Shown: one piece after another, positions 1 to 64,000 of the stretch
How positions within the stretch are numbered: position 1 is the stretch's first letter
Layout of the letters: every line of letters begins with the position of its first letter
Source: Thermoleophilaceae bacterium
Lineage (GTDB): Bacteria; Actinomycetota; Thermoleophilia; Solirubrobacterales; Thermoleophilaceae
Direction of reading: 5' to 3'
Assembly: GCA_030447725.1 (NCBI GenBank)
Contig: JAUJOQ010000001.1
Span: 311,068-375,067 of the forward strand
Length of the DNA stretch: 64,000 bases
The notes under the pieces: generated by a model
What the model was told of the DNA's origin: nothing
The model's database searches: none
What the model saw: only the letters and a program-made list of their open reading frames with translations
Translations under genes and position numbers: made by a program

Positions 1-288
1 TGCGTAGAGCTGGTAGATGATCACCGGCAGCGCGAGCAGCACGGCGAAGTAGGCCGAGTTGGTGAGCGTGGTGGTAAAGGGCTCGGTGACCCCGAAGGTG
101 ATCGGCTCCGGGAGATTGGAGGGGAGCGGATCGTTGACGATCTCCAAGATCAGGTGGTTCTGCCACGAGCACAGCGCGAACGCGGCGAAGAACGCCGAGA
201 TGGCGATGAAGATGCGCGTGCGAAGCTCGCCGAGATGGTCGACGAGGGTGAGCCGGTCCTCGTGGTCGATGGGCCTGACGCGCGGCAC
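1..288 (-). CDS. tatC: Sec-independent protein translocase TatC (partial, runs off the left edge)
   Basis: Reverse-strand reading gives RPIDHEDRLTLVDHLGELRTRIFIAISAFFAAFALCSWQNHLILEIV..., a TatC N-terminus; GTG start with AGGAGG upstream. Confidence 0.85.
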   Translation of the reverse strand, partial: MPRVRPIDHEDRLTLVDHLGELRTRIFIAISAFFAAFALCSWQNHLILEIVNDPLPSNLPEPITFGVTEPFTTTLTNSAYFAVLLALPVIIYQLYA

Positions 289-322
289 GGGGTCCGCGAC
301 CTCCTATCGGCGTTGCGAGGCT

Positions 323-556
323 CTAGGAGCTCTGGCGGCCGGCGGGCGTGGCGTCGGACTTCTCGCTGCGAACCGGCTCGGCCTTCTCGCTGGCCGGAAG
401 CTCCTTGTCGTCATTCTTGCTGTCGCCGGTTACGGAGTCCTTGAACTCGCGCATCCCGCTGCCGAGCGAGCGGCCCAGGTCGGGAAGGCGCTTGGGTCCG
501 AAGATCACGAGGACGATTAGGAGGACGATGCCTATCTCTAGGGGGCCGAACGGCAT
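323..556 (-). CDS. tatA: Twin-arginine translocase subunit TatA/TatE
   Basis: MPFGPLEIGIVLLIVLVIFGPKRLPDLGRSLGSGMREFKDSV: single TM plus FGPKRLPDLGRSLG motif; next to tatC. Confidence 0.92.
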   Translation of the reverse strand: MPFGPLEIGIVLLIVLVIFGPKRLPDLGRSLGSGMREFKDSVTGDSKNDDKELPASEKAEPVRSEKSDATPAGRQSS

Positions 557-661
557 GAGGAGGACTCCTGAAGTTTCGGGGTGGCGACTCGCACCCGGGG
601 CGGGCTGGTCGCAGACTGGATCGTAGCGTCGGTGGTTATTCGCGCCAGCTTCCGCCACGGA

Positions 662-1240
662 TCATCCCTCGCCTGAGGGTTCGAAGTTCTTGTAGAAGCG
701 GCTCGGCGTGGGCTCGACCTGGCCCTGGTACCTGCTGCCCGTGGCACCCGAGCCGTAGGGCTTCTCGACCGGCCCGTCCATGCGCATGAAGGAGATCTGG
801 CCGATCGGCATGCCCTCGTAGATGGTGATCGGCAGGTTGGCGACGTTGGACAGCTCCAGCGTGAGATTGCCCGAGAAGCCGCTGTCCACGAACCCGGCCG
901 TCGAATGGATGAGCAGGCCCAGCCGCCCGAGCGAGCTCTTGCCTTCGAGGCGGGCAACCAGGTCGTCGGGCAGCGTCACCCTCTCGAGCGTCTGCCCCAG
1001 CACGAACTCCCCCGGATGCAGGATGAAAGGCTTCCCGCCGTCCACCTCCACCAGCTCTGTGAGGCCCTCCATCGGCTCACGGACGTCGATGTAGGGGTAG
1101 CGCGAGTTGTTGAAGACCCGGAAACGACGATCCACCCGCACGTCGATGCTCGACGGCTGGATGAGCGAGGAGTCGTGGGGTTCGATCACGATCCGCCCGG
1201 CCTCGATCTCGGAGCGGATGGTGCGATCGCTGAGAACCAC
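662..1240 (-). CDS. dcd: dCTP deaminase
   Basis: 192 aa with [33 protein letters not shown], typical Dcd. Confidence 0.95.
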
Positions 1241-1256
1241 TGGCGGCGCAGTGTAT

Positions 1257-1295
1257 TGACCAAAGGGGGAGGCACCGCCGCCCCCCTTGGCAACC
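1257..1295. repeat. GC-rich hairpin element, family 2 copy A
   Basis: tgaccaaagggggaggcaccgccgccccccttggcaac; shares GGTCAAAGGGGG...GGCAAC layout with copies at 12042, 12942 and 24350. Confidence 0.6.
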
Positions 1296-1352
1296 CGCCC
1301 AGGCGGCGGGCATTTCGCTCAAGTCGTCCGAGGTCCTGCCGATACGGGCGGC

Positions 1353-1778
1353 ATGGAAGGCAAGGAGGAGAGAGATTCGCACTACGTGAAGCGCGTCGTG
1401 CTGCCCAGCGGCAAGACGATCGAGGTCGTCTACTTCAAGGATGCCGTGGAGCAGGACTCGAGCTTCCGCACCGTTGCGGAGCCGGACCGGGCCCTGCACG
1501 TGTGCACCGCATGCAGCTCCGCGCTCGTGTACCCCACGGGATGGGAGGAGGCGGACGGCGACCGCTGGCGCGTGCAGCTGCGTTGTCCCGACTGCGAGCA
1601 CCGAAGCGAAGGTGTCTTCTCCCAGTCCACGGTCGAGGCCTTCGACAAGGAGCTCGACGACGGCACCGATGTCCTCGCGGCCGAGCTGCGCCGACTCTGC
1701 CGGGCCAACATGGCCGAAGAGATCGACCGCTTCACGGCCGCGCTGGACTCTGGCGCGATCCTGCCCGAAGACTTCTAG
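1353..1778 (+). CDS. Conserved hypothetical protein with two CxxC pairs (CTAC, CPDC)
   Basis: ORF MEGKEERDSHYVKRVVLPSGKTIEVVYFKDA... with HVCTACSSALVYP and LRCPDCEHRSEG zinc-ribbon-like pairs. Confidence 0.7.
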   Translation: MEGKEERDSHYVKRVVLPSGKTIEVVYFKDAVEQDSSFRTVAEPDRALHVCTACSSALVYPTGWEEADGDRWRVQLRCPDCEHRSEGVFSQSTVEAFDKELDDGTDVLAAELRRLCRANMAEEIDRFTAALDSGAILPEDF

Positions 1779-2755
1779 GCGTACCTCTCGACCACGCCGT
1801 CGGCCACCAGGTCGAGGGCCTTTCGCCGGCCGGCGGGCAGGTCGACATCGACCAAGCCCGCCTTCGCCTCGGCCACGTGGCGCAGCGCCTCCGCTCGGGC
1901 CTCTTCCAGGGCGCCGGTTGCCGCGATCCTCTCGCACAGCGCGTCCGCCTGGGGGGGTTCGGTGACGGCGGCGCGCAGATCCATCCGCTCGAGCTGCGAG
2001 TCGCGTGTACGGGCAACGATCAGGGGCAGGGTGACCGTGCCGTCGAGCAGGTCCGTGCCCCTGTGCTTGCCGGTGCGCTCGGCGGGGCCCGAGACGTCGA
2101 GAACGTCGTCGAGGACCTGAAAGGCCAGGCCGACGCGGCGGCCGAATCCGCCGAGCGCGTCCCGTGAGGCTTCCGACGCGTTGCCGAGTATCGCGCCCAG
2201 GCGGCATGCCTGCTCGAACAAGCTCGCGGTCTTGAGCTCGCAGCGCTCGAGGTAACGCTCGCTGGTCACGTCCGCCGACCAGGCGTCCGCGCGCTGCATC
2301 AGCTCGCCGCGAGCCAGGGCGGAGGACGCCGCCGACAGCGCGCGAACCGCGGCGGCGCTTCGGGTTGGGGCCAACTCGGCGAACGCGCGGGAGAAGAGGA
2401 AGTCGCCGGTCGTGGTGGCGGCGTGGCGCCCGCCGCTGGCGAACACCGTTGGTCGCCCCCGGCGCAGGGATGCCCGGTCGAGCACGTCGTCGTGCACCAG
2501 CGTGGCCATGTGCAGCAGCTCGACCGCCACGGCCGCGGCCAGCGGGGCGCCTGCGTCCGTGCCCCCACAGAGAAACACGAGCATCGGCCGCAGCCGCTTG
2601 CCGCCGGCGGCGAGCGTGCCCGAGACGTGGCCCGCCAGCTCGGCTCCGTGGCTCTCCGCAATCTCGGAGAGGCGCACCTCTGTGCGCGCCAGCCGGCGTG
2701 CCAGCTCCGGCCCGCCGGCCTCCAGAACCGAGGAGAGTTGGGCCACCGCGGTCAC
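1775..2755 (-). CDS. Polyprenyl synthetase (heptaprenyl-diphosphate-synthase-like)
   Basis: GGKRLRPMLVFLCGG, LVHDDVLDRASLRRGRPT and FQVLDDVLD motifs; GTG start overlaps menG stop. Confidence 0.9.
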   Translation of the reverse strand: MTAVAQLSSVLEAGGPELARRLARTEVRLSEIAESHGAELAGHVSGTLAAGGKRLRPMLVFLCGGTDAGAPLAAAVAVELLHMATLVHDDVLDRASLRRGRPTVFASGGRHAATTTGDFLFSRAFAELAPTRSAAAVRALSAASSALARGELMQRADAWSADVTSERYLERCELKTASLFEQACRLGAILGNASEASRDALGGFGRRVGLAFQVLDDVLDVSGPAERTGKHRGTDLLDGTVTLPLIVARTRDSQLERMDLRAAVTEPPQADALCERIAATGALEEARAEALRHVAEAKAGLVDVDLPAGRRKALDLVADGVVERYA

Positions 2756-3453
2756 GGCCGGGCGGGCACCGTGCCGGCGTGGATGGCGATGATCCCGCCC
2801 GCCGTGACCAGGTAGGTCACGGCCTCGAGCCCGACCCTCGCCAATTCGCCGGCCAGCTCGTGCGGCCCCGGGAAGCGGGCCACCGAGCTCGGCAGGTACT
2901 CGTAGGCGTCGGAGTCCCCGGCCAGGCGCCCCATCGCAGGCACGACGCGGTCGAACCACAACCGAAAGAAGACCGACAGGGGCGGCCGCTGCGGCGTCGT
3001 GATCTCGAGCACCACCACCCGCCCGCCCGGGCGCGTGACGCGGGCCATCTCCGACAGCCCGCGCGTCAGGTCTGAGAAGTTGCGCGCCCCGAAGCCCACG
3101 GTGGCGGCGGCGAACTCCCCGTCGGCGTAGGGCAGCTCAAGCGCATTGCCCGGCTCGAAGCGGATGCCGGGTGCCTTGCGGCGCGCCAGCTCGAGCATGC
3201 TCTCGGAGAAGTCGGTTCCGACCACCTCGCCCTCCGGCGACACCCGGCGATCCAGCTCGACGGCCAAGTCGCCCGTGCCGGTGGCCACATCGAGCACGCG
3301 GTCGCCGGGTCCCACGCGGGCGAGATCGGCCGCGCGCGCCCGCCAGCGGTGATGCATGCCCGCGGTCATCACCGTGTTCATCCGGTCGTACACGCCGGCG
3401 ATCCGGTCGAACATCGCCTGGACCTGCTGCTCCGGCAGCGTCCCGGACGGCAC
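2752..3453 (-). CDS. menG: Demethylmenaquinone methyltransferase (UbiE/MenG)
   Basis: VLDVATGTGDLAVEL, GTDFSESMLELARRK, GFGARNFSD. Confidence 0.9.
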   Translation of the reverse strand: MPSGTLPEQQVQAMFDRIAGVYDRMNTVMTAGMHHRWRARAADLARVGPGDRVLDVATGTGDLAVELDRRVSPEGEVVGTDFSESMLELARRKAPGIRFEPGNALELPYADGEFAAATVGFGARNFSDLTRGLSEMARVTRPGGRVVVLEITTPQRPPLSVFFRLWFDRVVPAMGRLAGDSDAYEYLPSSVARFPGPHELAGELARVGLEAVTYLVTAGGIIAIHAGTVPARP

Positions 3454-3461
3454 CCGAGGGC

Positions 3462-4229
3462 CTACTTCTGCTCGGCGTTCGCCTGCTCCGGGGGCTTGCT
3501 TTGCTCTTCGGTGGGCATTTCCTCCTTGAGGGAGGCGACGAAGCCGACGAGCTGCTCGAACTGCTCCGGGCTCTTCTCCTGCAGATCGGTGTACGGGGGC
3601 ATCGGAGCCGTCGGGTTCAACAGCGTGCGGACGATGGCGTCCCGGCCCAGGCGGTCGCCGATGTAAGTGAGGTTGGGCCCGAGCGTGTTGCCGCTCTCGC
3701 CGATCTTGTGGCAGCCGAGGCAGCCCTGGGACGCCGTCACCAACTTGCCCTCCTCATGCTGGGGGGCCACCTTCAGCTCGATCTCGGACGGCGAGCCGGC
3801 GACCGCGCCGAGAATGGTCAGGTAGGCCATCGCGACGATGGTGGCGACCGCGCCGATCATCGCGATCGGGCGCTTGAGGGGATGGCGCTCCGGGCCGAGG
3901 TCGTAGAAGGGCAGCAGGAGCAGCAGCATCAGGCAGATCGTCGGGATGCCGAGCGTGGCCATGAAGACCAGCTCCGGCGGCTTGACCACCCGCAGCAGCT
4001 CGAAGAGGAAGAAGAAGTACCACTCCGGCCGCGGCGAGTAGGTGGTTGTGGTGGGATCGGCCTTTGGACCGAGCTCGGCCCCCAGCATGACCGCCATCAG
4101 GACGATCACGCCCATGGTGATCGCCGCCATCGCGGTGTCCTTGAAGACGGCGTAGGGGAAGAACGGCTTGCCCTGGGTCTTCAGGATCGAGTACTCGCGG
4201 AGATACTCCTCCTTCTCGCGCGCGTTCAT
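3462..4229 (-). CDS. qcrC: Menaquinol:cytochrome c reductase cytochrome b (subunit IV)/c fusion, QcrC-like
   Basis: PRPEWYFFFLFELLRVVKPPE (subunit IV) followed by c-type heme motif QGCLGCHKIGESGNTLGPNL. Confidence 0.85.
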   Translation of the reverse strand: MNAREKEEYLREYSILKTQGKPFFPYAVFKDTAMAAITMGVIVLMAVMLGAELGPKADPTTTTYSPRPEWYFFFLFELLRVVKPPELVFMATLGIPTICLMLLLLLPFYDLGPERHPLKRPIAMIGAVATIVAMAYLTILGAVAGSPSEIELKVAPQHEEGKLVTASQGCLGCHKIGESGNTLGPNLTYIGDRLGRDAIVRTLLNPTAPMPPYTDLQEKSPEQFEQLVGFVASLKEEMPTEEQSKPPEQANAEQK

Positions 4230-5059
4230 ATCTCTTCCTTGGTCAGTTCCTTCTTCTCGGCCCTCAGCCAGGGTGGCGCCGTGGTGCCCAGCTTGGCCAC
4301 GAGGTAGAGGTGGGCGCCGATGAGGGCAGCGATCAGCCCCGGGATGAGCAACATGTGCAAGGCATAGAAGCGAGTGATGGTTACCGAGCTGAACTCGGCG
4401 CCGCCACGCAGGAAGTCGGCCAGGAACGGGCCGATCAGCGGGGCCGAGGCGTTGAGGTTGACCGCGACGATCGTGGCCCAGTAGGAGCGCTGGTCGAAGG
4501 GCAGCAGGTAGCCGGTGAGGCCCATGGCGAGCGTCAGCACCAACAGCACCACGCCGATCACCCAGTTCAGCTCGCGGGGATACTTGTAGGCGCCGAAGAC
4601 GAAGGTCCTGGCCATGTGCAGGAACAGCAGGACGATCATCACCGTCGAGCCCCACTTGTGCATGCCGCGCACCAGTTCGCCCGCGAAGACCTCGTTGGTG
4701 ATGTAGGACGCCGACTCGTAGGCGCGCGTGGCGTCGGGGTTGTAGTACATCGCCAGGAACACGCCTGTCACCGCCTGGGAGACGAAGGCGAACATCGTGG
4801 CCGACCCGAGCGAGTAGAACCAGTTGGTGCCCTTGGGCACCTTGCGAAAGAGGAAGCCGCGCAGGAACGGGCTCGTCCCGGTGCGCTCGTCGAGCCAGCC
4901 GATCACCTGGGCGCCGCCCTCGCCGGCACTCTCGCGCAGCTTGTCGGCCCGGCCCGGCTTGCCGTTAGGTTCCCCGATGTCCGGGGTGGGCTCCTTCTCT
5001 GAGGGACGCGGCGGCGCCGGGCGCAGGAACTTGGGCAGAGGTGGAGTGAGCTTGCTCAT
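4226..5059 (-). CDS. qcrB: Cytochrome b6-type subunit of bc complex, QcrB-like
   Basis: MYYNPDATRAYESASYITNEVFAGELVRGMHKWGSTVMIVLLFLHMARTFVFGAYKYPRELNWVIGV; ATGA overlap with the next gene. Confidence 0.9.
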   Translation of the reverse strand: MSKLTPPLPKFLRPAPPRPSEKEPTPDIGEPNGKPGRADKLRESAGEGGAQVIGWLDERTGTSPFLRGFLFRKVPKGTNWFYSLGSATMFAFVSQAVTGVFLAMYYNPDATRAYESASYITNEVFAGELVRGMHKWGSTVMIVLLFLHMARTFVFGAYKYPRELNWVIGVVLLVLTLAMGLTGYLLPFDQRSYWATIVAVNLNASAPLIGPFLADFLRGGAEFSSVTITRFYALHMLLIPGLIAALIGAHLYLVAKLGTTAPPWLRAEKKELTKEEI

Positions 5060-5733
5060 GTGCTGGGCCTCGCCGGATAGAGGTATTGCCAGAGCCCGTC
5101 GAGGTGGTTCGACGGGTCGCGCGGGGAGAATCGCCTCAGCTCGGAGTTGACCGAGAAGCGCTCGCCGACCTCGACCCGCCCGTTGGTCACCCGGGCCTCG
5201 AAGCGGTCGAGCGGTCGCACTGGCGGGCCGCCGTCGACCTTGCCCTGGAAGTCGTAGATGCCGCCGTGGCACGGACACACGAAGCGCTTGGGCGCCTGGT
5301 AGTAGCGCACGGGACAGCCCAGGTGCACGCAGCGGGTGGAGAGCACCACATAGGGAATCGGGTCGCTGCCACCGTCGCTCGGGCTGGGCTTGTCACTCTC
5401 GGGGTCGAACTTGCGCACGTAGATCGTCGCCTTGCCCGCCTCCCCCACGCCGGGGTCGGTGTTGATCACCTTGGGCACGTAGGCCGTGGGGTTGAAGTCA
5501 GACTCGGGGCCCACGTCCTGCCAGCGGTCGACCGTGCCGTCGGTGAACATCGGCGCGAGGGCGAAGCCCAGCGCCGGCAGCGCGAACGCCGCGGAGGCGA
5601 TGCCGCCTGCCGCCAGCGCCCCACCGGTCATGAAGCCGCGGCGGGTCACGGTCTCCCCTTCGAACGCCCCCGGCATGCCGCGATCGGCGGTGTAGCGCGG
5701 CTTGCGGTTCTTGTCGGAGCGGTTCTCGGCCAT
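5056..5733 (-). CDS. qcrA: Rieske iron-sulfur protein, QcrA-like, with Tat signal
   Basis: CVHLGCPVRYYQ...CPCHGGIYDFQG Rieske motifs; N-terminal TRRGFMTGG twin-arginine. Confidence 0.93.
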   Translation of the reverse strand: MAENRSDKNRKPRYTADRGMPGAFEGETVTRRGFMTGGALAAGGIASAAFALPALGFALAPMFTDGTVDRWQDVGPESDFNPTAYVPKVINTDPGVGEAGKATIYVRKFDPESDKPSPSDGGSDPIPYVVLSTRCVHLGCPVRYYQAPKRFVCPCHGGIYDFQGKVDGGPPVRPLDRFEARVTNGRVEVGERFSVNSELRRFSPRDPSNHLDGLWQYLYPARPST

Positions 5734-5819
5734 CGGTCAGGGGGTGAAGGCGTCCTCCACATTCAACGCCCACTGGAGAATAGAGTCAACATGGCTACGG
5801 GTGTCACTAACGCCTGCGT

Positions 5820-6239
5820 TCATGCGCAATTGCGCTGGGATGCGCGGGCGCCGTCGCCGCCGCCCCCGGCGAGGGCGCGGGCGCTGGCCTCCCAGAGTCG
5901 CTCGGCGCGCTCAGGGCAGCGTTCGGCCTGCGCCTGGGCGGTGAGCGAGATCAGATCCGAGAGCTCCACCACGGCGGCGAGATCCCCGCACTCGGCCAGT
6001 CGCGAGAGGCCGAGCGCGTAGAGCGCATCACCGGCCAGCAGGCGCATGTCGGAGTCCATCCCCGCGAACGCGCGAGGCGTGGCGTAGTGCATCAGGTAGC
6101 CCTCGTAAACCGCCTCGAGCACGAACAGCCGGTCGGGGTCCGCGCCCGCGAAATCGAACCGATCCGGTCCGATGTCGGACTTGGCGTGGGCGGCCAGGCT
6201 GGGCTCGACGGCGTCCACCACCGCGGCGAGCGCGCTCAC
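5820..6239 (-). CDS. Conserved hypothetical protein
   Basis: 139-aa ORF overlapping hemL by 4 bp; no family recognised. Confidence 0.65.
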   Translation of the reverse strand: MSALAAVVDAVEPSLAAHAKSDIGPDRFDFAGADPDRLFVLEAVYEGYLMHYATPRAFAGMDSDMRLLAGDALYALGLSRLAECGDLAAVVELSDLISLTAQAQAERCPERAERLWEASARALAGGGGDGARASQRNCA

Positions 6240-7582
6240 CGCGCCACCTCCGCGAACGCTTCAGCGGCGGCAGCGAGCGTCCGCTCCACGTGTGCGTCGG
6301 TGTGGGCAAGCGAGGGAAACCACGTCTCGAATTGCGACGGCGGCAGGTACACGCCGCGCTTCAGCAGAGCGCGGCAGAAGCCCGCGTGGGCGTCGGTGTC
6401 GCACGCCTTCGCGTCGGCGTAGCTCGCCACGGGACCGTCGTGGAAGAAGACGGTGAGCAGGCCGGTCGTGCAGGCGACATGGACCGGCACGCCGGCCGCC
6501 GCGGCCACGTCACGCAGGCCGCTCGCCAGGGCTTCGGCCACCGCGGTCAGTCGGTCGTAGGCGGCCTCGTCGAGCAACTCGAGCGTCGCGAGGCCGGCCG
6601 CGGTGGCCAGCGGGTTTCCCGACAAGGTGCCCGCCTGGTAGACGTCGCCCGCCGGCGCCACACGGTTCATCAGCTCCCGAGAGCCGGCGTAGGCCGCTGC
6701 CGGGACTCCGCCGCCGATCACCTTGCCCATGATCGTCAGGTCCGGTGTCACGCCCTCGCGCTCCTGGGCGCCTCCCCTCGCCACCCGAAAGCCCGAGATC
6801 ACCTCGTCGAACACCAGCAGGGCGCCCGAGCGGTCGGCCTGGTCGCGCAGGAAGGCGAGAAAGCCCTCGGCGGGCAGCACGAGGCCCATGTTGGCCGGGT
6901 AGGGCTCGGCGAGAATGGCCGCGAAATCGGACTCGCTCAGCGCGCGCTCGACGGCCTGGCGATCGTTCCATCCCACGATGGTCGTCGCGGCGACCTGGGC
7001 GGCCGGAACGCCGGGCGAAGCGGGGATGCCTGCCGTGGCCAGGCCGGAGCCGGCCTCCGCCAGCAGCCCGTCCACGTGGCCGTGGTAGGCGCCGGCAAAC
7101 TTGAGCAGCCTGTCGCGACCCGTCGCGGCGCGGGCGAGGCGGATGGCGCTCATAGCGGCCTCGGTCCCGGAGTTGACCATGCGCACCATCTCGGCGCCGG
7201 GCACCCGCTCGCAGATCGCCGCCGCCACCTCGACCTCGGCCTCCGTGGGAGCGCCGAAGCTCGTGCCCTTGCCGGCGGCGGCGGCCACCGCCTCCACCAC
7301 CGCGGGGTGGGCGTGGCCCGCGATCAGCGGGCCCCACGAGAGCATCCAGTCGACGTAATGGTTGCCGTCGACGTCGAACACCTCGGCGCCCTCGCCGCGG
7401 GATACGAAGATCGGTTCGCGTCCGATCGAGCCCATCGCCCGCACGGGAGAGTTGACCCCGCCGGGAAGGAGCTCCAGCGCGCGGGCGTACAGCTCCTGCG
7501 ACCGGGCGTCCCTCAGAGGCGGGTCCGGCGGACGGCGTTCCCCCGGCGGGGGTCCGAGGGCAGAGCCCCCGGAGGCATTCAC
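6236..7582 (-). CDS. hemL: Glutamate-1-semialdehyde 2,1-aminomutase
   Basis: LLPGGVNSPVRAMGS, GAYHGHVDGLLAEAGSG, LVFDEVISGFRVA, IMGKVIGGG. Confidence 0.95.
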   Translation of the reverse strand: MNASGGSALGPPPGERRPPDPPLRDARSQELYARALELLPGGVNSPVRAMGSIGREPIFVSRGEGAEVFDVDGNHYVDWMLSWGPLIAGHAHPAVVEAVAAAAGKGTSFGAPTEAEVEVAAAICERVPGAEMVRMVNSGTEAAMSAIRLARAATGRDRLLKFAGAYHGHVDGLLAEAGSGLATAGIPASPGVPAAQVAATTIVGWNDRQAVERALSESDFAAILAEPYPANMGLVLPAEGFLAFLRDQADRSGALLVFDEVISGFRVARGGAQEREGVTPDLTIMGKVIGGGVPAAAYAGSRELMNRVAPAGDVYQAGTLSGNPLATAAGLATLELLDEAAYDRLTAVAEALASGLRDVAAAAGVPVHVACTTGLLTVFFHDGPVASYADAKACDTDAHAGFCRALLKRGVYLPPSQFETWFPSLAHTDAHVERTLAAAAEAFAEVAR

Positions 7583-8694
7583 GTGTTCTCTTCCTCCCAG
7601 CGCCGGTGGTCGTCGGTGAAGTACATCAGGCGGATCTTCTTGAACTCCGTCGACGAGTAGAGCGTCCTGCGGTCCTCGATCCCGGTCTCCCCGGCGATGG
7701 AGTCGAGGATCGCGTCGCACTCCTCCTTCGAGCGGCCGTGGGCCATCGTGAAGACCGAGTAGTGCCAGTCCTCGTAGGTGGGCCGCTGGTAGCAGTGCGA
7801 GATCCCGCGGAAGGAGGCCATCAGCGGGGCCACGTCCATGATCCGCTCCTCGGGCACGTTCCACACGCCCATGCCGTTGGCCGAGAAGCCGGCGCGGCGG
7901 TGAAAGAGGATGGCGGCCACGCGGCGCAGGGCCTTGCGGTCCCTCATCGTCTCCAGGTGCGCAAGCAGCTCCCCCTGTGAGATGCCTATCCGCCGGGCTG
8001 CGGGCGCGTATGGCTCGCTGATCACCGGCATGTCGCCCTGCAGCGCCCGGATCACCGCGTAGTCGAGGTCGGACAGCTCGATCGCGTCGGGCTCCATCGG
8101 GTCCTGGGCGACCCCGGCCGCGGCCAGGTCGCGCGTGCCCTTCTCCATCTCGAGGTCCATCCGGATCTTGAACAGCTTGAGCGTGGGCAGCTGGCGCACC
8201 GATTCGGCCCCCGTCAGCTGCTGCAGCGTGTCGAGGGTTCCCTGCATGCCGAGCTTCGACCCCGGCTCGGTGGCGAGCGTGAACCAGAGGTTGAAGTCGT
8301 GGTTGCGCAGGTAGTTGTGAGAGACGCCGGGATGCGAGTTGATGATCCGAGCCGCGCGGTGCGGGTTCTCGGGGTCCACCTTGGCCGCCACCAGCATCGA
8401 CTCGTAGCCCAGTACCCGCGTGTCGAAGATCGGCGTGACCTGCCGGATGATGCGCTCGGCGAGCAGCCGTGAGACGCGGCGCATCACTTCCTCCTCTGAG
8501 ACCCCGGCGAGTCCGGCCACGTGCTCGTAGGGGCGCGGGGCGAGCGGGAAGCTGCCCTGCATGAGGTTGAGGAGGCGCTTGTCGAGCTCGTCGAGCGCCA
8601 CGGCAGCGCCGTCCTTGCGGCTGCGGGCCTTCGGTCTCGCCGCGTTTTCACGTCGGGAGGCGGTGCCTCCCCTCGTTTGTCTCACTGAAGCCAT
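7579..8694 (-). CDS. Fused AsnC/Lrp-type siroheme-decarboxylase-like protein (AhbA-AhbB / NirDL-like)
   Basis: Two tandem HTH+RAM-like halves; second half has GISHCYQRPTYEDWHYSVFTMAHG typical of AhbB/NirDL; adjacent to hemB and hemL. Confidence 0.75.
   Translation of the reverse strand: MASVRQTRGGTASRRENAARPKARSRKDGAAVALDELDKRLLNLMQGSFPLAPRPYEHVAGLAGVSEEEVMRRVSRLLAERIIRQVTPIFDTRVLGYESMLVAAKVDPENPHRAARIINSHPGVSHNYLRNHDFNLWFTLATEPGSKLGMQGTLDTLQQLTGAESVRQLPTLKLFKIRMDLEMEKGTRDLAAAGVAQDPMEPDAIELSDLDYAVIRALQGDMPVISEPYAPAARRIGISQGELLAHLETMRDRKALRRVAAILFHRRAGFSANGMGVWNVPEERIMDVAPLMASFRGISHCYQRPTYEDWHYSVFTMAHGRSKEECDAILDSIAGETGIEDRRTLYSSTEFKKIRLMYFTDDHRRWEEENT
8655..8671. repeat. Perfect GGGAGGC-ggt-GCCTCCC hairpin in the N-terminal extension of the Ahb-like CDS (family-2 related)
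   Basis: 7-bp perfect inverted repeat; shares GGAGGCACCGCC with copy A at ~1270. Confidence 0.55.
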
Positions 8695-9884
8695 TCGGCA
8701 ACCTGCCTCGCGTGGTAGGTGATCACGATGTCGGCGCCGGCCCGGCGGATCGAGGTGAGCGCCTCGAGCACCGCGGCGCGCCTGTCGAGGTATCCGGCCG
8801 CCGCGGCCGCTTCGATCATCGCGTACTCGCCGCTCACGTTGTACGCGGCCACCGGGACCCGTGTCGCCTCCTTCACCCGCCGGATCACGTCGAGATAGGG
8901 CAGCGCGGGCTTGACCATCACCACGTCGGCACCCTCCTCGACATCGAGGAGGGCCTCACGCACCGCCTCGTCGGAGTTGGCCGGATCCATCTGATAGGTG
9001 CGCCTGTCGCCGAAGGCGGGCGCCGAATCGACGGCGTCACGGAAGGGGCCGTAGAAGGCGGAGGCGAACTTGGCCGAGTAGGCGACGATCGGGGTGTCCT
9101 TGTGATCCTCGGCGTCGAGCTGGGCGCGCAGAGCGCCGACACGGCCGTCCATCATGTCGCTCGGCGCCACCGCGTCGGCTCCCGCGGCGGCGTGGGAGAT
9201 CGCGGTCTTGGCCAGCAGCTCGAGCGACACGTCGTTGTCGACCACCGGAGAATCATCCGTGCGGTGCTCGGCCGATCGACGATCGGCCTGCGCTCCTCCG
9301 GCATCATCCGTGCGGTGCTCGGCCGATCGACGATCGGCCTGCGCTCCTCCGGCATCATCCGTGCGGTGCTCGGCCGAGAGCCTCCGGTGCGGTGCTCGCC
9401 GGAACGACGTTCCGGCTGCGCTCCTCCCGTGACGATCGGCCTGCGCTCCTCCGGCTCCGTCGCCACGGATGACGCCACAGTGGCCGTGCGAGGTGTACGC
9501 GCACAGGCACACGTCGGTGATCACGACCAGCTCGGGGTGGGCCTCCTTGAGCGCGCGCACCGCCAGCTGCACGACGCCCTCGTCGTCGTAGGCACCTGAG
9601 GCGCGGTCGTCCTTCTCGGCCGGCAGGCCGAACAGCAGCACCGCCGGCACGCCGAGGGCGTGCGCCCGCCCCGCCTCCTCGACCGCATGCGAGATCGACA
9701 GGCGCTCCACCCCCGGCATCGCCGCGATCGCGGTACGGCTGTCTGTCCCAAGCTCCACGAACATCGGCTGCACGAGGTGCGACGGCGTCAGCTCGGTCTC
9801 GCGCACCATGCCGCGCAGCAGACCTGTCTGGCGCAGCCGGCGCATCCGTGTGGAGGGAAAGGGCATCCCGATCAGTCTAGGCAC
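8682..9884 (-). CDS. hemB: Delta-aminolevulinic acid dehydratase (porphobilinogen synthase) carrying a 68-aa repeat insertion
   Basis: DVCLCAYTSHGHCGVI Zn-cysteine motif, VDNDVSLELLAKTAISHAAAGADAVAPSDMMDGR, YQMDPANSDEA; repeat peptide SAEHRTDDAGGAQADRR in between. Confidence 0.95.
   Translation of the reverse strand: MPRLIGMPFPSTRMRRLRQTGLLRGMVRETELTPSHLVQPMFVELGTDSRTAIAAMPGVERLSISHAVEEAGRAHALGVPAVLLFGLPAEKDDRASGAYDDEGVVQLAVRALKEAHPELVVITDVCLCAYTSHGHCGVIRGDGAGGAQADRHGRSAAGTSFRRAPHRRLSAEHRTDDAGGAQADRRSAEHRTDDAGGAQADRRSAEHRTDDSPVVDNDVSLELLAKTAISHAAAGADAVAPSDMMDGRVGALRAQLDAEDHKDTPIVAYSAKFASAFYGPFRDAVDSAPAFGDRRTYQMDPANSDEAVREALLDVEEGADVVMVKPALPYLDVIRRVKEATRVPVAAYNVSGEYAMIEAAAAAGYLDRRAAVLEALTSIRRAGADIVITYHARQVAEWLQ
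9252..9455. repeat. Four in-frame 51-bp palindromic units inside hemB (two tandem, the third split by a nested variant)
   Basis: 9252-9302 and 9303-9353 near-identical; 9354-9455 is a third unit interrupted at its hairpin apex by cctccggtgcggtgctcGCCGGAACGaCGTTCCGGCtgcgctcctcc; total 204 nt = 4 x 51. Confidence 0.92.
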
Positions 9885-9891
9885 CCCGGGG

Positions 9892-11232
9892 TCAGCCGGC
9901 GAAGCGCCGCAACGCCAGACGGCTGGCCGTGCCGAAGGCCACGAAGAGCGCCAGCAGGTGCAGCAAGGGGCCGGCGATACCGCCCGTGTCGTTGAGCGCG
10001 GCGTCCAGTGCGTCGAGGGTGGGCTTGAAGGGAAAGACCGCGGACACCACGCGCACCACGTCGAAGAGGAATGGCGAGACCGAGCCCGAGGGCACCAGCG
10101 CTAGGAAGGTGAGCGGCAGGCTGAGCATCACGCACAGCAGCGAAGCGGCCCTGACCTCCTTGGTGAGGGCGCCCACCGCGAGGCCCATGGCGGCGAAGGC
10201 CAGCGCTCCGGCCGTCACGCCGGCCACCCACAGGGGAAAGCGCTCCCAGCGCAGGTCCACGAACAGGCCGAGGGCGGCGAGCATCAGCAGGCACACGGCC
10301 GTGGAGCAGACCGCCGCCAGGCCGGCCTTCTCGAGCAACAGCCCGGTGCGTGACACGAGCCCGCGGACCAGGCGCAGGAACGCGTTCTCCTCACGTTCGA
10401 GCGCCAGGGCGCCGGCTGCCAGCAGCAAGGTGATGAACATCAGCGAGACGGTGACCGCGATCGCCACGGCGAACGAGCTGAGCGGGGTGGCGCCGCCGTC
10501 GAGCTGGGTCTGCTTGACCGAGATCGGGCTGCCGACCGACGACAGCACCTCGTCCGAGAGGTCGAGGTTGTCGCGGGCCAGCCGAGCGAAGGCGATCACC
10601 CGCTCGACCTCCTCGCGGGCGTCCGAGCGCGGCGGCAGCTCCACCGCGGCCTCACGCAGGATCTGCTCGGCGCGCTCGAGTCCCAGCACGTCGAGCTCGC
10701 GGCCGAAGATCTCGAACTGCCCGCCCGTGCCGATCAGGTCGAGGTACTCCACGGCCGCCTTGGCCAGCCGCTTGGTCAAGGCGCTGTTGGCGTCCTGCAC
10801 CTGTGCCTTGATGGTGTCGCGCACGTAGCTCGACTTGACCGGATCGTCGGCGTTGTAGAAGACCTCGATCTCCGCCGGCTCGAGCCCGGTCTGAAGCTTG
10901 CGGGTGGTGTCCTCGGGGATCACGAGCGCGCCGAGCACCTCCCCGTCCTCGACCTTCGCGATCGCCTCCTCGCGGGTGTCGACCCGCACAGGATCGATCG
11001 CGCGAAAGAGCGGCCCGGCCTGGCGGGTCACGTCGATCGTCTCGCCACCCAACTCGATCTCGGTGGCCGACTCGGGCACCAGGTTCGCGAAGGCGACCTG
11101 AGGCTTGTCAGGGCCGCGTGAGAGGGCGAAGCCGATCAGCGTGGCGATCACGACCGGGTAGAGCACGAGCAGCCCCACCAGCAGCGGCGAGCGCCGGAGG
11201 ATCCGCAGGTCCTTGAGCAGCAGCCAGCGCAT
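9892..11232 (-). CDS. ABC-2 type transporter permease
   Basis: MRWLLLKDLRILRRSPLLVGLLVLYPVVIATLIGFALS plus C-terminal TM block. Confidence 0.85.
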   Translation of the reverse strand: MRWLLLKDLRILRRSPLLVGLLVLYPVVIATLIGFALSRGPDKPQVAFANLVPESATEIELGGETIDVTRQAGPLFRAIDPVRVDTREEAIAKVEDGEVLGALVIPEDTTRKLQTGLEPAEIEVFYNADDPVKSSYVRDTIKAQVQDANSALTKRLAKAAVEYLDLIGTGGQFEIFGRELDVLGLERAEQILREAAVELPPRSDAREEVERVIAFARLARDNLDLSDEVLSSVGSPISVKQTQLDGGATPLSSFAVAIAVTVSLMFITLLLAAGALALEREENAFLRLVRGLVSRTGLLLEKAGLAAVCSTAVCLLMLAALGLFVDLRWERFPLWVAGVTAGALAFAAMGLAVGALTKEVRAASLLCVMLSLPLTFLALVPSGSVSPFLFDVVRVVSAVFPFKPTLDALDAALNDTGGIAGPLLHLLALFVAFGTASRLALRRFAG

Positions 11233-12104
11233 CAGTGGCCGCGCTGGCGCAGGTAGGCGACGAATGCGGACTCGAAGTCGGGAGAGGACACGAGAGGTCC
11301 GGCTTCTTCGCCGGATCGGCGCGAGGGAGCATCACCTTCGCCGCGCTCGACTGCGATCTCGAGCTCGCCCGGGGAGCCGGTGAAGATCAGCTCGCCGTCG
11401 GCCAACACGAGCACCCGCTGCGCGTGGCGTTCGGCCTCCTGGATGTTGTGGGTGGAGTAGATGACCGTGGTGCCGGCTTGGGCAAGGCTGAGCACGAACT
11501 CCCACACGCGCTCGCGCTGGCGTGGGTCGAGCGCGGCGCTCGGCTCGTCCAGAAGCAGCACCGGCTGCTCCCCGAGCAGACCGATGGCGATGTTCACGCG
11601 TTGGCGGTTGCCTCCCGAGAGCTCACCGATCTGATCTCCGGCGCGGTCACGGAGATCCGTGAGCTCGAGCATCCGCTCGACCGTGGCCCGGGGGTCATCG
11701 ACCTTCTCGAGCCGGGCGAACAACTGCAGGTTCTCGGCCACGGTGAGCTTGCTGTAGACCGCCGCCTGCTGGGGGACCCAGCCGATCTCCGCCGGCGCCC
11801 GGCTGACACTGCCCTCGTCCGGCTTCTGGATGCCGGCCAGGATCGAGAGCAGGGTGGTCTTGCCCGCGCCGTTCGGCCCGATCACCGCGACCAGCTCGCC
11901 CCGCGAAGCGCTCAGGGACACGCCGCGCAGCGCCTCGCGCTCGCCGTAGCGCTTGACGAGGTCGCGCGCTTCGAGCACGGCCGAGGCGTGAGGTGAATCG
12001 GTGTCCGCCGGGGGGCCGGCGCCGCTCGATTCGCCCGCGACGTTGCCAAGGGAGGCGCCGCCCCCCTTCGACCCCTCTCCCACCGCGGATGCCGGTTCGG
12101 TCAT
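11232..12104 (-). CDS. ABC transporter ATP-binding protein
   Basis: GPNGAGKTTLLSILAG (Walker A), LSGGNRQRVNIAIGLL (signature), LLLDEPSAALD (Walker B); start uncertain. Confidence 0.9.
   Translation of the reverse strand: MTEPASAVGEGSKGGGASLGNVAGESSGAGPPADTDSPHASAVLEARDLVKRYGEREALRGVSLSASRGELVAVIGPNGAGKTTLLSILAGIQKPDEGSVSRAPAEIGWVPQQAAVYSKLTVAENLQLFARLEKVDDPRATVERMLELTDLRDRAGDQIGELSGGNRQRVNIAIGLLGEQPVLLLDEPSAALDPRQRERVWEFVLSLAQAGTTVIYSTHNIQEAERHAQRVLVLADGELIFTGSPGELEIAVERGEGDAPSRRSGEEAGPLVSSPDFESAFVAYLRQRGH
12042..12074. repeat. GC-rich hairpin element, family 2 copy B (in the N-terminal part of the ABC ATPase ORF)
   Basis: gttgccaagggaggcgccgccccccttcgaccc; encodes SKGGGASLGN in the proposed frame. 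Confidence 0.55.
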
Positions 12105-12150
12105 GAGGAGCGCCCACGGTAGCGGCCGCGTGAGTGGGACACTGCGGCCC

Positions 12151-12930
12151 GTGAAGGTTCTCTTCGTCGGCGATGTGGTCGGCGGTATCGGCCGCCGGGC
12201 GCTGGGCGCGCTGATGCCCGGCCTGCGCGAGCGCCACCAGCCCGACTTCGTGGTGGTGAACGGCGAGAACGCCGCCGGCGGCGTGGGCATCACCGAACGC
12301 ACGGCGCTGGACATCTTCGCCTCCGGAGCCGACGTGATCACGCTCGGCAACCACGCCTACAGGCACACGGAGGTGTACGAGTTCCTCGACCGTGACGAGC
12401 GCGTGGTGCGTCCCGCCAACTATCCGAAGGGCAGCCCCGGCAAGGGCGTCACGGTCGTCGAACGCGGCGGCATGGCCCTCGGTGTGGTCAACCTCTCGGG
12501 CACCGTGTTCGTCGAGGCCGCCCGGTCGCCGTTCGCGGAGGTGGACGCCGCGGTCGCCGAGCTGCGCGGCAAGGCCACGCACGTGCTCGTGGACATGCAC
12601 GCCGAGGCCACCAGCGAGAAGGTCGCCATGGGCTGGCATGTGGACGGCCGGGTGACGGCGTGCCTGGGCACCCACACCCATGTCCCGACCGCCGATGCGC
12701 GAGTGCTGCCCGGTGGCACCGCCTACTGCACCGACGTGGGGATGACCGGGCCGCGCGGCGGGGTGATCGGCGTGAAGCGCGAACAGGCGCTCTCGCGCTT
12801 CTTGACCATGACCAACGTTCGCTTCTCCACGTCTGGCGAGGACCCATGGCTCAACGCGGTGCTGGTCGAGGCGAGCCCCGACGGACGCGCCACCGCGATC
12901 GAGCAGATCCTCGAGCCGGCGCCCCGCTAG
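12151..12930 (+). CDS. YmdB-family metallophosphoesterase
   Basis: MKVLFVGDVVGGIGRRAL, VVNGENAAGGVGIT, TLGNHAY, GTHTHVPTAD. Confidence 0.9.
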   Translation: MKVLFVGDVVGGIGRRALGALMPGLRERHQPDFVVVNGENAAGGVGITERTALDIFASGADVITLGNHAYRHTEVYEFLDRDERVVRPANYPKGSPGKGVTVVERGGMALGVVNLSGTVFVEAARSPFAEVDAAVAELRGKATHVLVDMHAEATSEKVAMGWHVDGRVTACLGTHTHVPTADARVLPGGTAYCTDVGMTGPRGGVIGVKREQALSRFLTMTNVRFSTSGEDPWLNAVLVEASPDGRATAIEQILEPAPR

Positions 12931-14170
12931 CCAGCCGGGGGGTTGCCACCGGGGGCGGTGCCCCCTTTGACCATCGGGGATGTGCCCCCGATTGATGGAG
13001 TGTTCGCGCGGCGAGGGCCACCACCAGCACCAGCACGGCGTCACGCACCGCCACGAGCCAGAGCGCCGCGGGCTCGCGTTGCACCACGTCTGCGTAGTGA
13101 GCGGGGAACTCGACCAGGGTGAGCGCGATCGCGGCGGTCGCGGCGGCGGCGAGCGCGGGCATGCGCCAGGCGAACGCCAGCGCGGCGAGCGGCACCACCC
13201 AGATCAGGAACTGAGGCGAGAGCACCTTTCCGAACGCGGCGAACGCCGCAACGGCGCCGAGCGAAGCCAAGGTCAACATCCGCGCGTCGGATCCCTCGCC
13301 GGCGTCAGCCGTCGACGACCGCCGAGCCACCCCCACGGTCAACAGCGCCACGGCGCCGACCAGCAGCGCGGTGAACAGCGCGACGAGCGCCGCCGAGGCC
13401 GGGTGCCGCACCCCCTCGGAGCGATGGCTGTGCACGACCTCCGCTCGACCGCCGCCCAGGCCGTCGAGCCCCAGCAGCAGCTGCGCCGGTGCGCTCTCCA
13501 CCTGCACCGGACGGTCGAGGTGGTAGGTCACCGCCTCGGTGGCTCCGCTCAGCGACACGGCAGCCGCAGCGCCGGCCACGGTGACCACCACGAGCGCCAG
13601 GGCACCGGTGCCCTCGACGGCCTCTCGGCGGCGGCCGTGAGCCATCAGCCACGCGACGGCGACCGGCAGCACCACGATCGGGAAGCCCTTCGTCATCACC
13701 CCCACACCGAGCACCGCCAGCCCTGTGCGTGGGCGATTCGAGACGACCAACAACAGCGCCCCGAGGGTGATGACCACGGGCGCGAGGTCGAAGTGGGTGC
13801 GCAACATGGCGCCCGTGAACAGGGGCGCGGCGGCGCCGGCCAGCATCGCCCGGCGCGGATCGCCGCCCGTGCGGCGAGCCAGGCCGCCGAGTAGCGCCAC
13901 CAGGATCGCCGCCAGCGCCAGCGCGAGCGCCGCGAAGGTGAGGCGATAGGCGTCGTCGCCGGAGCCGAGAACGGCCGGCAACGCCAGCAGCGGGGCGGCC
14001 AGTGGCGGATACTCGAAGGCGACGTCTCGGTAGGGCAAGGAGCCGTCGAGGAAGAGCTCCGCGTAGGAGCGGTAGAGGAACAGGTCGGTCACGCTCTCGT
14101 CGCCCCAGGGCCCCGGGAGCAGCGTGACGGCGAACGACACGGCCAGGACGAGGAATGCGAGCGCTCTCAC
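12851..14170 (-). CDS. Polytopic membrane protein, GT-C-like (mannosyltransferase-like)
   Basis: Multi-TM ORF with YRDVAFEYPPLAAPLLALPA (GT87-like acidic loop); convergent overlap with the YmdB-like 3' end. Confidence 0.65.
   Translation of the reverse strand: MRALAFLVLAVSFAVTLLPGPWGDESVTDLFLYRSYAELFLDGSLPYRDVAFEYPPLAAPLLALPAVLGSGDDAYRLTFAALALALAAILVALLGGLARRTGGDPRRAMLAGAAAPLFTGAMLRTHFDLAPVVITLGALLLVVSNRPRTGLAVLGVGVMTKGFPIVVLPVAVAWLMAHGRRREAVEGTGALALVVVTVAGAAAAVSLSGATEAVTYHLDRPVQVESAPAQLLLGLDGLGGGRAEVVHSHRSEGVRHPASAALVALFTALLVGAVALLTVGVARRSSTADAGEGSDARMLTLASLGAVAAFAAFGKVLSPQFLIWVVPLAALAFAWRMPALAAAATAAIALTLVEFPAHYADVVQREPAALWLVAVRDAVLVLVVALAARTLHQSGAHPRWSKGAPPPVATPRLASGAPARGSARSRWRVRRGSPRPAPR
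12942..12972. repeat. GC-rich hairpin element, family 2 copy C
   Basis: gttgccaccgggggcggtgccccctttgacc; falls in the predicted C-terminus (WSKGAPPPVAT) of the minus-strand GT-like ORF. Confidence 0.6.
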
Positions 14171-15900
14171 GCCGGGACCGGCTCGCGCTCGGCGGAGGGC
14201 TCGGACGGCGCCGGCGCCTCGACCGCCGCGCGCCGCCGGTGGGCACCGAAGAAGGCCACCAGGGCCAACGGCGCGAACCACGAGACGTAGAGGTAGAACC
14301 AGTGGGTCACTCCCAGCTGCACCGCGATCGTCACCGCGGCGCCAAGAGCGGCCAGCTGGACCGGACCGCGCCGTCGCGGCGCCACGGCCACGACGAGGGC
14401 CAACCCCACGGCCGCTGCCTTGACGGCGGTCTGCAGCCAGCCGAGCGACTCGCTTTGGCCCCAGACGCTGAAGGGCGACGGCCGCGAGGCCTGATAGCCA
14501 AGAGTGCGATCGTAGATCTCCCGCAGCCCGCCATCTCCCACGAAGGGCAGCACGGCGGCCGCGAGGACCGCCAGCAGCGCCGCGGCGAAGAGCATCGCCC
14601 GGCGCCGGGACCGGCGCGCGGCCACAGAGCTGCCCCGCCATGGGTGCAGGGACCCCAGCCCGCCGGCGAACAGCGGGGCCAGGGCCAGCGGAGCCAGCTT
14701 GGCCGCCGCGCCGAGGCCCACCGCGACGCCGCAGGCCAGGGCGGACAGGCCCTCCCGCGAGGGAGCGAGCGTCAGCGCCAGCAGAGCCAGCACGGTGCAC
14801 ATCGCCACCAGTCCATCGTTGGAGTTGGTCTGCAGCGCGAACAGGGCGTAGGGATAGGTCGCCCAGGCATAGCCGAGGGCGACGCCGAGCTCGTACCCCT
14901 CCTTCCCGGGCCGTAGCCGGCGGCCCAGCATCACGAGCCCCAAGAGGGTGATGAGGTCGAAGGCGATCGACGCGCCGTGTGCAGCCGGGAGGTCGTCCCA
15001 CGCTCCGCTCCACGGCAGCGCCTGCTCGAACGGCACATACGACAGGTAGGTGAGCGGGCCGTATGTGTCGCCGCTTTCGACGTCCTCGCTGAAGCCGGGG
15101 CCGTAGAGCGGGTCGCCGTCGGCGATCCTGTCCGCGCCGATCACGCCGGCGTAGCCCACGTCGATCACGTTCGAGTCGATCAGGTTGAGGCCGACCCGGA
15201 AGCCCACGAGGGCGACGAGCGCCACCAGCAGCCACGTGGCGGGTACGAGCGGCAGCAGGCGCTCACGTCTCTCGCTCGGACGAAACCCGGCCCACAGCAT
15301 GCGAGCGAGCAGATAGAGCAGCACGGGGTAGACGAGCGGCACCGAGGTGCCGATCGCCCCCCGGTTGAAGAACACGTGAGAGACCCCGAACGCAAGGAGC
15401 ATCAGCAGATCGAGATGCAGCAGCCGTAACGGCCGCCGTGGGTCGACGAAGGGCGCAAGGAACAGCACGCACAAGGGGATCCAGACCCAGGGCGAGTTGA
15501 GCTTGCGCCCGAACGCTCCCTCGTAGCCGCGGGCCATCGTCCACGCGACCTGGTCACCGGTCCACTGCTCGAGGATTGCGCCAGTGGCGTCGTCGATGCG
15601 TACCTGAGCCACCTCGCGGGCCTCGGAATCGAAGTAGCTCACCTGCCATCGCCCTGGCCCGCGCGTGTAGGCCGTGGGCGCGAACCGGCGGTGGCGCCCG
15701 CGCTCCGCGCGCACCTTCTCACCCAGTCCGGCGATGCGAACGACCTTCACCGCGCTCAGCTCGTAGCCCGGCGGTGGGGCGGTTCGTGAGGGGGGCTGCT
15801 CGAGCTCGGGCTTGGCCTGCGCCGGCGCCGGCGGGCCCGCAGCCAGGCCCGCGAAGGCGACTAGCGCGAGGAGGAGCGCCCGCCTGAGCCTTAGAGGCCG
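14167..15900 (-). CDS. Polytopic membrane protein, GT-C-like glycosyltransferase
   Basis: GDPLYGPGFSEDVESGDTYGPLTYLSYVPFE and multiple TM segments; start approximate. Confidence 0.6.
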   Translation of the reverse strand, partial: RPLRLRRALLLALVAFAGLAAGPPAPAQAKPELEQPPSRTAPPPGYELSAVKVVRIAGLGEKVRAERGRHRRFAPTAYTRGPGRWQVSYFDSEAREVAQVRIDDATGAILEQWTGDQVAWTMARGYEGAFGRKLNSPWVWIPLCVLFLAPFVDPRRPLRLLHLDLLMLLAFGVSHVFFNRGAIGTSVPLVYPVLLYLLARMLWAGFRPSERRERLLPLVPATWLLVALVALVGFRVGLNLIDSNVIDVGYAGVIGADRIADGDPLYGPGFSEDVESGDTYGPLTYLSYVPFEQALPWSGAWDDLPAAHGASIAFDLITLLGLVMLGRRLRPGKEGYELGVALGYAWATYPYALFALQTNSNDGLVAMCTVLALLALTLAPSREGLSALACGVAVGLGAAAKLAPLALAPLFAGGLGSLHPWRGSSVAARRSRRRAMLFAAALLAVLAAAVLPFVGDGGLREIYDRTLGYQASRPSPFSVWGQSESLGWLQTAVKAAAVGLALVVAVAPRRRGPVQLAALGAAVTIAVQLGVTHWFYLYVSWFAPLALVAFFGAHRRRAAVEAPAPSEPSAEREPVPA

Positions 15901-16433
15901 CGCGAGGCGGTGCCGAAGCTCCACATCTTGTTCCCGACGAAGTTGAGTGGCGTAGCCGCTGCGATCGAGATCGCCTGAGCGGCTATCTCCGGCACCCCGG
16001 TGACGCTGACCAGCATCTCGAGGATCGCCGCCGCGAACACGAAGGCGGTGAGGCTGACCACGAGGAAGCGGGAAGCCTGGAAGCCCGCGTGCCCCTCCCG
16101 CGCGCCGAAGGTCCAATGGCGGTTCCACCAGAAGTTGTTGGTCACGGCCACCGAGAAGGCCATCGTGGCGGCCACGAGGTGGTGCAGCCCGCCGGCCTGG
16201 AAGGCCAGCGCGAACACGGCCAGGTTGACCACGTAGCCCGAGCCGCCCACCGCGAGGAACTTCGCGAGCTGCACCCAGTTGTGGCGGCGCCTCAGCCCCG
16301 CGCGGACCCTCGTACGGGAACCGTCCTCGCGCGCCGGGGCGTCGAGGCCCCTCACCCGCTCGGAAGGACTTGGCACGGATGCAGAGTCCTTCATGCCCCC
16401 GGAAGGATTTGGCACGGACGCCGAATCCTTCAC
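15891..16433 (-). CDS. GtrA-like membrane protein
   Basis: FLAVGGSGYVVNLAVFALAF...FSVAVTNNFWWNRHWTFG; GTGA overlap with the upstream phosphodiesterase. Confidence 0.85.
   Translation of the reverse strand: MKDSASVPNPSGGMKDSASVPSPSERVRGLDAPAREDGSRTRVRAGLRRRHNWVQLAKFLAVGGSGYVVNLAVFALAFQAGGLHHLVAATMAFSVAVTNNFWWNRHWTFGAREGHAGFQASRFLVVSLTAFVFAAAILEMLVSVTGVPEIAAQAISIAAATPLNFVGNKMWSFGTASRGL
16363..16431. repeat. Two tandem 39-bp-period hairpins with compensatory stem change
   Basis: GAAGGACT-tggcacggatgcag-AGTCCTTC (16363-16392) and GAAGGATT-tggcacggacgccg-AATCCTTC (16402-16431). Confidence 0.9.
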
Positions 16434-17896
16434 GCACTCACCCCGAAGTGGTCGAGCACCATCGGGGTGACGTCTTCGATCGACCAGCGCTCGCGCTCGT
16501 TGGCGCGCTCGGGGCCGATGCCGCTCATGAGCAGCACCCCGAGCGAGTCGCAGCGGTGCAGCGATCCGTGGCTGCCGCCGCCCACGTGGTCGTGTCCACC
16601 CCAGTCCGCGAACTCGTGGCCGGGCTCGGCCGACACGAGCACGTCGCCGCCCCGCGGGCATCTGAGCGCCGACCAGAGCCGCCCGAGCGCGTGCGGGTAG
16701 TCGTTGCTGCGCACCCCTCCCGCGGCGATGGTGAGATCGAGCACCGCATCCTCGCCCTCCACGCTCCAGCAAGCTCCGCGCACATCCTCGAACTCTCCGC
16801 CGGGGGCAAAGCGCAGCTCGCCGCGGCTGCTGTGCACCACCCCCTGACCGTCCTCGCGCCACGCCACGAGGTCGATGCCTTTCACGCCCGCGAGGTCGGC
16901 GGCGATGTCCGGGGCCAGCTCGTCCCGGCGCTCCTCGTCGATCACGTAGACCTGCCCGGAGCGCGCGCCCGGGCACACCGCTATCTCGGCTTCCTCGGGG
17001 GCCTGGTCGGAGGGCAGCAGGATCCGCCGATGCTCGAGCGCGCCGGCCAGGCTGATGCTCGTCTCGATCGGGTTCTGGGAGTGATCGGACATAACGATCA
17101 CCGCGTGCTCGTCGAGAAAGGTCTCCGGCCCGCCGCCGGCGTGCATCAGCCGGTCGAGCGCGCGGTCGGCCTCGGCGATCGAGTGGGGCTGCTCCGTGGG
17201 GCCGGCTCGGTGGGAGTAGGTGTCGTTGTCGGGCAGGGAGAAGAGCAGGAAGTCGAACAGGTCGTTCTCAACGAGGTGGGCGCCCACACAGCCGGCGTGG
17301 CGGTCGCGCTGTCCCGGCATCCCGAGGGTTGAGAAGCAGCCCGTGCCCTGCGAGTCGAAGATGTCCGCGTAGAAGAGCTCGCGCGCCGCCCACACGGCGT
17401 GGCGGAACTGGGCCGCCTCGGCAAGCCGGCTGTAGGGCGAGTCGGTGGATGGCTCGTGGCGGTGGCGGCCGCGATAGATCAGATAGGTGGTGCACGCGGT
17501 GCGGAGGCCGGCGTCGTCGAGGTGCTCGAACACGGTGCGGCGCTCCTGGGTCAGGTGCGCGTGGTTCATGTTGTACACGGTGTCCATCAGCGACCGGAAC
17601 ACCCCGAACGCGCGGGTGGCCGGGAAGGAGCTGCCGTACTCCACGTAGCGCTCCTCCCCGCGGTGATACCAGTTCATCGAGGGGATCAGCGAGTCCCCGG
17701 GGCCGAGTCCCGTGGCTATGGCGGAGGCGGCGACCGGGGTGATCGAGGGGAAGGTGGAGACGCAGTCGTCCACGTACACGCCGCGGTCCATGATCGCCTT
17801 CAGCGCCGGAGCCCGACCCGCGGCCACTGCCTGCTGGAGGGCCTGGGGGTCCAGCGCGTCGATCACCGCGAGGACCACCTTGGCGGGCCCGCTCAT
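16430..17896 (-). CDS. Alkaline phosphatase-superfamily phosphodiesterase (type I phosphodiesterase/nucleotide pyrophosphatase-like)
   Basis: VVLAVIDALDPQAL...STFPSITPVAASAIATG, AVIVMSDHSQ. Confidence 0.75.
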   Translation of the reverse strand: MSGPAKVVLAVIDALDPQALQQAVAAGRAPALKAIMDRGVYVDDCVSTFPSITPVAASAIATGLGPGDSLIPSMNWYHRGEERYVEYGSSFPATRAFGVFRSLMDTVYNMNHAHLTQERRTVFEHLDDAGLRTACTTYLIYRGRHRHEPSTDSPYSRLAEAAQFRHAVWAARELFYADIFDSQGTGCFSTLGMPGQRDRHAGCVGAHLVENDLFDFLLFSLPDNDTYSHRAGPTEQPHSIAEADRALDRLMHAGGGPETFLDEHAVIVMSDHSQNPIETSISLAGALEHRRILLPSDQAPEEAEIAVCPGARSGQVYVIDEERRDELAPDIAADLAGVKGIDLVAWREDGQGVVHSSRGELRFAPGGEFEDVRGACWSVEGEDAVLDLTIAAGGVRSNDYPHALGRLWSALRCPRGGDVLVSAEPGHEFADWGGHDHVGGGSHGSLHRCDSLGVLLMSGIGPERANERERWSIEDVTPMVLDHFGVSA

Positions 17897-18471
17897 CTCA
17901 GGATCCGCAGGCCGGCGTACTTGCGGTCACCCTGGCCGCGGCCACGGACCAGCAGCACGGCGAACGCCGCGAGCGCGAGGAAGGCCACGGGCGCGACGAA
18001 GATGGCGATGGCTGCCAGCGCGAGCGCTGCGGCATCGGCGTAGACGGTGAGCAGCGCGGCCGCCCCCTCGTCCAGGCGCCGCCCCGCACGCTCCAACACG
18101 CCGCTCACCGCTGCATAGGCAAGCGCGGCGCAGAGGACGCCCGCGACGATCCCGGCCGCCGCGGAACGGTCCCCGGCCGCCAGCGAGCCCGCGAACAGCA
18201 GCGCTCCGAGCACGACTGCGATCACGCCGGTGGCGAGCCCGAGCACGCGACGGTTCGCGCCCGAACGTTCAGCCAGGTAGGAAGCCACCGCGAGCGCCAG
18301 CACGGCAAGCAGGAACTCCGGCGACTCGAGGAACTGCCAACCCGACCCGTCGAAATCGAGGCCGATGTCCCCCCTGGCGAGAGCCCCCGCCAACAGCGGC
18401 GGCAGGTAGGGGCGCACGCCGCTGGCGCCGGCGAGGCCGGCGCCCTGGCCGATGTCGAGGAGGAGGCTCAT
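17893..18471 (-). CDS. DUF4126-like membrane protein
   Basis: MSLLLDIGQGAGLAGASGVRPYLPPLLAGALA. Confidence 0.7.
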   Translation of the reverse strand: MSLLLDIGQGAGLAGASGVRPYLPPLLAGALARGDIGLDFDGSGWQFLESPEFLLAVLALAVASYLAERSGANRRVLGLATGVIAVVLGALLFAGSLAAGDRSAAAGIVAGVLCAALAYAAVSGVLERAGRRLDEGAAALLTVYADAAALALAAIAIFVAPVAFLALAAFAVLLVRGRGQGDRKYAGLRILR

Positions 18472-18624
18472 TAGAAACGGTGCAGTGCTGGCCAAAGAGC
18501 CCCCGGTGCGACCGATACGCTTCGGCGGCCCCACGATAGAGGACCGACGCGGCGGATCACAGCGACCCACGAAGCGGTCCCCTCGGGCACGAGGACGCCC
18601 GGCAGCGGCGACGAAACCAACGAA

Positions 18625-20004
18625 ATGAGCTCCCCGCAAAAGCCCCCGTCGCGCTCAACGTCGCGCGACCTCGAGCGCTATGCGGGCCTGTTTGCCTCCC
18701 GCACGCGGATGATGACCTCCTCGGCGATGCGCGACCTCATGGCCATCACCGCCCGTCCCGAGGTGATCTCCCTGGCCGGCGGGCTGCCCGACACTTCCAC
18801 CTTCCCGCCTGAGACCTTCGCCGCGGTGACTGCCAAGATCGCGGAGGAATCCTGCGCCAAGGCGCTGCAGTACGGCCCCACGGACGGGCTCGACGAGACC
18901 AAAGGATGCATCGCGGAGGTGATGGCCGCCGAGGGGATGCACGCCCACCACGAGGACATCGTGGTGACCACCGGCGGCCAGCAGGTGATCGACCTGGTCA
19001 CGAAGACGCTGATCGACCCGGGCGACGTGATCATCGCCGAGGGCCCCACCTACCCGGGCGCCGTGCCCGTGTTCAACGCCTACCAGGCCGACGTCGTGCA
19101 GGTCGACATGGACTCGGACGGCATGCGCGTCGACCTCCTCGAGGAGACGCTGGACCGCCTCGGCCGCGAGGGGCGCAGGCCCAAGTTCATCTACACCGTG
19201 CCGAGCTTTCAGAACCCGGCGGGGGTCACGATGTCGCTGCCCCGCCGGCGACGGTTGGTAGAGGTGGCCAACCAACGCGAGCTGCTCGTACTCGAGGACA
19301 ACCCGTACGGGCTCCTGCGCTACGAGGGCGAGCCGCTCCCACCGCTCTTCTCGCTCGACGGCGGCGTGTTCGTGATGTACCTCGGCACCTTCTCCAAGAT
19401 CCTCTCGCCCGGCATCCGGCTGGGGTGGGTCGTGGCCCCGCCCCCGGTGCTCGAGAAGATCAACCTCGGCAAGCAGGAGGCCGACCTCTGCACCTCGACC
19501 CTTTCGCAGTTGATGGTGCAGGCCTACTTCAAGCAAGGGGACTGGCGCGACTACGTGGGCTCGCTGAGCGAGATCTACCGCTCGAGGCGCGACGCTATGC
19601 TCGCCGCGCTCGCCGATCATTTCCCGCGCGAGGCGGAGTGGACGCGGCCCGCGGGCGGGCTGTTCATCTGGGCCACGCTGCCGAGCTACATCGACACCAC
19701 CGACCTGCTGGCCCGCGCTTTACGCGACAACGTCGCGTTCGTGCCCGGCGCCGCCGCTTTCCTCGACGGCCGCGGACACAGCTCCATGCGCCTCAACTTC
19801 TCCGGCTGTGACGAGGCCCGGCTGCGCGAGGGCATTCGCCGGATCGGCGAGGTGATCAAGGAGCAGGTGGCGCTGTACGGCACCCTGACCGGCGAACTCG
19901 GCACGGTGAAGACCGAGGAGGTCCCGGACACCGAGGGCGAGGGCGGGCGGCTGGTCGAGCTGCCGCGGCGGCCGGCCCGCGGCCGGCGGGCGGGCGGCGC
20001 GTGA
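18625..20004 (+). CDS. PLP-dependent fold-type I aminotransferase (2-aminoadipate transaminase-like)
   Basis: PEVISLAGGLPDTSTFP, TTGGQQVIDLVTKTLIDPGDVIIAEGPTYPGA, YLGTFSKILSPGIRLGW. Confidence 0.9.
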   Translation: MSSPQKPPSRSTSRDLERYAGLFASRTRMMTSSAMRDLMAITARPEVISLAGGLPDTSTFPPETFAAVTAKIAEESCAKALQYGPTDGLDETKGCIAEVMAAEGMHAHHEDIVVTTGGQQVIDLVTKTLIDPGDVIIAEGPTYPGAVPVFNAYQADVVQVDMDSDGMRVDLLEETLDRLGREGRRPKFIYTVPSFQNPAGVTMSLPRRRRLVEVANQRELLVLEDNPYGLLRYEGEPLPPLFSLDGGVFVMYLGTFSKILSPGIRLGWVVAPPPVLEKINLGKQEADLCTSTLSQLMVQAYFKQGDWRDYVGSLSEIYRSRRDAMLAALADHFPREAEWTRPAGGLFIWATLPSYIDTTDLLARALRDNVAFVPGAAAFLDGRGHSSMRLNFSGCDEARLREGIRRIGEVIKEQVALYGTLTGELGTVKTEEVPDTEGEGGRLVELPRRPARGRRAGGA

Positions 20005-20960
20005 GCCGCATCGCCGTGCTCAAGGGGGGCAGCTCCCTCGAGCGCCAGGTGTCGCTGCGCTCCGGTGCACGGGTGGAGGATGCGCTCGAGCGGCTCGGTC
20101 ACGATGTCGTCGGCATCGACGTGGGTCCCGACCTCATTCGCAGGCTGCGTGAGGAGCGAGCCGAAGCGGCCTTCGTGTCCCTGCACGGTCGCGGCGGCGA
20201 GGACGGCACGGTGCAGGAGCTGCTGGAGATCCTCGACGTGCCCTACACCGGGTCCGGGGTGTTGGCGTGCATCCGGGCGACCGACAAGGTGCTGACGAAG
20301 CACCTGCTGCTCGAGGCCGGCATACCCACGCCCGAGTTCTTCGCCTTCACGCAGGCGGCGTTCCGCGAGCTTGGTGCCGCAGAGATGCTTCCCGCCATCG
20401 CCGCGCGGCTCGACTTCCCCATTGTCGTGAAGCCTTCGAGCCAGGGCTCCGCGCTCGGGATCAAGTTCGCACGCACACCCGACGACGTGCCCGCCGCCCT
20501 GGTGGCCGCCTTCTCCTACGACGCCCGCGTGCTGCTCGAACGCCACGTGGAGGGACGTGACCTCGCCGTGTCCGTGCTCGACGGCGCCGAGGGGCCCGTG
20601 GCGCTACCGGTGGTCGAGGCGGTGCCCCATGAGGAGGACTTCTATGACTTCGAGGCGCGCTACGAGATCGGCCGCACCGGGTTCATCTGCCCGGCGCGGC
20701 TGGCGCCGGGCACCACCGAGCGCGCCCAGGCGCTGGCGCTGGCCTGCCACCGTCTGCTCGGGTGCTCGGGGTTCAGCCGCGTCGACCTGATGCTCGACGG
20801 ATCCGACGAGCTGTACGTCCTCGAGGCGAATCCGATCCCGGGGCTGACCGACACCAGTCTCCTGCCCCAGGCGGCGGAAGCGGCCGGCCTCGGCTTCGAT
20901 CAGCTTGTGGCCCGGATCCTCGAGCTGGCCTTCGAGCGCGCCGCGGGCACGCCGGCCTAG
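20001..20960 (+). CDS. ddl: D-alanine--D-alanine ligase (first copy)
   Basis: GGSSLERQVSLRSG, VSLHGRGGEDGTVQELLEILDVPYTGSGVLA, EANPIPGLTDTSLLPQAAEAAG; GTGA overlap with aminotransferase. Confidence 0.92.
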   Translation: MSRIAVLKGGSSLERQVSLRSGARVEDALERLGHDVVGIDVGPDLIRRLREERAEAAFVSLHGRGGEDGTVQELLEILDVPYTGSGVLACIRATDKVLTKHLLLEAGIPTPEFFAFTQAAFRELGAAEMLPAIAARLDFPIVVKPSSQGSALGIKFARTPDDVPAALVAAFSYDARVLLERHVEGRDLAVSVLDGAEGPVALPVVEAVPHEEDFYDFEARYEIGRTGFICPARLAPGTTERAQALALACHRLLGCSGFSRVDLMLDGSDELYVLEANPIPGLTDTSLLPQAAEAAGLGFDQLVARILELAFERAAGTPA

Positions 20961-20969
20961 CTTGGCCCG

Positions 20970-21482
20970 TCAGCTCGTCTGGTCGGGCTCTTCGTCGGAC
21001 TCGCCGGCAAAGTCCTCCGGCGAGACGTTGTCGAGGAAGTCCTTGAACTTCTCGACGACCTCCTCCTGGTCCTCGACCTCGTGCTCGAACTCGATCGCGG
21101 ATTCCGAGATCACGTCCTCCGCGGCGAAGATCGAGGCGCCCGTGCGCACGGCCAGCGCCAGCGCGTCCGAGGGGCGCGAGTCGATCTCCATCTCGCGGCC
21201 GTTCATCTGCAGGGTGATGGCCGCGTAGAACGTGTTCTCGCGCAGCTCGGTGACCGCGACCCTCGTGCAAGATACCTCGAGCTCTGACAGCACGTCGTTG
21301 ATCAGGTCGTGAGTCATGGGCCGCGGGGTATTGGCGCCCTGAAGCTTCATGAGGATGGCCGCAGCCTCGGGATGCCCGATCCAGATAGGTAGGAACCTGT
21401 TGCCCTCGCGGGTCTTCAGGAGCACGATCGGCTGCTTGCCGACCATGTCGAAGCTGACTCCGTAGATGACCATCTCCTGCAT
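20970..21482 (-). CDS. Bifunctional nuclease (BFN/DUF151) family protein
   Basis: LPIWIGHPEAAAILMKLQGANTPRPMTHDLINDVL, IDSRPSDALALAVRTGA. Confidence 0.9.
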   Translation of the reverse strand: MQEMVIYGVSFDMVGKQPIVLLKTREGNRFLPIWIGHPEAAAILMKLQGANTPRPMTHDLINDVLSELEVSCTRVAVTELRENTFYAAITLQMNGREMEIDSRPSDALALAVRTGASIFAAEDVISESAIEFEHEVEDQEEVVEKFKDFLDNVSPEDFAGESDEEPDQTS

Positions 21483-21612
21483 ACGCGAACCGCTCCTCGT
21501 ACTGGGCCCGGTGGCCGGTTTCCACAGTCTAGTCATGCGGCCCGGCGCCGCCGAGCATCCTGCGACAGCGCCCGCGGCGCGACGCCGGGGCCGCTAGAAT
21601 CGCCCCGCCCGA

Positions 21613-21686
21613 GGGCGATTAGCTCAGCTGGTTAGAGCGCGTCTCTGATAAGGACGAGGTCCCTGGTTCGAGTCCAGGATCGCCCA
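21613..21686 (+). tRNA. tRNA-Ile (anticodon GAT)
   Basis: Cloverleaf: GGGCGAT...GCTC/GAGC, CGTCT-CTGATAA-GGACG, CCTGG-TTCGAGT-CCAGG, ATCGCCC+A; CCA not encoded. Confidence 0.95.
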
Positions 21687-21691
21687 TCTCG

Positions 21692-21785
21692 CGGTCGTAT
21701 GGCTTCGTCTGGCGGTGTCCTCGGTCGGGGACAGCCTGAAGGCTTGTCCCCTCCCTGCGTCCTTGCCAGACTCGCCCTACGACCG
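21692..21785. repeat. Long interrupted stem structure (~94 nt) directly downstream of tRNA-Ile
   Basis: CGGTCGTA/TACGACCG + GGC/GCC + GTCTGGC/GCCAGAC outer stem enclosing GGGGACA-GCC-tgaa-GGC-t-TGTCCCC (21727-21751). Confidence 0.8.
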
Positions 21786-21850
21786 AGAGCCGCCGGACAA
21801 CAAATACTCCAGACACGGCCTCCTCACCCAGCCCCTCTTGCTCTCAGCTG

Positions 21851-22762
21851 CTAGGCCGCTTCTGAGAGCGTCGTGCCGTGGCGGCGCAGTACCCGCTCGG
21901 CCAGTTCGATCGCGTCACTTGGCGAGTCGAAGACCAGCTCGGCCTTTGCTCCGTCGCCCTTGGCGCGCATCTTCACCTCCTGTCCCAAGGCTGCCGTCAG
22001 GGCGTCTTCGGCCGCTGCCAGGGCGTCGGCCAGGTCGGGGTGGATCTGGCGCGGGCTCGCTGACCGGCTAGGGATACCTTCTTCAAGGCCCTTGGCTCGG
22101 CGCTCGGTCTCGCGGACCGACCAGGCATTGTCACGGGAGTCGCGGGCGAGGCGCTTGCGCGCGTCGTGGTCCTTGCACATCAGGATCGCGCGGCCGTGGC
22201 CCTCGGTGAGTGCACCCGACTCGATCAGCTCGAGGGCCTCGTCGGGCAGCTCGAGCAGGCGGATCAGGTTGGAGACGGCCACGCGGCTCTTGCCGACGCG
22301 CCGGCCCACCTCCCCCTTTGTCAGGCCAAGGTCCTCCACCAGCATCGCGCAGGCGCGCGCCTTCTCGAGCGCATTCAGGTCGACGCGGGCCATGTTCTCC
22401 GCGAGGGCGAGGTCGAGCCGCTCCCAGTCCTCGGCCTCGCGGACCATCGCCGGGATGTGGTCGAGCTCAGCCAGGCGGGCGGCGCGTAGCCGTCGCTCCC
22501 CGGCTACGAGCTCGAACGTCCCACCGGGGATCGGTCGAACGACAACCGGCTGGAGGATCCCACGCGACCGAATCGACTCCGCCAGCGCGAGGAGGGCGTC
22601 CTCGTCGAAGTCCCGGCGTGGCTGGCGCGGGTTCGGCCTGACGAGATCGAGCGGGATCTCCCGCAGGCCGGACCCATCGGTCCGTGACCGCGGCAGGATC
22701 GCCGCCAGTCCGCGGCCCATGCCGCGCTGACCGTGCGTGGGGTCGCGGCCGGTGTCAGGCAC
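21851..22762 (-). CDS. parB: Chromosome partitioning protein ParB
   Basis: IPLDLVRPNPRQPRRDFDEDALLALAESIRSRGILQPVVVRP, ELVAGERRLRAARLA, HTH GLTKGEVGRRVGKSRVAVSNLIRLLELP. Confidence 0.95.
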   Translation of the reverse strand: MPDTGRDPTHGQRGMGRGLAAILPRSRTDGSGLREIPLDLVRPNPRQPRRDFDEDALLALAESIRSRGILQPVVVRPIPGGTFELVAGERRLRAARLAELDHIPAMVREAEDWERLDLALAENMARVDLNALEKARACAMLVEDLGLTKGEVGRRVGKSRVAVSNLIRLLELPDEALELIESGALTEGHGRAILMCKDHDARKRLARDSRDNAWSVRETERRAKGLEEGIPSRSASPRQIHPDLADALAAAEDALTAALGQEVKMRAKGDGAKAELVFDSPSDAIELAERVLRRHGTTLSEAA

Positions 22763-23513
22763 GAGCGGCCACCTCGCGCGCGAGCTTCAGGTAGGCGGCG
22801 GATCCGGCGCTCTGGGGAGCGTGGCGAATTGCGGGCAGGCCGAAGCTGGGGGCCTCGCCGAGCCGCACGTTGCGGGGGATGACTGTGTCCAAGACCAGCT
22901 CGGGGAAGTGCTCACGCACTTCTCGCTCGACGTCCTGCGCCAGCCGGGTGCGGGCATCGTGCATCGTGAGGATCATTCCCGCCACGGTGAGCCGGGGGTT
23001 GAGCTCGCGCTGGATCAGGGAGAGCGTGTCGAGCAGGCCGGCGAGGCCTTCGAGCGCGAAGTACTCGGTCTGCACGGGCACCAGCACGCGGTCGGCGGCC
23101 ACCAGCGCGTTGACCGTGAGCGGGCCGAGCGAAGGCGGGCAATCCAGGACGGTGAAGAGGAAGCGCTCGCGCACGTCGCCGAGCTGGTCGCGGAGGCGGG
23201 TCTCCGATCCGGGTAGGCGCGGCAGCTCGACGTTGGCCCCCGCGAGATCCGGGGTGGCCGCCACGGCCGAGAGGCGGGTGAACGCCGTGGGCCGGGCCGC
23301 CTCGGAGAGGGTGAGCTCCCCGCCGAGGCAGTCGTAGACACTTGGGCTGACATCTTTGGGGAGCCCGACCCCAACCGTGGCGTTGCACTGGGGGTCGAGA
23401 TCGACCAGCAGCGTGTCGTAGCCGGCGTCGGCGACGCTGGCCGCGACGTTGACGGCGGTCGTGGTCTTACCCACGCCGCCCTTCTGGTTGGCTATCGCGA
23501 AGATCGTGCCCAT
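22755..23513 (-). CDS. parA: Chromosome partitioning ATPase ParA/Soj
   Basis: MGTIFAIANQKGGVGKTTTAVNVAASVAD deviant Walker A. Confidence 0.95.
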   Translation of the reverse strand: MGTIFAIANQKGGVGKTTTAVNVAASVADAGYDTLLVDLDPQCNATVGVGLPKDVSPSVYDCLGGELTLSEAARPTAFTRLSAVAATPDLAGANVELPRLPGSETRLRDQLGDVRERFLFTVLDCPPSLGPLTVNALVAADRVLVPVQTEYFALEGLAGLLDTLSLIQRELNPRLTVAGMILTMHDARTRLAQDVEREVREHFPELVLDTVIPRNVRLGEAPSFGLPAIRHAPQSAGSAAYLKLAREVAARA

Positions 23514-23647
23514 CGATGTCGCAAGGTAGAGGCGGGCGCGGTCGGAACTCGCCCCCCAAGGTGGGGAATTCGCACCCGAACGAGTGGCTCCTTCTCGGCT
23601 GTGGCCGCCCCGCTGCACCCACCGGCAGGCTCCGGTGCGGCTCGCGC

Positions 23648-24355
23648 TCAGGTCAGCGGGCGCTTGCGGGCCATGCCCGCGCGCCGCGGAAACCGGGCGG
23701 GCGTCGGGCCCACCTTGCGGTACACGTGCAGATGACGGTCCCGGGCGCCATGGAAGGGCGTCACCTTGCGTATCTCCTCACACTCGAGGCCGACGATGCT
23801 CGCGGCCGCCGCCGCGGAGCGCTCGGCCTCCGAGTCTCGCTTTCCCGTCCACGCCACGAGTGCGCCGCGTTCCCGCAGCAGCGGGGCCGCGTACTCGACG
23901 AGTACTCCAAGGGGGGCCACCGCTCGGGCGGTAACGACATCGTAGACGCCGGCCCCTTCATCTTTAGCCCACTCCTCCGCCCGCGCGCGCACGGCGCGGA
24001 AGTTGGTCAGGCCGGCGGCCGCGCCAAGGCGCCGGATAACGGCGCACTTGCGCGACGCGGCCTCGATCAGGTCAACGGAGGCGCTGGGCAGCGCCGCGGC
24101 CAGTGCCAGCCCGGGAAAGCCCGCTCCGGCCCCGACGTCGGCCACGGTCAGTGCGGTCGCCAAAGCCTCTACCGCCAACCCGCTGAGGCTGTCCGCCAAG
24201 TGCACGTCCAGCGCTCCCGGCGGCTGGCTCACGGTCGTGGGCGGATCCTCCTCGGCGCTCAGCGCATCCAGCAGCGCCTGCAACGCAAGGGCCGACTCGA
24301 CTCCTAAGCCGTGTCGCGCCGCGAGGGCCGCGACCGTTTCTCGTGAAACGGTCAA
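23648..24355 (-). CDS. rsmG: 16S rRNA (guanine-527-N7)-methyltransferase RsmG
   Basis: DVGAGAGFPGLALAAALP, TARAVAPLGVLVEYAAPLL; N-terminal MTVSRET from the embedded parS. Confidence 0.92.
   Translation of the reverse strand: MTVSRETVAALAARHGLGVESALALQALLDALSAEEDPPTTVSQPPGALDVHLADSLSGLAVEALATALTVADVGAGAGFPGLALAAALPSASVDLIEAASRKCAVIRRLGAAAGLTNFRAVRARAEEWAKDEGAGVYDVVTARAVAPLGVLVEYAAPLLRERGALVAWTGKRDSEAERSAAAAASIVGLECEEIRKVTPFHGARDRHLHVYRKVGPTPARFPRRAGMARKRPLT
24332..24353. promoter_or_regulatory. parS-like ParB-binding site in the rsmG start
   Basis: GACCGTTTCtCGtGAAACGGTC, palindrome with one mismatched pair; core matches parS consensus GTTTCACGTGAAAC at 13/14. Confidence 0.88.
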
Positions 24356-24380
24356 AGGGGGGCCGTGGCCCCCTTTGCAA
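24350..24380. repeat. GC-rich hairpin element, family 2 copy D (jag-rsmG spacer)
   Basis: ggtcaaaggggggccgtggccccctttgcaa; near-perfect stem with a one-base bulge. Confidence 0.65.
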
Positions 24381-24389
24381 TCCCCACGG

Positions 24390-25094
24390 TCAGGACGTCG
24401 TGGGGCGCACCGGAGTGACGACCAGGCGCCGGTCGGGCTCGTCTCCCTCGCTGTGGGTCTCTACATCCGTGCGGTCGCGCAGGTACACGTGAACGACCTT
24501 GCGCTCCAGCGGCCGCATCGGCTCGAGGTCAACCGGCCGGCCGAAGCGAAGCGCGTCGGCTACGGCGCGATCCGCAGCGCGGTGGAGTGCGGTCTCGCGT
24601 CGCTCGCGGTAGCCGGCGGCATCCACGACGACCCGCTTGCGCTCCGCGTCCCCTCTCAGCGCCGCGCGCATCGCCACATGCTGGAGCGCGTCGATGGTCG
24701 CGCCGTGCTTGCCGATCAGCAGCCCGAGATCATCGCCGTTGACCGTTGCGCGCAGCTCCTCTGCCGTCTCCTCGACATCGACCGTCGCCTCCAGTCCAAG
24801 CTCCTGCACCACCCGCCTGACCACGCCCCGTAGACGTTCGGCCGGCTCGGGCGGCAGCTCCGCCGCGGCGGCTTCCTGCCACGCCTCGACGTCTACCTCT
24901 CCGCGGACGCGCGAGGGGCCGTCCCCAGCCGGTCCGACAACCTCGAACCGCACACATTCGGCGGTGATCCCGGGGAAACGCGGCTCGAGCTCTTTCATCG
25001 CCGACCACTTGGCCTCGCCAAGAGTCTCGCCCTCGGTCTCGATGGTGAGATCGTCCGGGCGCGCGCCCGCTTCGCTGTCCGGCGCCGTTGGCAT
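24390..25094 (-). CDS. jag: Jag/KhpB-like RNA-binding protein (KH + R3H)
   Basis: LGLLIGKHGATIDALQHV (KH), PLERKVVHVYLRDRTDVETHSEGDEPDRRLVVTP (R3H); located between yidC and rsmG. Confidence 0.9.
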   Translation of the reverse strand: MPTAPDSEAGARPDDLTIETEGETLGEAKWSAMKELEPRFPGITAECVRFEVVGPAGDGPSRVRGEVDVEAWQEAAAAELPPEPAERLRGVVRRVVQELGLEATVDVEETAEELRATVNGDDLGLLIGKHGATIDALQHVAMRAALRGDAERKRVVVDAAGYRERRETALHRAADRAVADALRFGRPVDLEPMRPLERKVVHVYLRDRTDVETHSEGDEPDRRLVVTPVRPTTS

Positions 25095-25115
25095 CAGCTC
25101 TCCTCTAGGAGAAGG

Positions 25116-25973
25116 CTATCGCCGGCGCCCCGAGCGCTTCTTCTTCTTGCGCGGGGAGCTTGGGGGCGGCTTCGACGCCCCCCCGCCGTTGCCGCCGCTT
25201 GCCACGACGGCCCTGGCACTGGCCCGGGCCGGCTGACCCCTGCCGGGCTTAGCGCTGTTCTTCGCGTCCGTGGCGGTGTCCGCCTCGACCTCGCCCAGTA
25301 CCGCCGGGCGGGGGTACAGCTTGCGCACCACGAGCTGCTGGCCGATCGTCCACACGTTCGTGGTGATCCAGTAGACGATCAGGCCGGCCTCGAAGTTGAT
25401 GATGAAGATGACGAAGACGAACGGCAGCGCGAGCATGATCCGCTGCTGGGTCTTGTCGCCGCCGACCATCGTTATCAGGCTGGCGATCAGCTGGGTGCCC
25501 ACATACAGCACGATCATCAGCGCCAGGATCAGCGGCTCGTCGGTGAGCGGCGCGGCGAGGTCCGGAATGAAGAGAAAGCTCTCCGCACCCTCGATGTCCG
25601 CCTTGAACTCGTCGCTGCGCAGCAGATAGAACAGCGCGATGAAGAACGGGATCTGAAGCAGCAGCGGAAGGCAGGAGCCCAGGGGGTTGACCTTGTTCTC
25701 CTGGTAGAACTTCATCATCTCCTGGTTCATCCGCTGGCGGTCTTCCTTGAACCGCTCCTGGATCTTCTTCATCTCCGGCTGGAGCACCTGGAGCTTCTGC
25801 ATCGACTTCACCGACTTGAAGGTCAGCGGCAGGATCAGCAGGCGGATCGTGAAGGTCAGGAGGATGATCGCCGCGCCCCAGCTGCCGACGATGCCCTGCC
25901 AGAACTTGAGGATGGCCTCGCTGCCATCGATGAGTGGCTGGAGGACGTTGGCGATTTCGAGCATGGTGTTCAC
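25116..25973 (-). CDS. yidC: Membrane protein insertase YidC
   Basis: [42 protein letters not shown]...[20 protein letters not shown]. Confidence 0.95.
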
Positions 25974-26215
25974 CTGCGCACGCGAAACAGAGCCTGGTCT
26001 GCGACGGGGTCGACGCCCCCGTGACTCCAGGGGTTGCAGCGCAGCACGCGCCAGGCAGCAAGGACCAGTCCCCTCAGTATGCCGTACTGCCGAATCGCCG
26101 TGACCGCGTAGTGCGAGCAGCTCGGATAGTACTTGCACCGCTGGGGCAGCGCGGGGGAAATCGCTCGCTGGTAGAAGCGCAGCGGGGCGACGGCGATCGA
26201 GCGCAGGACGCTCAT
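25970..26215 (-). CDS. yidD: Membrane protein insertion efficiency factor YidD
   Basis: [32 protein letters not shown]. Confidence 0.95.
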
Positions 26216-26610
26216 CGATCCCCCATCCCGGCCAGTCCCGCCCCGTGGAGCACTTCCTGCAGCGCCTCGGCCATGCCGGCCTCCCCCCGTTCCGTGACCA
26301 GCTCGCGCACGGCCGGACGCGCGACGATCACGAAGTCGTGGCCGTCCGGCAGGTCTGCGGCGGCGGCCCAGAAGGACTCCCTGAGCAGGCGTTTCACTTG
26401 GTTGCGGTCGACCGCGCCACCCACCTTGCGTCCCACCGAGACCCCCAGCTGCGGACCGTCACCCCCGCGCGACCGGGGGAAGGAGTACAGGACGAGGTAG
26501 CGGCTCGCGTGGGATCGCCCCTCGCGGTAGACGCGGTCGAACTCGCCGCTGCGCGACAGCCGCCGGCGTTTGCGACGCGCGCCATGGCGACCCTCGCCGG
26601 CGTGGCCCAT
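26212..26610 (-). CDS. rnpA: Ribonuclease P protein component
   Basis: [18 protein letters not shown]...[25 protein letters not shown]. Confidence 0.95.
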
Positions 26611-26612
26611 GG

Positions 26613-26747
26613 CTATGGAGTGAGACTGTGCCGGCCCTTGGCGCGACGGCGCCGCAGCACGTGGCGCCCGGCGCGGGTGCTCATGCGTTTGCGAAAGCCG
26701 TGCGTACGGGCGCGCTTGCGCTTCTTGGGTTGGTAGGTGCGTTTCAT
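26613..26747 (-). CDS. rpmH: 50S ribosomal protein L34
   Basis: [44 protein letters not shown]. Confidence 0.97.
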
Positions 26748-27037
26748 GTGAGGGCCGCCGGAGTATAGGGAACGACCTCCAGCCCTCGGCGTGAACGGCG
26801 AGCCAATCGCGGAGCCCTCCTGCGGGGTCGCGGATCGAGGGAATTGCCCCCGCTTCTCTGGGGGCGACACCTCTTTTTCCGCGATTTGCGCAAAGGCCAA
26901 GCCGTGTCCGGGCGGCTCGCCCGACGTCTCGCCAGACGGCTGTAGACTCGCCCGTCCGAGGCGGCGGGCCGATGCCGGCCAGCGCCTCTCTCGTCCACTC
27001 GTCAGTTCGATCACGCCTTGGGGGGTCGCGTCTGCCC

Positions 27038-28369
27038 GTGCGCGAACAGCTCGACTCAATCTGGGAACACGTCCGTGACGAGCTTCGTCAAGACGTGCCT
27101 GACTTCAAGTTCCACCTCTGGCTCGAGCCGCTCGAACTCGCCGGGGTGAGCGGACCAACGCTCTACGTCAGGGCGCCGGAGCACATCCGCACCTGGGTGC
27201 GCGACCGATACCTGCCCCTCCTCTCGGCCGCGGCGGCGCGGGGCTTTCGCTCCGACGCCCTCGTCGAGGTAGTCGACGGAGCGTGGACACAGGATCCCGG
27301 TCAGCGCGACGCCCGGTTCGCGTCTCCACTCGGTCCCCGCGAGCTTGGCTTGCGGCCGAAGTACACCTTCGAGCAGTTCGTGATCGGGCGAGGCAACCGG
27401 TTAGCGCACGCCGCCGCCCTCGCGGTAGCCGAACAGCCGGGCCAGACCTACAACCCGCTTTTCATCCACGGTCGCCCCGGGCTTGGCAAGACGCATCTCC
27501 TCCACGCCATCGGCAACTACGTAGCGCGGTTCGGCTCCGGGCTCACGGTCAGATACGCCACCGTCGAGGAGTTCACGACGGAGTTCGTTCAGGCGGTGCG
27601 GGCAAAGGACACGGCGACCTTCAAGCGCAACTTCCGCGGCGTCGATGTCCTGCTCCTCGACGACGTGCAGTTCCTGGCCGACAAGACTCGCACCGAAGAA
27701 GAGCTGTTCCATACTTTCAACGTGCTCCATGATTCCGGTCGCCAGTTGGTAATGACCTCTGATCGAAGCCCCGACGAGCTCGGCGGAATAGAGGACCGCC
27801 TCGGGGAGCGCTTCGCCTCCGGTCTGGTCGTCGGCCTCGACTCCCTTGATCTACCGGTGCGACGGGCCATCCTCCGCAAGCGGGCCCGCCTCGACTCGGT
27901 AACAGCGGCACCGGAGCTTGTAGACGAGATAGCCGCGTGCGTAACCACCAGCGTCAGGGCCCTCGAGGCGGCCCTGATCCAGGTCGTAGCCCACGCCTCT
28001 CTGCGCAACGAGCCGCCCTCGCCGGAGTTGGCACGCCGGCTGCTCAAGCGCCTCGCGCCGGAAACGGCCCAGACGCCGTGTACGGTGGCGGCGATCGTCG
28101 ACGCCACCGCTGCGCAGTTCGGCGTCGGCGCGGAGTCCGTGCTCGCTCGCGATCGCCGGCCGACGGTAACCCGCGCGCGCAAGGTGGCGATGTACCTGGC
28201 GCGCGAGCTGACGGGCCAGAGCTTCCCGGAGATCGGCCGCGGCTTCGGTGATCGCGATCACAGCACCGTCTTGCATGCGGTGCGTAGCGTCTCGACCCAG
28301 GTCACCCGCGATCCAGAGCTGGCCACGGCTGTGGACAAGCTGCGCAAACGGCTGTCCGCAACTACGTGA
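27038..28369 (+). CDS. dnaA: Chromosomal replication initiator protein DnaA
   Basis: [31 protein letters not shown], domain [21 protein letters not shown] start inferred. Confidence 0.96.
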
Positions 28370-28506
28370 CCTCCGCTGCGACTGCAAGAATCACCGGAGA
28401 TGCCCGGCGCGGTTGTGTCTATCTCAGCCGCTCTAGACAGCCGGTTGGCGACGCTCCTCACCTATCAACACCCCCTACTTCCCCTGACAAGACTGGATAG
28501 ATCTCG

Positions 28507-29616
28507 TTGAAGTTCACCGTTTCCCGTGAAACGTTCTTGGCTCAACTATCGGTTGTAGCTCGGGGCGCGTCGACGCGGAGCGCGATCCAAACCCTCGCCG
28601 GTGTGTTGATTCGCCTCGAAGAGGACCGCGCCGAGCTACACGCGACCGACACCGATCTCGGCATCCGCGCCTCACTCGATGCGCAGATCGAGGTCGCGGG
28701 CTCCGTTGTCGTTCCCGGCCGACTGCTCCTCGACGTGGCGCGGTCGCTGCCGCAGGACTCCGTGTCCGTGGAGTACCGGGCATCGAAGCAGGACGTCGAG
28801 GTGATCTCCGGGCCTGCGAGCTTCCACCTGCGCACATTGCCGCTCGAGGACTTCCCCAAGCTTCCACAGCCCCATCCCGCCGCAGCGCTGTCGGTTCCCG
28901 CAGCCGCCTTCGTCGAGACCGTCGGACGGGTGGCACGCTCTGCGTCGCGCGACGAGACTCGTCCCCATCTCACGGGAGTGCTCGTCACCGGCGAGGACGA
29001 TCTCCTCCGGATGGTGGCCACCGACTCCTACCGTCTTTCAGTCAAGGAGACCAAGCTCGAGCAAACGCTGGCCGGCAAGCTCGAGGCCAACGTCCCCGCG
29101 CGAACGCTGCAGGAACTGAGCCGAATCGCCGCCGCCAACGGCGCGGAGACCATCGACGTCACCGCGCTCGAGAACCAGGTCGTGTTCAGCGTCGGCAACG
29201 TCGTCCTGTCATCGCGGCTGGTGGATGGTCGATTCCCCAACTATCAGCAGCTCCTGCCGGAGTCCTACGAGCATGAGCTGAGGGTCGAGCGCAGCGAGCT
29301 GCTCGACGTGGTCCGGCGCATCAGCCTGTTGGCCCAGAAGAACGCCCCGCTGAGGCTGGCCTTCACCGAGGGAGCGCTCGAGATCTCCGCACAGACGCCC
29401 GACGTGGGCGAGGCCCGTGAGTCCCTTCCGGTTTCGTTTAAAGGCGAACCACTGGAGATCGGGTTCAACCCGGAGTTCTTCCGCGACGGGCTGGAGAGCG
29501 CGGAGACCGACGAGCTCGTGCTCAAGTTGATCTCTCCGCTGCGGCCGGGCCTGATCCAGTCCGGCGACGATGGCGGCTTCATCTACCTCGTGATGCCGAT
29601 CCGGCTGAACGTCTGA
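28507..29616 (+). CDS. dnaN: DNA polymerase III beta clamp
   Basis: MKFTVSRETFLAQLSVVARGASTRSAIQTLAGVLI...GFIYLVMPIRLNV. Confidence 0.96.
   Translation: MKFTVSRETFLAQLSVVARGASTRSAIQTLAGVLIRLEEDRAELHATDTDLGIRASLDAQIEVAGSVVVPGRLLLDVARSLPQDSVSVEYRASKQDVEVISGPASFHLRTLPLEDFPKLPQPHPAAALSVPAAAFVETVGRVARSASRDETRPHLTGVLVTGEDDLLRMVATDSYRLSVKETKLEQTLAGKLEANVPARTLQELSRIAAANGAETIDVTALENQVVFSVGNVVLSSRLVDGRFPNYQQLLPESYEHELRVERSELLDVVRRISLLAQKNAPLRLAFTEGALEISAQTPDVGEARESLPVSFKGEPLEIGFNPEFFRDGLESAETDELVLKLISPLRPGLIQSGDDGGFIYLVMPIRLNV
28518..28533. promoter_or_regulatory. parS-like ParB-binding site in the dnaN start
   Basis: CGTTTCcCGtGAAACG, one central mismatch to parS consensus. Confidence 0.85.
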
Positions 29617-29628
29617 AAGAGGGAGCCC

Positions 29629-30741
29629 GTGCAGGTCACGGCCCTCCACCTGCGCGACTTTCGCAACTATGCCCGCGCCGACGCCGAGCTCGACGAGCGG
29701 CTGACGGTCGTGGCCGGCCCCAATGGAGCGGGCAAGACGAACCTCCTCGAGGCGGTGTACTTCGCCTGCACGGGGCGTTCACCGCGTACGTCGACAGAGC
29801 GCGAGCTTCCGCGCCACGGGGTCGGCGTGGCTCGGGTAACGCTCGCCACACGGGGCGCAGACGATGTCGAGCACCTGATCGAAGCCGGCTTCACCCCGGG
29901 CGAGGAGAAATCCCTGCGGGTGGACGGCGCTCCTGTGGACAGCCTGTTGGCAGTGGCCGAACGCCCGCTCGTGAGCGTCTTCCTGCCCGATCGCCTCGAA
30001 CTCGTCAAGGGTGCTCCAAGCGGACGTCGGGCCCACCTCGACAGCCTCGTCGCCGCCGTGTGGCCGGCCCGCGCCGGTACGCGTGCCGCGTACTCACGGG
30101 CGCTGGCGCAGCGCAATGCGCTCCTGGGCCGGGTAAAGGCCGGAGTGTCATCGCTGGGCTCGCTCTTCACCTGGGATGCCGAGCTGGCTCGGCACGGGGC
30201 ACAGCTGATGGCCGACCGATCGAGCGTGCTCACCCTCCTAGCGCCCTTCTTCGAGGCGCGCGGCGCCGACCTCGGCCTTCCCGGCGACCCGAGCCTGGAG
30301 TACCGCCCGCGCTGCGCCTCCTCGACCGCGGAAGGACTGAGGGCCGAGCTCGGCGAGCGCCATGAGGCCGACCTCGAGCGCGGCTTCACCGCTCACGGCC
30401 CACATCGCGACGACGTACGCCTGATCCACGCTGGGCGCTCTCTGCGCAGCTACGGCTCGCAGGGCCAGCAACGCGTCGGATTGCTGGCCCTGCTGTTCGC
30501 GGAGCGCGATCTGCTGCGAGCCGAGCGGGGACGTCTGCCGCTGATGCTCTTGGACGACGTGATGTCGGAGCTGGACTCCCTCCGCCGGGAGCTGCTGGCC
30601 GACCTGCTGCGCTCGGAGGGCCAGAGCCTGGTGACGACCACCGACCTCGACCACGTCCCAGGTGGTCGCGACCCGGGAACGACGGTGATCGAAGTGAGCG
30701 ACGGGACGCTGTCGCCCGCCGCCTGGCGAGCGGTCGCATGA
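29629..30741 (+). CDS. recF: DNA replication and repair protein RecF
   Basis: GPNGAGKTNLLEAVYFACTGRSPRTSTERELPRHG, LLLDDVMSELDSLRRELL. Confidence 0.95.
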   Translation: MQVTALHLRDFRNYARADAELDERLTVVAGPNGAGKTNLLEAVYFACTGRSPRTSTERELPRHGVGVARVTLATRGADDVEHLIEAGFTPGEEKSLRVDGAPVDSLLAVAERPLVSVFLPDRLELVKGAPSGRRAHLDSLVAAVWPARAGTRAAYSRALAQRNALLGRVKAGVSSLGSLFTWDAELARHGAQLMADRSSVLTLLAPFFEARGADLGLPGDPSLEYRPRCASSTAEGLRAELGERHEADLERGFTAHGPHRDDVRLIHAGRSLRSYGSQGQQRVGLLALLFAERDLLRAERGRLPLMLLDDVMSELDSLRRELLADLLRSEGQSLVTTTDLDHVPGGRDPGTTVIEVSDGTLSPAAWRAVA

Positions 30742-31046
30742 GGCGAGCCGGCCCACGCTTGCTCGGCGAGGCCCTCGGCGAAGCCGTGGCCCGCGCCGCG
30801 CCGGCGACCGCGCTCGCCCGTATCCAGGCACGGTGGCCCGAGCTCGCGGGCGAGGCGATCTGCGCCGAGGCGACGCCCGTGGCCGAGCGCGGCGGCACCC
30901 TGACGATCGAGTGCCGCTCGGCGGTCTGGGCGGCTGAGCTGGAGCTCCTCGGACCGGACCTTCTCCGGCGCCTGAACGAGGCGCTCGGACCGGTGGGGCA
31001 CCCGCCGCTCACCCGTCTCCGGGTACAGGCCACGGGCGGCCGCTGA
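30738..31046 (+). CDS. DUF721/DciA-like protein
   Basis: ARIQARWPELAGEAICAEATPVAERGGTLTIECRSAVWAAELELLGPDLLRRLNEAL; recF-DUF721-gyrB context. Confidence 0.8.
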   Translation: MRRAGPRLLGEALGEAVARAAPATALARIQARWPELAGEAICAEATPVAERGGTLTIECRSAVWAAELELLGPDLLRRLNEALGPVGHPPLTRLRVQATGGR

Positions 31047-31199
31047 CGCGGATCCGTAACAGGGGGAAACAAGACGTTGCACACCGCGCCCGTTTACGCC
31101 TATTTGCGGGGCTTTTGGTGCACGTCGAGGCGTTCGCGGCACCCCGGCTCTGCTATCATCCCTCGCCGTTGTTCTGAGCGCCCCGACCCGTGGAGCTGA

Positions 31200-33679
<2,480 letters not shown>

Positions 33680-33680
<1 letters not shown>

Positions 33681-36310
33681 TGGCCGGCGCCGAGATCCTC
33701 TCCGGAGGCCACATAGAGCCCCGCGGCCTCGAGGAGGAGATGCGCTCCTCCTACCTGGACTACGCCATGAGCGTGATCGTCGGGCGAGCGCTGCCCGACG
33801 TGCGCGACGGGCTCAAGCCCGTGCATCGGCGCGTGCTGTACGCGATGCACGAGAGCGGCCTCGGACCGACACGCCCGTACAAGAAGTCCGCCGCAACCGT
33901 CGGTGAGGTGATGTCGAAGTTCCACCCGCACGGCGACTCGGCGATCTACGACACGCTCGTGCGCCTGGCGCAGGACTTCGCGATGCGCGAGCCGCTCGTC
34001 GACGGGCAGGGCAACTTCGGCTCGATCGACAACGACTCCGCTGCCGCCATGCGCTACACGGAGGCCCGCCTTGCGCGGCTGGCCACGGAGATGCTCCGTG
34101 ACATCGACGCGGACACCGTCGACTTCAGCCCGACCTACGACGACGCTCGTCTCGAGCCGTCGGTGCTGCCGTCGCGGTTCCCCAACCTGCTGGTCAACGG
34201 CTCCGCCGGCATCGCCGTCGGAATGGCCACAAACATCCCACCGCACAACCTCCGCGAGGTGATCGACGGCGTGGTGGCCTACATCGACGATCCGACGATC
34301 GACGTGGCCGGGCTGATGAGGCACATCAAGGGCCCGGACTTCCCGACCGGCGGGGTGATCAAGGGCTGGCAGGGCATCAAGGACGCATATGACACCGGCC
34401 GCGGTCGCGTGGTGGTCCAGGGCCGCGCGCACACGGAGGACATCGGACGCGGCAAGGAGGCGATCATCGTCACCGAGCTGCCCTACCAGGTGTCCAAGGG
34501 CGACGGGCGCAACGACGGCTCGGGCTTGATCAAGAAGATCGCCGAGGCCGTGCAGAACGGGCGCATCCCGCAGATCTCCGACCTGCGCGACGAGTCGGGC
34601 AAGACCGGCATCAGGCTCGTGATCGAGCTCAAGCGCGACGCCATCCCGAAGGTCGTGCTCAACAACCTGTTCAAGTTCACGCCGCTGCAGAGCACGTTCG
34701 GCGTCAACACCGTCGCCCTTGTGGACGGCGTGCCGAAGGTCCTCTCGCTGCGCGAGCTGATCGGCGAGTACGTGCAGCACCAGCGCGAGGTGGTGGTGCG
34801 GCGCACGAAGCACGAGCTGGGCCAGCGCGAGGCCCGGCTGCACATCCTCGAGGGACTGTTGATCGCGATCGCCGACATCGACGCGGTGATAACGCTGATC
34901 CGCGGGTCCGCCGATCCGGACACCGCCCGCGACGGCCTGATGGAGCGCTTCGATCTCACCCGCATCCAGGCCCAGGCGATCCTGGACCTGCGCCTGCAGC
35001 GCCTCACCGCCCTCGAAGCGGACAAGCTGCGTGGCGAGCACGCCGAGGTGGTGGAGCGCATCCGCGAGCTGCGGGCAATTCTTGGCGACGAGCAGCGGGT
35101 GCGGGACATCATCAAGGAGGAGCTGCTCGAGATCCGCCATGCCTACGGCGACGAGCGGCGCACGGAGATCACCCACTCCGAGGGCGACATCGACATCGAG
35201 GACCTGATCGCCGACCAGCAGATGGTGATCGCCATCACGCGATCGGGCTACATCAAGTCGCTGCCGCTTGCCACCTACCGCACGCAGCGCCGCGGGGGCG
35301 TCGGGGTGTCGGGGATGAACATGAAGGACGACGACTACATCGAGCACCTCTTCGTCTGCTCGACGCACGACTACCTGCTGTTCTTCACCAACCGCGGCAA
35401 GGTCTATCGGCAGAAGGTCTACGAGCTGCCCGAGGCCTCGCGCACCGCGAAGGGGCGGGCATTGGTCAACGTGCTGCCCTTGCGCGACGGCGAGTTCGTG
35501 CGCGCCGTGCTCTCCACCCGTGACTTCACCGAGGGCAAGTACCTGGTCTTCGCCACGAAGGAGGGCCAGATCAAGAAGACCGACTTCGGTGCCTACAACA
35601 CGCCGATCAAGGCCGACGGCATCATCGCGATCAAGATCCGCGACAGCGACGAGCTGGTTGCCGTCCGCCGCACCGACGGAGAGGACGACATCATCATGGT
35701 CTCGAGGTCGGGGCAGGCCGCGAGGTTCAACGAGGACCAGGCGCGTCCGATGGGCCGCGACACCGCCGGCGTGCGCGGAATGAACGTCGGGCGCGGAGAC
35801 AACTGCGTGCTGGCGATGGACATCGCGCGCGACGACACCGAGCTGCTCGTGATCACCGAGAACGGCTATGGCAAGCGCACGCTCGTGTCCGAGTATCCGG
35901 TCAAGGGCCGCGGCGCCATGGGCGTCAAGACCATCCATCTGACCGAGAAGAAGGGCGGCGTGGCCGGTGCGCTGATCGTCCGCGAGCACCAGGACCTCGT
36001 GTTCATCTCTCAGACCGGAATGGTCCAGCGCACGAGCGTCAGAGGGATCTCGCTTCAGGGACGGCCGGCCCAGGGCGTGCGGCTGATGAACCTGCGCGAG
36101 GACGACCGGGTCAGTGCTGTGGCCCTGATCATGGAGGATGAGGCCGACACGTCAGCGGTGGTGCACGGTGACGCCGAGGGCGTGGAGCGCATCGATGAGC
36201 TGCCCCCCGAGCCGGTGGGGGAGTCTCCCGGCCCGGCGATCGGCGGCATCGACGTCGATCGATCAGAGGCCGAGTCCCCCGAGGAGGACGACCCCGACGC
36301 TCCCGCCTGA
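33680..36310 (+). CDS. gyrA: DNA gyrase subunit A
   Basis: [33 protein letters not shown], catalytic-Tyr region [21 protein letters not shown] GyrA-box. Confidence 0.97.
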
Positions 36311-36330
36311 CCCGACCGACCCGCCGTTGG

Positions 36331-36398
36331 GGAGGAGCGCAGCCGGGACGTCTCGGGAGGAGCGCAGCCGGGACGTTGTCCCGGCGAGCACCGCACCG
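36331..36398. repeat. Palindromic element family 1: half copy (36331-36351) followed by full copy (36356-36398)
   Basis: GGAGGAGCGCA-GCCGGGAC-gtt-GTCCCGGC-GAGCACCGCACCG; the half copy ends at the hairpin apex. Confidence 0.9.
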
Positions 36399-36449
36399 AC
36401 CCTCTCATCTGTCAGAATGGCCTGACCAGGGAAAGGAGGTGGTCCTAAC

Positions 36450-36494
36450 TTGATAGACAGAACATTCGGGACTCTGGAGGTGTCCGGCCGCTAG
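36450..36494 (+). CDS. Candidate 14-aa small ORF (LIDRTFGTLEVSGR) with exceptionally long SD
   Basis: gAAAGGAGGTGGTCCtaac-TTG; near-full complement of the canonical 16S 3' end. Confidence 0.4.
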   Translation: MIDRTFGTLEVSGR

Positions 36495-36504
36495 ACCGGA
36501 CGTC

Positions 36505-36600
36505 GGGGAGGGCCCAGGCGGAACGTTGTCCCGCCGAGCACCGACCCGTTGACGTTGGGAAGGAGCGCAGGCGGAACGTTGTCCCGCCGAGCACCGACCC
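36505..36600. repeat. Palindromic element family 1: two further copies (36505-36547, 36558-36600)
   Basis: GGCGGAAC-gtt-GTCCCGCC-GAGCACCGACCC twice, 53-bp offset; second has intact GGAGCGCA left flank. Confidence 0.9.
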
Positions 36601-36731
36601 GGGGATTGACTGGACCCCGTCGAGCGGAGTCCAACCGTGACACCGTCGGGAGTGGTGGCTGGGACTTGTCCCTCCGGCCCGGGCTGGGTGCCCGTGAAGC
36701 CACCCCGATCGAAGTCCAGCAATGGTGTACC

Positions 36732-36759
36732 CGAGGGGCGTCCGAAAGGGCGCCCCTCG
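36732..36759. repeat. 28-nt hairpin with GAAA tetraloop
   Basis: cgaggggcgtcc-GAAA-gggcgcccctcg: 12 bp incl. one G-U, C(GAAA)G loop on + strand. Confidence 0.8.
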
Positions 36760-36794
36760 AGGTTGCGGGCCCGCGTGCGTTCGTAGGCGCGCCG

Positions 36795-37259
36795 TCAGGG
36801 CGCCGGCCCGTCGACGTTCGGCTCGTCAGAGCCGGCTGTATCGTCGCTCGAGGACGGGTCATCCTCGAGGCTGCTCACCCTGTCCTGCAGCTCAGTGAGC
36901 GTGTCGGTTGCCTTCGTGACGTCCCGCTTCGCGTCGGAGGCGTCTTTCTCGGCGCGTCCGAGGCGGTCCTCGAGCTTGGATACGTCGCCGGCGGGGGCCA
37001 GGTTCCCGACTCGTGTGTCGAGCGCAGAGAGCCTCTCTTCCAGCTGCTCCTGTCGGCGTTCGAGCGACTCCGTTCGGTCGGCCGCGTCACGAGCGGTCTT
37101 GCGTGCGTCATTGCCAGAGGTGTCCAAGAGCGCGATGAGCGCAACGGCCGTGGCCGCGACAGCCCAGACGCCGGCCACGAGGGTCCAACGGCGAAGGGTG
37201 CGCAGCTCGGACTGGGTGGCCGCCGTCGCCGGGGGTTCACTGCGCTCCGGAGAGCGCAA
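36795..37259 (-). CDS. Membrane-anchored coiled-coil protein, function unknown
   Basis: One TM (WTLVAGVWAVAATAVALIALLD) then heptad-rich region. Confidence 0.7.
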   Translation of the reverse strand: MRSPERSEPPATAATQSELRTLRRWTLVAGVWAVAATAVALIALLDTSGNDARKTARDAADRTESLERRQEQLEERLSALDTRVGNLAPAGDVSKLEDRLGRAEKDASDAKRDVTKATDTLTELQDRVSSLEDDPSSSDDTAGSDEPNVDGPAP

Positions 37260-37272
37260 GTTCTCCGACTCC

Positions 37273-37875
37273 TCAAGTGGCGAGGTATTGCTCCCAGGCC
37301 CGGGGAATCACAGGAGCGGCGACGTGGATGAAGATCGTGGAGCTGGGAGCGCGCGGCACGTGCCGTGGAACCATGTTCGCCTGACGTGGCAGCCGGTCGC
37401 CCTTGCGCCGGTTGCATGGAGCGCAGGAGGTGACGATGTTGTCCCAGCCCGAGCCGCCTCCCTTCGAGCGGGGGATCACGTGGTCGACGGTGAGGTTGCC
37501 ACGCTCCTGCCCGCAGTACTGGCAGGTCCAGCGGTCGCGCGCGAAGACCGCGCGCCGGGTAATCTTGCGCCGGTGGGCGTCACGGGGGATGCGCACATAG
37601 GTCTTGAGGCGGATGACCACGGGCCGGGGCAGCGTCAGGCTCTCGGCGTGCAGAGCCCACTCACCGCGCTCGAGGATCTCCGCGCGGTCCTTGAGCACCA
37701 GGATCGCCGCACGGCGCACCGTGCATACGTTGATGGGCTCATACGAGGCGTTGAGCACCAAGACGCGGCCCCCGGAAGCTGCCTGCAGAGGAGGACGGTG
37801 CCCTCGTTTGCCGCTTTCGCCGACCCGCGGGGCGGGCCGGCATCCGGGCAGACCCCGAACTGGCGCCGGCTTCAT
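37273..37875 (-). CDS. HNH endonuclease family protein
   Basis: RWTCQYCGQERGNLTVDHVIPRSKGGGSGWDNIVTSCAPCNRRKGDR. Confidence 0.92.
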   Translation of the reverse strand: MKPAPVRGLPGCRPAPRVGESGKRGHRPPLQAASGGRVLVLNASYEPINVCTVRRAAILVLKDRAEILERGEWALHAESLTLPRPVVIRLKTYVRIPRDAHRRKITRRAVFARDRWTCQYCGQERGNLTVDHVIPRSKGGGSGWDNIVTSCAPCNRRKGDRLPRQANMVPRHVPRAPSSTIFIHVAAPVIPRAWEQYLAT

Positions 37876-37957
37876 CTCACCAGCCCCGAGTACCGCTGGT
37901 AAAGCCTGAGAGCTTGCCGCCACGGTGGCGCCAGTGTAGCGGCCAACCCGGCTCCGT

Positions 37958-38815
37958 CTAGACGGTTGGCGCTGCGGGCGCGGCGGGGTAGGAGCCCAGC
38001 ACCCGCAGGCTCTGGACCCGTGCGGACAGCGCGCCAAGGGCCGCCGCGACCATCTCGTCGAGCACGTGCCCTTCGAGGTCGCAGAAGAACATGTAATGCC
38101 CCAGACCTTCCCGCCGCGGCCGCGACTCGATCTTCGTGAGGTTGATGTCACGCTCCGAGAACTCGCGCAGCACGGTCATGAGGGCCCCTGGGGATGAGTC
38201 GTTGAAGCCCCAGAAGACAACGGAGGTCTTGGCTGCGCCGTCGGGACGACCGTCCCGGGAGTCCGCGGGGGCCAGCCAGACGAACCGAGTGAGGTTGTCG
38301 GGGTGGTCCTCCACGCCCTCTGCCAAGACCGCGCCGCCGTAGAGGTCCGCGGACAGGCGCGAGCCGAGCGCGGCCCAGGGCTCGGGCGAGTCGCCCACCC
38401 TGCGCACGGCCTCCGCGGTCGACGTGGCCGCCACCCGCTCGGCGCCCGGAAGGCTCTCCCGCAGGAAGCGCGCGCACTGCGCCGTGGCCTGAGGGTGGGA
38501 GAGCACCCGCTCGATGGCGCCGAGATCGAGCGCCCTGCGGGCAATCAGGTGGTGATGAATGGGATGCACCACCTCGCCGGCGATGCGCACGCGATCGGCT
38601 TCGCCCGCCAGTGCGTCGAGGGTGGCGCCCACCCCGCCTTCGAGCGAGTTCTCGATCGGCACCACCGCGCGGTCGGTCTCGCCGTTCTGCACCGCCATCA
38701 CCGTCTCGTACACGGTGGACCGCGGCTCTGGCTCCACCCCCGCGGGAGCGGAGGCCAGCAGCGCCTCCTCCGTGTAGGTGCCGGCGGGTCCCAGGAACGC
38801 TACGCGGAGGGCCAT
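37958..38815 (-). CDS. pheA: Prephenate dehydratase
   Basis: VAFLGPAGTYTEEALL, VVPIENSLEGGV, ACT-domain LTKIESRPRREGLGHYMFFCDLEGH. Confidence 0.95.
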   Translation of the reverse strand: MALRVAFLGPAGTYTEEALLASAPAGVEPEPRSTVYETVMAVQNGETDRAVVPIENSLEGGVGATLDALAGEADRVRIAGEVVHPIHHHLIARRALDLGAIERVLSHPQATAQCARFLRESLPGAERVAATSTAEAVRRVGDSPEPWAALGSRLSADLYGGAVLAEGVEDHPDNLTRFVWLAPADSRDGRPDGAAKTSVVFWGFNDSSPGALMTVLREFSERDINLTKIESRPRREGLGHYMFFCDLEGHVLDEMVAAALGALSARVQSLRVLGSYPAAPAAPTV

Positions 38816-38825
38816 GCGGGCCTGG

Positions 38826-39347
38826 CTAGGCGCCGGCCGGGCTCTGGGACTGGCCGGCGAGCGCCGAGCTCACGGCTTCCTGCTCTTCGGGCGAGAGCTC
38901 GTGCTCCGCGGAGCCATCAACCACCTGCTTGACGTATACGCGCGCGTTCTCGCGGTGCAGGATGGAAGAGAGCACCACGCCAGAGCGGTGCGAATCGAGC
39001 AGCGCGATCGAGCTGGACTGCCGTCCCGACATCTCCCCGTAGGCGTCGTAACGGACGACGGCGCGGTAGGCCACCGCTCCGTCGATGCGCTCCTCGGCGG
39101 CCGTCATCCGTCGCTCGATACGCGAGGACGCCTCTTCCATCCAGTCACGCAGCTCCATAAAGCCCTGTTCGAGCCGGGCGGCGTGGGCGACGAGGTCTCG
39201 CTCCGAGCCTTCGCCCATCACGGCGCGCTGCGCGCTGCGGACCCTGCGCAGGCGTACGGTGGCGACGATGGCCAGCACCAGCGATAAGAGTGCCACTCCC
39301 GCCGCGGCCGCGGCCAGGATGCCCTCAGGAGAGGAAAGTCCGTCCAC
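38826..39347 (-). CDS. DUF4446-like membrane protein
   Basis: AVVRYDAYGEMSGRQSSSIALLDSHRSGVVLSSILHRENARVYVKQV. Confidence 0.8.
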   Translation of the reverse strand: MDGLSSPEGILAAAAAGVALLSLVLAIVATVRLRRVRSAQRAVMGEGSERDLVAHAARLEQGFMELRDWMEEASSRIERRMTAAEERIDGAVAYRAVVRYDAYGEMSGRQSSSIALLDSHRSGVVLSSILHRENARVYVKQVVDGSAEHELSPEEQEAVSSALAGQSQSPAGA

Positions 39348-39404
39348 CGCCCGGAAGCTACTGCACGGGTCCGTGGCTGCGCAGCGTACTCACGACCGCG
39401 GCGA

Positions 39405-40430
39405 TTACCGGGTGAAGATGACCGAGTACTCGCCCACGTTGTTGTCGGTCTTCTCCTCGCCCGGGACGGGCTCGATCTCGACGGTCACGGGCACATTCTG
39501 ACCCGTCGGTGGCTGGTCGGTCACCGGGACTTCCACGGGCTTGGTCTCGCCGGCGGCGATCTCATCCAGGGTCCCGTCGAGCGTCACGGCGTCGCCGCCC
39601 TCGCCGAGGGTCACGGCCACGGCCACATCGGTCTCGGTGTTCTCGCCCTGGTTGGCAACCTGGACCTCGAAGGCCAGGTCCTCGCTGAGCGCCACAGAGG
39701 CCGGCGCGTCCGGGGCTAGCGCCTGACCCCCGAGCGACACGCTCACGAGCCCGTTGCCATGAAGGCCGGGCGCAGCCTCCTCATCGGCGGCGCCTCCTCC
39801 TCCCACGCCGGCTATCCGGTCGGCCACCACGTCGGGCTGGAGCAGGTCGAGATCCTGGAGGAACAGGCTCTCGGGCGGCGGCGCCAGCGCCAGCTCAGCC
39901 TCGTCGAGCGCCTGCTCGAGCTGCCTGCGGGCCCGGGTCTCGTAGATCACGTCGCTGGTCGAGAAGAAGAGCATCGCGCGGGCTATGTTCTCCGTGCCCT
40001 GCGCCTGGTCGCCGGCGGCGGTGAGCACCTTTGGCAGCTCCGTTGCTATCGCTCGCACGCCGTCACGACGGAACTCCAGCGTCTCCACCAGGTGGTCGTG
40101 TGCCGTCTTGACCTCGTCGGGGCGGTCGGTGGCCTTCGCCCGGTCGACCAGCTGCTCGGCCTGCACGCCGAAGGCGTTGAGCTGATTGGTGATCTCCACC
40201 TCGCTGGCCCCGCCGGAGTCGGTGAGGAGCGCAAAGAGCGCATCGCTCTGCTGATTCGACTCGCCGACGAGGGCGCTCACCTCGCGCACGTAGTCCTCGA
40301 AGGCGCCCTCCTTGCGGCTGTCCAGGCACCCCTTCAATCCCAACACCAGCAGAAAGAACACGAGCGCCCCCGCGCCCACGGCGATGGAGCGACGTACCAT
40401 GAGGGTCTGACGGTCGGTCGTTGGTCCCAT
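39405..40430 (-). CDS. Membrane-anchored extracytoplasmic protein with CARDB-like C-terminal domain
   Basis: N-terminal TM; C-term LAFEVQVANQGENTETDVAVAVTLGEGG...VTVEIEPVPGEEKTDNN. Confidence 0.6.
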   Translation of the reverse strand: MGPTTDRQTLMVRRSIAVGAGALVFFLLVLGLKGCLDSRKEGAFEDYVREVSALVGESNQQSDALFALLTDSGGASEVEITNQLNAFGVQAEQLVDRAKATDRPDEVKTAHDHLVETLEFRRDGVRAIATELPKVLTAAGDQAQGTENIARAMLFFSTSDVIYETRARRQLEQALDEAELALAPPPESLFLQDLDLLQPDVVADRIAGVGGGGAADEEAAPGLHGNGLVSVSLGGQALAPDAPASVALSEDLAFEVQVANQGENTETDVAVAVTLGEGGDAVTLDGTLDEIAAGETKPVEVPVTDQPPTGQNVPVTVEIEPVPGEEKTDNNVGEYSVIFTR

Positions 40431-40610
40431 AGGAGGCCTACGGCGCCCAGGTCGGGCGGCGGCTGCTCGCTGGTCCGGTTCGTCGAAGAAGGACAGAACT
40501 CGCTCCTAGTACAGGGGTGGGAAGTATGACCGCTCCACCGGCCGTCTTGCCCGGGAGCTTCGCCAAGGACGGCAGGTAGACCTCCTGCAGAATCGAACCC
40601 CAGAACCTAG

Positions 40611-42527
40611 ATGAGAACGCCCGACAGCACAGCAGCCCACGGAGAACCTCCGGTGCGGCGCTCGCCGGAGAACCTCCCGTCCGGCGCCCGGGTCGTGCTG
40701 GGGCGCTACGAGCTCGAGAAGCGGCTGGGCGCGGGCGGCTTCGGGGTGGTGTGGCAGGCACACGACGTCAAGCTCGAGCGCGACGTGGCCGTCAAGGTGG
40801 TGCCGCGCGAGGAGGGTCCCGACGACCGCTCTCGCGTGACGCGGGAGGCGCTCGCCGCGGCGCGGCTCAACCACCCCGGCATCGTGGCGCTCTACGAGCT
40901 GGGATCTGACGACCACGACGTCTACCTGGTCTCGGAGCTGGTGCGCGGCGCCACGCTCGAGGAGCTGGCGCGCGAGGGCGCGGTCTCCGATCGCGATGTG
41001 GCCAGGATCGGCAAGGCTCTCTGCGAAGCTCTCGAGCACGCGCACGCCCGCGGCGTCATCCATCGCGACGTGAAGCCCGGCAACGTGATGGTGCTCGCCG
41101 AGCCGGCCGCTGGAGCCGGGTTCGCCAAGCTCGGAGACTTTGGCATCGCGCACCTGGCCAGCGGCGAGGGACTCACCGCCACCGGCGACGTGGTGGGCAC
41201 GCTGGCCTACATGGCCCCCGAGCAGGCGGAGGGCCGTCGCGTCACCGGGGCCTGCGATGTCTACTCGCTCGCGCTCACCCTCTACGAGGCCTGGACTCAG
41301 AGCAACCCGGTGCGTGGTCAGAGCCCCGCCGCCACGGCGCGCAACGTCGGCCAGCCGCTGCCGCCCCTGCGTTCGCGGCGCAGCGACCTGCCGCCCGAGC
41401 TCGGCGAGGTGATCGATGCCGCTCTCGATCCGGACCCTTTCTACCGGCCCGAGCCCGGCCAGCTGCGCGCGGTGCTCGGCGACGTCGAGGGCGCCCTGTC
41501 GGACGAGGGCGGTCTGGTCGAGCCCGAGACCCTGGAGCGCTTTGGGCTGACCGCCGTCCGAGCCCGCACACGCCTGCGAACGCTGCTGCACCGGGGCGCC
41601 GCTGCAGCCCCCTCCCTCGCCGGCGACGAGCACGAGCGCGCGCAGGCGCGGCGACAGAGCCTGGCCGTGCTCGCCGCGCCGCGCCTTGCCGCCGGGGTGG
41701 GCGCCGGCGTGCTGCTGCTCGCCGCCCTCGAGGGCCTTGGACCCGAGCCGCCGATTTCACCCGCGGCCGCCGCCGCAGCGGCGGCGCTGGTGGTGGCTGT
41801 GCTGCCGAGGATCGGATGGCTGGTCGCCGCTGTGGGCATCTGCGCCTGGCTGGCCTCGCCCGAAGCCGACCGCACGGGTGCCGCCCTCGCACTGGCGGTC
41901 GCCCTCGCACCCGTGCCGCTGCTGCTCCCGCGCGCCGGCGTGCTGTGGTCGGCGCCCGCGCTGGCGCCTCTGCTGGGGACCGTGGCGCTGGCGCCGATGT
42001 TCGTGGGCATAGCCGCGCTCGCCTCGACCGGTTGGCGGCGCCTCGGGCTCGCCGTGGCCGGCTTCCTATGGCTGGCGGCGGCGGAGGTGGCCACGGGCCG
42101 CGATCTGATGTTCGGCGTGGCCGACGGGACCCTCGAGCGGGGAGCCTGGGAGGCTTCCGCGGTCGACGCCGTCAATGAGGCGCTCCTGCCCCTCGTGACC
42201 AGTCCTGCGCTCGCGCCAGCCGCGGTCTGGGCCGCCTTCTCCGGTCTGCTCGGGCTTGCGCTGCGTGGCCGGTGGGCGGCGGTCGACCTGATGCTCGCGG
42301 CGGTGTGGGCGGTGGGTCTGGCGGCGGCCCACGGAGCGCTGGGCGACTTGCTGGCGGCGAGCACCGAGCTCGAGTATGCCCGGGGAGCGGTGGCTGGAGC
42401 CGCGCTGGGGGGCCTCGTGGCCGTGACCACAACCCTGATCGCCCCACCGATGAAGGCTCCGGGGCGCAGGCCGGGCCCTTCGCGCCGCGCACACAGGGAA
42501 GGCCGCACTACCCTGAGCCACCCATGA
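40611..42527 (+). CDS. Serine/threonine protein kinase with C-terminal polytopic membrane domain
   Basis: LGAGGFGVVWQAHD, VIHRDVKPGNVMV, DFGIAHLASGEG; multiple hydrophobic segments after residue ~350. Confidence 0.92.
   Translation: MRTPDSTAAHGEPPVRRSPENLPSGARVVLGRYELEKRLGAGGFGVVWQAHDVKLERDVAVKVVPREEGPDDRSRVTREALAAARLNHPGIVALYELGSDDHDVYLVSELVRGATLEELAREGAVSDRDVARIGKALCEALEHAHARGVIHRDVKPGNVMVLAEPAAGAGFAKLGDFGIAHLASGEGLTATGDVVGTLAYMAPEQAEGRRVTGACDVYSLALTLYEAWTQSNPVRGQSPAATARNVGQPLPPLRSRRSDLPPELGEVIDAALDPDPFYRPEPGQLRAVLGDVEGALSDEGGLVEPETLERFGLTAVRARTRLRTLLHRGAAAAPSLAGDEHERAQARRQSLAVLAAPRLAAGVGAGVLLLAALEGLGPEPPISPAAAAAAAALVVAVLPRIGWLVAAVGICAWLASPEADRTGAALALAVALAPVPLLLPRAGVLWSAPALAPLLGTVALAPMFVGIAALASTGWRRLGLAVAGFLWLAAAEVATGRDLMFGVADGTLERGAWEASAVDAVNEALLPLVTSPALAPAAVWAAFSGLLGLALRGRWAAVDLMLAAVWAVGLAAAHGALGDLLAASTELEYARGAVAGAALGGLVAVTTTLIAPPMKAPGRRPGPSRRAHREGRTTLSHP
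40647..40688. repeat. Degenerate family 1 palindromic element in the N-terminus of the kinase
   Basis: cctccggtgcggcgctcGCCGGAgaacctcccgTCCGGC; first 23 nt differ by one base from the nested hemB unit. Confidence 0.55.
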
Positions 42528-43282
42528 GCGTCTTGCGAAACCTGGAGTCAAAGCTCGGCGGCCTGGTCGAGGGCGCCTTCAGCCGCGCCTTCAAGTCCCG
42601 GGTCGAGCCTGTCGAGATCGCGCGCAAGCTCGCGAAGGAGATGGAGGACTCGAAGATGGTCTCCGTGTCTCGCGTCTACGTGCCCAACCATTACCGCGTC
42701 TTTCTGTCCTCACAGGATCGGGAAGGGTTCTCGAGCTACGAGCCGGCGTTGCGAAAGGAGCTGTCGGACTACCTGCTCGAACACGCGCGCGCGGAACGCC
42801 TGGCGCTCACCAGCCGCCCGGCGATCGAGTTCATGACCGACGACCGCCTCGGCCTCGGCGAGTTCGGCATCCAGGCGCAGCTGCTCGACACCGACGAGGA
42901 ATCCGAGGAGCGCCCGGCGGCTCCCTCGCAGGGCGATTTCGGGCACACGATGGTCTACTCGCCCGACCGCGGGGTGCGCAAGCTCGATCCCCAGCCGGCC
43001 GCGCCGTCGCGCGCGGTGCTGGCCGGAGCCGGCCGGCGCACGGTGCTGAGCGGTGACCGGATGGTGATCGGCCGTAGCCGCGACTGCGACATCAGGGTCG
43101 ACGACGCCAACATCTCGCGTGAGCACGCCGAGCTGCGCCAGGCCGGTGAGGGCTGGAGGATCGTCGATCTGAACTCGACCAACGGCGTGAAGGTCAACCG
43201 CCGTCGCGTCGACCAGGCTCAGCTCAGGCACGGCGACCGGATCACCGTCGGTGTGACCGACCTCGACTTCGAGCTCGAGTGA
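42524..43282 (+). CDS. fhaA: FhaA-like protein (DUF3662 + FHA)
   Basis: LESKLGGLVEGAFSRAFKSRVEPVEIARKLAKEMED; FHA VIGRSRDCDIRVDDANISREHAEL...DLNSTNGVKVN; ATGA overlap with kinase. Confidence 0.92.
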   Translation: MSVLRNLESKLGGLVEGAFSRAFKSRVEPVEIARKLAKEMEDSKMVSVSRVYVPNHYRVFLSSQDREGFSSYEPALRKELSDYLLEHARAERLALTSRPAIEFMTDDRLGLGEFGIQAQLLDTDEESEERPAAPSQGDFGHTMVYSPDRGVRKLDPQPAAPSRAVLAGAGRRTVLSGDRMVIGRSRDCDIRVDDANISREHAELRQAGEGWRIVDLNSTNGVKVNRRRVDQAQLRHGDRITVGVTDLDFELE

Positions 43283-43325
43283 GAGGCCGGCCGTCATCGA
43301 CGGTGCTGTCCGCGGGGAGCACCTG

Positions 43326-43820
43326 ATGGACGACCCGCTGGCGGTGGCGCTCAAGTTCGGCTTCCTGGCCGTGCTCTACCTGTTCCTGTTGTGGGTCTCC
43401 CGCAGCGCTCTGCGTGACCTGATCCGCGGAGCGGGCGGCAGCGCGGCCGTGGACGCCGAGCCGGTGGACGCACCCGGCGCGCGGCGCCGGCGCGCGGAGC
43501 CCCAGGGCGGCGGCTTCATGGACTCGGTCGAGCCGCGGCTGGTGGTGGTGGCGGCGCTCAACCACGAGCCCGGCACGACGTTCGACCTCGCCGACGGGGC
43601 CCTGATGGGTCGTGCCGACTCCGCCGAGATCCAGGTCGACGATCCGTTCGCCTCCTCTGCGCACGCGCGCATCTTCTTCCGCGACGACTTCATGTACGTG
43701 GAGGACATGGGCTCGACCAACGGCACCTACCTCAACGGCCGTCAGCTGCGGGGAGCGGAGCGGCTGAAGGTGGCGGACGTGATTCGCATAGGCGACAGCG
43801 AGTACCGCTACGAGGAGTAG
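43326..43820 (+). CDS. fhaB: FhaB-like FHA domain protein
   Basis: N-terminal TM; LMGRADSAEIQVDDPFASSAHARIFF...DMGSTNGTYLNG. Confidence 0.9.
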   Translation: MDDPLAVALKFGFLAVLYLFLLWVSRSALRDLIRGAGGSAAVDAEPVDAPGARRRRAEPQGGGFMDSVEPRLVVVAALNHEPGTTFDLADGALMGRADSAEIQVDDPFASSAHARIFFRDDFMYVEDMGSTNGTYLNGRQLRGAERLKVADVIRIGDSEYRYEE

Positions 43821-43822
43821 CG

Positions 43823-45064
43823 ATGGCGCTGCGGGTGGTCGAGCAGGCAGGTCTCTCCGACGTCGGTCGTCAGAGGGAGGCGAACGAGGACAGCTATGTG
43901 CTGGCCGAGCCGGTGTTCGTCGTGGCTGACGGCATGGGCGGCGCCCGGGCGGGCGAGGTGGCGTCGAGAACGGCCGCGGAGGTGTTCGAGGAGGACGGCG
44001 GCGAGAGTGGCACGCCCGAGCAGCGCCTCACACGGCTGATCCAGGAGGCCAACCGGCGCATCCACGACCTCTCGCGTCGCGACGCCACGCGGCGTGGCAT
44101 GGGCACCACCCTGACGGTGGCGATGCTCGCCGACGGCGAGCTGAGCGTCGGCCACGTGGGCGACAGCCGCGCCTATCGCCTGCGCGCCGGCGAGCTCGAC
44201 CAGCTCACGCACGACCATTCCCTGGTGGCCGAGCTGCAGCGCAGCGGGCAGCTCACCCCCGAGGCCGCGGAGCACCATCCCCAGAAGTCCATCATCACCC
44301 GCGCGCTCGGGCCGGAGCCCCACGTCGAGGTGGACGCCCACACCCACGCAGCTCGTGACGGCGACTTGTACCTGCTCTGCTCGGACGGCCTGACGGGCAT
44401 GGTCTCCGACGACGAGATGGTGGCGATCCTCCGCGGCTCGCAGACGCTGCCCGAAGCCGTCGAGGCGCTCGTGCGCGCCGCCAACCAGAGCGGTGGCAAG
44501 GACAACATCACCGTCGTCGCATTCCGCGTGGCCGACGACGGCAGGGCCCCGGCGGAGCAGGACACGCTCTCCGGCGAAGAGACCATCCACCGAGGGCTTA
44601 CCACCGGCGACGTGCAGGCAGCGGTGGCAGAGCAGGAGCGTGCGGGTGTGCGAGCACCCTCGACAGGGCCTTCGACCGCGCGGCCGGCCGCAGCCCCACC
44701 GCGATCCGGGGCCGGGGTCGAGAGGCGTGGGCGTGGGGGCGGCAGGCGTGCGGTCAGGGTCTTCGCGGCGCTCGCCGTGCTGGCCGCGATCGGCGCCGGC
44801 CTGTACTTCGGCTCGCGCCAGGTCCACTTCCTCGGCACCGACGACTCGGGCCTCGTCACGCTCTACCGCGGCCTTCCGTATGAGCTGCCGCTGGGCATCG
44901 AGCTCTACTCCGCTCAGTACACGAGCAGCGTGCCGGTGCAGACGGTGGCCAAGCAGCGCAGACAGCGGCTGCTCGACCACCAGTGGCGCAGTCGCGCGGA
45001 CGCCGCCGATCTCGTGCGCCAGCTCGAGCGCGGCACCCTCGATGACGGCGAGGCCGGTCGATGA
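43823..45064 (+). CDS. pstP: PP2C-family Ser/Thr phosphatase (PstP-like)
   Basis: GRQREANEDSYVL, VADGMGGARAGEVAS, GHVGDSRAYRLR, LLCSDGLTGMVSD; C-terminal TM. Confidence 0.92.
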   Translation: MALRVVEQAGLSDVGRQREANEDSYVLAEPVFVVADGMGGARAGEVASRTAAEVFEEDGGESGTPEQRLTRLIQEANRRIHDLSRRDATRRGMGTTLTVAMLADGELSVGHVGDSRAYRLRAGELDQLTHDHSLVAELQRSGQLTPEAAEHHPQKSIITRALGPEPHVEVDAHTHAARDGDLYLLCSDGLTGMVSDDEMVAILRGSQTLPEAVEALVRAANQSGGKDNITVVAFRVADDGRAPAEQDTLSGEETIHRGLTTGDVQAAVAEQERAGVRAPSTGPSTARPAAAPPRSGAGVERRGRGGGRRAVRVFAALAVLAAIGAGLYFGSRQVHFLGTDDSGLVTLYRGLPYELPLGIELYSAQYTSSVPVQTVAKQRRQRLLDHQWRSRADAADLVRQLERGTLDDGEAGR

Positions 45065-46515
45065 GCGCCCGCACCCGCGAGCTGATGGGGCTCATCCCCG
45101 TGTCGCTGCTGGTAAGCGCCGGCTTCGCCGCGGTGCTGCTCACTCGCACCGAGGAGGTGAGCGACGCAACTGCGACCTACGGGCTGGTGTTTCTGGGGTT
45201 GTGCGTCTTCGCTCACCTCTTCATCCGTGCGCGGCTTCCCGATGCCGACCCCTATCTCTTTCCCCTCGCGGCGCTGCTGGCGGCTTTCGGCCTCGTGGTG
45301 ATCTACCGGATCGACGCCGAGCTGGCGCGCCAGCAGGCGCAGTGGTTCGTGATCGGCCTGGCCTTCTTCTGTGCGACGATCGCCTTCCTACGCGATCACC
45401 ATGTGCTGGAGCGCTACCGGTACACGATCGCCGCCGCCGGGATCGCCCTGCTCGTGATGCCGCGCCTGCCCGGGATCGGCAGCCAGGTGCGGGGCGCCTA
45501 CCTGGCGGTGGACGTCGGTCCGATCCAGTTCCAGCCGGCCGAGTTCGCCAAGATCGCGATCATCGTCTTTCTGGCGAGCTACCTGCGCGACACCGGGGAC
45601 GTGCTCGTACGCGCGCGCCTGAAGCCGCTGCCCTACGTGCAGCAGGCGGTGATGTTCGCACTGCCGGCCCTCGTCGTCGCTTTGATCGCAGTCGCGCTCG
45701 ACGTGGGACCCGCGGTCACGGTCCTGCTCGTGGTGTTCACCGTCTCCATGGCCGCGGTGATGAGGGAGCGGCCTTCGCTGAAGCACTTCGGACCGCTGCT
45801 GCTGGTCTGGGGCGTGGCGATGTTCATGCTGCTGGTGATCCGCGATCTGGGCAGCTCGCTGATGTTCTTCGGCGGCTTTCTCGCGCTTCTGTACGTTGCC
45901 ACGGCACGGCTGTCCCTCGTGGGGATGGGGGCCACCATGTTCCTCGGAGGCGCCACCTACTTCGCGAGCACCGTCGGGCATGTGCAGCAGCGCATCGAGG
46001 TGTGGCAGGACCCGTTCGACCGCGAACTCTACGACGCGGTCGGCGGCAGCTATCAGATCGCCCAGTCCCTCTTCGCGCAGGCCGACGGAGGATTGTTCGG
46101 GCAGGGGTTCGGCCAGGCGCTGCTCGAGCTGCCCAGCGGCCAGAGCATCCTGCCCGCCGCGCATACCGACCTGATCTACGCGGTGATCGCCGACGAGCTC
46201 GGTCTCTTCGGGGCCGCGGGGCTGATCCTCGCCTACCTGCTTTTCGCCAGCCGCGGGTTCAAGACCGCGCTCGTGGCCGCCGACGGGTTCTCCAAGCTGC
46301 TGGCCACGGGCCTGACTGCGGTGTTCGCGTTGCAGGTGTTCGTGATCATCGGCGGCGTGACCAAGGTGATCCCACTCACGGGCGTGACGCTGCCCTTCGT
46401 GTCCTACGGTGGCAGCTCGATCGTGGCCAACCTGGTGCTGCTGGCGCTGCTGCTGATCGTGTCCGACCATGCCCGCAAGGACCGCGGCCGCATGGACCAG
46501 GGTGGGCTCGTATGA
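45061..46515 (+). CDS. rodA: FtsW/RodA/SpoVE family peptidoglycan polymerase
   Basis: QPAEFAKIAIIVFLASYL, DLGSSLMFFGGFLALLYVA, THTDLIYAVIADELGL-like AAHTDLIYAVIADELG, LPFVSYGGSS. Confidence 0.93.
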   Translation: MSARTRELMGLIPVSLLVSAGFAAVLLTRTEEVSDATATYGLVFLGLCVFAHLFIRARLPDADPYLFPLAALLAAFGLVVIYRIDAELARQQAQWFVIGLAFFCATIAFLRDHHVLERYRYTIAAAGIALLVMPRLPGIGSQVRGAYLAVDVGPIQFQPAEFAKIAIIVFLASYLRDTGDVLVRARLKPLPYVQQAVMFALPALVVALIAVALDVGPAVTVLLVVFTVSMAAVMRERPSLKHFGPLLLVWGVAMFMLLVIRDLGSSLMFFGGFLALLYVATARLSLVGMGATMFLGGATYFASTVGHVQQRIEVWQDPFDRELYDAVGGSYQIAQSLFAQADGGLFGQGFGQALLELPSGQSILPAAHTDLIYAVIADELGLFGAAGLILAYLLFASRGFKTALVAADGFSKLLATGLTAVFALQVFVIIGGVTKVIPLTGVTLPFVSYGGSSIVANLVLLALLLIVSDHARKDRGRMDQGGLV

Positions 46516-46528
46516 CGGAAGTTCGCCG

Positions 46529-47980
46529 ATGAACCGCCAGATCGTCCAGCTCTTCGGCCTGTCGATGCTGCTCTTCGCGACGCTCGTGGGCTTCACGTCG
46601 CGCTGGACGGTGTTCGAGGCCGAGGCGCTCAAGGACCAGGCGCTCAACCGCCGGTCGCTCATCGAGGCGCAGCAGATACCCCGTGGGCTGATCCGCGCGG
46701 CCGACGGCACCGTGCTGGCGCGCAGCGTGCCCAAGGGCTCCGGTCAGCGGCGGATCTTCCAGCGCACCTATCCCGAGGACAACCTGTTCGCGCACGCGGT
46801 CGGCTACTCGTTCCTCGAACGCGGCAGCACCGGGATCGAGCGCTACCGCAACGACGAGCTGACCGGCGAGGAGGACGAGTTCAGCTCGATCTTCTCCGAG
46901 TTGCAGTCCGAGCAGCCCGAGGGCAGCGACGTGACCACCACGCTGGACCTCGAGGCGCAGCGCACGGCCGTGGAGGCGCTGGGCGACCGCCAGGGCGCAA
47001 TTGTGGCAATCGAGCCCGCCACGGGCAGAGTACGGGCGATGGCCTCCTCGCCGGACTTCAACCCCAACGAGGTGCCGACAGATCGCTTCCGCGAGCTGAA
47101 CACCGACGAGGAGGCGCGTCCTGTGGTCAACCGCGCGACGCAGGCCAACTACCAACCCGGATCGACCTTCAAGGTGGTGACCGCGGCGGCGGCGCTAGAC
47201 AGCGGAAAGTTCAGCTCCGAATCGATCGTGGACGGCACCTCCGGCCAGCCGGTGAGCGGCGTGCCGCTGGCGAATTTCGGCGGCCAGGACTTCGGCGCGA
47301 TCACGCTCACCGACGGCCTCACCAACTCGGTGAACACCGTCTGGGCGCAGGTCGGTGAGCAGATCGGGCCCAACACGCTGGTGGAGTACATGAACCGCTT
47401 CGGCTTCGGCCAGGATCCGCCGCTCGACTACCCCGAGGATCAGATGAACGCCAGCGGTATCCGCAACGCCGACGGCCGGCTGGTCGGCGGCGACGGTGGC
47501 TTCGACGTCGGGCGGGTGGCGATCGGCCAGGGCGGCGCCGAGGGCCAGATCCAGGTGACGCCGCTGCAGATGGCGATGGTCGCGGCGGCGGTCGGCAACG
47601 AGGGAAGGCTGATGCGGCCGTGGCTGACCGAGAAGATCGTCGCCCCCGACGGCCGCGTCGAGGAGAGCTTCGAGCCCCAGGAGCAGAGCCAGGTGATGTC
47701 CGCTGAGTCGGCCGGCGAGCTCGCGGCGATGATGAGCCGTGTGGTGGAGGAGGGCACCGGCACCGCCGCGGCCCTGTCAGGCGTCCCCGTGGCGGGCAAG
47801 ACCGGTACCGCCGAGGTGGCCGGCGCGCAGCTCAACCAGCTCTGGTTCATCGGCTTCGCTCCGGTGGAGAACCCGCAGGTGGCGATCGCGGTCACCCTCG
47901 AGGACCAGCCGCTCGGCACTCAGGGCGGCCAGGTGGCGGCGCCGCTGGCCGCGCAGGTGATGGAGACGCTGCTGAGATGA
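46529..47980 (+). CDS. pbpA: Penicillin-binding protein (PbpA-like transpeptidase)
   Basis: YQPGSTFKVVTAAAAL (SxxK), KTGTAEV (KTG). Confidence 0.93.
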   Translation: MNRQIVQLFGLSMLLFATLVGFTSRWTVFEAEALKDQALNRRSLIEAQQIPRGLIRAADGTVLARSVPKGSGQRRIFQRTYPEDNLFAHAVGYSFLERGSTGIERYRNDELTGEEDEFSSIFSELQSEQPEGSDVTTTLDLEAQRTAVEALGDRQGAIVAIEPATGRVRAMASSPDFNPNEVPTDRFRELNTDEEARPVVNRATQANYQPGSTFKVVTAAAALDSGKFSSESIVDGTSGQPVSGVPLANFGGQDFGAITLTDGLTNSVNTVWAQVGEQIGPNTLVEYMNRFGFGQDPPLDYPEDQMNASGIRNADGRLVGGDGGFDVGRVAIGQGGAEGQIQVTPLQMAMVAAAVGNEGRLMRPWLTEKIVAPDGRVEESFEPQEQSQVMSAESAGELAAMMSRVVEEGTGTAAALSGVPVAGKTGTAEVAGAQLNQLWFIGFAPVENPQVAIAVTLEDQPLGTQGGQVAAPLAAQVMETLLR

Positions 47981-49890
47981 CCGAAGTAGCCGAGAACACC
48001 ACGGTCGACGGGCGCTACCGCATCCTGCGCCGCATCGGGTCAGGCGGGATGGCCGACGTCTACCTGGCCGAGGACAGCCACCTGGGGCGTGAGGTGGCGC
48101 TCAAGGTGCTGCATCGCCGTTTCGCTCAGGACGCCGAGTTCGTGGAGCGCTTCCGCCGCGAGGCGCGCTCCGCGGCAGGCCTTCAGCACCCCAACGTGGT
48201 CGCCGTCTACGACCGGGGCGAGCACGACGGCACCTACTACATCGCCATGGAGTATCTGAGCGGCCGCACGCTCAAGGACATCGTGACCGAGGAGGCTCCC
48301 CTCGATCAGATACGGACGATCGAACTGGGCGTGAGCATCCTCCAGGCGGCGGCGTTCGCCCACCGGCACGGCGTGGTCCATCGCGACTTCAAGCCCCATA
48401 ACGTGATCGTCGACGACGACGGGGTGCCAAAGGTCACGGACTTCGGCATTGCCCGCGCCGGGGCGTCGGAGATGACCGAGACGGGCTCGATCATGGGCAC
48501 CGCGCAGTACCTGTCACCGGAGCAGGCCCAGGGCCACTCCGTGACCGCGGCCTCGGACATCTATTCGATCGGGATCATGCTCTATGAGATGCTCACCGCC
48601 AAGCAGCCCTTCGGGGGGGACAGCGCCGTCTCGATAGCGCTCAAGCACCTTTCCGAGCCGCCTCCAGCGATGTCGGGGGAGGGGCTCGCCATCGAGCCCA
48701 ACCTCGAGGCCGTGGTGATGGGCGCGCTGGCAAAGGATCCGGCCGCGCGATGGGCCTCGGCGGACGACTTCGCTGTGGCGCTCGAGGCTTGCCGACCGTA
48801 CGTGGAGGCCCAGGCCGCCGGGGGCAACGGCCCCGTCGCGACGGACAGCACGGCGGCCTTTGCGGCGGTACCCGTGGTCGCGGCGGGCCCGGCGGTGGCC
48901 CCTGCCGCCGCCGAGGAAGAGGAGGAGCGATCGCGGCGGTGGCCCATGCTCACCCTAGGGCTGCTGGTGCTGGTGCTCATCGGGCTGATGATCTTCGCGT
49001 TCTCCCGCCCGGAGGAGGTCGACGTGCCGCGGGTGGTGGGCCAGCAGCTCACCGACGCCCGGGAACGGCTCGACCGCGCCGGCTTCGAGCAGGTGGAGGT
49101 CGAGCGCGAGCGCAGCTTCGCTCCCCTGGATCGCGTGCTGCGCCAAGACCCCGACCCGGGCGAGCGCGCGCCTCGAGACGAGCCGGTCGTCCTGATCGTC
49201 TCGGGTGGGCCGGGGAAGGTGCGGGTGCCCGACGTGACCAACTTGCCGGAGGAGCGAGCGCGCAAGGACCTGAACGAGGCCGGACTGAAGGTCGATACCG
49301 ATGTCGAGCCCTCGAACAACGTCAAGAAGGGCTTTGTGATCCGTACCTCTCCACCCGCCACGACCTCGGTGGACCGCGACAGTCGTGTGAGGATGTTCGT
49401 GAGCTCGGGGCCGAAGAGGGTCTCCGTGCCCGATGTGGTGGGCCTCACCCGTGAGGCCGCCGAGACGCGCCTCACCCGTGAGGGCCTCGACGTGCGCGTG
49501 GAGATGCAGCAGTCCGAGGAGCCCGAGAACGAGGTGATCGCCCAGTCTCCGGGGGCCGGGGAGACGCTCGACCGCGGCGACGACGTGACGATCACCGTGG
49601 CCGTGGCGCCCGAGGAGCCCGAGCCGGTAACCGTTCCCGATGTGACCGGCCTGACCCGGGCCGAGGCCCTGCGGGCGCTGCGCAACGCGGGGCTTCGGGG
49701 ATCGGTCAGCGAGCGCGCCACAGACAACGCCGACGAGGATGGAGTGGTGCTCAGGCAGAGCCCGGGCAACGGCGCGGAGGTCGACTCGGGCGCCACCGTG
49801 ACGCTGGTCGTGGGGCGCTTCGAGGCGCCGGAGGACCCCGTCGATCCGGATCCGGTGGCTCCCGACCCCACGGTTCCCGGCGAGCCGTGA
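47977..49890 (+). CDS. pknB: Ser/Thr protein kinase with four PASTA repeats (PknB/StkP-like)
   Basis: IGSGGMADVYLAED, VVHRDFKPHNVIVD, four VxVPDVxGL PASTA units. Confidence 0.94.
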   Translation: MTEVAENTTVDGRYRILRRIGSGGMADVYLAEDSHLGREVALKVLHRRFAQDAEFVERFRREARSAAGLQHPNVVAVYDRGEHDGTYYIAMEYLSGRTLKDIVTEEAPLDQIRTIELGVSILQAAAFAHRHGVVHRDFKPHNVIVDDDGVPKVTDFGIARAGASEMTETGSIMGTAQYLSPEQAQGHSVTAASDIYSIGIMLYEMLTAKQPFGGDSAVSIALKHLSEPPPAMSGEGLAIEPNLEAVVMGALAKDPAARWASADDFAVALEACRPYVEAQAAGGNGPVATDSTAAFAAVPVVAAGPAVAPAAAEEEEERSRRWPMLTLGLLVLVLIGLMIFAFSRPEEVDVPRVVGQQLTDARERLDRAGFEQVEVERERSFAPLDRVLRQDPDPGERAPRDEPVVLIVSGGPGKVRVPDVTNLPEERARKDLNEAGLKVDTDVEPSNNVKKGFVIRTSPPATTSVDRDSRVRMFVSSGPKRVSVPDVVGLTREAAETRLTREGLDVRVEMQQSEEPENEVIAQSPGAGETLDRGDDVTITVAVAPEEPEPVTVPDVTGLTRAEALRALRNAGLRGSVSERATDNADEDGVVLRQSPGNGAEVDSGATVTLVVGRFEAPEDPVDPDPVAPDPTVPGEP

Positions 49891-49961
49891 GGGTGGCCCT
49901 GCTCGCTGGCGGCCGCTCCGGCGAGCCGTGAGGGTGGCCCTGCTCGCCGGCGGCCGCTCCG
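49879..49961 (+). repeat. 41-bp tandem duplication spanning the kinase stop/ddl start junction
   Basis: ggcgagccGTGAgggtggccctgctcgc[t/c]ggcggccgctcc twice, offset 41 bp. Confidence 0.95.
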
Positions 49962-50902
49962 GCGAGCACGATGTGTCACTGGCCTCCGCGGCGGCCGTAC
50001 GATCCGGACTCCAACAGGCAGGCCACGAGCCGGTCTCGGTGGAGATCTCCCGCGCCGGGCGCTGGACACGCGACGGATCGCCGGTGGTCCTGGACCCCGG
50101 GGAGGGCCTGCTCGGCTGCGATGTCGCCTTTCCCGTGATGCACGGGCCCTACGGCGAGGACGGCACGGTTCAGGGGCTGCTGGAGGCGCTGGACGTCCCC
50201 TACGTGGGGGCCGGGGTGCTGACCTCGGCGCTGTGCATGGACAAGGTGCTGTTCAAGGACCTGATGGGCGCGGCGCGACTGCCCCAGGTCGGCTACGCGG
50301 CGCTCCGCGAAGGCGAAGACGAGGCGCCACTGGCCGAGCTCGGCCTGCCCGTATTCGTCAAGCCGGCCCGGATGGGCTCCTCGGTCGGCATCTCGAAGGT
50401 GGCCGTGGCGGCAGACCTGCCTGCGGCGCTGGCTGCCGCCTTCCAGCACGATCCGCTGGTGATCGTCGAGGCCATGTCGCACGGCATGGAGGTGGAGTGC
50501 TCGGTGGTGGGCGATGCCGCCCCGCAGGCGTCGGTACCCGGCGAGATCACGTTCGAGGGCGACTGGTACGACTACGAGGCCAAGTACCGGCAGGGCGGCA
50601 TGGAGCTGATCGTGCCGGCCCGGCTGCCCGAGCCGGTGCTCGAGCAGGTGCGAGGCCTGGCCATCGAGGTCTTCCTGCGAGTCGGCTGCGCTGGGATGGC
50701 GCGCTGCGACTTCTTCGTGGAGGACCCGGAGGGTGAGGCGCGGGTGCTCGTGAACGAGCTGAACACGATCCCCGGGTTCACGGAGACCAGCGTCTACGCA
50801 CGGCTGTTCGAGGAGAGCGGCATGTCCTATCCGGCGCTCCTCGATCGCCTGCTGGCCATCGCACTAGAGCGCCACGAGCGCATGGGGCGCTACCGCCCCT
50901 GA
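49928..50902 (+). CDS. ddl: D-alanine--D-alanine ligase (second copy)
   Basis: VALLAGGRSGEHDVSLASAAAV, FPVMHGPYGEDGTVQGLLEALDVPYVGAGVLTSALCMDK, NELNTIPGFTETS. Confidence 0.95.
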   Translation: MRVALLAGGRSGEHDVSLASAAAVRSGLQQAGHEPVSVEISRAGRWTRDGSPVVLDPGEGLLGCDVAFPVMHGPYGEDGTVQGLLEALDVPYVGAGVLTSALCMDKVLFKDLMGAARLPQVGYAALREGEDEAPLAELGLPVFVKPARMGSSVGISKVAVAADLPAALAAAFQHDPLVIVEAMSHGMEVECSVVGDAAPQASVPGEITFEGDWYDYEAKYRQGGMELIVPARLPEPVLEQVRGLAIEVFLRVGCAGMARCDFFVEDPEGEARVLVNELNTIPGFTETSVYARLFEESGMSYPALLDRLLAIALERHERMGRYRP

Positions 50903-50911
50903 GCCCCGGAC

Positions 50912-52387
50912 TCACCGGAAGAGCGCGAGCTCCTGGATCTCGGCCTTCTCCTGCTCGCCGAGGTCGGTGATCCAGAGCAGGTAGTAGCGGAACCTCTCGC
51001 CTCCGGCGCTGATCGCGATCCGCTCGGTCTCCGAGACGGTGGCGTCGGCGCTCACCTTCTCCCAGCCCGAGACGTCCTCGGGCACCTCGTTGGCCGCGTA
51101 CACCGAGGCGGTGAAGCCCGGCGTCGGGGTGGTCAGGTCCAGGCGGCGCGCGGAGATCGCCGAGCCCACATCCACGTAGAGCCCGACGCCATCCTTGCCG
51201 AGGCTCTGGAGATCGGTCTCATAGCTCTCCGTGTCCCAATTCGTGGTCCGGTTGCCGTCGATCGCGTTCTGGGTCGCCTCCGGGGACTCGTTGTCATCGC
51301 CCTGAGGGTCGTAGTCGTCGGCCGCATCGCTGGGCAGGGAGACCGCAGTGAGGCCGGCGGAGCGGGTGACCGCAGGCGTGCCGGCGCCCTTCTCGGTGCG
51401 GGTGGCGAGGTAGGCCACCGCGCCGCCGGCCAGCACTATCAAGGTGAGCACCGTGAGCAACCAGCGGCGAGGGTTGCGCAGGCGAACGGGCACGAAGTCG
51501 GCGGTGTCGTCGGGGAGGGCGCGCAGGACGTTCGTGGCCTCCCCGGTCGACTCACCCGAGCGCGCGACCTCGATCGCGAGGACCTCCTCGAGATCTGCCA
51601 CCACCTCCTCGGCGGTGGCGTAGCGGTTGGCGGTCTCCTTGGCCGTCGCCTGCTCCAGCACTGCGGCCAGCGAGGCGGACACCTCGGGGCGGCGCCGCTG
51701 CACGTCGGGTATCGCCTCACCCACGTGCTTCATGGCCACCGCCACCTGGCTGTCGGCCTTGAAGGGCACCTCACCGGTGAGCATCTCGAAGAGCACAATG
51801 CCGAGCGAGTAGACGTCGGACTGCTCGGTCACCTCCTTGCCGAGGGCCTGCTCGGGGGATACGTAATCGGTGGTGCCGAGCACCCGACCGGTCGCGGTCA
51901 GGCCGTGCGCCTCCAGCGAGCGCGCGATGCCGAAGTCGGTGACCTTGGCGCGGCCCTCCATGTCGATCAGCACGTTCTGCGGCTTCACGTCACGGTGCAC
52001 GAGGCGCTCGCCGTGGGCACATGAGAGCCCGCGGCCGATCTCGATGGCGTAGGCCACGGCCTCGGCCACGGGTAGGCGCCCCATCCGCTTGATCCGCTCC
52101 TTGAGCGTCTCGCCCTCCACGTACTCGAGCACGATGTAGGGCGTGCCGCCGTCCTCCCCGAAGTCGATCACGGTGACCACGTGAGGGTGCGACAGCCGCG
52201 CCACGGTCCGGGCCTCGCGCCGGAAGCGCTCGAGCTGGTCCGGATCATCCGAGATGTCGCGGTGCATCAGCTTGATCGCCACCCAGCGCTCCAGGGTGGG
52301 ATCGAAGGCGCGGTAGACGGTGGACATGCCGCCGGAGCCGATCTTCTCCTCCAGGCGGAAGCGGTCGTTCAGGGAGGTGCCGATCAT
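50912..52387 (-). CDS. Ser/Thr protein kinase with extracytoplasmic discoidin-like (F5/8 type C-like) C-terminal domain
   Basis: IGSGGMSTVYRAFD, LVHRDVKPQNVLID, TM LLTVLTLIVLAGGAVAYLA, C-term NAIDGNRTTNWDTESYETDLQ...ISARRLDLTTPTPGFTASVYAA. Confidence 0.9.
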   Translation of the reverse strand: MIGTSLNDRFRLEEKIGSGGMSTVYRAFDPTLERWVAIKLMHRDISDDPDQLERFRREARTVARLSHPHVVTVIDFGEDGGTPYIVLEYVEGETLKERIKRMGRLPVAEAVAYAIEIGRGLSCAHGERLVHRDVKPQNVLIDMEGRAKVTDFGIARSLEAHGLTATGRVLGTTDYVSPEQALGKEVTEQSDVYSLGIVLFEMLTGEVPFKADSQVAVAMKHVGEAIPDVQRRRPEVSASLAAVLEQATAKETANRYATAEEVVADLEEVLAIEVARSGESTGEATNVLRALPDDTADFVPVRLRNPRRWLLTVLTLIVLAGGAVAYLATRTEKGAGTPAVTRSAGLTAVSLPSDAADDYDPQGDDNESPEATQNAIDGNRTTNWDTESYETDLQSLGKDGVGLYVDVGSAISARRLDLTTPTPGFTASVYAANEVPEDVSGWEKVSADATVSETERIAISAGGERFRYYLLWITDLGEQEKAEIQELALFR

Positions 52388-52412
52388 CTGCCTGCGTATT
52401 GTGGGGCTTTCC

Positions 52413-53249
52413 ATGGCCGTTCGCGTCCGCTGTATCACCGATCCGGCCTGCGTCTGGTCCTGGGCCAGTGAGCCGGCGGTGCGCGCCCTGATGGTGGAGT
52501 TCGGCGAAGACCTCGCTTGGACCTTCGTGATGGGCGGGCTCGCGCGCGAGTTCCCCCCTGAGGGCTTGGGACATCACTGGATGGACGCCGCCGCCGACAG
52601 CGGCATGCCCACCGATCCCCGGGTCTGGGCGCAGGGCCCGATGCGGTCGAGCTATCCCGCCTGCATTGCGGTCAAGGCGGCTGCCCAGCAGGCGCCCGAC
52701 GGCGGCTATCGCTACCTGCGCTCGTTGCGTGAGGGGATCTTCTGCTTCGCACGCAAGCTGGACGCGAGCGAGGCGCTGGCCGGCGAGGCGCGCGATGCCG
52801 GCCTCGACGTGGAGCGCTTCAGGCTCGACCTGGCCTCGAATGCGACGGTGGAGGCCTTCGGCGCCGACCTCGAGGAGGCGCGCGACGTGCCGGAGGTGGT
52901 GCGCCAGGCCGACAAGGTGGGCTGCTCCGACGCCGTGGGCGAGGAGCGCGTGTCGTTTCCGACGGTTCGCTTCCAGGGCGACGACGGCGAGGTCCGCTGG
53001 GTATGCGGCTTCCGGCCGGTGGAGGCGTATCGGGACGCGGTGCTGGGAGCGGGTGGGCGCCCCTCACAGGACCCCCGACCGAGCGTCCTGGACGCGGTCC
53101 GCAGCTTCGGGCGGATGGCGGCGCCCGAGGTGGCGGCGGTGTGCGACATACCGCTGCTGAAGGCCGAGGCCGAGCTGGCGGCGCTCGCCCTGGAGTGGCG
53201 CGTGCGGCCGGTGCCGGTGCTGGCCGGGCGGCTGTGGGAGCGCGCCTAG
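52413..53249 (+). CDS. DsbA-family thioredoxin-fold protein (FrnE-like)
   Basis: VRCITDPACVWSWASEPAVRAL...SYPACIAVKAAAQQ...LREGIFCFARKLD; CxxC replaced by DPACVWS. Confidence 0.7.
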   Translation: MAVRVRCITDPACVWSWASEPAVRALMVEFGEDLAWTFVMGGLAREFPPEGLGHHWMDAAADSGMPTDPRVWAQGPMRSSYPACIAVKAAAQQAPDGGYRYLRSLREGIFCFARKLDASEALAGEARDAGLDVERFRLDLASNATVEAFGADLEEARDVPEVVRQADKVGCSDAVGEERVSFPTVRFQGDDGEVRWVCGFRPVEAYRDAVLGAGGRPSQDPRPSVLDAVRSFGRMAAPEVAAVCDIPLLKAEAELAALALEWRVRPVPVLAGRLWERA

Positions 53250-53251
53250 CG

Positions 53252-53650
53252 TCAACCGCGGCGCACTCGCAGACCCGGGAGAAGGTCCGAAAGAACCTCG
53301 AAGTCGTTGTCCTGTGTCCACACGGGCAGGTCGTGCACCACGGCGGTGGCGGCGATGATCGCATCCATCGCTCCCGCCCGGCGGCCCGTGGATCGAGCGA
53401 CGGCGAGCAGGTCCCCGAGCCGTTCGGCGACCGCTTCGTCATACGCGAGCGCAATGAACGAGCGTGCCGTTTCGAGCGTCGTCTCTCGTAGGCTCCGCAG
53501 CGGTCCGTCGGGCGCGCGGCGGGCGCCGACGATCAGCTCAGTGATCGTTGCGACGGAGATTCGCGCGTCGCCGGGGGGCGGCTCGCCGAGCGGGCGGCGT
53601 TGCTCGGCCGCTACGAAGACGCTCGTGTCGACCAGGTAGCCGGGGGTCAT
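53252..53650 (-). CDS. PIN-domain toxin, VapC-like
   Basis: YLVDTSVFVAAEQRR, ARSTGRRAGAMDAIIAATAVVHDLPVWTQDNDFEVL. Confidence 0.88.
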   Translation of the reverse strand: MTPGYLVDTSVFVAAEQRRPLGEPPPGDARISVATITELIVGARRAPDGPLRSLRETTLETARSFIALAYDEAVAERLGDLLAVARSTGRRAGAMDAIIAATAVVHDLPVWTQDNDFEVLSDLLPGLRVRRG

Positions 53651-53907
53651 GCCGTCATGTCATCGGTGGTCAGTCCCACGTCGAAGTCGGCAGGGGCGGA
53701 GACCACAGCCAGTTCCCCGGCTAGAGCGCTGAGGGCGGCGAGGTCCCTGAGCAGCAGCTCCGAAGGACGGCGTTCACTGCGCTCGTTTCGGGGCACGATG
53801 TCGGCGACCGGCCGGCCGTGCACCGTGAGCACCACATGCTCGCCGCTTTCGATCGCGGCGATGACCCGCGCGGTGTGGTTGCGAAGCTCCCGGACCGACA
53901 CGTCCAT
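53647..53907 (-). CDS. Antitoxin, Phd/YefM-like
   Basis: MDVSVRELRNHTARVIAAIESGEHVVLTVHGRPVADIVP; ATGA overlap with PIN gene. Confidence 0.88.
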   Translation of the reverse strand: MDVSVRELRNHTARVIAAIESGEHVVLTVHGRPVADIVPRNERSERRPSELLLRDLAALSALAGELAVVSAPADFDVGLTTDDMTA

Positions 53908-53966
53908 GTGGCACAGCGTAGCCCAATGAGACGGCCGCACCCTCAGCCACCGGTTGGAGGGCTACC

Positions 53967-55055
53967 TCAGCTCGCCTTCACGGCGAAGCCGGCTTTCTTG
54001 CCGCCCTCCAGCCCCTGCCCAGGCAGCTCCACCAGGCCGGCGCGGTCGGTCACCGAGCCGATCACCCTGGTGCCGGGGTGTCGGGGTGTGAGCTGAGCCA
54101 CCGCGTCCTCGGCGTGTTCCTCGGGCACCACGCAGCAGAAGCCGCAGCCCATGTTGAACACTTCGTAGAGCTCCTCGGGGCCCGTGCCGGCTCGCTCGGC
54201 GATCAGGTCGAAGATCGGCGGCACTGGCAGGGGGGCGTCGATCTGATAGCCGACGGGCGCCTCCAGGCGCAGCAGGTTGAGCAGACCCTCGCCCGTGATG
54301 TGGGCGAGCCCCCGGACGTCGACGGCGGAGTCCAGCAGCTCACGCACCGCGCGCACGTAGATGACGGTGGGCTCCAGCAGCGCGTCGCCCACGGTCGCGC
54401 CGCCGAGATCGGCCGGCGTCTCGGAAAGCTCGGTGAGGGCTCGCCGCGCGAGGGTGTAGCCGTTTGAGTGCACGCCGCTCGAGGGCAGTCCGATCACGGC
54501 GTCGCCGGGCTCGATGGCCTCTCCGGTGACCACGGCGTCGAGCTCCACCAGCCCCACGCACATGCCGACCAGATCGATGCCCCCGGGGGAGGGATGGCCA
54601 CGGATCAGGTCCGGGACGACCGCCAGCTCGCCGCCCGGGATCTCCACCCCGGCAGCCTCCGCGCCCGCCTTGAGGCCGCGCCCGACCTCGGCGAGCACAT
54701 CCTCACGCGCCTCCTCGACGGCGATGTAGTCGAGTACCGCGATCGGGTCTGCTCCCACGCAGATCACGTCGTTCACGTTCATCGCTATGCAGTCGATCCC
54801 GACCGTGTCGAAGCGCCCCAGCTGCTCGGCCACGATCAGCTTCGTGCCCACGCCGTCCGTTGACAGGGCGAGCCCCATGTTCCCCGCCAGCCGCATCACG
54901 TTGGCGTAGTGGCCTGAGCCGAGCAGGGTGCGCTGGTCGCGCCCGGTGTCGATCGTGCGCAGCACGTCGACGAGAGCCGCCACGCCGCTCCCCGCCCGAT
55001 GGGTGTCCACGCCGGCGCGCGCGTAGGCAGAGTCGCCGCTCACCAGGCCATTCAA
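53967..55055 (-). CDS. purM: Phosphoribosylformylglycinamidine cyclo-ligase
   Basis: DSAYARAGVDTHRAG, LSTDGVGTKLIVAEQLGRFDTVGIDCIAMNVNDVICVGADPIAVLDYIA. Confidence 0.95.
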   Translation of the reverse strand: MNGLVSGDSAYARAGVDTHRAGSGVAALVDVLRTIDTGRDQRTLLGSGHYANVMRLAGNMGLALSTDGVGTKLIVAEQLGRFDTVGIDCIAMNVNDVICVGADPIAVLDYIAVEEAREDVLAEVGRGLKAGAEAAGVEIPGGELAVVPDLIRGHPSPGGIDLVGMCVGLVELDAVVTGEAIEPGDAVIGLPSSGVHSNGYTLARRALTELSETPADLGGATVGDALLEPTVIYVRAVRELLDSAVDVRGLAHITGEGLLNLLRLEAPVGYQIDAPLPVPPIFDLIAERAGTGPEELYEVFNMGCGFCCVVPEEHAEDAVAQLTPRHPGTRVIGSVTDRAGLVELPGQGLEGGKKAGFAVKAS

Positions 55056-55068
55056 CCGGACTCGGCGG

Positions 55069-56850
55069 TCAGGAGGCGGTCGACGGCGTCAAGGAGGAAA
55101 CGTCCTTCTCCGAGGTTGCTCGCCGCCGGGCCCCGAGCAGCACCACGTCGTCGCTCAGGCCGTCGGCCCACTCGCGCACGTCGCGGTGGACGAGTCCCAC
55201 GAGCTCCTGGACGTCACCCGCCCTCTCGGCGGCCGCCCGCACGATCCGCCCGAGTCGCTCGTCGCCCAGCAGCTCGCCATCGCGCCGGGCCTCCACCAGG
55301 CCGTCGGTGAAGCCCAGCAGCAGGTCTCCGGGTCCCAGCTCCAGCTCGTAGTTCTCGTACTCGGGCGAGGACGAGACGCCGAGCGGCAGCCCCGCCCCGC
55401 CCGCCTCGGTGAGCTCACCGTCGGCACGCAGGACGAGTGGGCGCAGGTGCCCGGCGTTGGCGTAGCGCAGGCAGCCCTCGGCGTCGAGGAAGCCGAACGA
55501 GGCGGTGACGAAGGCGTCCTCGGGCAGGCGGCTGGAGAGCATCGTGCTGGCCTTGACGAGTGTCTCCGCCGGATCGTTGCTGTCCCAGGTGCGCGCCTCG
55601 ATGAAGAAGCGTGCCATGGCGCTCAGCGCGGCGGTGGGGAGGCCCTTTCCCGCCACGTCGCCGACCAGGACGGCAACCTCGCCTCCGGGTAGCCGCCAGA
55701 ACCCGAACAGGTCCCCGCCCGCAGGCTGCTTCCCGGCCGGTTCATAGAGAAAGCCCGTCTCGAACCCCGGCACCTGCAGAGGAGAGACCGGCACGAAGCC
55801 CCGGGTGAGCGCCTGCGCCACTCGCCGCGCGCGGTCGAACTCGAGGGCGTTTGCCATCGCCGCGGCCGCGATCCGCGCCAGCCCCTCGATCAGCTCGGCC
55901 TCTCGTGAGTCGAACGCGCGGCCGCCGGTCCGGAGCACCGAGAGCACCCCGAAGAGCCGCCGGCCCACCTGGACCGGCACATGCACGGTATAGGGCGCGT
56001 GCTCGAGGCGCACCGTCCGTTGCGAGCGTGCTACCTCGGCCAGCGTGGCCGCGTCGAGCCCCGCCCCTACGGGCAGCGCGACCCCTGTGCTGGCGGCCGT
56101 GGCCAGCCGGCTCGAGCGCTCACCCATCCGGGTCAGCGCGGCGTGATCGGCGTCGACCAGCCGCAGGGAATGCTCGACAGCCTGGGTCTCCACGTCGCGG
56201 ATCTCGAGCGAGCCGGCCGTGCTCTCCGCGGCGCGCTTCAGCAGCAGCTCCTCGCGCGCGCGCGCCGCTTCGCGCGACAGCAGATCGGCGCGCTCCGTGG
56301 CCAGTGCGGCCAGGTCGGCCAGCGCCTTGACGGTCTCCACATCGGTGCGTCGCAGCGCACGGGCCGGGTCGGCGGAGGCCACGATCAGCACTCCGATCGG
56401 CCGGCCGGCAGGCCGCACGGGGCAGGTGATCACAGACGTCCGGCGCAGTGCGTCCCAGGCTTCGGACGCCCGGGCCGGGTCCATGCGCTCATCGATCTGG
56501 CTCTTCAGCAGAGGCGCCGACTCCCACGCCTCGATCGCGGGGAGAAAGAGCGCGAGCTCGCGCTCGAGCGAGGCCGCGGCCAGGCTCGGGCTGCCGCGGT
56601 CAGACGACCCGTGAAGCGCCGCCTCGAGCGCCTCCCGCAGCAGCGGCGAGCCGAACCAGCCGGTGGCCGGCTCCATCCGCTCGCCCGCCGGGCCGGCCGA
56701 GAGCAGGACGGCGGCCTCTACGCGCGGGTGGGCTCGCAGGTGCTCGATGAGCACGCTGAGAGGGTCCCCTGGGGAGCGGCCGTCGGGTCTCACAGCAGCG
56801 CTGACGGCGGCGTGGTCGGGGGTCCACGCGATGTCGCGGGTGTGGCTCAT
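55069..56850 (-). CDS. GAF-domain PP2C/SpoIIE-type phosphatase
   Basis: FLYEPAGKQPAGGDLFGFWRLPGGEVAVLVGDVAGKGLPTAALSAMARF, FTDGLVEARRDG; upstream GAF-like segments. Confidence 0.88.
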   Translation of the reverse strand: MSHTRDIAWTPDHAAVSAAVRPDGRSPGDPLSVLIEHLRAHPRVEAAVLLSAGPAGERMEPATGWFGSPLLREALEAALHGSSDRGSPSLAAASLERELALFLPAIEAWESAPLLKSQIDERMDPARASEAWDALRRTSVITCPVRPAGRPIGVLIVASADPARALRRTDVETVKALADLAALATERADLLSREAARAREELLLKRAAESTAGSLEIRDVETQAVEHSLRLVDADHAALTRMGERSSRLATAASTGVALPVGAGLDAATLAEVARSQRTVRLEHAPYTVHVPVQVGRRLFGVLSVLRTGGRAFDSREAELIEGLARIAAAAMANALEFDRARRVAQALTRGFVPVSPLQVPGFETGFLYEPAGKQPAGGDLFGFWRLPGGEVAVLVGDVAGKGLPTAALSAMARFFIEARTWDSNDPAETLVKASTMLSSRLPEDAFVTASFGFLDAEGCLRYANAGHLRPLVLRADGELTEAGGAGLPLGVSSSPEYENYELELGPGDLLLGFTDGLVEARRDGELLGDERLGRIVRAAAERAGDVQELVGLVHRDVREWADGLSDDVVLLGARRRATSEKDVSSLTPSTAS

Positions 56851-56921
56851 GCCTGCAGGCTCACGGTAGGTGGCATCCGCCGATCGCGCCAGTCGGTGGG
56901 GCCCGTCAGGGCGACGGGTCG

Positions 56922-57599
56922 CTAGGCGACTTCGGTGGCCGGATCGCCCGGGGGGTCGCCGCGGCGGCGGCGTATCAGCAGATAGGCGATGCCCCCCACG
57001 ATCATCGCCGCCACCGCGTAGTCCACGTAGTGCAGCGAGTCCTTCCAGTCCTCCCATCGATCGCCGGCCTGCTGGCCGATGAAGGTGAGCATCAGCACCC
57101 AGGGGACGCAGCCGGCGAAGGTGAGCAGGCTGAAGCGCCAGAACGGCATCCGGGCCACGCCCGCGGGCAGGGAGATGAAGGTGCGGATGATCGGCAGCAT
57201 GCGGGTGAAGAAGACGGTGGCGTCACCGTGGCGCTCGAACCAGCGGTCGGCCCACTGCAGGTGGCTCTTCTTGATGTGCAGCTTCTTGCCGTGCTTCTCC
57301 AGGATGTCCACGCGCCCGTAGTAGCCGATCCCGTAGGCGATCCAGGAGCCCACCAGGTTGGCCACCGATCCCACCGCCACCGCGGCGAACAGCGAGTACT
57401 CGCCATCGGACACGTTGAAGCCGGCGAACAGCATCGTGGCCTCGCTCGGAACCGGGATGCAGGCCGACTCGAGGGTCATGAGGACGAAGACGCCGAGCAG
57501 GCCCAGCTCCGCGACGACGTCGGTGGCGACCTCCACGATCGGGTCGGTTATGGAGGCGAGAGAGAGCACGGGCAGCGGGATAGGGTAGCGAGCCGCCAT
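56922..57599 (-). CDS. DedA-family membrane protein
   Basis: LGLLGVFVLMTLESACIPVPSEATMLFAGF...FFTRMLPIIRTFISLPAGVARMPFWRF. Confidence 0.93.
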   Translation of the reverse strand: MAARYPIPLPVLSLASITDPIVEVATDVVAELGLLGVFVLMTLESACIPVPSEATMLFAGFNVSDGEYSLFAAVAVGSVANLVGSWIAYGIGYYGRVDILEKHGKKLHIKKSHLQWADRWFERHGDATVFFTRMLPIIRTFISLPAGVARMPFWRFSLLTFAGCVPWVLMLTFIGQQAGDRWEDWKDSLHYVDYAVAAMIVGGIAYLLIRRRRGDPPGDPATEVA

Positions 57600-58680
57600 G
57601 GCCGTTCCGCTCTTCGCAACCAGCCTGGACGCCTACAAGCCGCGCCTCGCCGAGGCCCTCGCCGAGGTGGTGGACGGTGGTCGCTACATCCTCGGTCCGC
57701 AGGTCGAGGCGTTCGAGCAGGAGTTCGCCCGCTACCTCGGCGCACGCCACTGCGTGGGGGTGGGCAACGGCACCGACGCGATTACGATCGCGTTGCGGGC
57801 GCTGGGCGTAAGGCCCGGAGATGAGGTGATCTGCCCATCCTTCACCTTCTACGCGACGGTCGAGGCCGCGGTAAACGCCGGCGCCACGCCGGTCTACTGC
57901 GACATCGACCCGCAAACCTTCTGCGTCACGCCCGACACCGTGCGCGCCGCGATGACGCCGCACACGAAGGCGATCGTGGCGGTGGACCTGTTCGGCAACG
58001 TGGCGCCGATCGCCGAGCTCAGGGAGCTCGGCGTGCCGGTGCTCGAGGACTCGGCCCAGGCGGCCGGGGCCCGACTGGGCCAACGCCGGGCCGGCGCGCT
58101 GGGCGACGCAGCCACGTTCTCCTTCTTCCCCGCGAAGAACCTGCCATGCCTCGGTGACGGCGGCGCGGTGATCACCGACGACGACGCGGTGGCCAAGCTG
58201 GCCCGCCGGCTGCGCCTCCACGGCTCCGATGACAAGCAGACGTTCGTGGAGGTCGGCTACAACTCGCGCCTCGACGAGTTGCAGGCAGCGGTGCTGCGCA
58301 TCCTGCTCCCAGAGCTCGACGCCTGGAACGAGGCCCGCCGCGGCGCCGCCGCGGCCTACATGCGCCACGGGCTCGGCGAATACGCCGAGCTGCCCGAGCC
58401 AACCCCGGGTGCCGAACACGTGTACCACCTCTACGTCGTGCGACACCGGCGTGCCGACGACTTGCGCGACGTGCTCTCGTCGCGCGGAATCGAGGCGCGC
58501 GCGTATTACCGCGTGCCGACGCACCGTCAGCCGGCGACGGCAGTCTATGCCCCGCCCGACCGGGAGCTCCCAGGCACCGACGAGGTCGCGCGCACCCACC
58601 TTGCGCTGCCGATGGGCACGCAGCTCTCCGACGACTCGGTCCGCGAGGTGGTCGAAGCTTGCGCATCTGGGTCGATCTGA
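57598..58680 (+). CDS. DegT/DnrJ/EryC1/StrS aminotransferase (sugar PLP aminotransferase)
   Basis: GVGNGTDAITIALRALGVRPGDEVICPSFTFYATVEA, LEDSAQAAGARL, ATFSFFPAKNLPCLGDGGAVITDDD, YNSRLDELQAAVL. Confidence 0.93.
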   Translation: MAVPLFATSLDAYKPRLAEALAEVVDGGRYILGPQVEAFEQEFARYLGARHCVGVGNGTDAITIALRALGVRPGDEVICPSFTFYATVEAAVNAGATPVYCDIDPQTFCVTPDTVRAAMTPHTKAIVAVDLFGNVAPIAELRELGVPVLEDSAQAAGARLGQRRAGALGDAATFSFFPAKNLPCLGDGGAVITDDDAVAKLARRLRLHGSDDKQTFVEVGYNSRLDELQAAVLRILLPELDAWNEARRGAAAAYMRHGLGEYAELPEPTPGAEHVYHLYVVRHRRADDLRDVLSSRGIEARAYYRVPTHRQPATAVYAPPDRELPGTDEVARTHLALPMGTQLSDDSVREVVEACASGSI

Positions 58681-59480
58681 CCAACTGCCCGCACGTGCTC
58701 GTGATGCGGCTATTGATCGAGTCCCTGCGCGAGGAAGGGCATGAGGTGGAGGTCACCGCCCGTGACGGCTCCAACGACGTGACCGTCGCTGCCGCGCTGC
58801 TTCGCGTTCCATCGGCCACGGCCTTCGACTACGAGTGGGCCACCGTCCAGCACAACGTGCTTTGCCGGCTGGCTCGCGCCGTGGTGGTGCCGGCCGTCAT
58901 CCCGCGCGAGCGATTGGACCGCTATGGCGCCCGCGGCAAGGTGCGTACCTACGAGGGCCTCAAGGAGGAGTACTACCTGGCCGACTTCGAGCCCGACGCC
59001 GCCGTGCTGTATGAGCTGCGGCTGGATCCGTCGGAGCCGATCGTGGTGGTGCGGACCCCGCCGGAGGTCTCGCTCTATCACCGCTTCGACAAACCCGCTC
59101 GTCGCGCGCGTTCTCGAAAAGGTGCGCGACGTGCAGGCCGTCGTGCTTCCCCGCACACCCACGCAGCGGGCCGAGATAGAGGCCCTGGGAGGGTTCAAGA
59201 TCCCGGATCGTGCCGTGGACGCCCAGAGCCTGATCGCCTTCGCCGACCTGGTGATCTCCGCCGGGGTACCATGAACCGGGAGGCGGTGGCCCTCGGGACC
59301 CCGGTGTTCACCACCTTCGAGGGCCGTCCCGGTGCCGTCGACGAGGCGCTGCTGCGCGAGGGGCGGCTGCTCAAGCTCGAGGACCCGAATGAGATCACGA
59401 TCACCAAGCGCCCGCTGCACGACGTCTCCCGGATCCGCCGAGACCCACGCAAACTGGTGAAACTGCTGCTTTCGGCCTGA
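58659..59480 (+). pseudogene. DUF354-family protein, apparently decayed (internal deletion plus +1/-1 compensating frameshifts)
   Basis: MRIWVDLTNCPHVLV...FDYEWATVQHNV...YHRFDK | scrambled | TMNREAVALGTPVFTTFEGR; missing family segment NPLVARVLEKVRDVQAVVLPRTP...ADLVISAG lies in another frame. Confidence 0.75.
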
Positions 59481-59485
59481 CAGAA

Positions 59486-61384
59486 GTGAAGACCCGGATC
59501 ACATCATCGGTGGGAGCGCGCCGCCTTGGACAGGTGGGCGTGGACGGATGCCTGGTCGCGCTTGCGTACTACCTCGCCTTCGTGCTGCGCTTCGACGCCG
59601 GGATCCCGGCCCGGTACGAGGATCTGATGGTCGACACGGTCGCCTTCGTGGTGGTTGCCAAGCTCGCTCTCTTCTCCGCCTTCGGGCTCTACTCGAAGCT
59701 GTGGCGCTTCGTGGACCAGACGGACTTCGAGTCGATCGTCAAGGCCGTGGTGGTCTCGAGCTTCGTGCTGATCGCCGGGCTCTTCCTGCTGTCGCTGGGC
59801 GCCAGCGATCCGCCGCGCGGGGTGATCGCTCTCGACTTCCTGCTCACCCTGGCGCTTGTGGGTGGCGCCCGCTTCCTGGTGCGGGCAGCCGTGGAGCGTC
59901 CCCTGAGAGGCCCCCTCGTACAACGGGCCAGCAACGAGGTGCTGATCGTGGGCGCCGGCAACGGCGGCCAGCAGGTGGCGCTCGAGCTGCGCCGCAACCC
60001 CGAGCTGTCGAGCGCGGTGATCGGCTTCGTGGACGACGATCCGCGCAAGCAGGGGATGCTCGTCTCGGGCCACCGGGTGCATGGCACGACCGACGACCTT
60101 TCCCGCATCCTCGACGACTCGGAGCCCGACGAGGTGGTGATCGCCATCCCCTCCGCGCCGGGCATCCTGCGTCAGAAGGTGGTGATGGCGTGCCGCCGGC
60201 GCGACATTCCCGTGCGCACCCTGCCAACGGTGTTCGAGCTGCTCTCCCGTGGCCCCAACCTTCTGCGACAGGTGCGCGATGTGCAGGTGGAGGACGTGCT
60301 CGGCCGCGAGCCGGTGCGCGTGGAGATCGATCGGGTGGGCGCCTACCTCAGCGGCAGGGTGGTGCTCGTCACCGGGGCAGGCGGCTCCATCGGCTCGGAG
60401 CTGTGCCGCCAGATCGCGCGCGTCCGGCCCAAGAAGCTCGTGCTCGTCGACCATGCGGAGAACAACCTGTTCGAGATCCGCCGCCAGCTGGACGAGGAAC
60501 GCCACTTCGGCGCGACGGCGGCCGTGCTCGCCGACTGCAAGGACGCCACCCGGATGGCTGAGCTGTTCGAGGAGGAGAAGCCGTCGGTCGTCTTTCACGC
60601 CGCCGCCTACAAGCATGTCCCGCTCATGGAGGAGAACCCCGTCGAGGCCGTGCGCAACAACGCCGTGGCCACCCGCATCGTGGCCGCCGCCGCGGGCGAG
60701 ACCGCAGTCGAGCGGTTCGTGCTCGTCTCCACCGACAAGGCTGTTACCCCGTCCACGGTGATGGGCGCCTCGAAGGCGCTGGCCGAGTGGGCGGTCGAGG
60801 CGGCGCAGAACCGCTACCGCCAGACGCGGTACGCCTCGGTGCGGTTCGGCAACGTGTTGGGCTCATCCGGCTCCGTAGTGCCGATCTTCCGCCGTCAGAT
60901 CGCCGCAGGCGGTCCGGTCACCGTCACCGACGAGAGCATGTCGCGCTACTTCATGACGATTCCCGAGGCCGTGCAGCTGATCATCCGCTCGGGCGACCTG
61001 GCCACCGGCGGAGAGGTATTCGTGCTCGAGATGGGCGATCCCGTCAAGATCGTGGACCTGGCCCGAAACATGATCCGGCTGTCCGGCAAGGAGCCCGACG
61101 TGGACATCGCCATCGAGTTCGTCGGTCGGCGCGCCGGGGAGAAGATCCACGAGGAGCTGTTCGAGCCGGGGGAGCGCCCGCAGCCGACGCCGGCCGAGAA
61201 GATCCTCTCGGCCGTGCGGCCGCGCCTTGATCCGGGGTGGGTGGAGGGGGCCTTCGCGCGCATCGAAGAGCTGGTCTACAACGGCGATGCCGCCGGCCTG
61301 GCGGGGGCGGTGACCGAGCTGTCGGCCGAGCGTGCCCTGGCCGCCTCCGGGGCGCCGGAGGCCAGTTCGGCGCCAGCGAAGTGA
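59486..61384 (+). CDS. Polysaccharide biosynthesis protein, NDP-sugar 4,6-dehydratase (CapD/PglF/WbpM-like)
   Basis: VLVTGAGGSIGSELCRQI, FHAAAYKHVPLMEENPVEAVRNN, FVLVSTDKAVTPSTVMGASKALAE, N-terminal TM block. Confidence 0.94.
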   Translation: MKTRITSSVGARRLGQVGVDGCLVALAYYLAFVLRFDAGIPARYEDLMVDTVAFVVVAKLALFSAFGLYSKLWRFVDQTDFESIVKAVVVSSFVLIAGLFLLSLGASDPPRGVIALDFLLTLALVGGARFLVRAAVERPLRGPLVQRASNEVLIVGAGNGGQQVALELRRNPELSSAVIGFVDDDPRKQGMLVSGHRVHGTTDDLSRILDDSEPDEVVIAIPSAPGILRQKVVMACRRRDIPVRTLPTVFELLSRGPNLLRQVRDVQVEDVLGREPVRVEIDRVGAYLSGRVVLVTGAGGSIGSELCRQIARVRPKKLVLVDHAENNLFEIRRQLDEERHFGATAAVLADCKDATRMAELFEEEKPSVVFHAAAYKHVPLMEENPVEAVRNNAVATRIVAAAAGETAVERFVLVSTDKAVTPSTVMGASKALAEWAVEAAQNRYRQTRYASVRFGNVLGSSGSVVPIFRRQIAAGGPVTVTDESMSRYFMTIPEAVQLIIRSGDLATGGEVFVLEMGDPVKIVDLARNMIRLSGKEPDVDIAIEFVGRRAGEKIHEELFEPGERPQPTPAEKILSAVRPRLDPGWVEGAFARIEELVYNGDAAGLAGAVTELSAERALAASGAPEASSAPAK

Positions 61385-61434
61385 GCGTAGCCCGTCCAGG
61401 CCGCTCGCAACACTAGAGTCCACGCCACCTCTTC

Positions 61435-62790
61435 ATGGAGATCCTCCAAGAGATCGGCTCCTACGCGGGACTCGCGGCGATAGTGGGACTCGCCGTGCTG
61501 TGCGCCCTGTATTTCTCGCAGGCGCGAGACGTGCGCCGCCTGCGCGATTGGGCGGGCCGGGCGCCCGAGCGCACCAGCGAGCCGGCCGCCCAGCCGGCGC
61601 GTGTGGCGGTGAGGCCTGTGCCCAGGCCGCCGGGCGCCCAGCCGACCTATCCCGGCCTGCGCCCGCTTGGCCAGGCGCCTCCCGGCGCGGCGGCGGCCTC
61701 CGCTGCGGGTGCGGCGCCCGCGGTGGCCGCCGGTCCCGGCGCCGCCACCGCGGCCGCGGCCCGGACGGCAAGCAGCGGCGAGGAGGGGCGGGACTCGAGC
61801 GAGGGCGTGTCCCAGGACACGATGTCCCATCCGCCTCCCTCCCCCCATGAAGGGAACGATCACGGGCCCGATGTGGAGGAGCCTGAACGGGGCCTGACCG
61901 AGGACTCTCCCGGCCTGGTGGAGGACGTCGAGCCCGACGAGGGCGAGGACGAGCTGGTTCACGAGGAGCAGGACGAGCCGGTTCACGAGGAGCAGGACGA
62001 GCCGGTTCACGAGGAGCAGGATGAGCCGGTTCACGAGGAGCAGGATGAGCACGAGGAGGATTGGCATGACCGCTACGACGACCCCGACGGGGACACCGGG
62101 GAACGGCCCGCAATCGCCCCCGCTCTCCCGGCGGCCGGCGCCTCGCCTCGCCCCGTGCCTCCGCCTCCACGCATCACGCTGCCCCCGCGGGGCTCGCCGG
62201 CCACGCGGCCGGACACGGCGTCAGGCTCGGTGATCCTGCCGCCCTATGAGCGCAGCCGTCCCGGCGGGGATCGGTGGTATCGCCGTCTCTTCCACTCGCC
62301 GGGCAGGGCCGCGCTGGTGATCGGGCTCGGAGTGCTTGTGCTGGCCGCGGCGACGCTCGGCGGTCTCAAGCTGGCAGGGGGCGACGAGTCCGACGCGCCC
62401 GCCCCCGGCCAGGCCGCGGACGCCGGGCCGGCCGCCGGCGCAGGCGGCCAGGGCGCAGGCGCCACCAACACCGGGGCGCGCAATCCGCAGACCGGCATCG
62501 ACCCGTCGCAGGTCACGGTGGCGGTGCTCAACGGCACCACGGTCACCGGCCTCGCCGCCGACGTAGGCGACACGGTGGAGAGGGAGGGCTACCAGCTCGG
62601 CAACGTGACAAACAGCCTCGACCAGGAGCGGGCCGAATCGGTCGTCTTCTACGCGCCGGGGGCGGAGGCCGAGGCCGAGGACGTCGCTCGCCGGCTGAAG
62701 ATCGCCCAGCGCGAGGAGATCGACCCCGACACCCAGGCGCTGGCGGGAGACGCGAGCGTGGTCGTGGTGGTCGGCGCCGACAAGACGTAA
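61435..62790 (+). CDS. Membrane protein with acidic repeats and LytR C-terminal (LytR_C-like) domain
   Basis: C-term VTVAVLNGTTVTGLAADVGDTVEREGYQLGNVTNS...VVFYAPGAEAEAEDVARRL; TM ALVIGLGVLVLAAATLGGL. Confidence 0.8.
   Translation: MEILQEIGSYAGLAAIVGLAVLCALYFSQARDVRRLRDWAGRAPERTSEPAAQPARVAVRPVPRPPGAQPTYPGLRPLGQAPPGAAAASAAGAAPAVAAGPGAATAAAARTASSGEEGRDSSEGVSQDTMSHPPPSPHEGNDHGPDVEEPERGLTEDSPGLVEDVEPDEGEDELVHEEQDEPVHEEQDEPVHEEQDEPVHEEQDEHEEDWHDRYDDPDGDTGERPAIAPALPAAGASPRPVPPPPRITLPPRGSPATRPDTASGSVILPPYERSRPGGDRWYRRLFHSPGRAALVIGLGVLVLAAATLGGLKLAGGDESDAPAPGQAADAGPAAGAGGQGAGATNTGARNPQTGIDPSQVTVAVLNGTTVTGLAADVGDTVEREGYQLGNVTNSLDQERAESVVFYAPGAEAEAEDVARRLKIAQREEIDPDTQALAGDASVVVVVGADKT
61951..62050 (+). 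repeat. 24-bp tandem repeats encoding (E)PVHEEQDE x4
   Basis: gagcyggttcacgaggagcaggay repeated four times. Confidence 0.95.
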
Positions 62791-62804
62791 AGCTGCGGTT
62801 CGCT

Positions 62805-63608
62805 TCAGGCGAATATCCCCGCGTCGCGGTTTGCCGCCGCTGCCTGTTCGAGCAGAGGCCGGTCCACGAGCGTGAGCGTCCGGCCGGCGACCTCGACGGT
62901 CGCGCCCTCGTGGGGCGGATACCAGAACGCCCGCATCCGCCGCTCGGTCAGCTCGGGCGGGTCACCGGGTCGCACACGGCGCAGCTGCTCGAACTCCTCG
63001 CGCGTCACGTAGCGGCCCTCGCCCTGCGGGATGCGGGGCAGCGGCTCCCCGGTGGCGGTGAGATCGACAACGTCGGCGAACATGGCGAGGAGCCGCTTCT
63101 GGCTGGCGATGTCGAGTGACAGCGCCGTCTCGTGAACCGGGTCGATCCCGAAGCGGTCCACCCGCACGATGTCGCCCGTATCGAAGTCCTCGTCGACGAA
63201 GTGGGCGGACACGCCCCACTCGGCAAGGCCCTCGAGGATGGCCACGTTGTAGCCGCCGAGCCCGCGGATGTCCGGCAGGGGGGAGGGGTGGAAGTTGAGG
63301 CAGCCGACCGAGCCCAGCTCGATGAGGGGCACGCGGATTCGCTTCCAGAACAGGAACGAGAGCACGAGGTCGACTCCCCCGAGGTCGATGCGGGCGCCGC
63401 CGGGATCCTCGATGGCGGCGTAAAGCTCTTCGTCGGTGACCGCGGGGATGTCACGGCGCGAGGCGGCCAGATCCAGCCGCTGTTGGGGCGCCGCGGGGCC
63501 AGGCTGCTCCGGCGCAACCACGGCCGCCACGTCCCAACCTCGTTCGACGAGATGCTCCAGCGCTCCCACGGCGGAGCGCTTGTGCTTGCCCAGGAAGACG
63601 GCCTTCAC
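62805..63608 (-). CDS. Formyltransferase family protein (sugar N-formyltransferase-like)
   Basis: CLNFHPSPLPDIRGLGGYNVAILEG...AHFVDEDFDTGDIV: N/H/D catalytic residues. Confidence 0.85.
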   Translation of the reverse strand: MKAVFLGKHKRSAVGALEHLVERGWDVAAVVAPEQPGPAAPQQRLDLAASRRDIPAVTDEELYAAIEDPGGARIDLGGVDLVLSFLFWKRIRVPLIELGSVGCLNFHPSPLPDIRGLGGYNVAILEGLAEWGVSAHFVDEDFDTGDIVRVDRFGIDPVHETALSLDIASQKRLLAMFADVVDLTATGEPLPRIPQGEGRYVTREEFEQLRRVRPGDPPELTERRMRAFWYPPHEGATVEVAGRTLTLVDRPLLEQAAAANRDAGIFA

Positions 63609-64000
63609 CCCAGCAGCCTCTCGTACAGCGCCAGCGTGCGCCTGCCGATCTCATCCCACGAATAGGGGCCGGCGGCCGCGGCCGCGGCGCGCTGTTCGAG
63701 CGCCACTCGGCGTTCGGGGCGTGAGATCAGGTCGGCCAGGGCGCAGCGCAGCGCATCGGGGTCCCCTGCCGGTACGAGGCTGGCGGCGCCGTGGCGGCGC
63801 CCCATTTCAGAGAAGCCGCCGACATCCGACAGCACCATCGCCTTGCCGAAGGCGAGCGCGGTGTAAAGGACCCCGGACTGGTCGATCTCGCGGTAGGGCA
63901 GCACCACGATGTCCGCGCGGCGAAGGTATGCGGGCAGCTCCGAGTCGGGGACGAAGCGCTCGACGAAGCGAACCGTTCCCTCGGCCGCCGCCGCGGCCCT
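63605..64000 (-). CDS. Glycosyltransferase family 4-like (partial, runs off the right edge)
   Basis: YLRRADIVVLPYREIDQSGVLYTALAFGKAMVLSDVGGFSEM. Confidence 0.85.
   Translation of the reverse strand, partial: RAAAAAEGTVRFVERFVPDSELPAYLRRADIVVLPYREIDQSGVLYTALAFGKAMVLSDVGGFSEMGRRHGAASLVPAGDPDALRCALADLISRPERRVALEQRAAAAAAGPYSWDEIGRRTLALYERLLG

Follow-up and report, generated by a model that had tools for sequence, protein, structure and literature searches.

REP-like palindromes in a Thermoleophilaceae genome that form nested arrays and probably insert into their own hairpin loop

Palindrome copies around gyrA and hemB and their distribution

The window, that is, the whole stretch of 64,000 nucleotides analysed here, contains five exact matches to the pattern GGAGCGCA-N19-GAGCACCG, while 0.02 were expected from shuffles. 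Two of these hairpin cores lie on the forward strand (36359-36393 and 36562-36596) and three on the reverse strand (9262-9296, 9313-9347 and 9390-9424). An earlier note on this DNA had described constant flanks enclosing differing but complementary arms, and all the arms that it quoted are present in the five copies, including the pair with one mismatch, GGCGGAAC/GTCCCGCC. The interval 36331-36600 consists of two independent insertion sites. The first, just downstream of gyrA on the forward strand (36334-36393), is an array of one left half-unit (36334-36358) and a complete hairpin core (36359-36393), and at its counterpart in G003, a genome of the same genus, lies an array of three layers whose arms differ. 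The second is a dimer insertion of about 108 nt on the forward strand (about 36502-36609), made of two 54-nt elements with cores at about 36509-36543 and 36562-36596. It sits in a genus-conserved segment and is missing there in G003, G001, G004 and G002. The conserved segment itself (36417-36690, forward strand), also downstream of gyrA, includes a perfect Shine-Dalgarno sequence (AAAGGAGGTGGTCC) and a 14-codon open reading frame (TTG ATA GAC ... TAG), has no Rfam match and may encode a leader peptide or a small RNA.

The three reverse-strand cores, together with an outer left half-unit (9441-9449), form an in-frame array in hemB (9247-9453, reverse strand). The hemB reading frame (8682-9884) is open despite the array and encodes 400 amino acids, compared with open frames of 332 amino acids; the gain is about 204 nt, or 4 x 51. 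The site is empty in G003, G002 and G001, and Pfam ALAD matches were found on both sides of the insert. The nearest named relative of this hemB is from a Thermoleophilia MAG, with 63% identity. Degenerate right half-units of repeat family D8 at 40640-40690 (reverse strand), near the start of a protein-kinase-like reading frame (40611-42527), are, we infer, a remnant of the element. At 62799-62805 the source genome has an empty site where the G003 element lies directly after a stop codon (L227, 320-383). The window also includes 24-nt tandem repeats inside a reading frame (61913-62056), which encode HEEQDEPV-type repeats and differ in number from those of G003, and a 41-bp tandem duplication (49877-49958, 98% identical) with no relation to the palindromes.

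The assembly of the source genome (G000) comprises 3.17 Mb in 13 contigs and is 93.75% complete. A genome-wide search for the 35-nt core with at most 3 mismatches returned 99 copies against 0 in the reversed control, and the exact-flank pattern returned 82 matches against 2; these counts come from pattern matching, and copies that the patterns do not fit may have escaped. The proposal that the family is genome-wide was thus borne out, far beyond the window. Within the genus, 51 copies were found in G003 (an assembly that is 64% complete), 9 in G004, 8 in G002 and 0 in G001. G009, from a second genus of the family, has 90 copies, and single copies were found in two further genomes of the family. 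Carriers were found only within this one family among the 399 genomes of the class that were scanned, and the phage, plasmid and IMG/VR collections searched gave no match to the element. Rfam searches of 11 kb of the window (E<=1) and of three array loci (E<=0.1) yielded no match to the element either; two weak matches in the window, both inside gyrA with scores far below gathering, were discarded. The assembly is a draft with N gaps at several arrays, but an artefact of assembly is hardly credible, as other assemblies (G003, G004 and G009) show the same family and the same nesting, and copies lie at shared orthologous sites and in intact reading frames. An artefact is already excluded for the family, while individual array lengths are uncertain.

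Hairpin anatomy and covariation

A single element of about 54 nt has the structure GGGGA-GGAGCGCA-(8-nt arm)-GYY-(8-nt arm')-GAGCACCG-CACCGGANNCTCTC. The core hairpin has an 8-bp stem and a 3-nt GYY loop. The flanks pair too (GGAGCGCA with GAGCACC), in an imperfect helix interrupted by constant A-A and G-A mismatches and one bulged A. The hairpin is an invariant, irregular lower stem topped by a variable, self-complementary upper stem. Covariation was assessed in a gap-free alignment of 44 distinct 35-mers picked by their exact flanks alone. In the stem (columns 9-16 with 20-27) 96.3% of the cells were paired, and both sides had changed in six of the eight stem pairs. The covariation score was 0.443, compared with 0.133 for shuffled alignments (0 of 500 as high); slid structures did not exceed 0.048. 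The stem cells are not independent, since a few arm subtypes dominate. The covariation that had been pointed out earlier is therefore real. The double changes were nearly all flips, with few G-U intermediates (C-G/G-C 33/10, 33/5 and 23/19; U-A/A-U 21/18). Orthologous occupied sites can also differ by whole compensatory arm changes: the arm downstream of gyrA is GCCGGGAC in the source genome and GCCGGAAC in G003, and two other such sites have CCG versus CGG arms.

These data bear on whether the hairpins are RNA elements, such as 3'-UTR stabilisers, terminators or processing sites, with the pairing kept by selection on the transcript. The covariation of the stem, a strong bias of the copies toward gene 3' ends (see below) and the folding of single cores, which is better than that of their own shuffles, all speak for such a role. 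Covariation alone is, however, no proof of RNA selection, because template switching gives the same pattern (PMC8794818), and the mostly-flip covariation fits DNA-level copying of one arm from the other at least as well. Against RNA elements stand the flips with few G-U intermediates, the lack of an Rfam match, the copies located antisense to and inside genes, and three properties of the nested arrays: unequal layer numbers, weak pairing between linkers, and a nested fold only marginally above shuffles. Selection of the structure as RNA, one of the options raised in the earlier note, is improbable in view of this evidence. The family may help to tell apart selection on an RNA and copying of arms at the DNA level as sources of covariation in stems.

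Mobility, placement and nesting

Occupied and empty orthologous sites were identified at hemB and at loci L032, L071, L217, L227 and L238. Of nineteen G003 sites that could be placed, one proved to be a false pattern match, 12 carry an element in both species and 6 carry one in G003 alone. The source genome in turn has private copies at hemB, C1:1.155 Mb and L071. Clean single insertions measure 54 nt, as at murC (where MurC is 18 amino acids longer than in G002 and G004) and in the comparison of L238 with L071; the insertion in pcrA measures 45 nt. No clear target-site duplication was seen in the occupied/empty pairs examined. This presence or absence of whole elements at orthologous sites supports the other option of the earlier note, that the palindrome is copied as a unit. 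At L049 (about 2860-3010; C10:186.8 kb) an array lengthens TrpD at its C-terminal end as far as the start codon of the next gene, and the right end of the element also provides a GGAGG just before the ATG. The corresponding site in G003 has just CACCGGAGGCTCTCC, identical to the right end of the element, and this is perhaps the footprint of a lost copy.

Rough gene calls placed 62 of the 83 sites outside reading frames. Half of these extragenic sites (31/62) are no more than 20 nt from the 3' end of a gene, compared with 6% of random intergenic points, both sets scored likewise with a home-made ORF scoring in place of a gene finder. Placement in REPs is typically intragenic and 3'-proximal (PMC3733652). 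In-frame insertions with empty orthologues were found in hemB, murC and pcrA, and others were recognised by domain span in P450, trpD, GH57 and AddB-like genes; in-gene calls in the start regions of dnaX, nuoD and DUF72 and at C1:1095704 were discounted, since these copies probably precede the real start. The inserted peptides are spanned or flanked by domain matches in HemB, MurC, P450, PcrA, TrpD, GH57, the AddB-like protein and a DEAD-box helicase linker. The family is thus a case of repeated in-frame palindrome insertion into essential enzymes outside Rickettsia.

Many copies form nested arrays, which, like the in-frame insertions, are absent from the earlier note. When the arrays were tokenised, left half-units of about 25 nt (GGAGCGCAG-NNN-GANCGYY-linker) were found stacked 5' of the core and right half-units of about 26 nt (a linker ending CTCTC-NNN-CGAGCACCG) stacked 3' of it. 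In mixed arrays the arm types are mirror-ordered: 31 of 36 levels match, a fraction that permutation put at 0.51 and never reached in 5000 trials, while reversing the order leaves 15 of 36. At the 44 informative levels, drawn from G000, G003, G004 and G009, where the outer left arm is unlike the core, the right arm matches the outer left arm in 38 and the core arm in 5. Many sites share composite hairpins that have the same linkers; not every nested level is therefore a separate event, and such composites may spread as units too. The nested right halves do not have GNTC beside the loop, which indicates that insertion is not perfectly clean. A site at C13:54.6 kb has three hairpins in the source genome and one in G003; its outermost flanks are orthologous with those of G003 and enclose 105 nt, about two layers, a difference that is unpolarised, since G003 could have lost inner layers. 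A limited search of the open-access literature found no description of nested REP hairpins.

Of 63 arrays, 34 have as many left as right layers; the other 29 do not, which points to later one-sided slippage. Homogeneous tandem expansions also occur among the arrays. Pairing between linkers was rejected as support for a long-range structure, as 271 of 5000 permutations were equally good, and the fold of a nested array was only marginally above that of its shuffled versions (z -1.9). Uneven layers and homogeneous expansions, along with the dominance of flips, would also be expected if the family were the product of replication errors alone, namely template switching between arms and slippage of the 25/26-nt repeats, transposition now playing little part. 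Template switching, a mutational process, explains multi-base compensatory change in hairpins without RNA selection (PMC8794818) but leaves dispersal and mixed-arm nesting unexplained. Replication errors cannot place new dispersed copies at empty sites, nor do they account for mirror-ordered layers of different arm types, and it is unlikely that they acted alone.

The family probably consists of REP-like, non-autonomous mobile palindromes that insert into their own hairpin loop and whose arms are kept complementary by copying. In the mechanism that we propose, a host-encoded or trans-supplied enzyme would copy the element, probably in the form of an extruded hairpin of single-stranded DNA, with the apical GYY loop of copies already in place as a preferred target, giving rise to Russian-doll arrays. 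Replication slippage would then duplicate the 25-nt left or the 26-nt right units unevenly, and arm-to-arm template copying would keep complementarity while the arm sequence drifts. What is new is the self-nesting with mirror-ordered arms and the repeated, tolerated in-frame insertion.

Known palindromic elements and the search for a mover

The closest known systems are the REP/BIME elements mobilised by RAYTs, also called TnpA-REP (PMC2817692, PMC3733652). The resemblance includes a hairpin core of 20-40 bp, a conserved tag, an irregular stem, about 100 copies, locations near gene 3' ends and sometimes intragenic, and a species-specific abundance. The present family might be made of REPs of the usual kind, mobilised by a RAYT whose gene was missed, the assemblies being incomplete, or recently lost. 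Size, copy number, hairpin and placement are all REP-like, and the element is indeed a high-copy, mostly extragenic short palindrome. However, there is no unpaired terminal GTAG tag: the flanks are GGAGCGCA and GAGCACCG, the 5' flank reads GGAG instead of GTAG, and its 5' GG pairs in the fold. The arrays are nested in the same orientation, with two conserved flanks, and are not BIMEs of alternating orientation. The RAYT that had been suggested was sought with the Y1_Tnp model (PF01797), with no hit in the five bearer genomes, and with the RAYT model NF047646, with no hit in the genus, so that no RAYT gene flanked by inverted REPs was detected in these incomplete assemblies; positive controls were detected. 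Such an absence in incomplete assemblies is evidence, not proof. The family was not filed as a RAYT-REP because tag, transposase and BIME arrangement were each tested and none was observed, and mobilisation by a RAYT now out of sight appears rather doubtful.

Other palindromic elements share some of these features. CGTC-tagged REPs are known palindromes without a dedicated transposase that have 8-9 bp stems and occur inside genes, as intragenic REPs in general do, but they have another tag and loop, typically form head-to-head dimers and are mainly alphaproteobacterial (PMC3733652). The present element resembles them in that searches with the Y1 and RAYT models revealed no dedicated transposase, and its flanks do not end in CGTC. 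Rickettsia palindromic elements are known to insert in frame within unrelated, often essential, genes (PMC10969869, PMC3733652), as occurs here in hemB, murC and pcrA and, by domain span, in others. They are set apart by host and by size (about 150 nt, compared with about 54), and the present copies are mostly extragenic and nested. MITEs are likewise small, non-autonomous palindromic mobile DNA (PMC10969869), but the present element appears to nest in its own loop and is without a clear target-site duplication in the occupied/empty pairs.

The movement of REP-like palindromes is still poorly understood, and known REP systems for which a mover has been named depend on a Y1 (RAYT) enzyme. We tentatively consider it possible that these elements are a RAYT-independent class of mobile palindromes in which another enzyme targets the apical loop of the element's own extruded hairpin, producing the nested arrays. 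REP mobility without a RAYT becomes directly testable in this family, as its copies vary between close species, its nested layers with their distinguishable arm types record its history, and it appears to be without that enzyme.

A reverse transcriptase was considered as the mover and found no support, as it is not common to the bearers and no left-flank motif lies near the G000 gene. RVT_1 was matched partially by one gene of G000 and by a dissimilar one of G002, and the high-copy G003 and G009, both incomplete assemblies, gave no match. The reverse-transcriptase-like reading frame of G000 (L271, 1399-2331; contig C9, about 210 kb) has a YIDD motif, and that of G002 (L270) has YADD.
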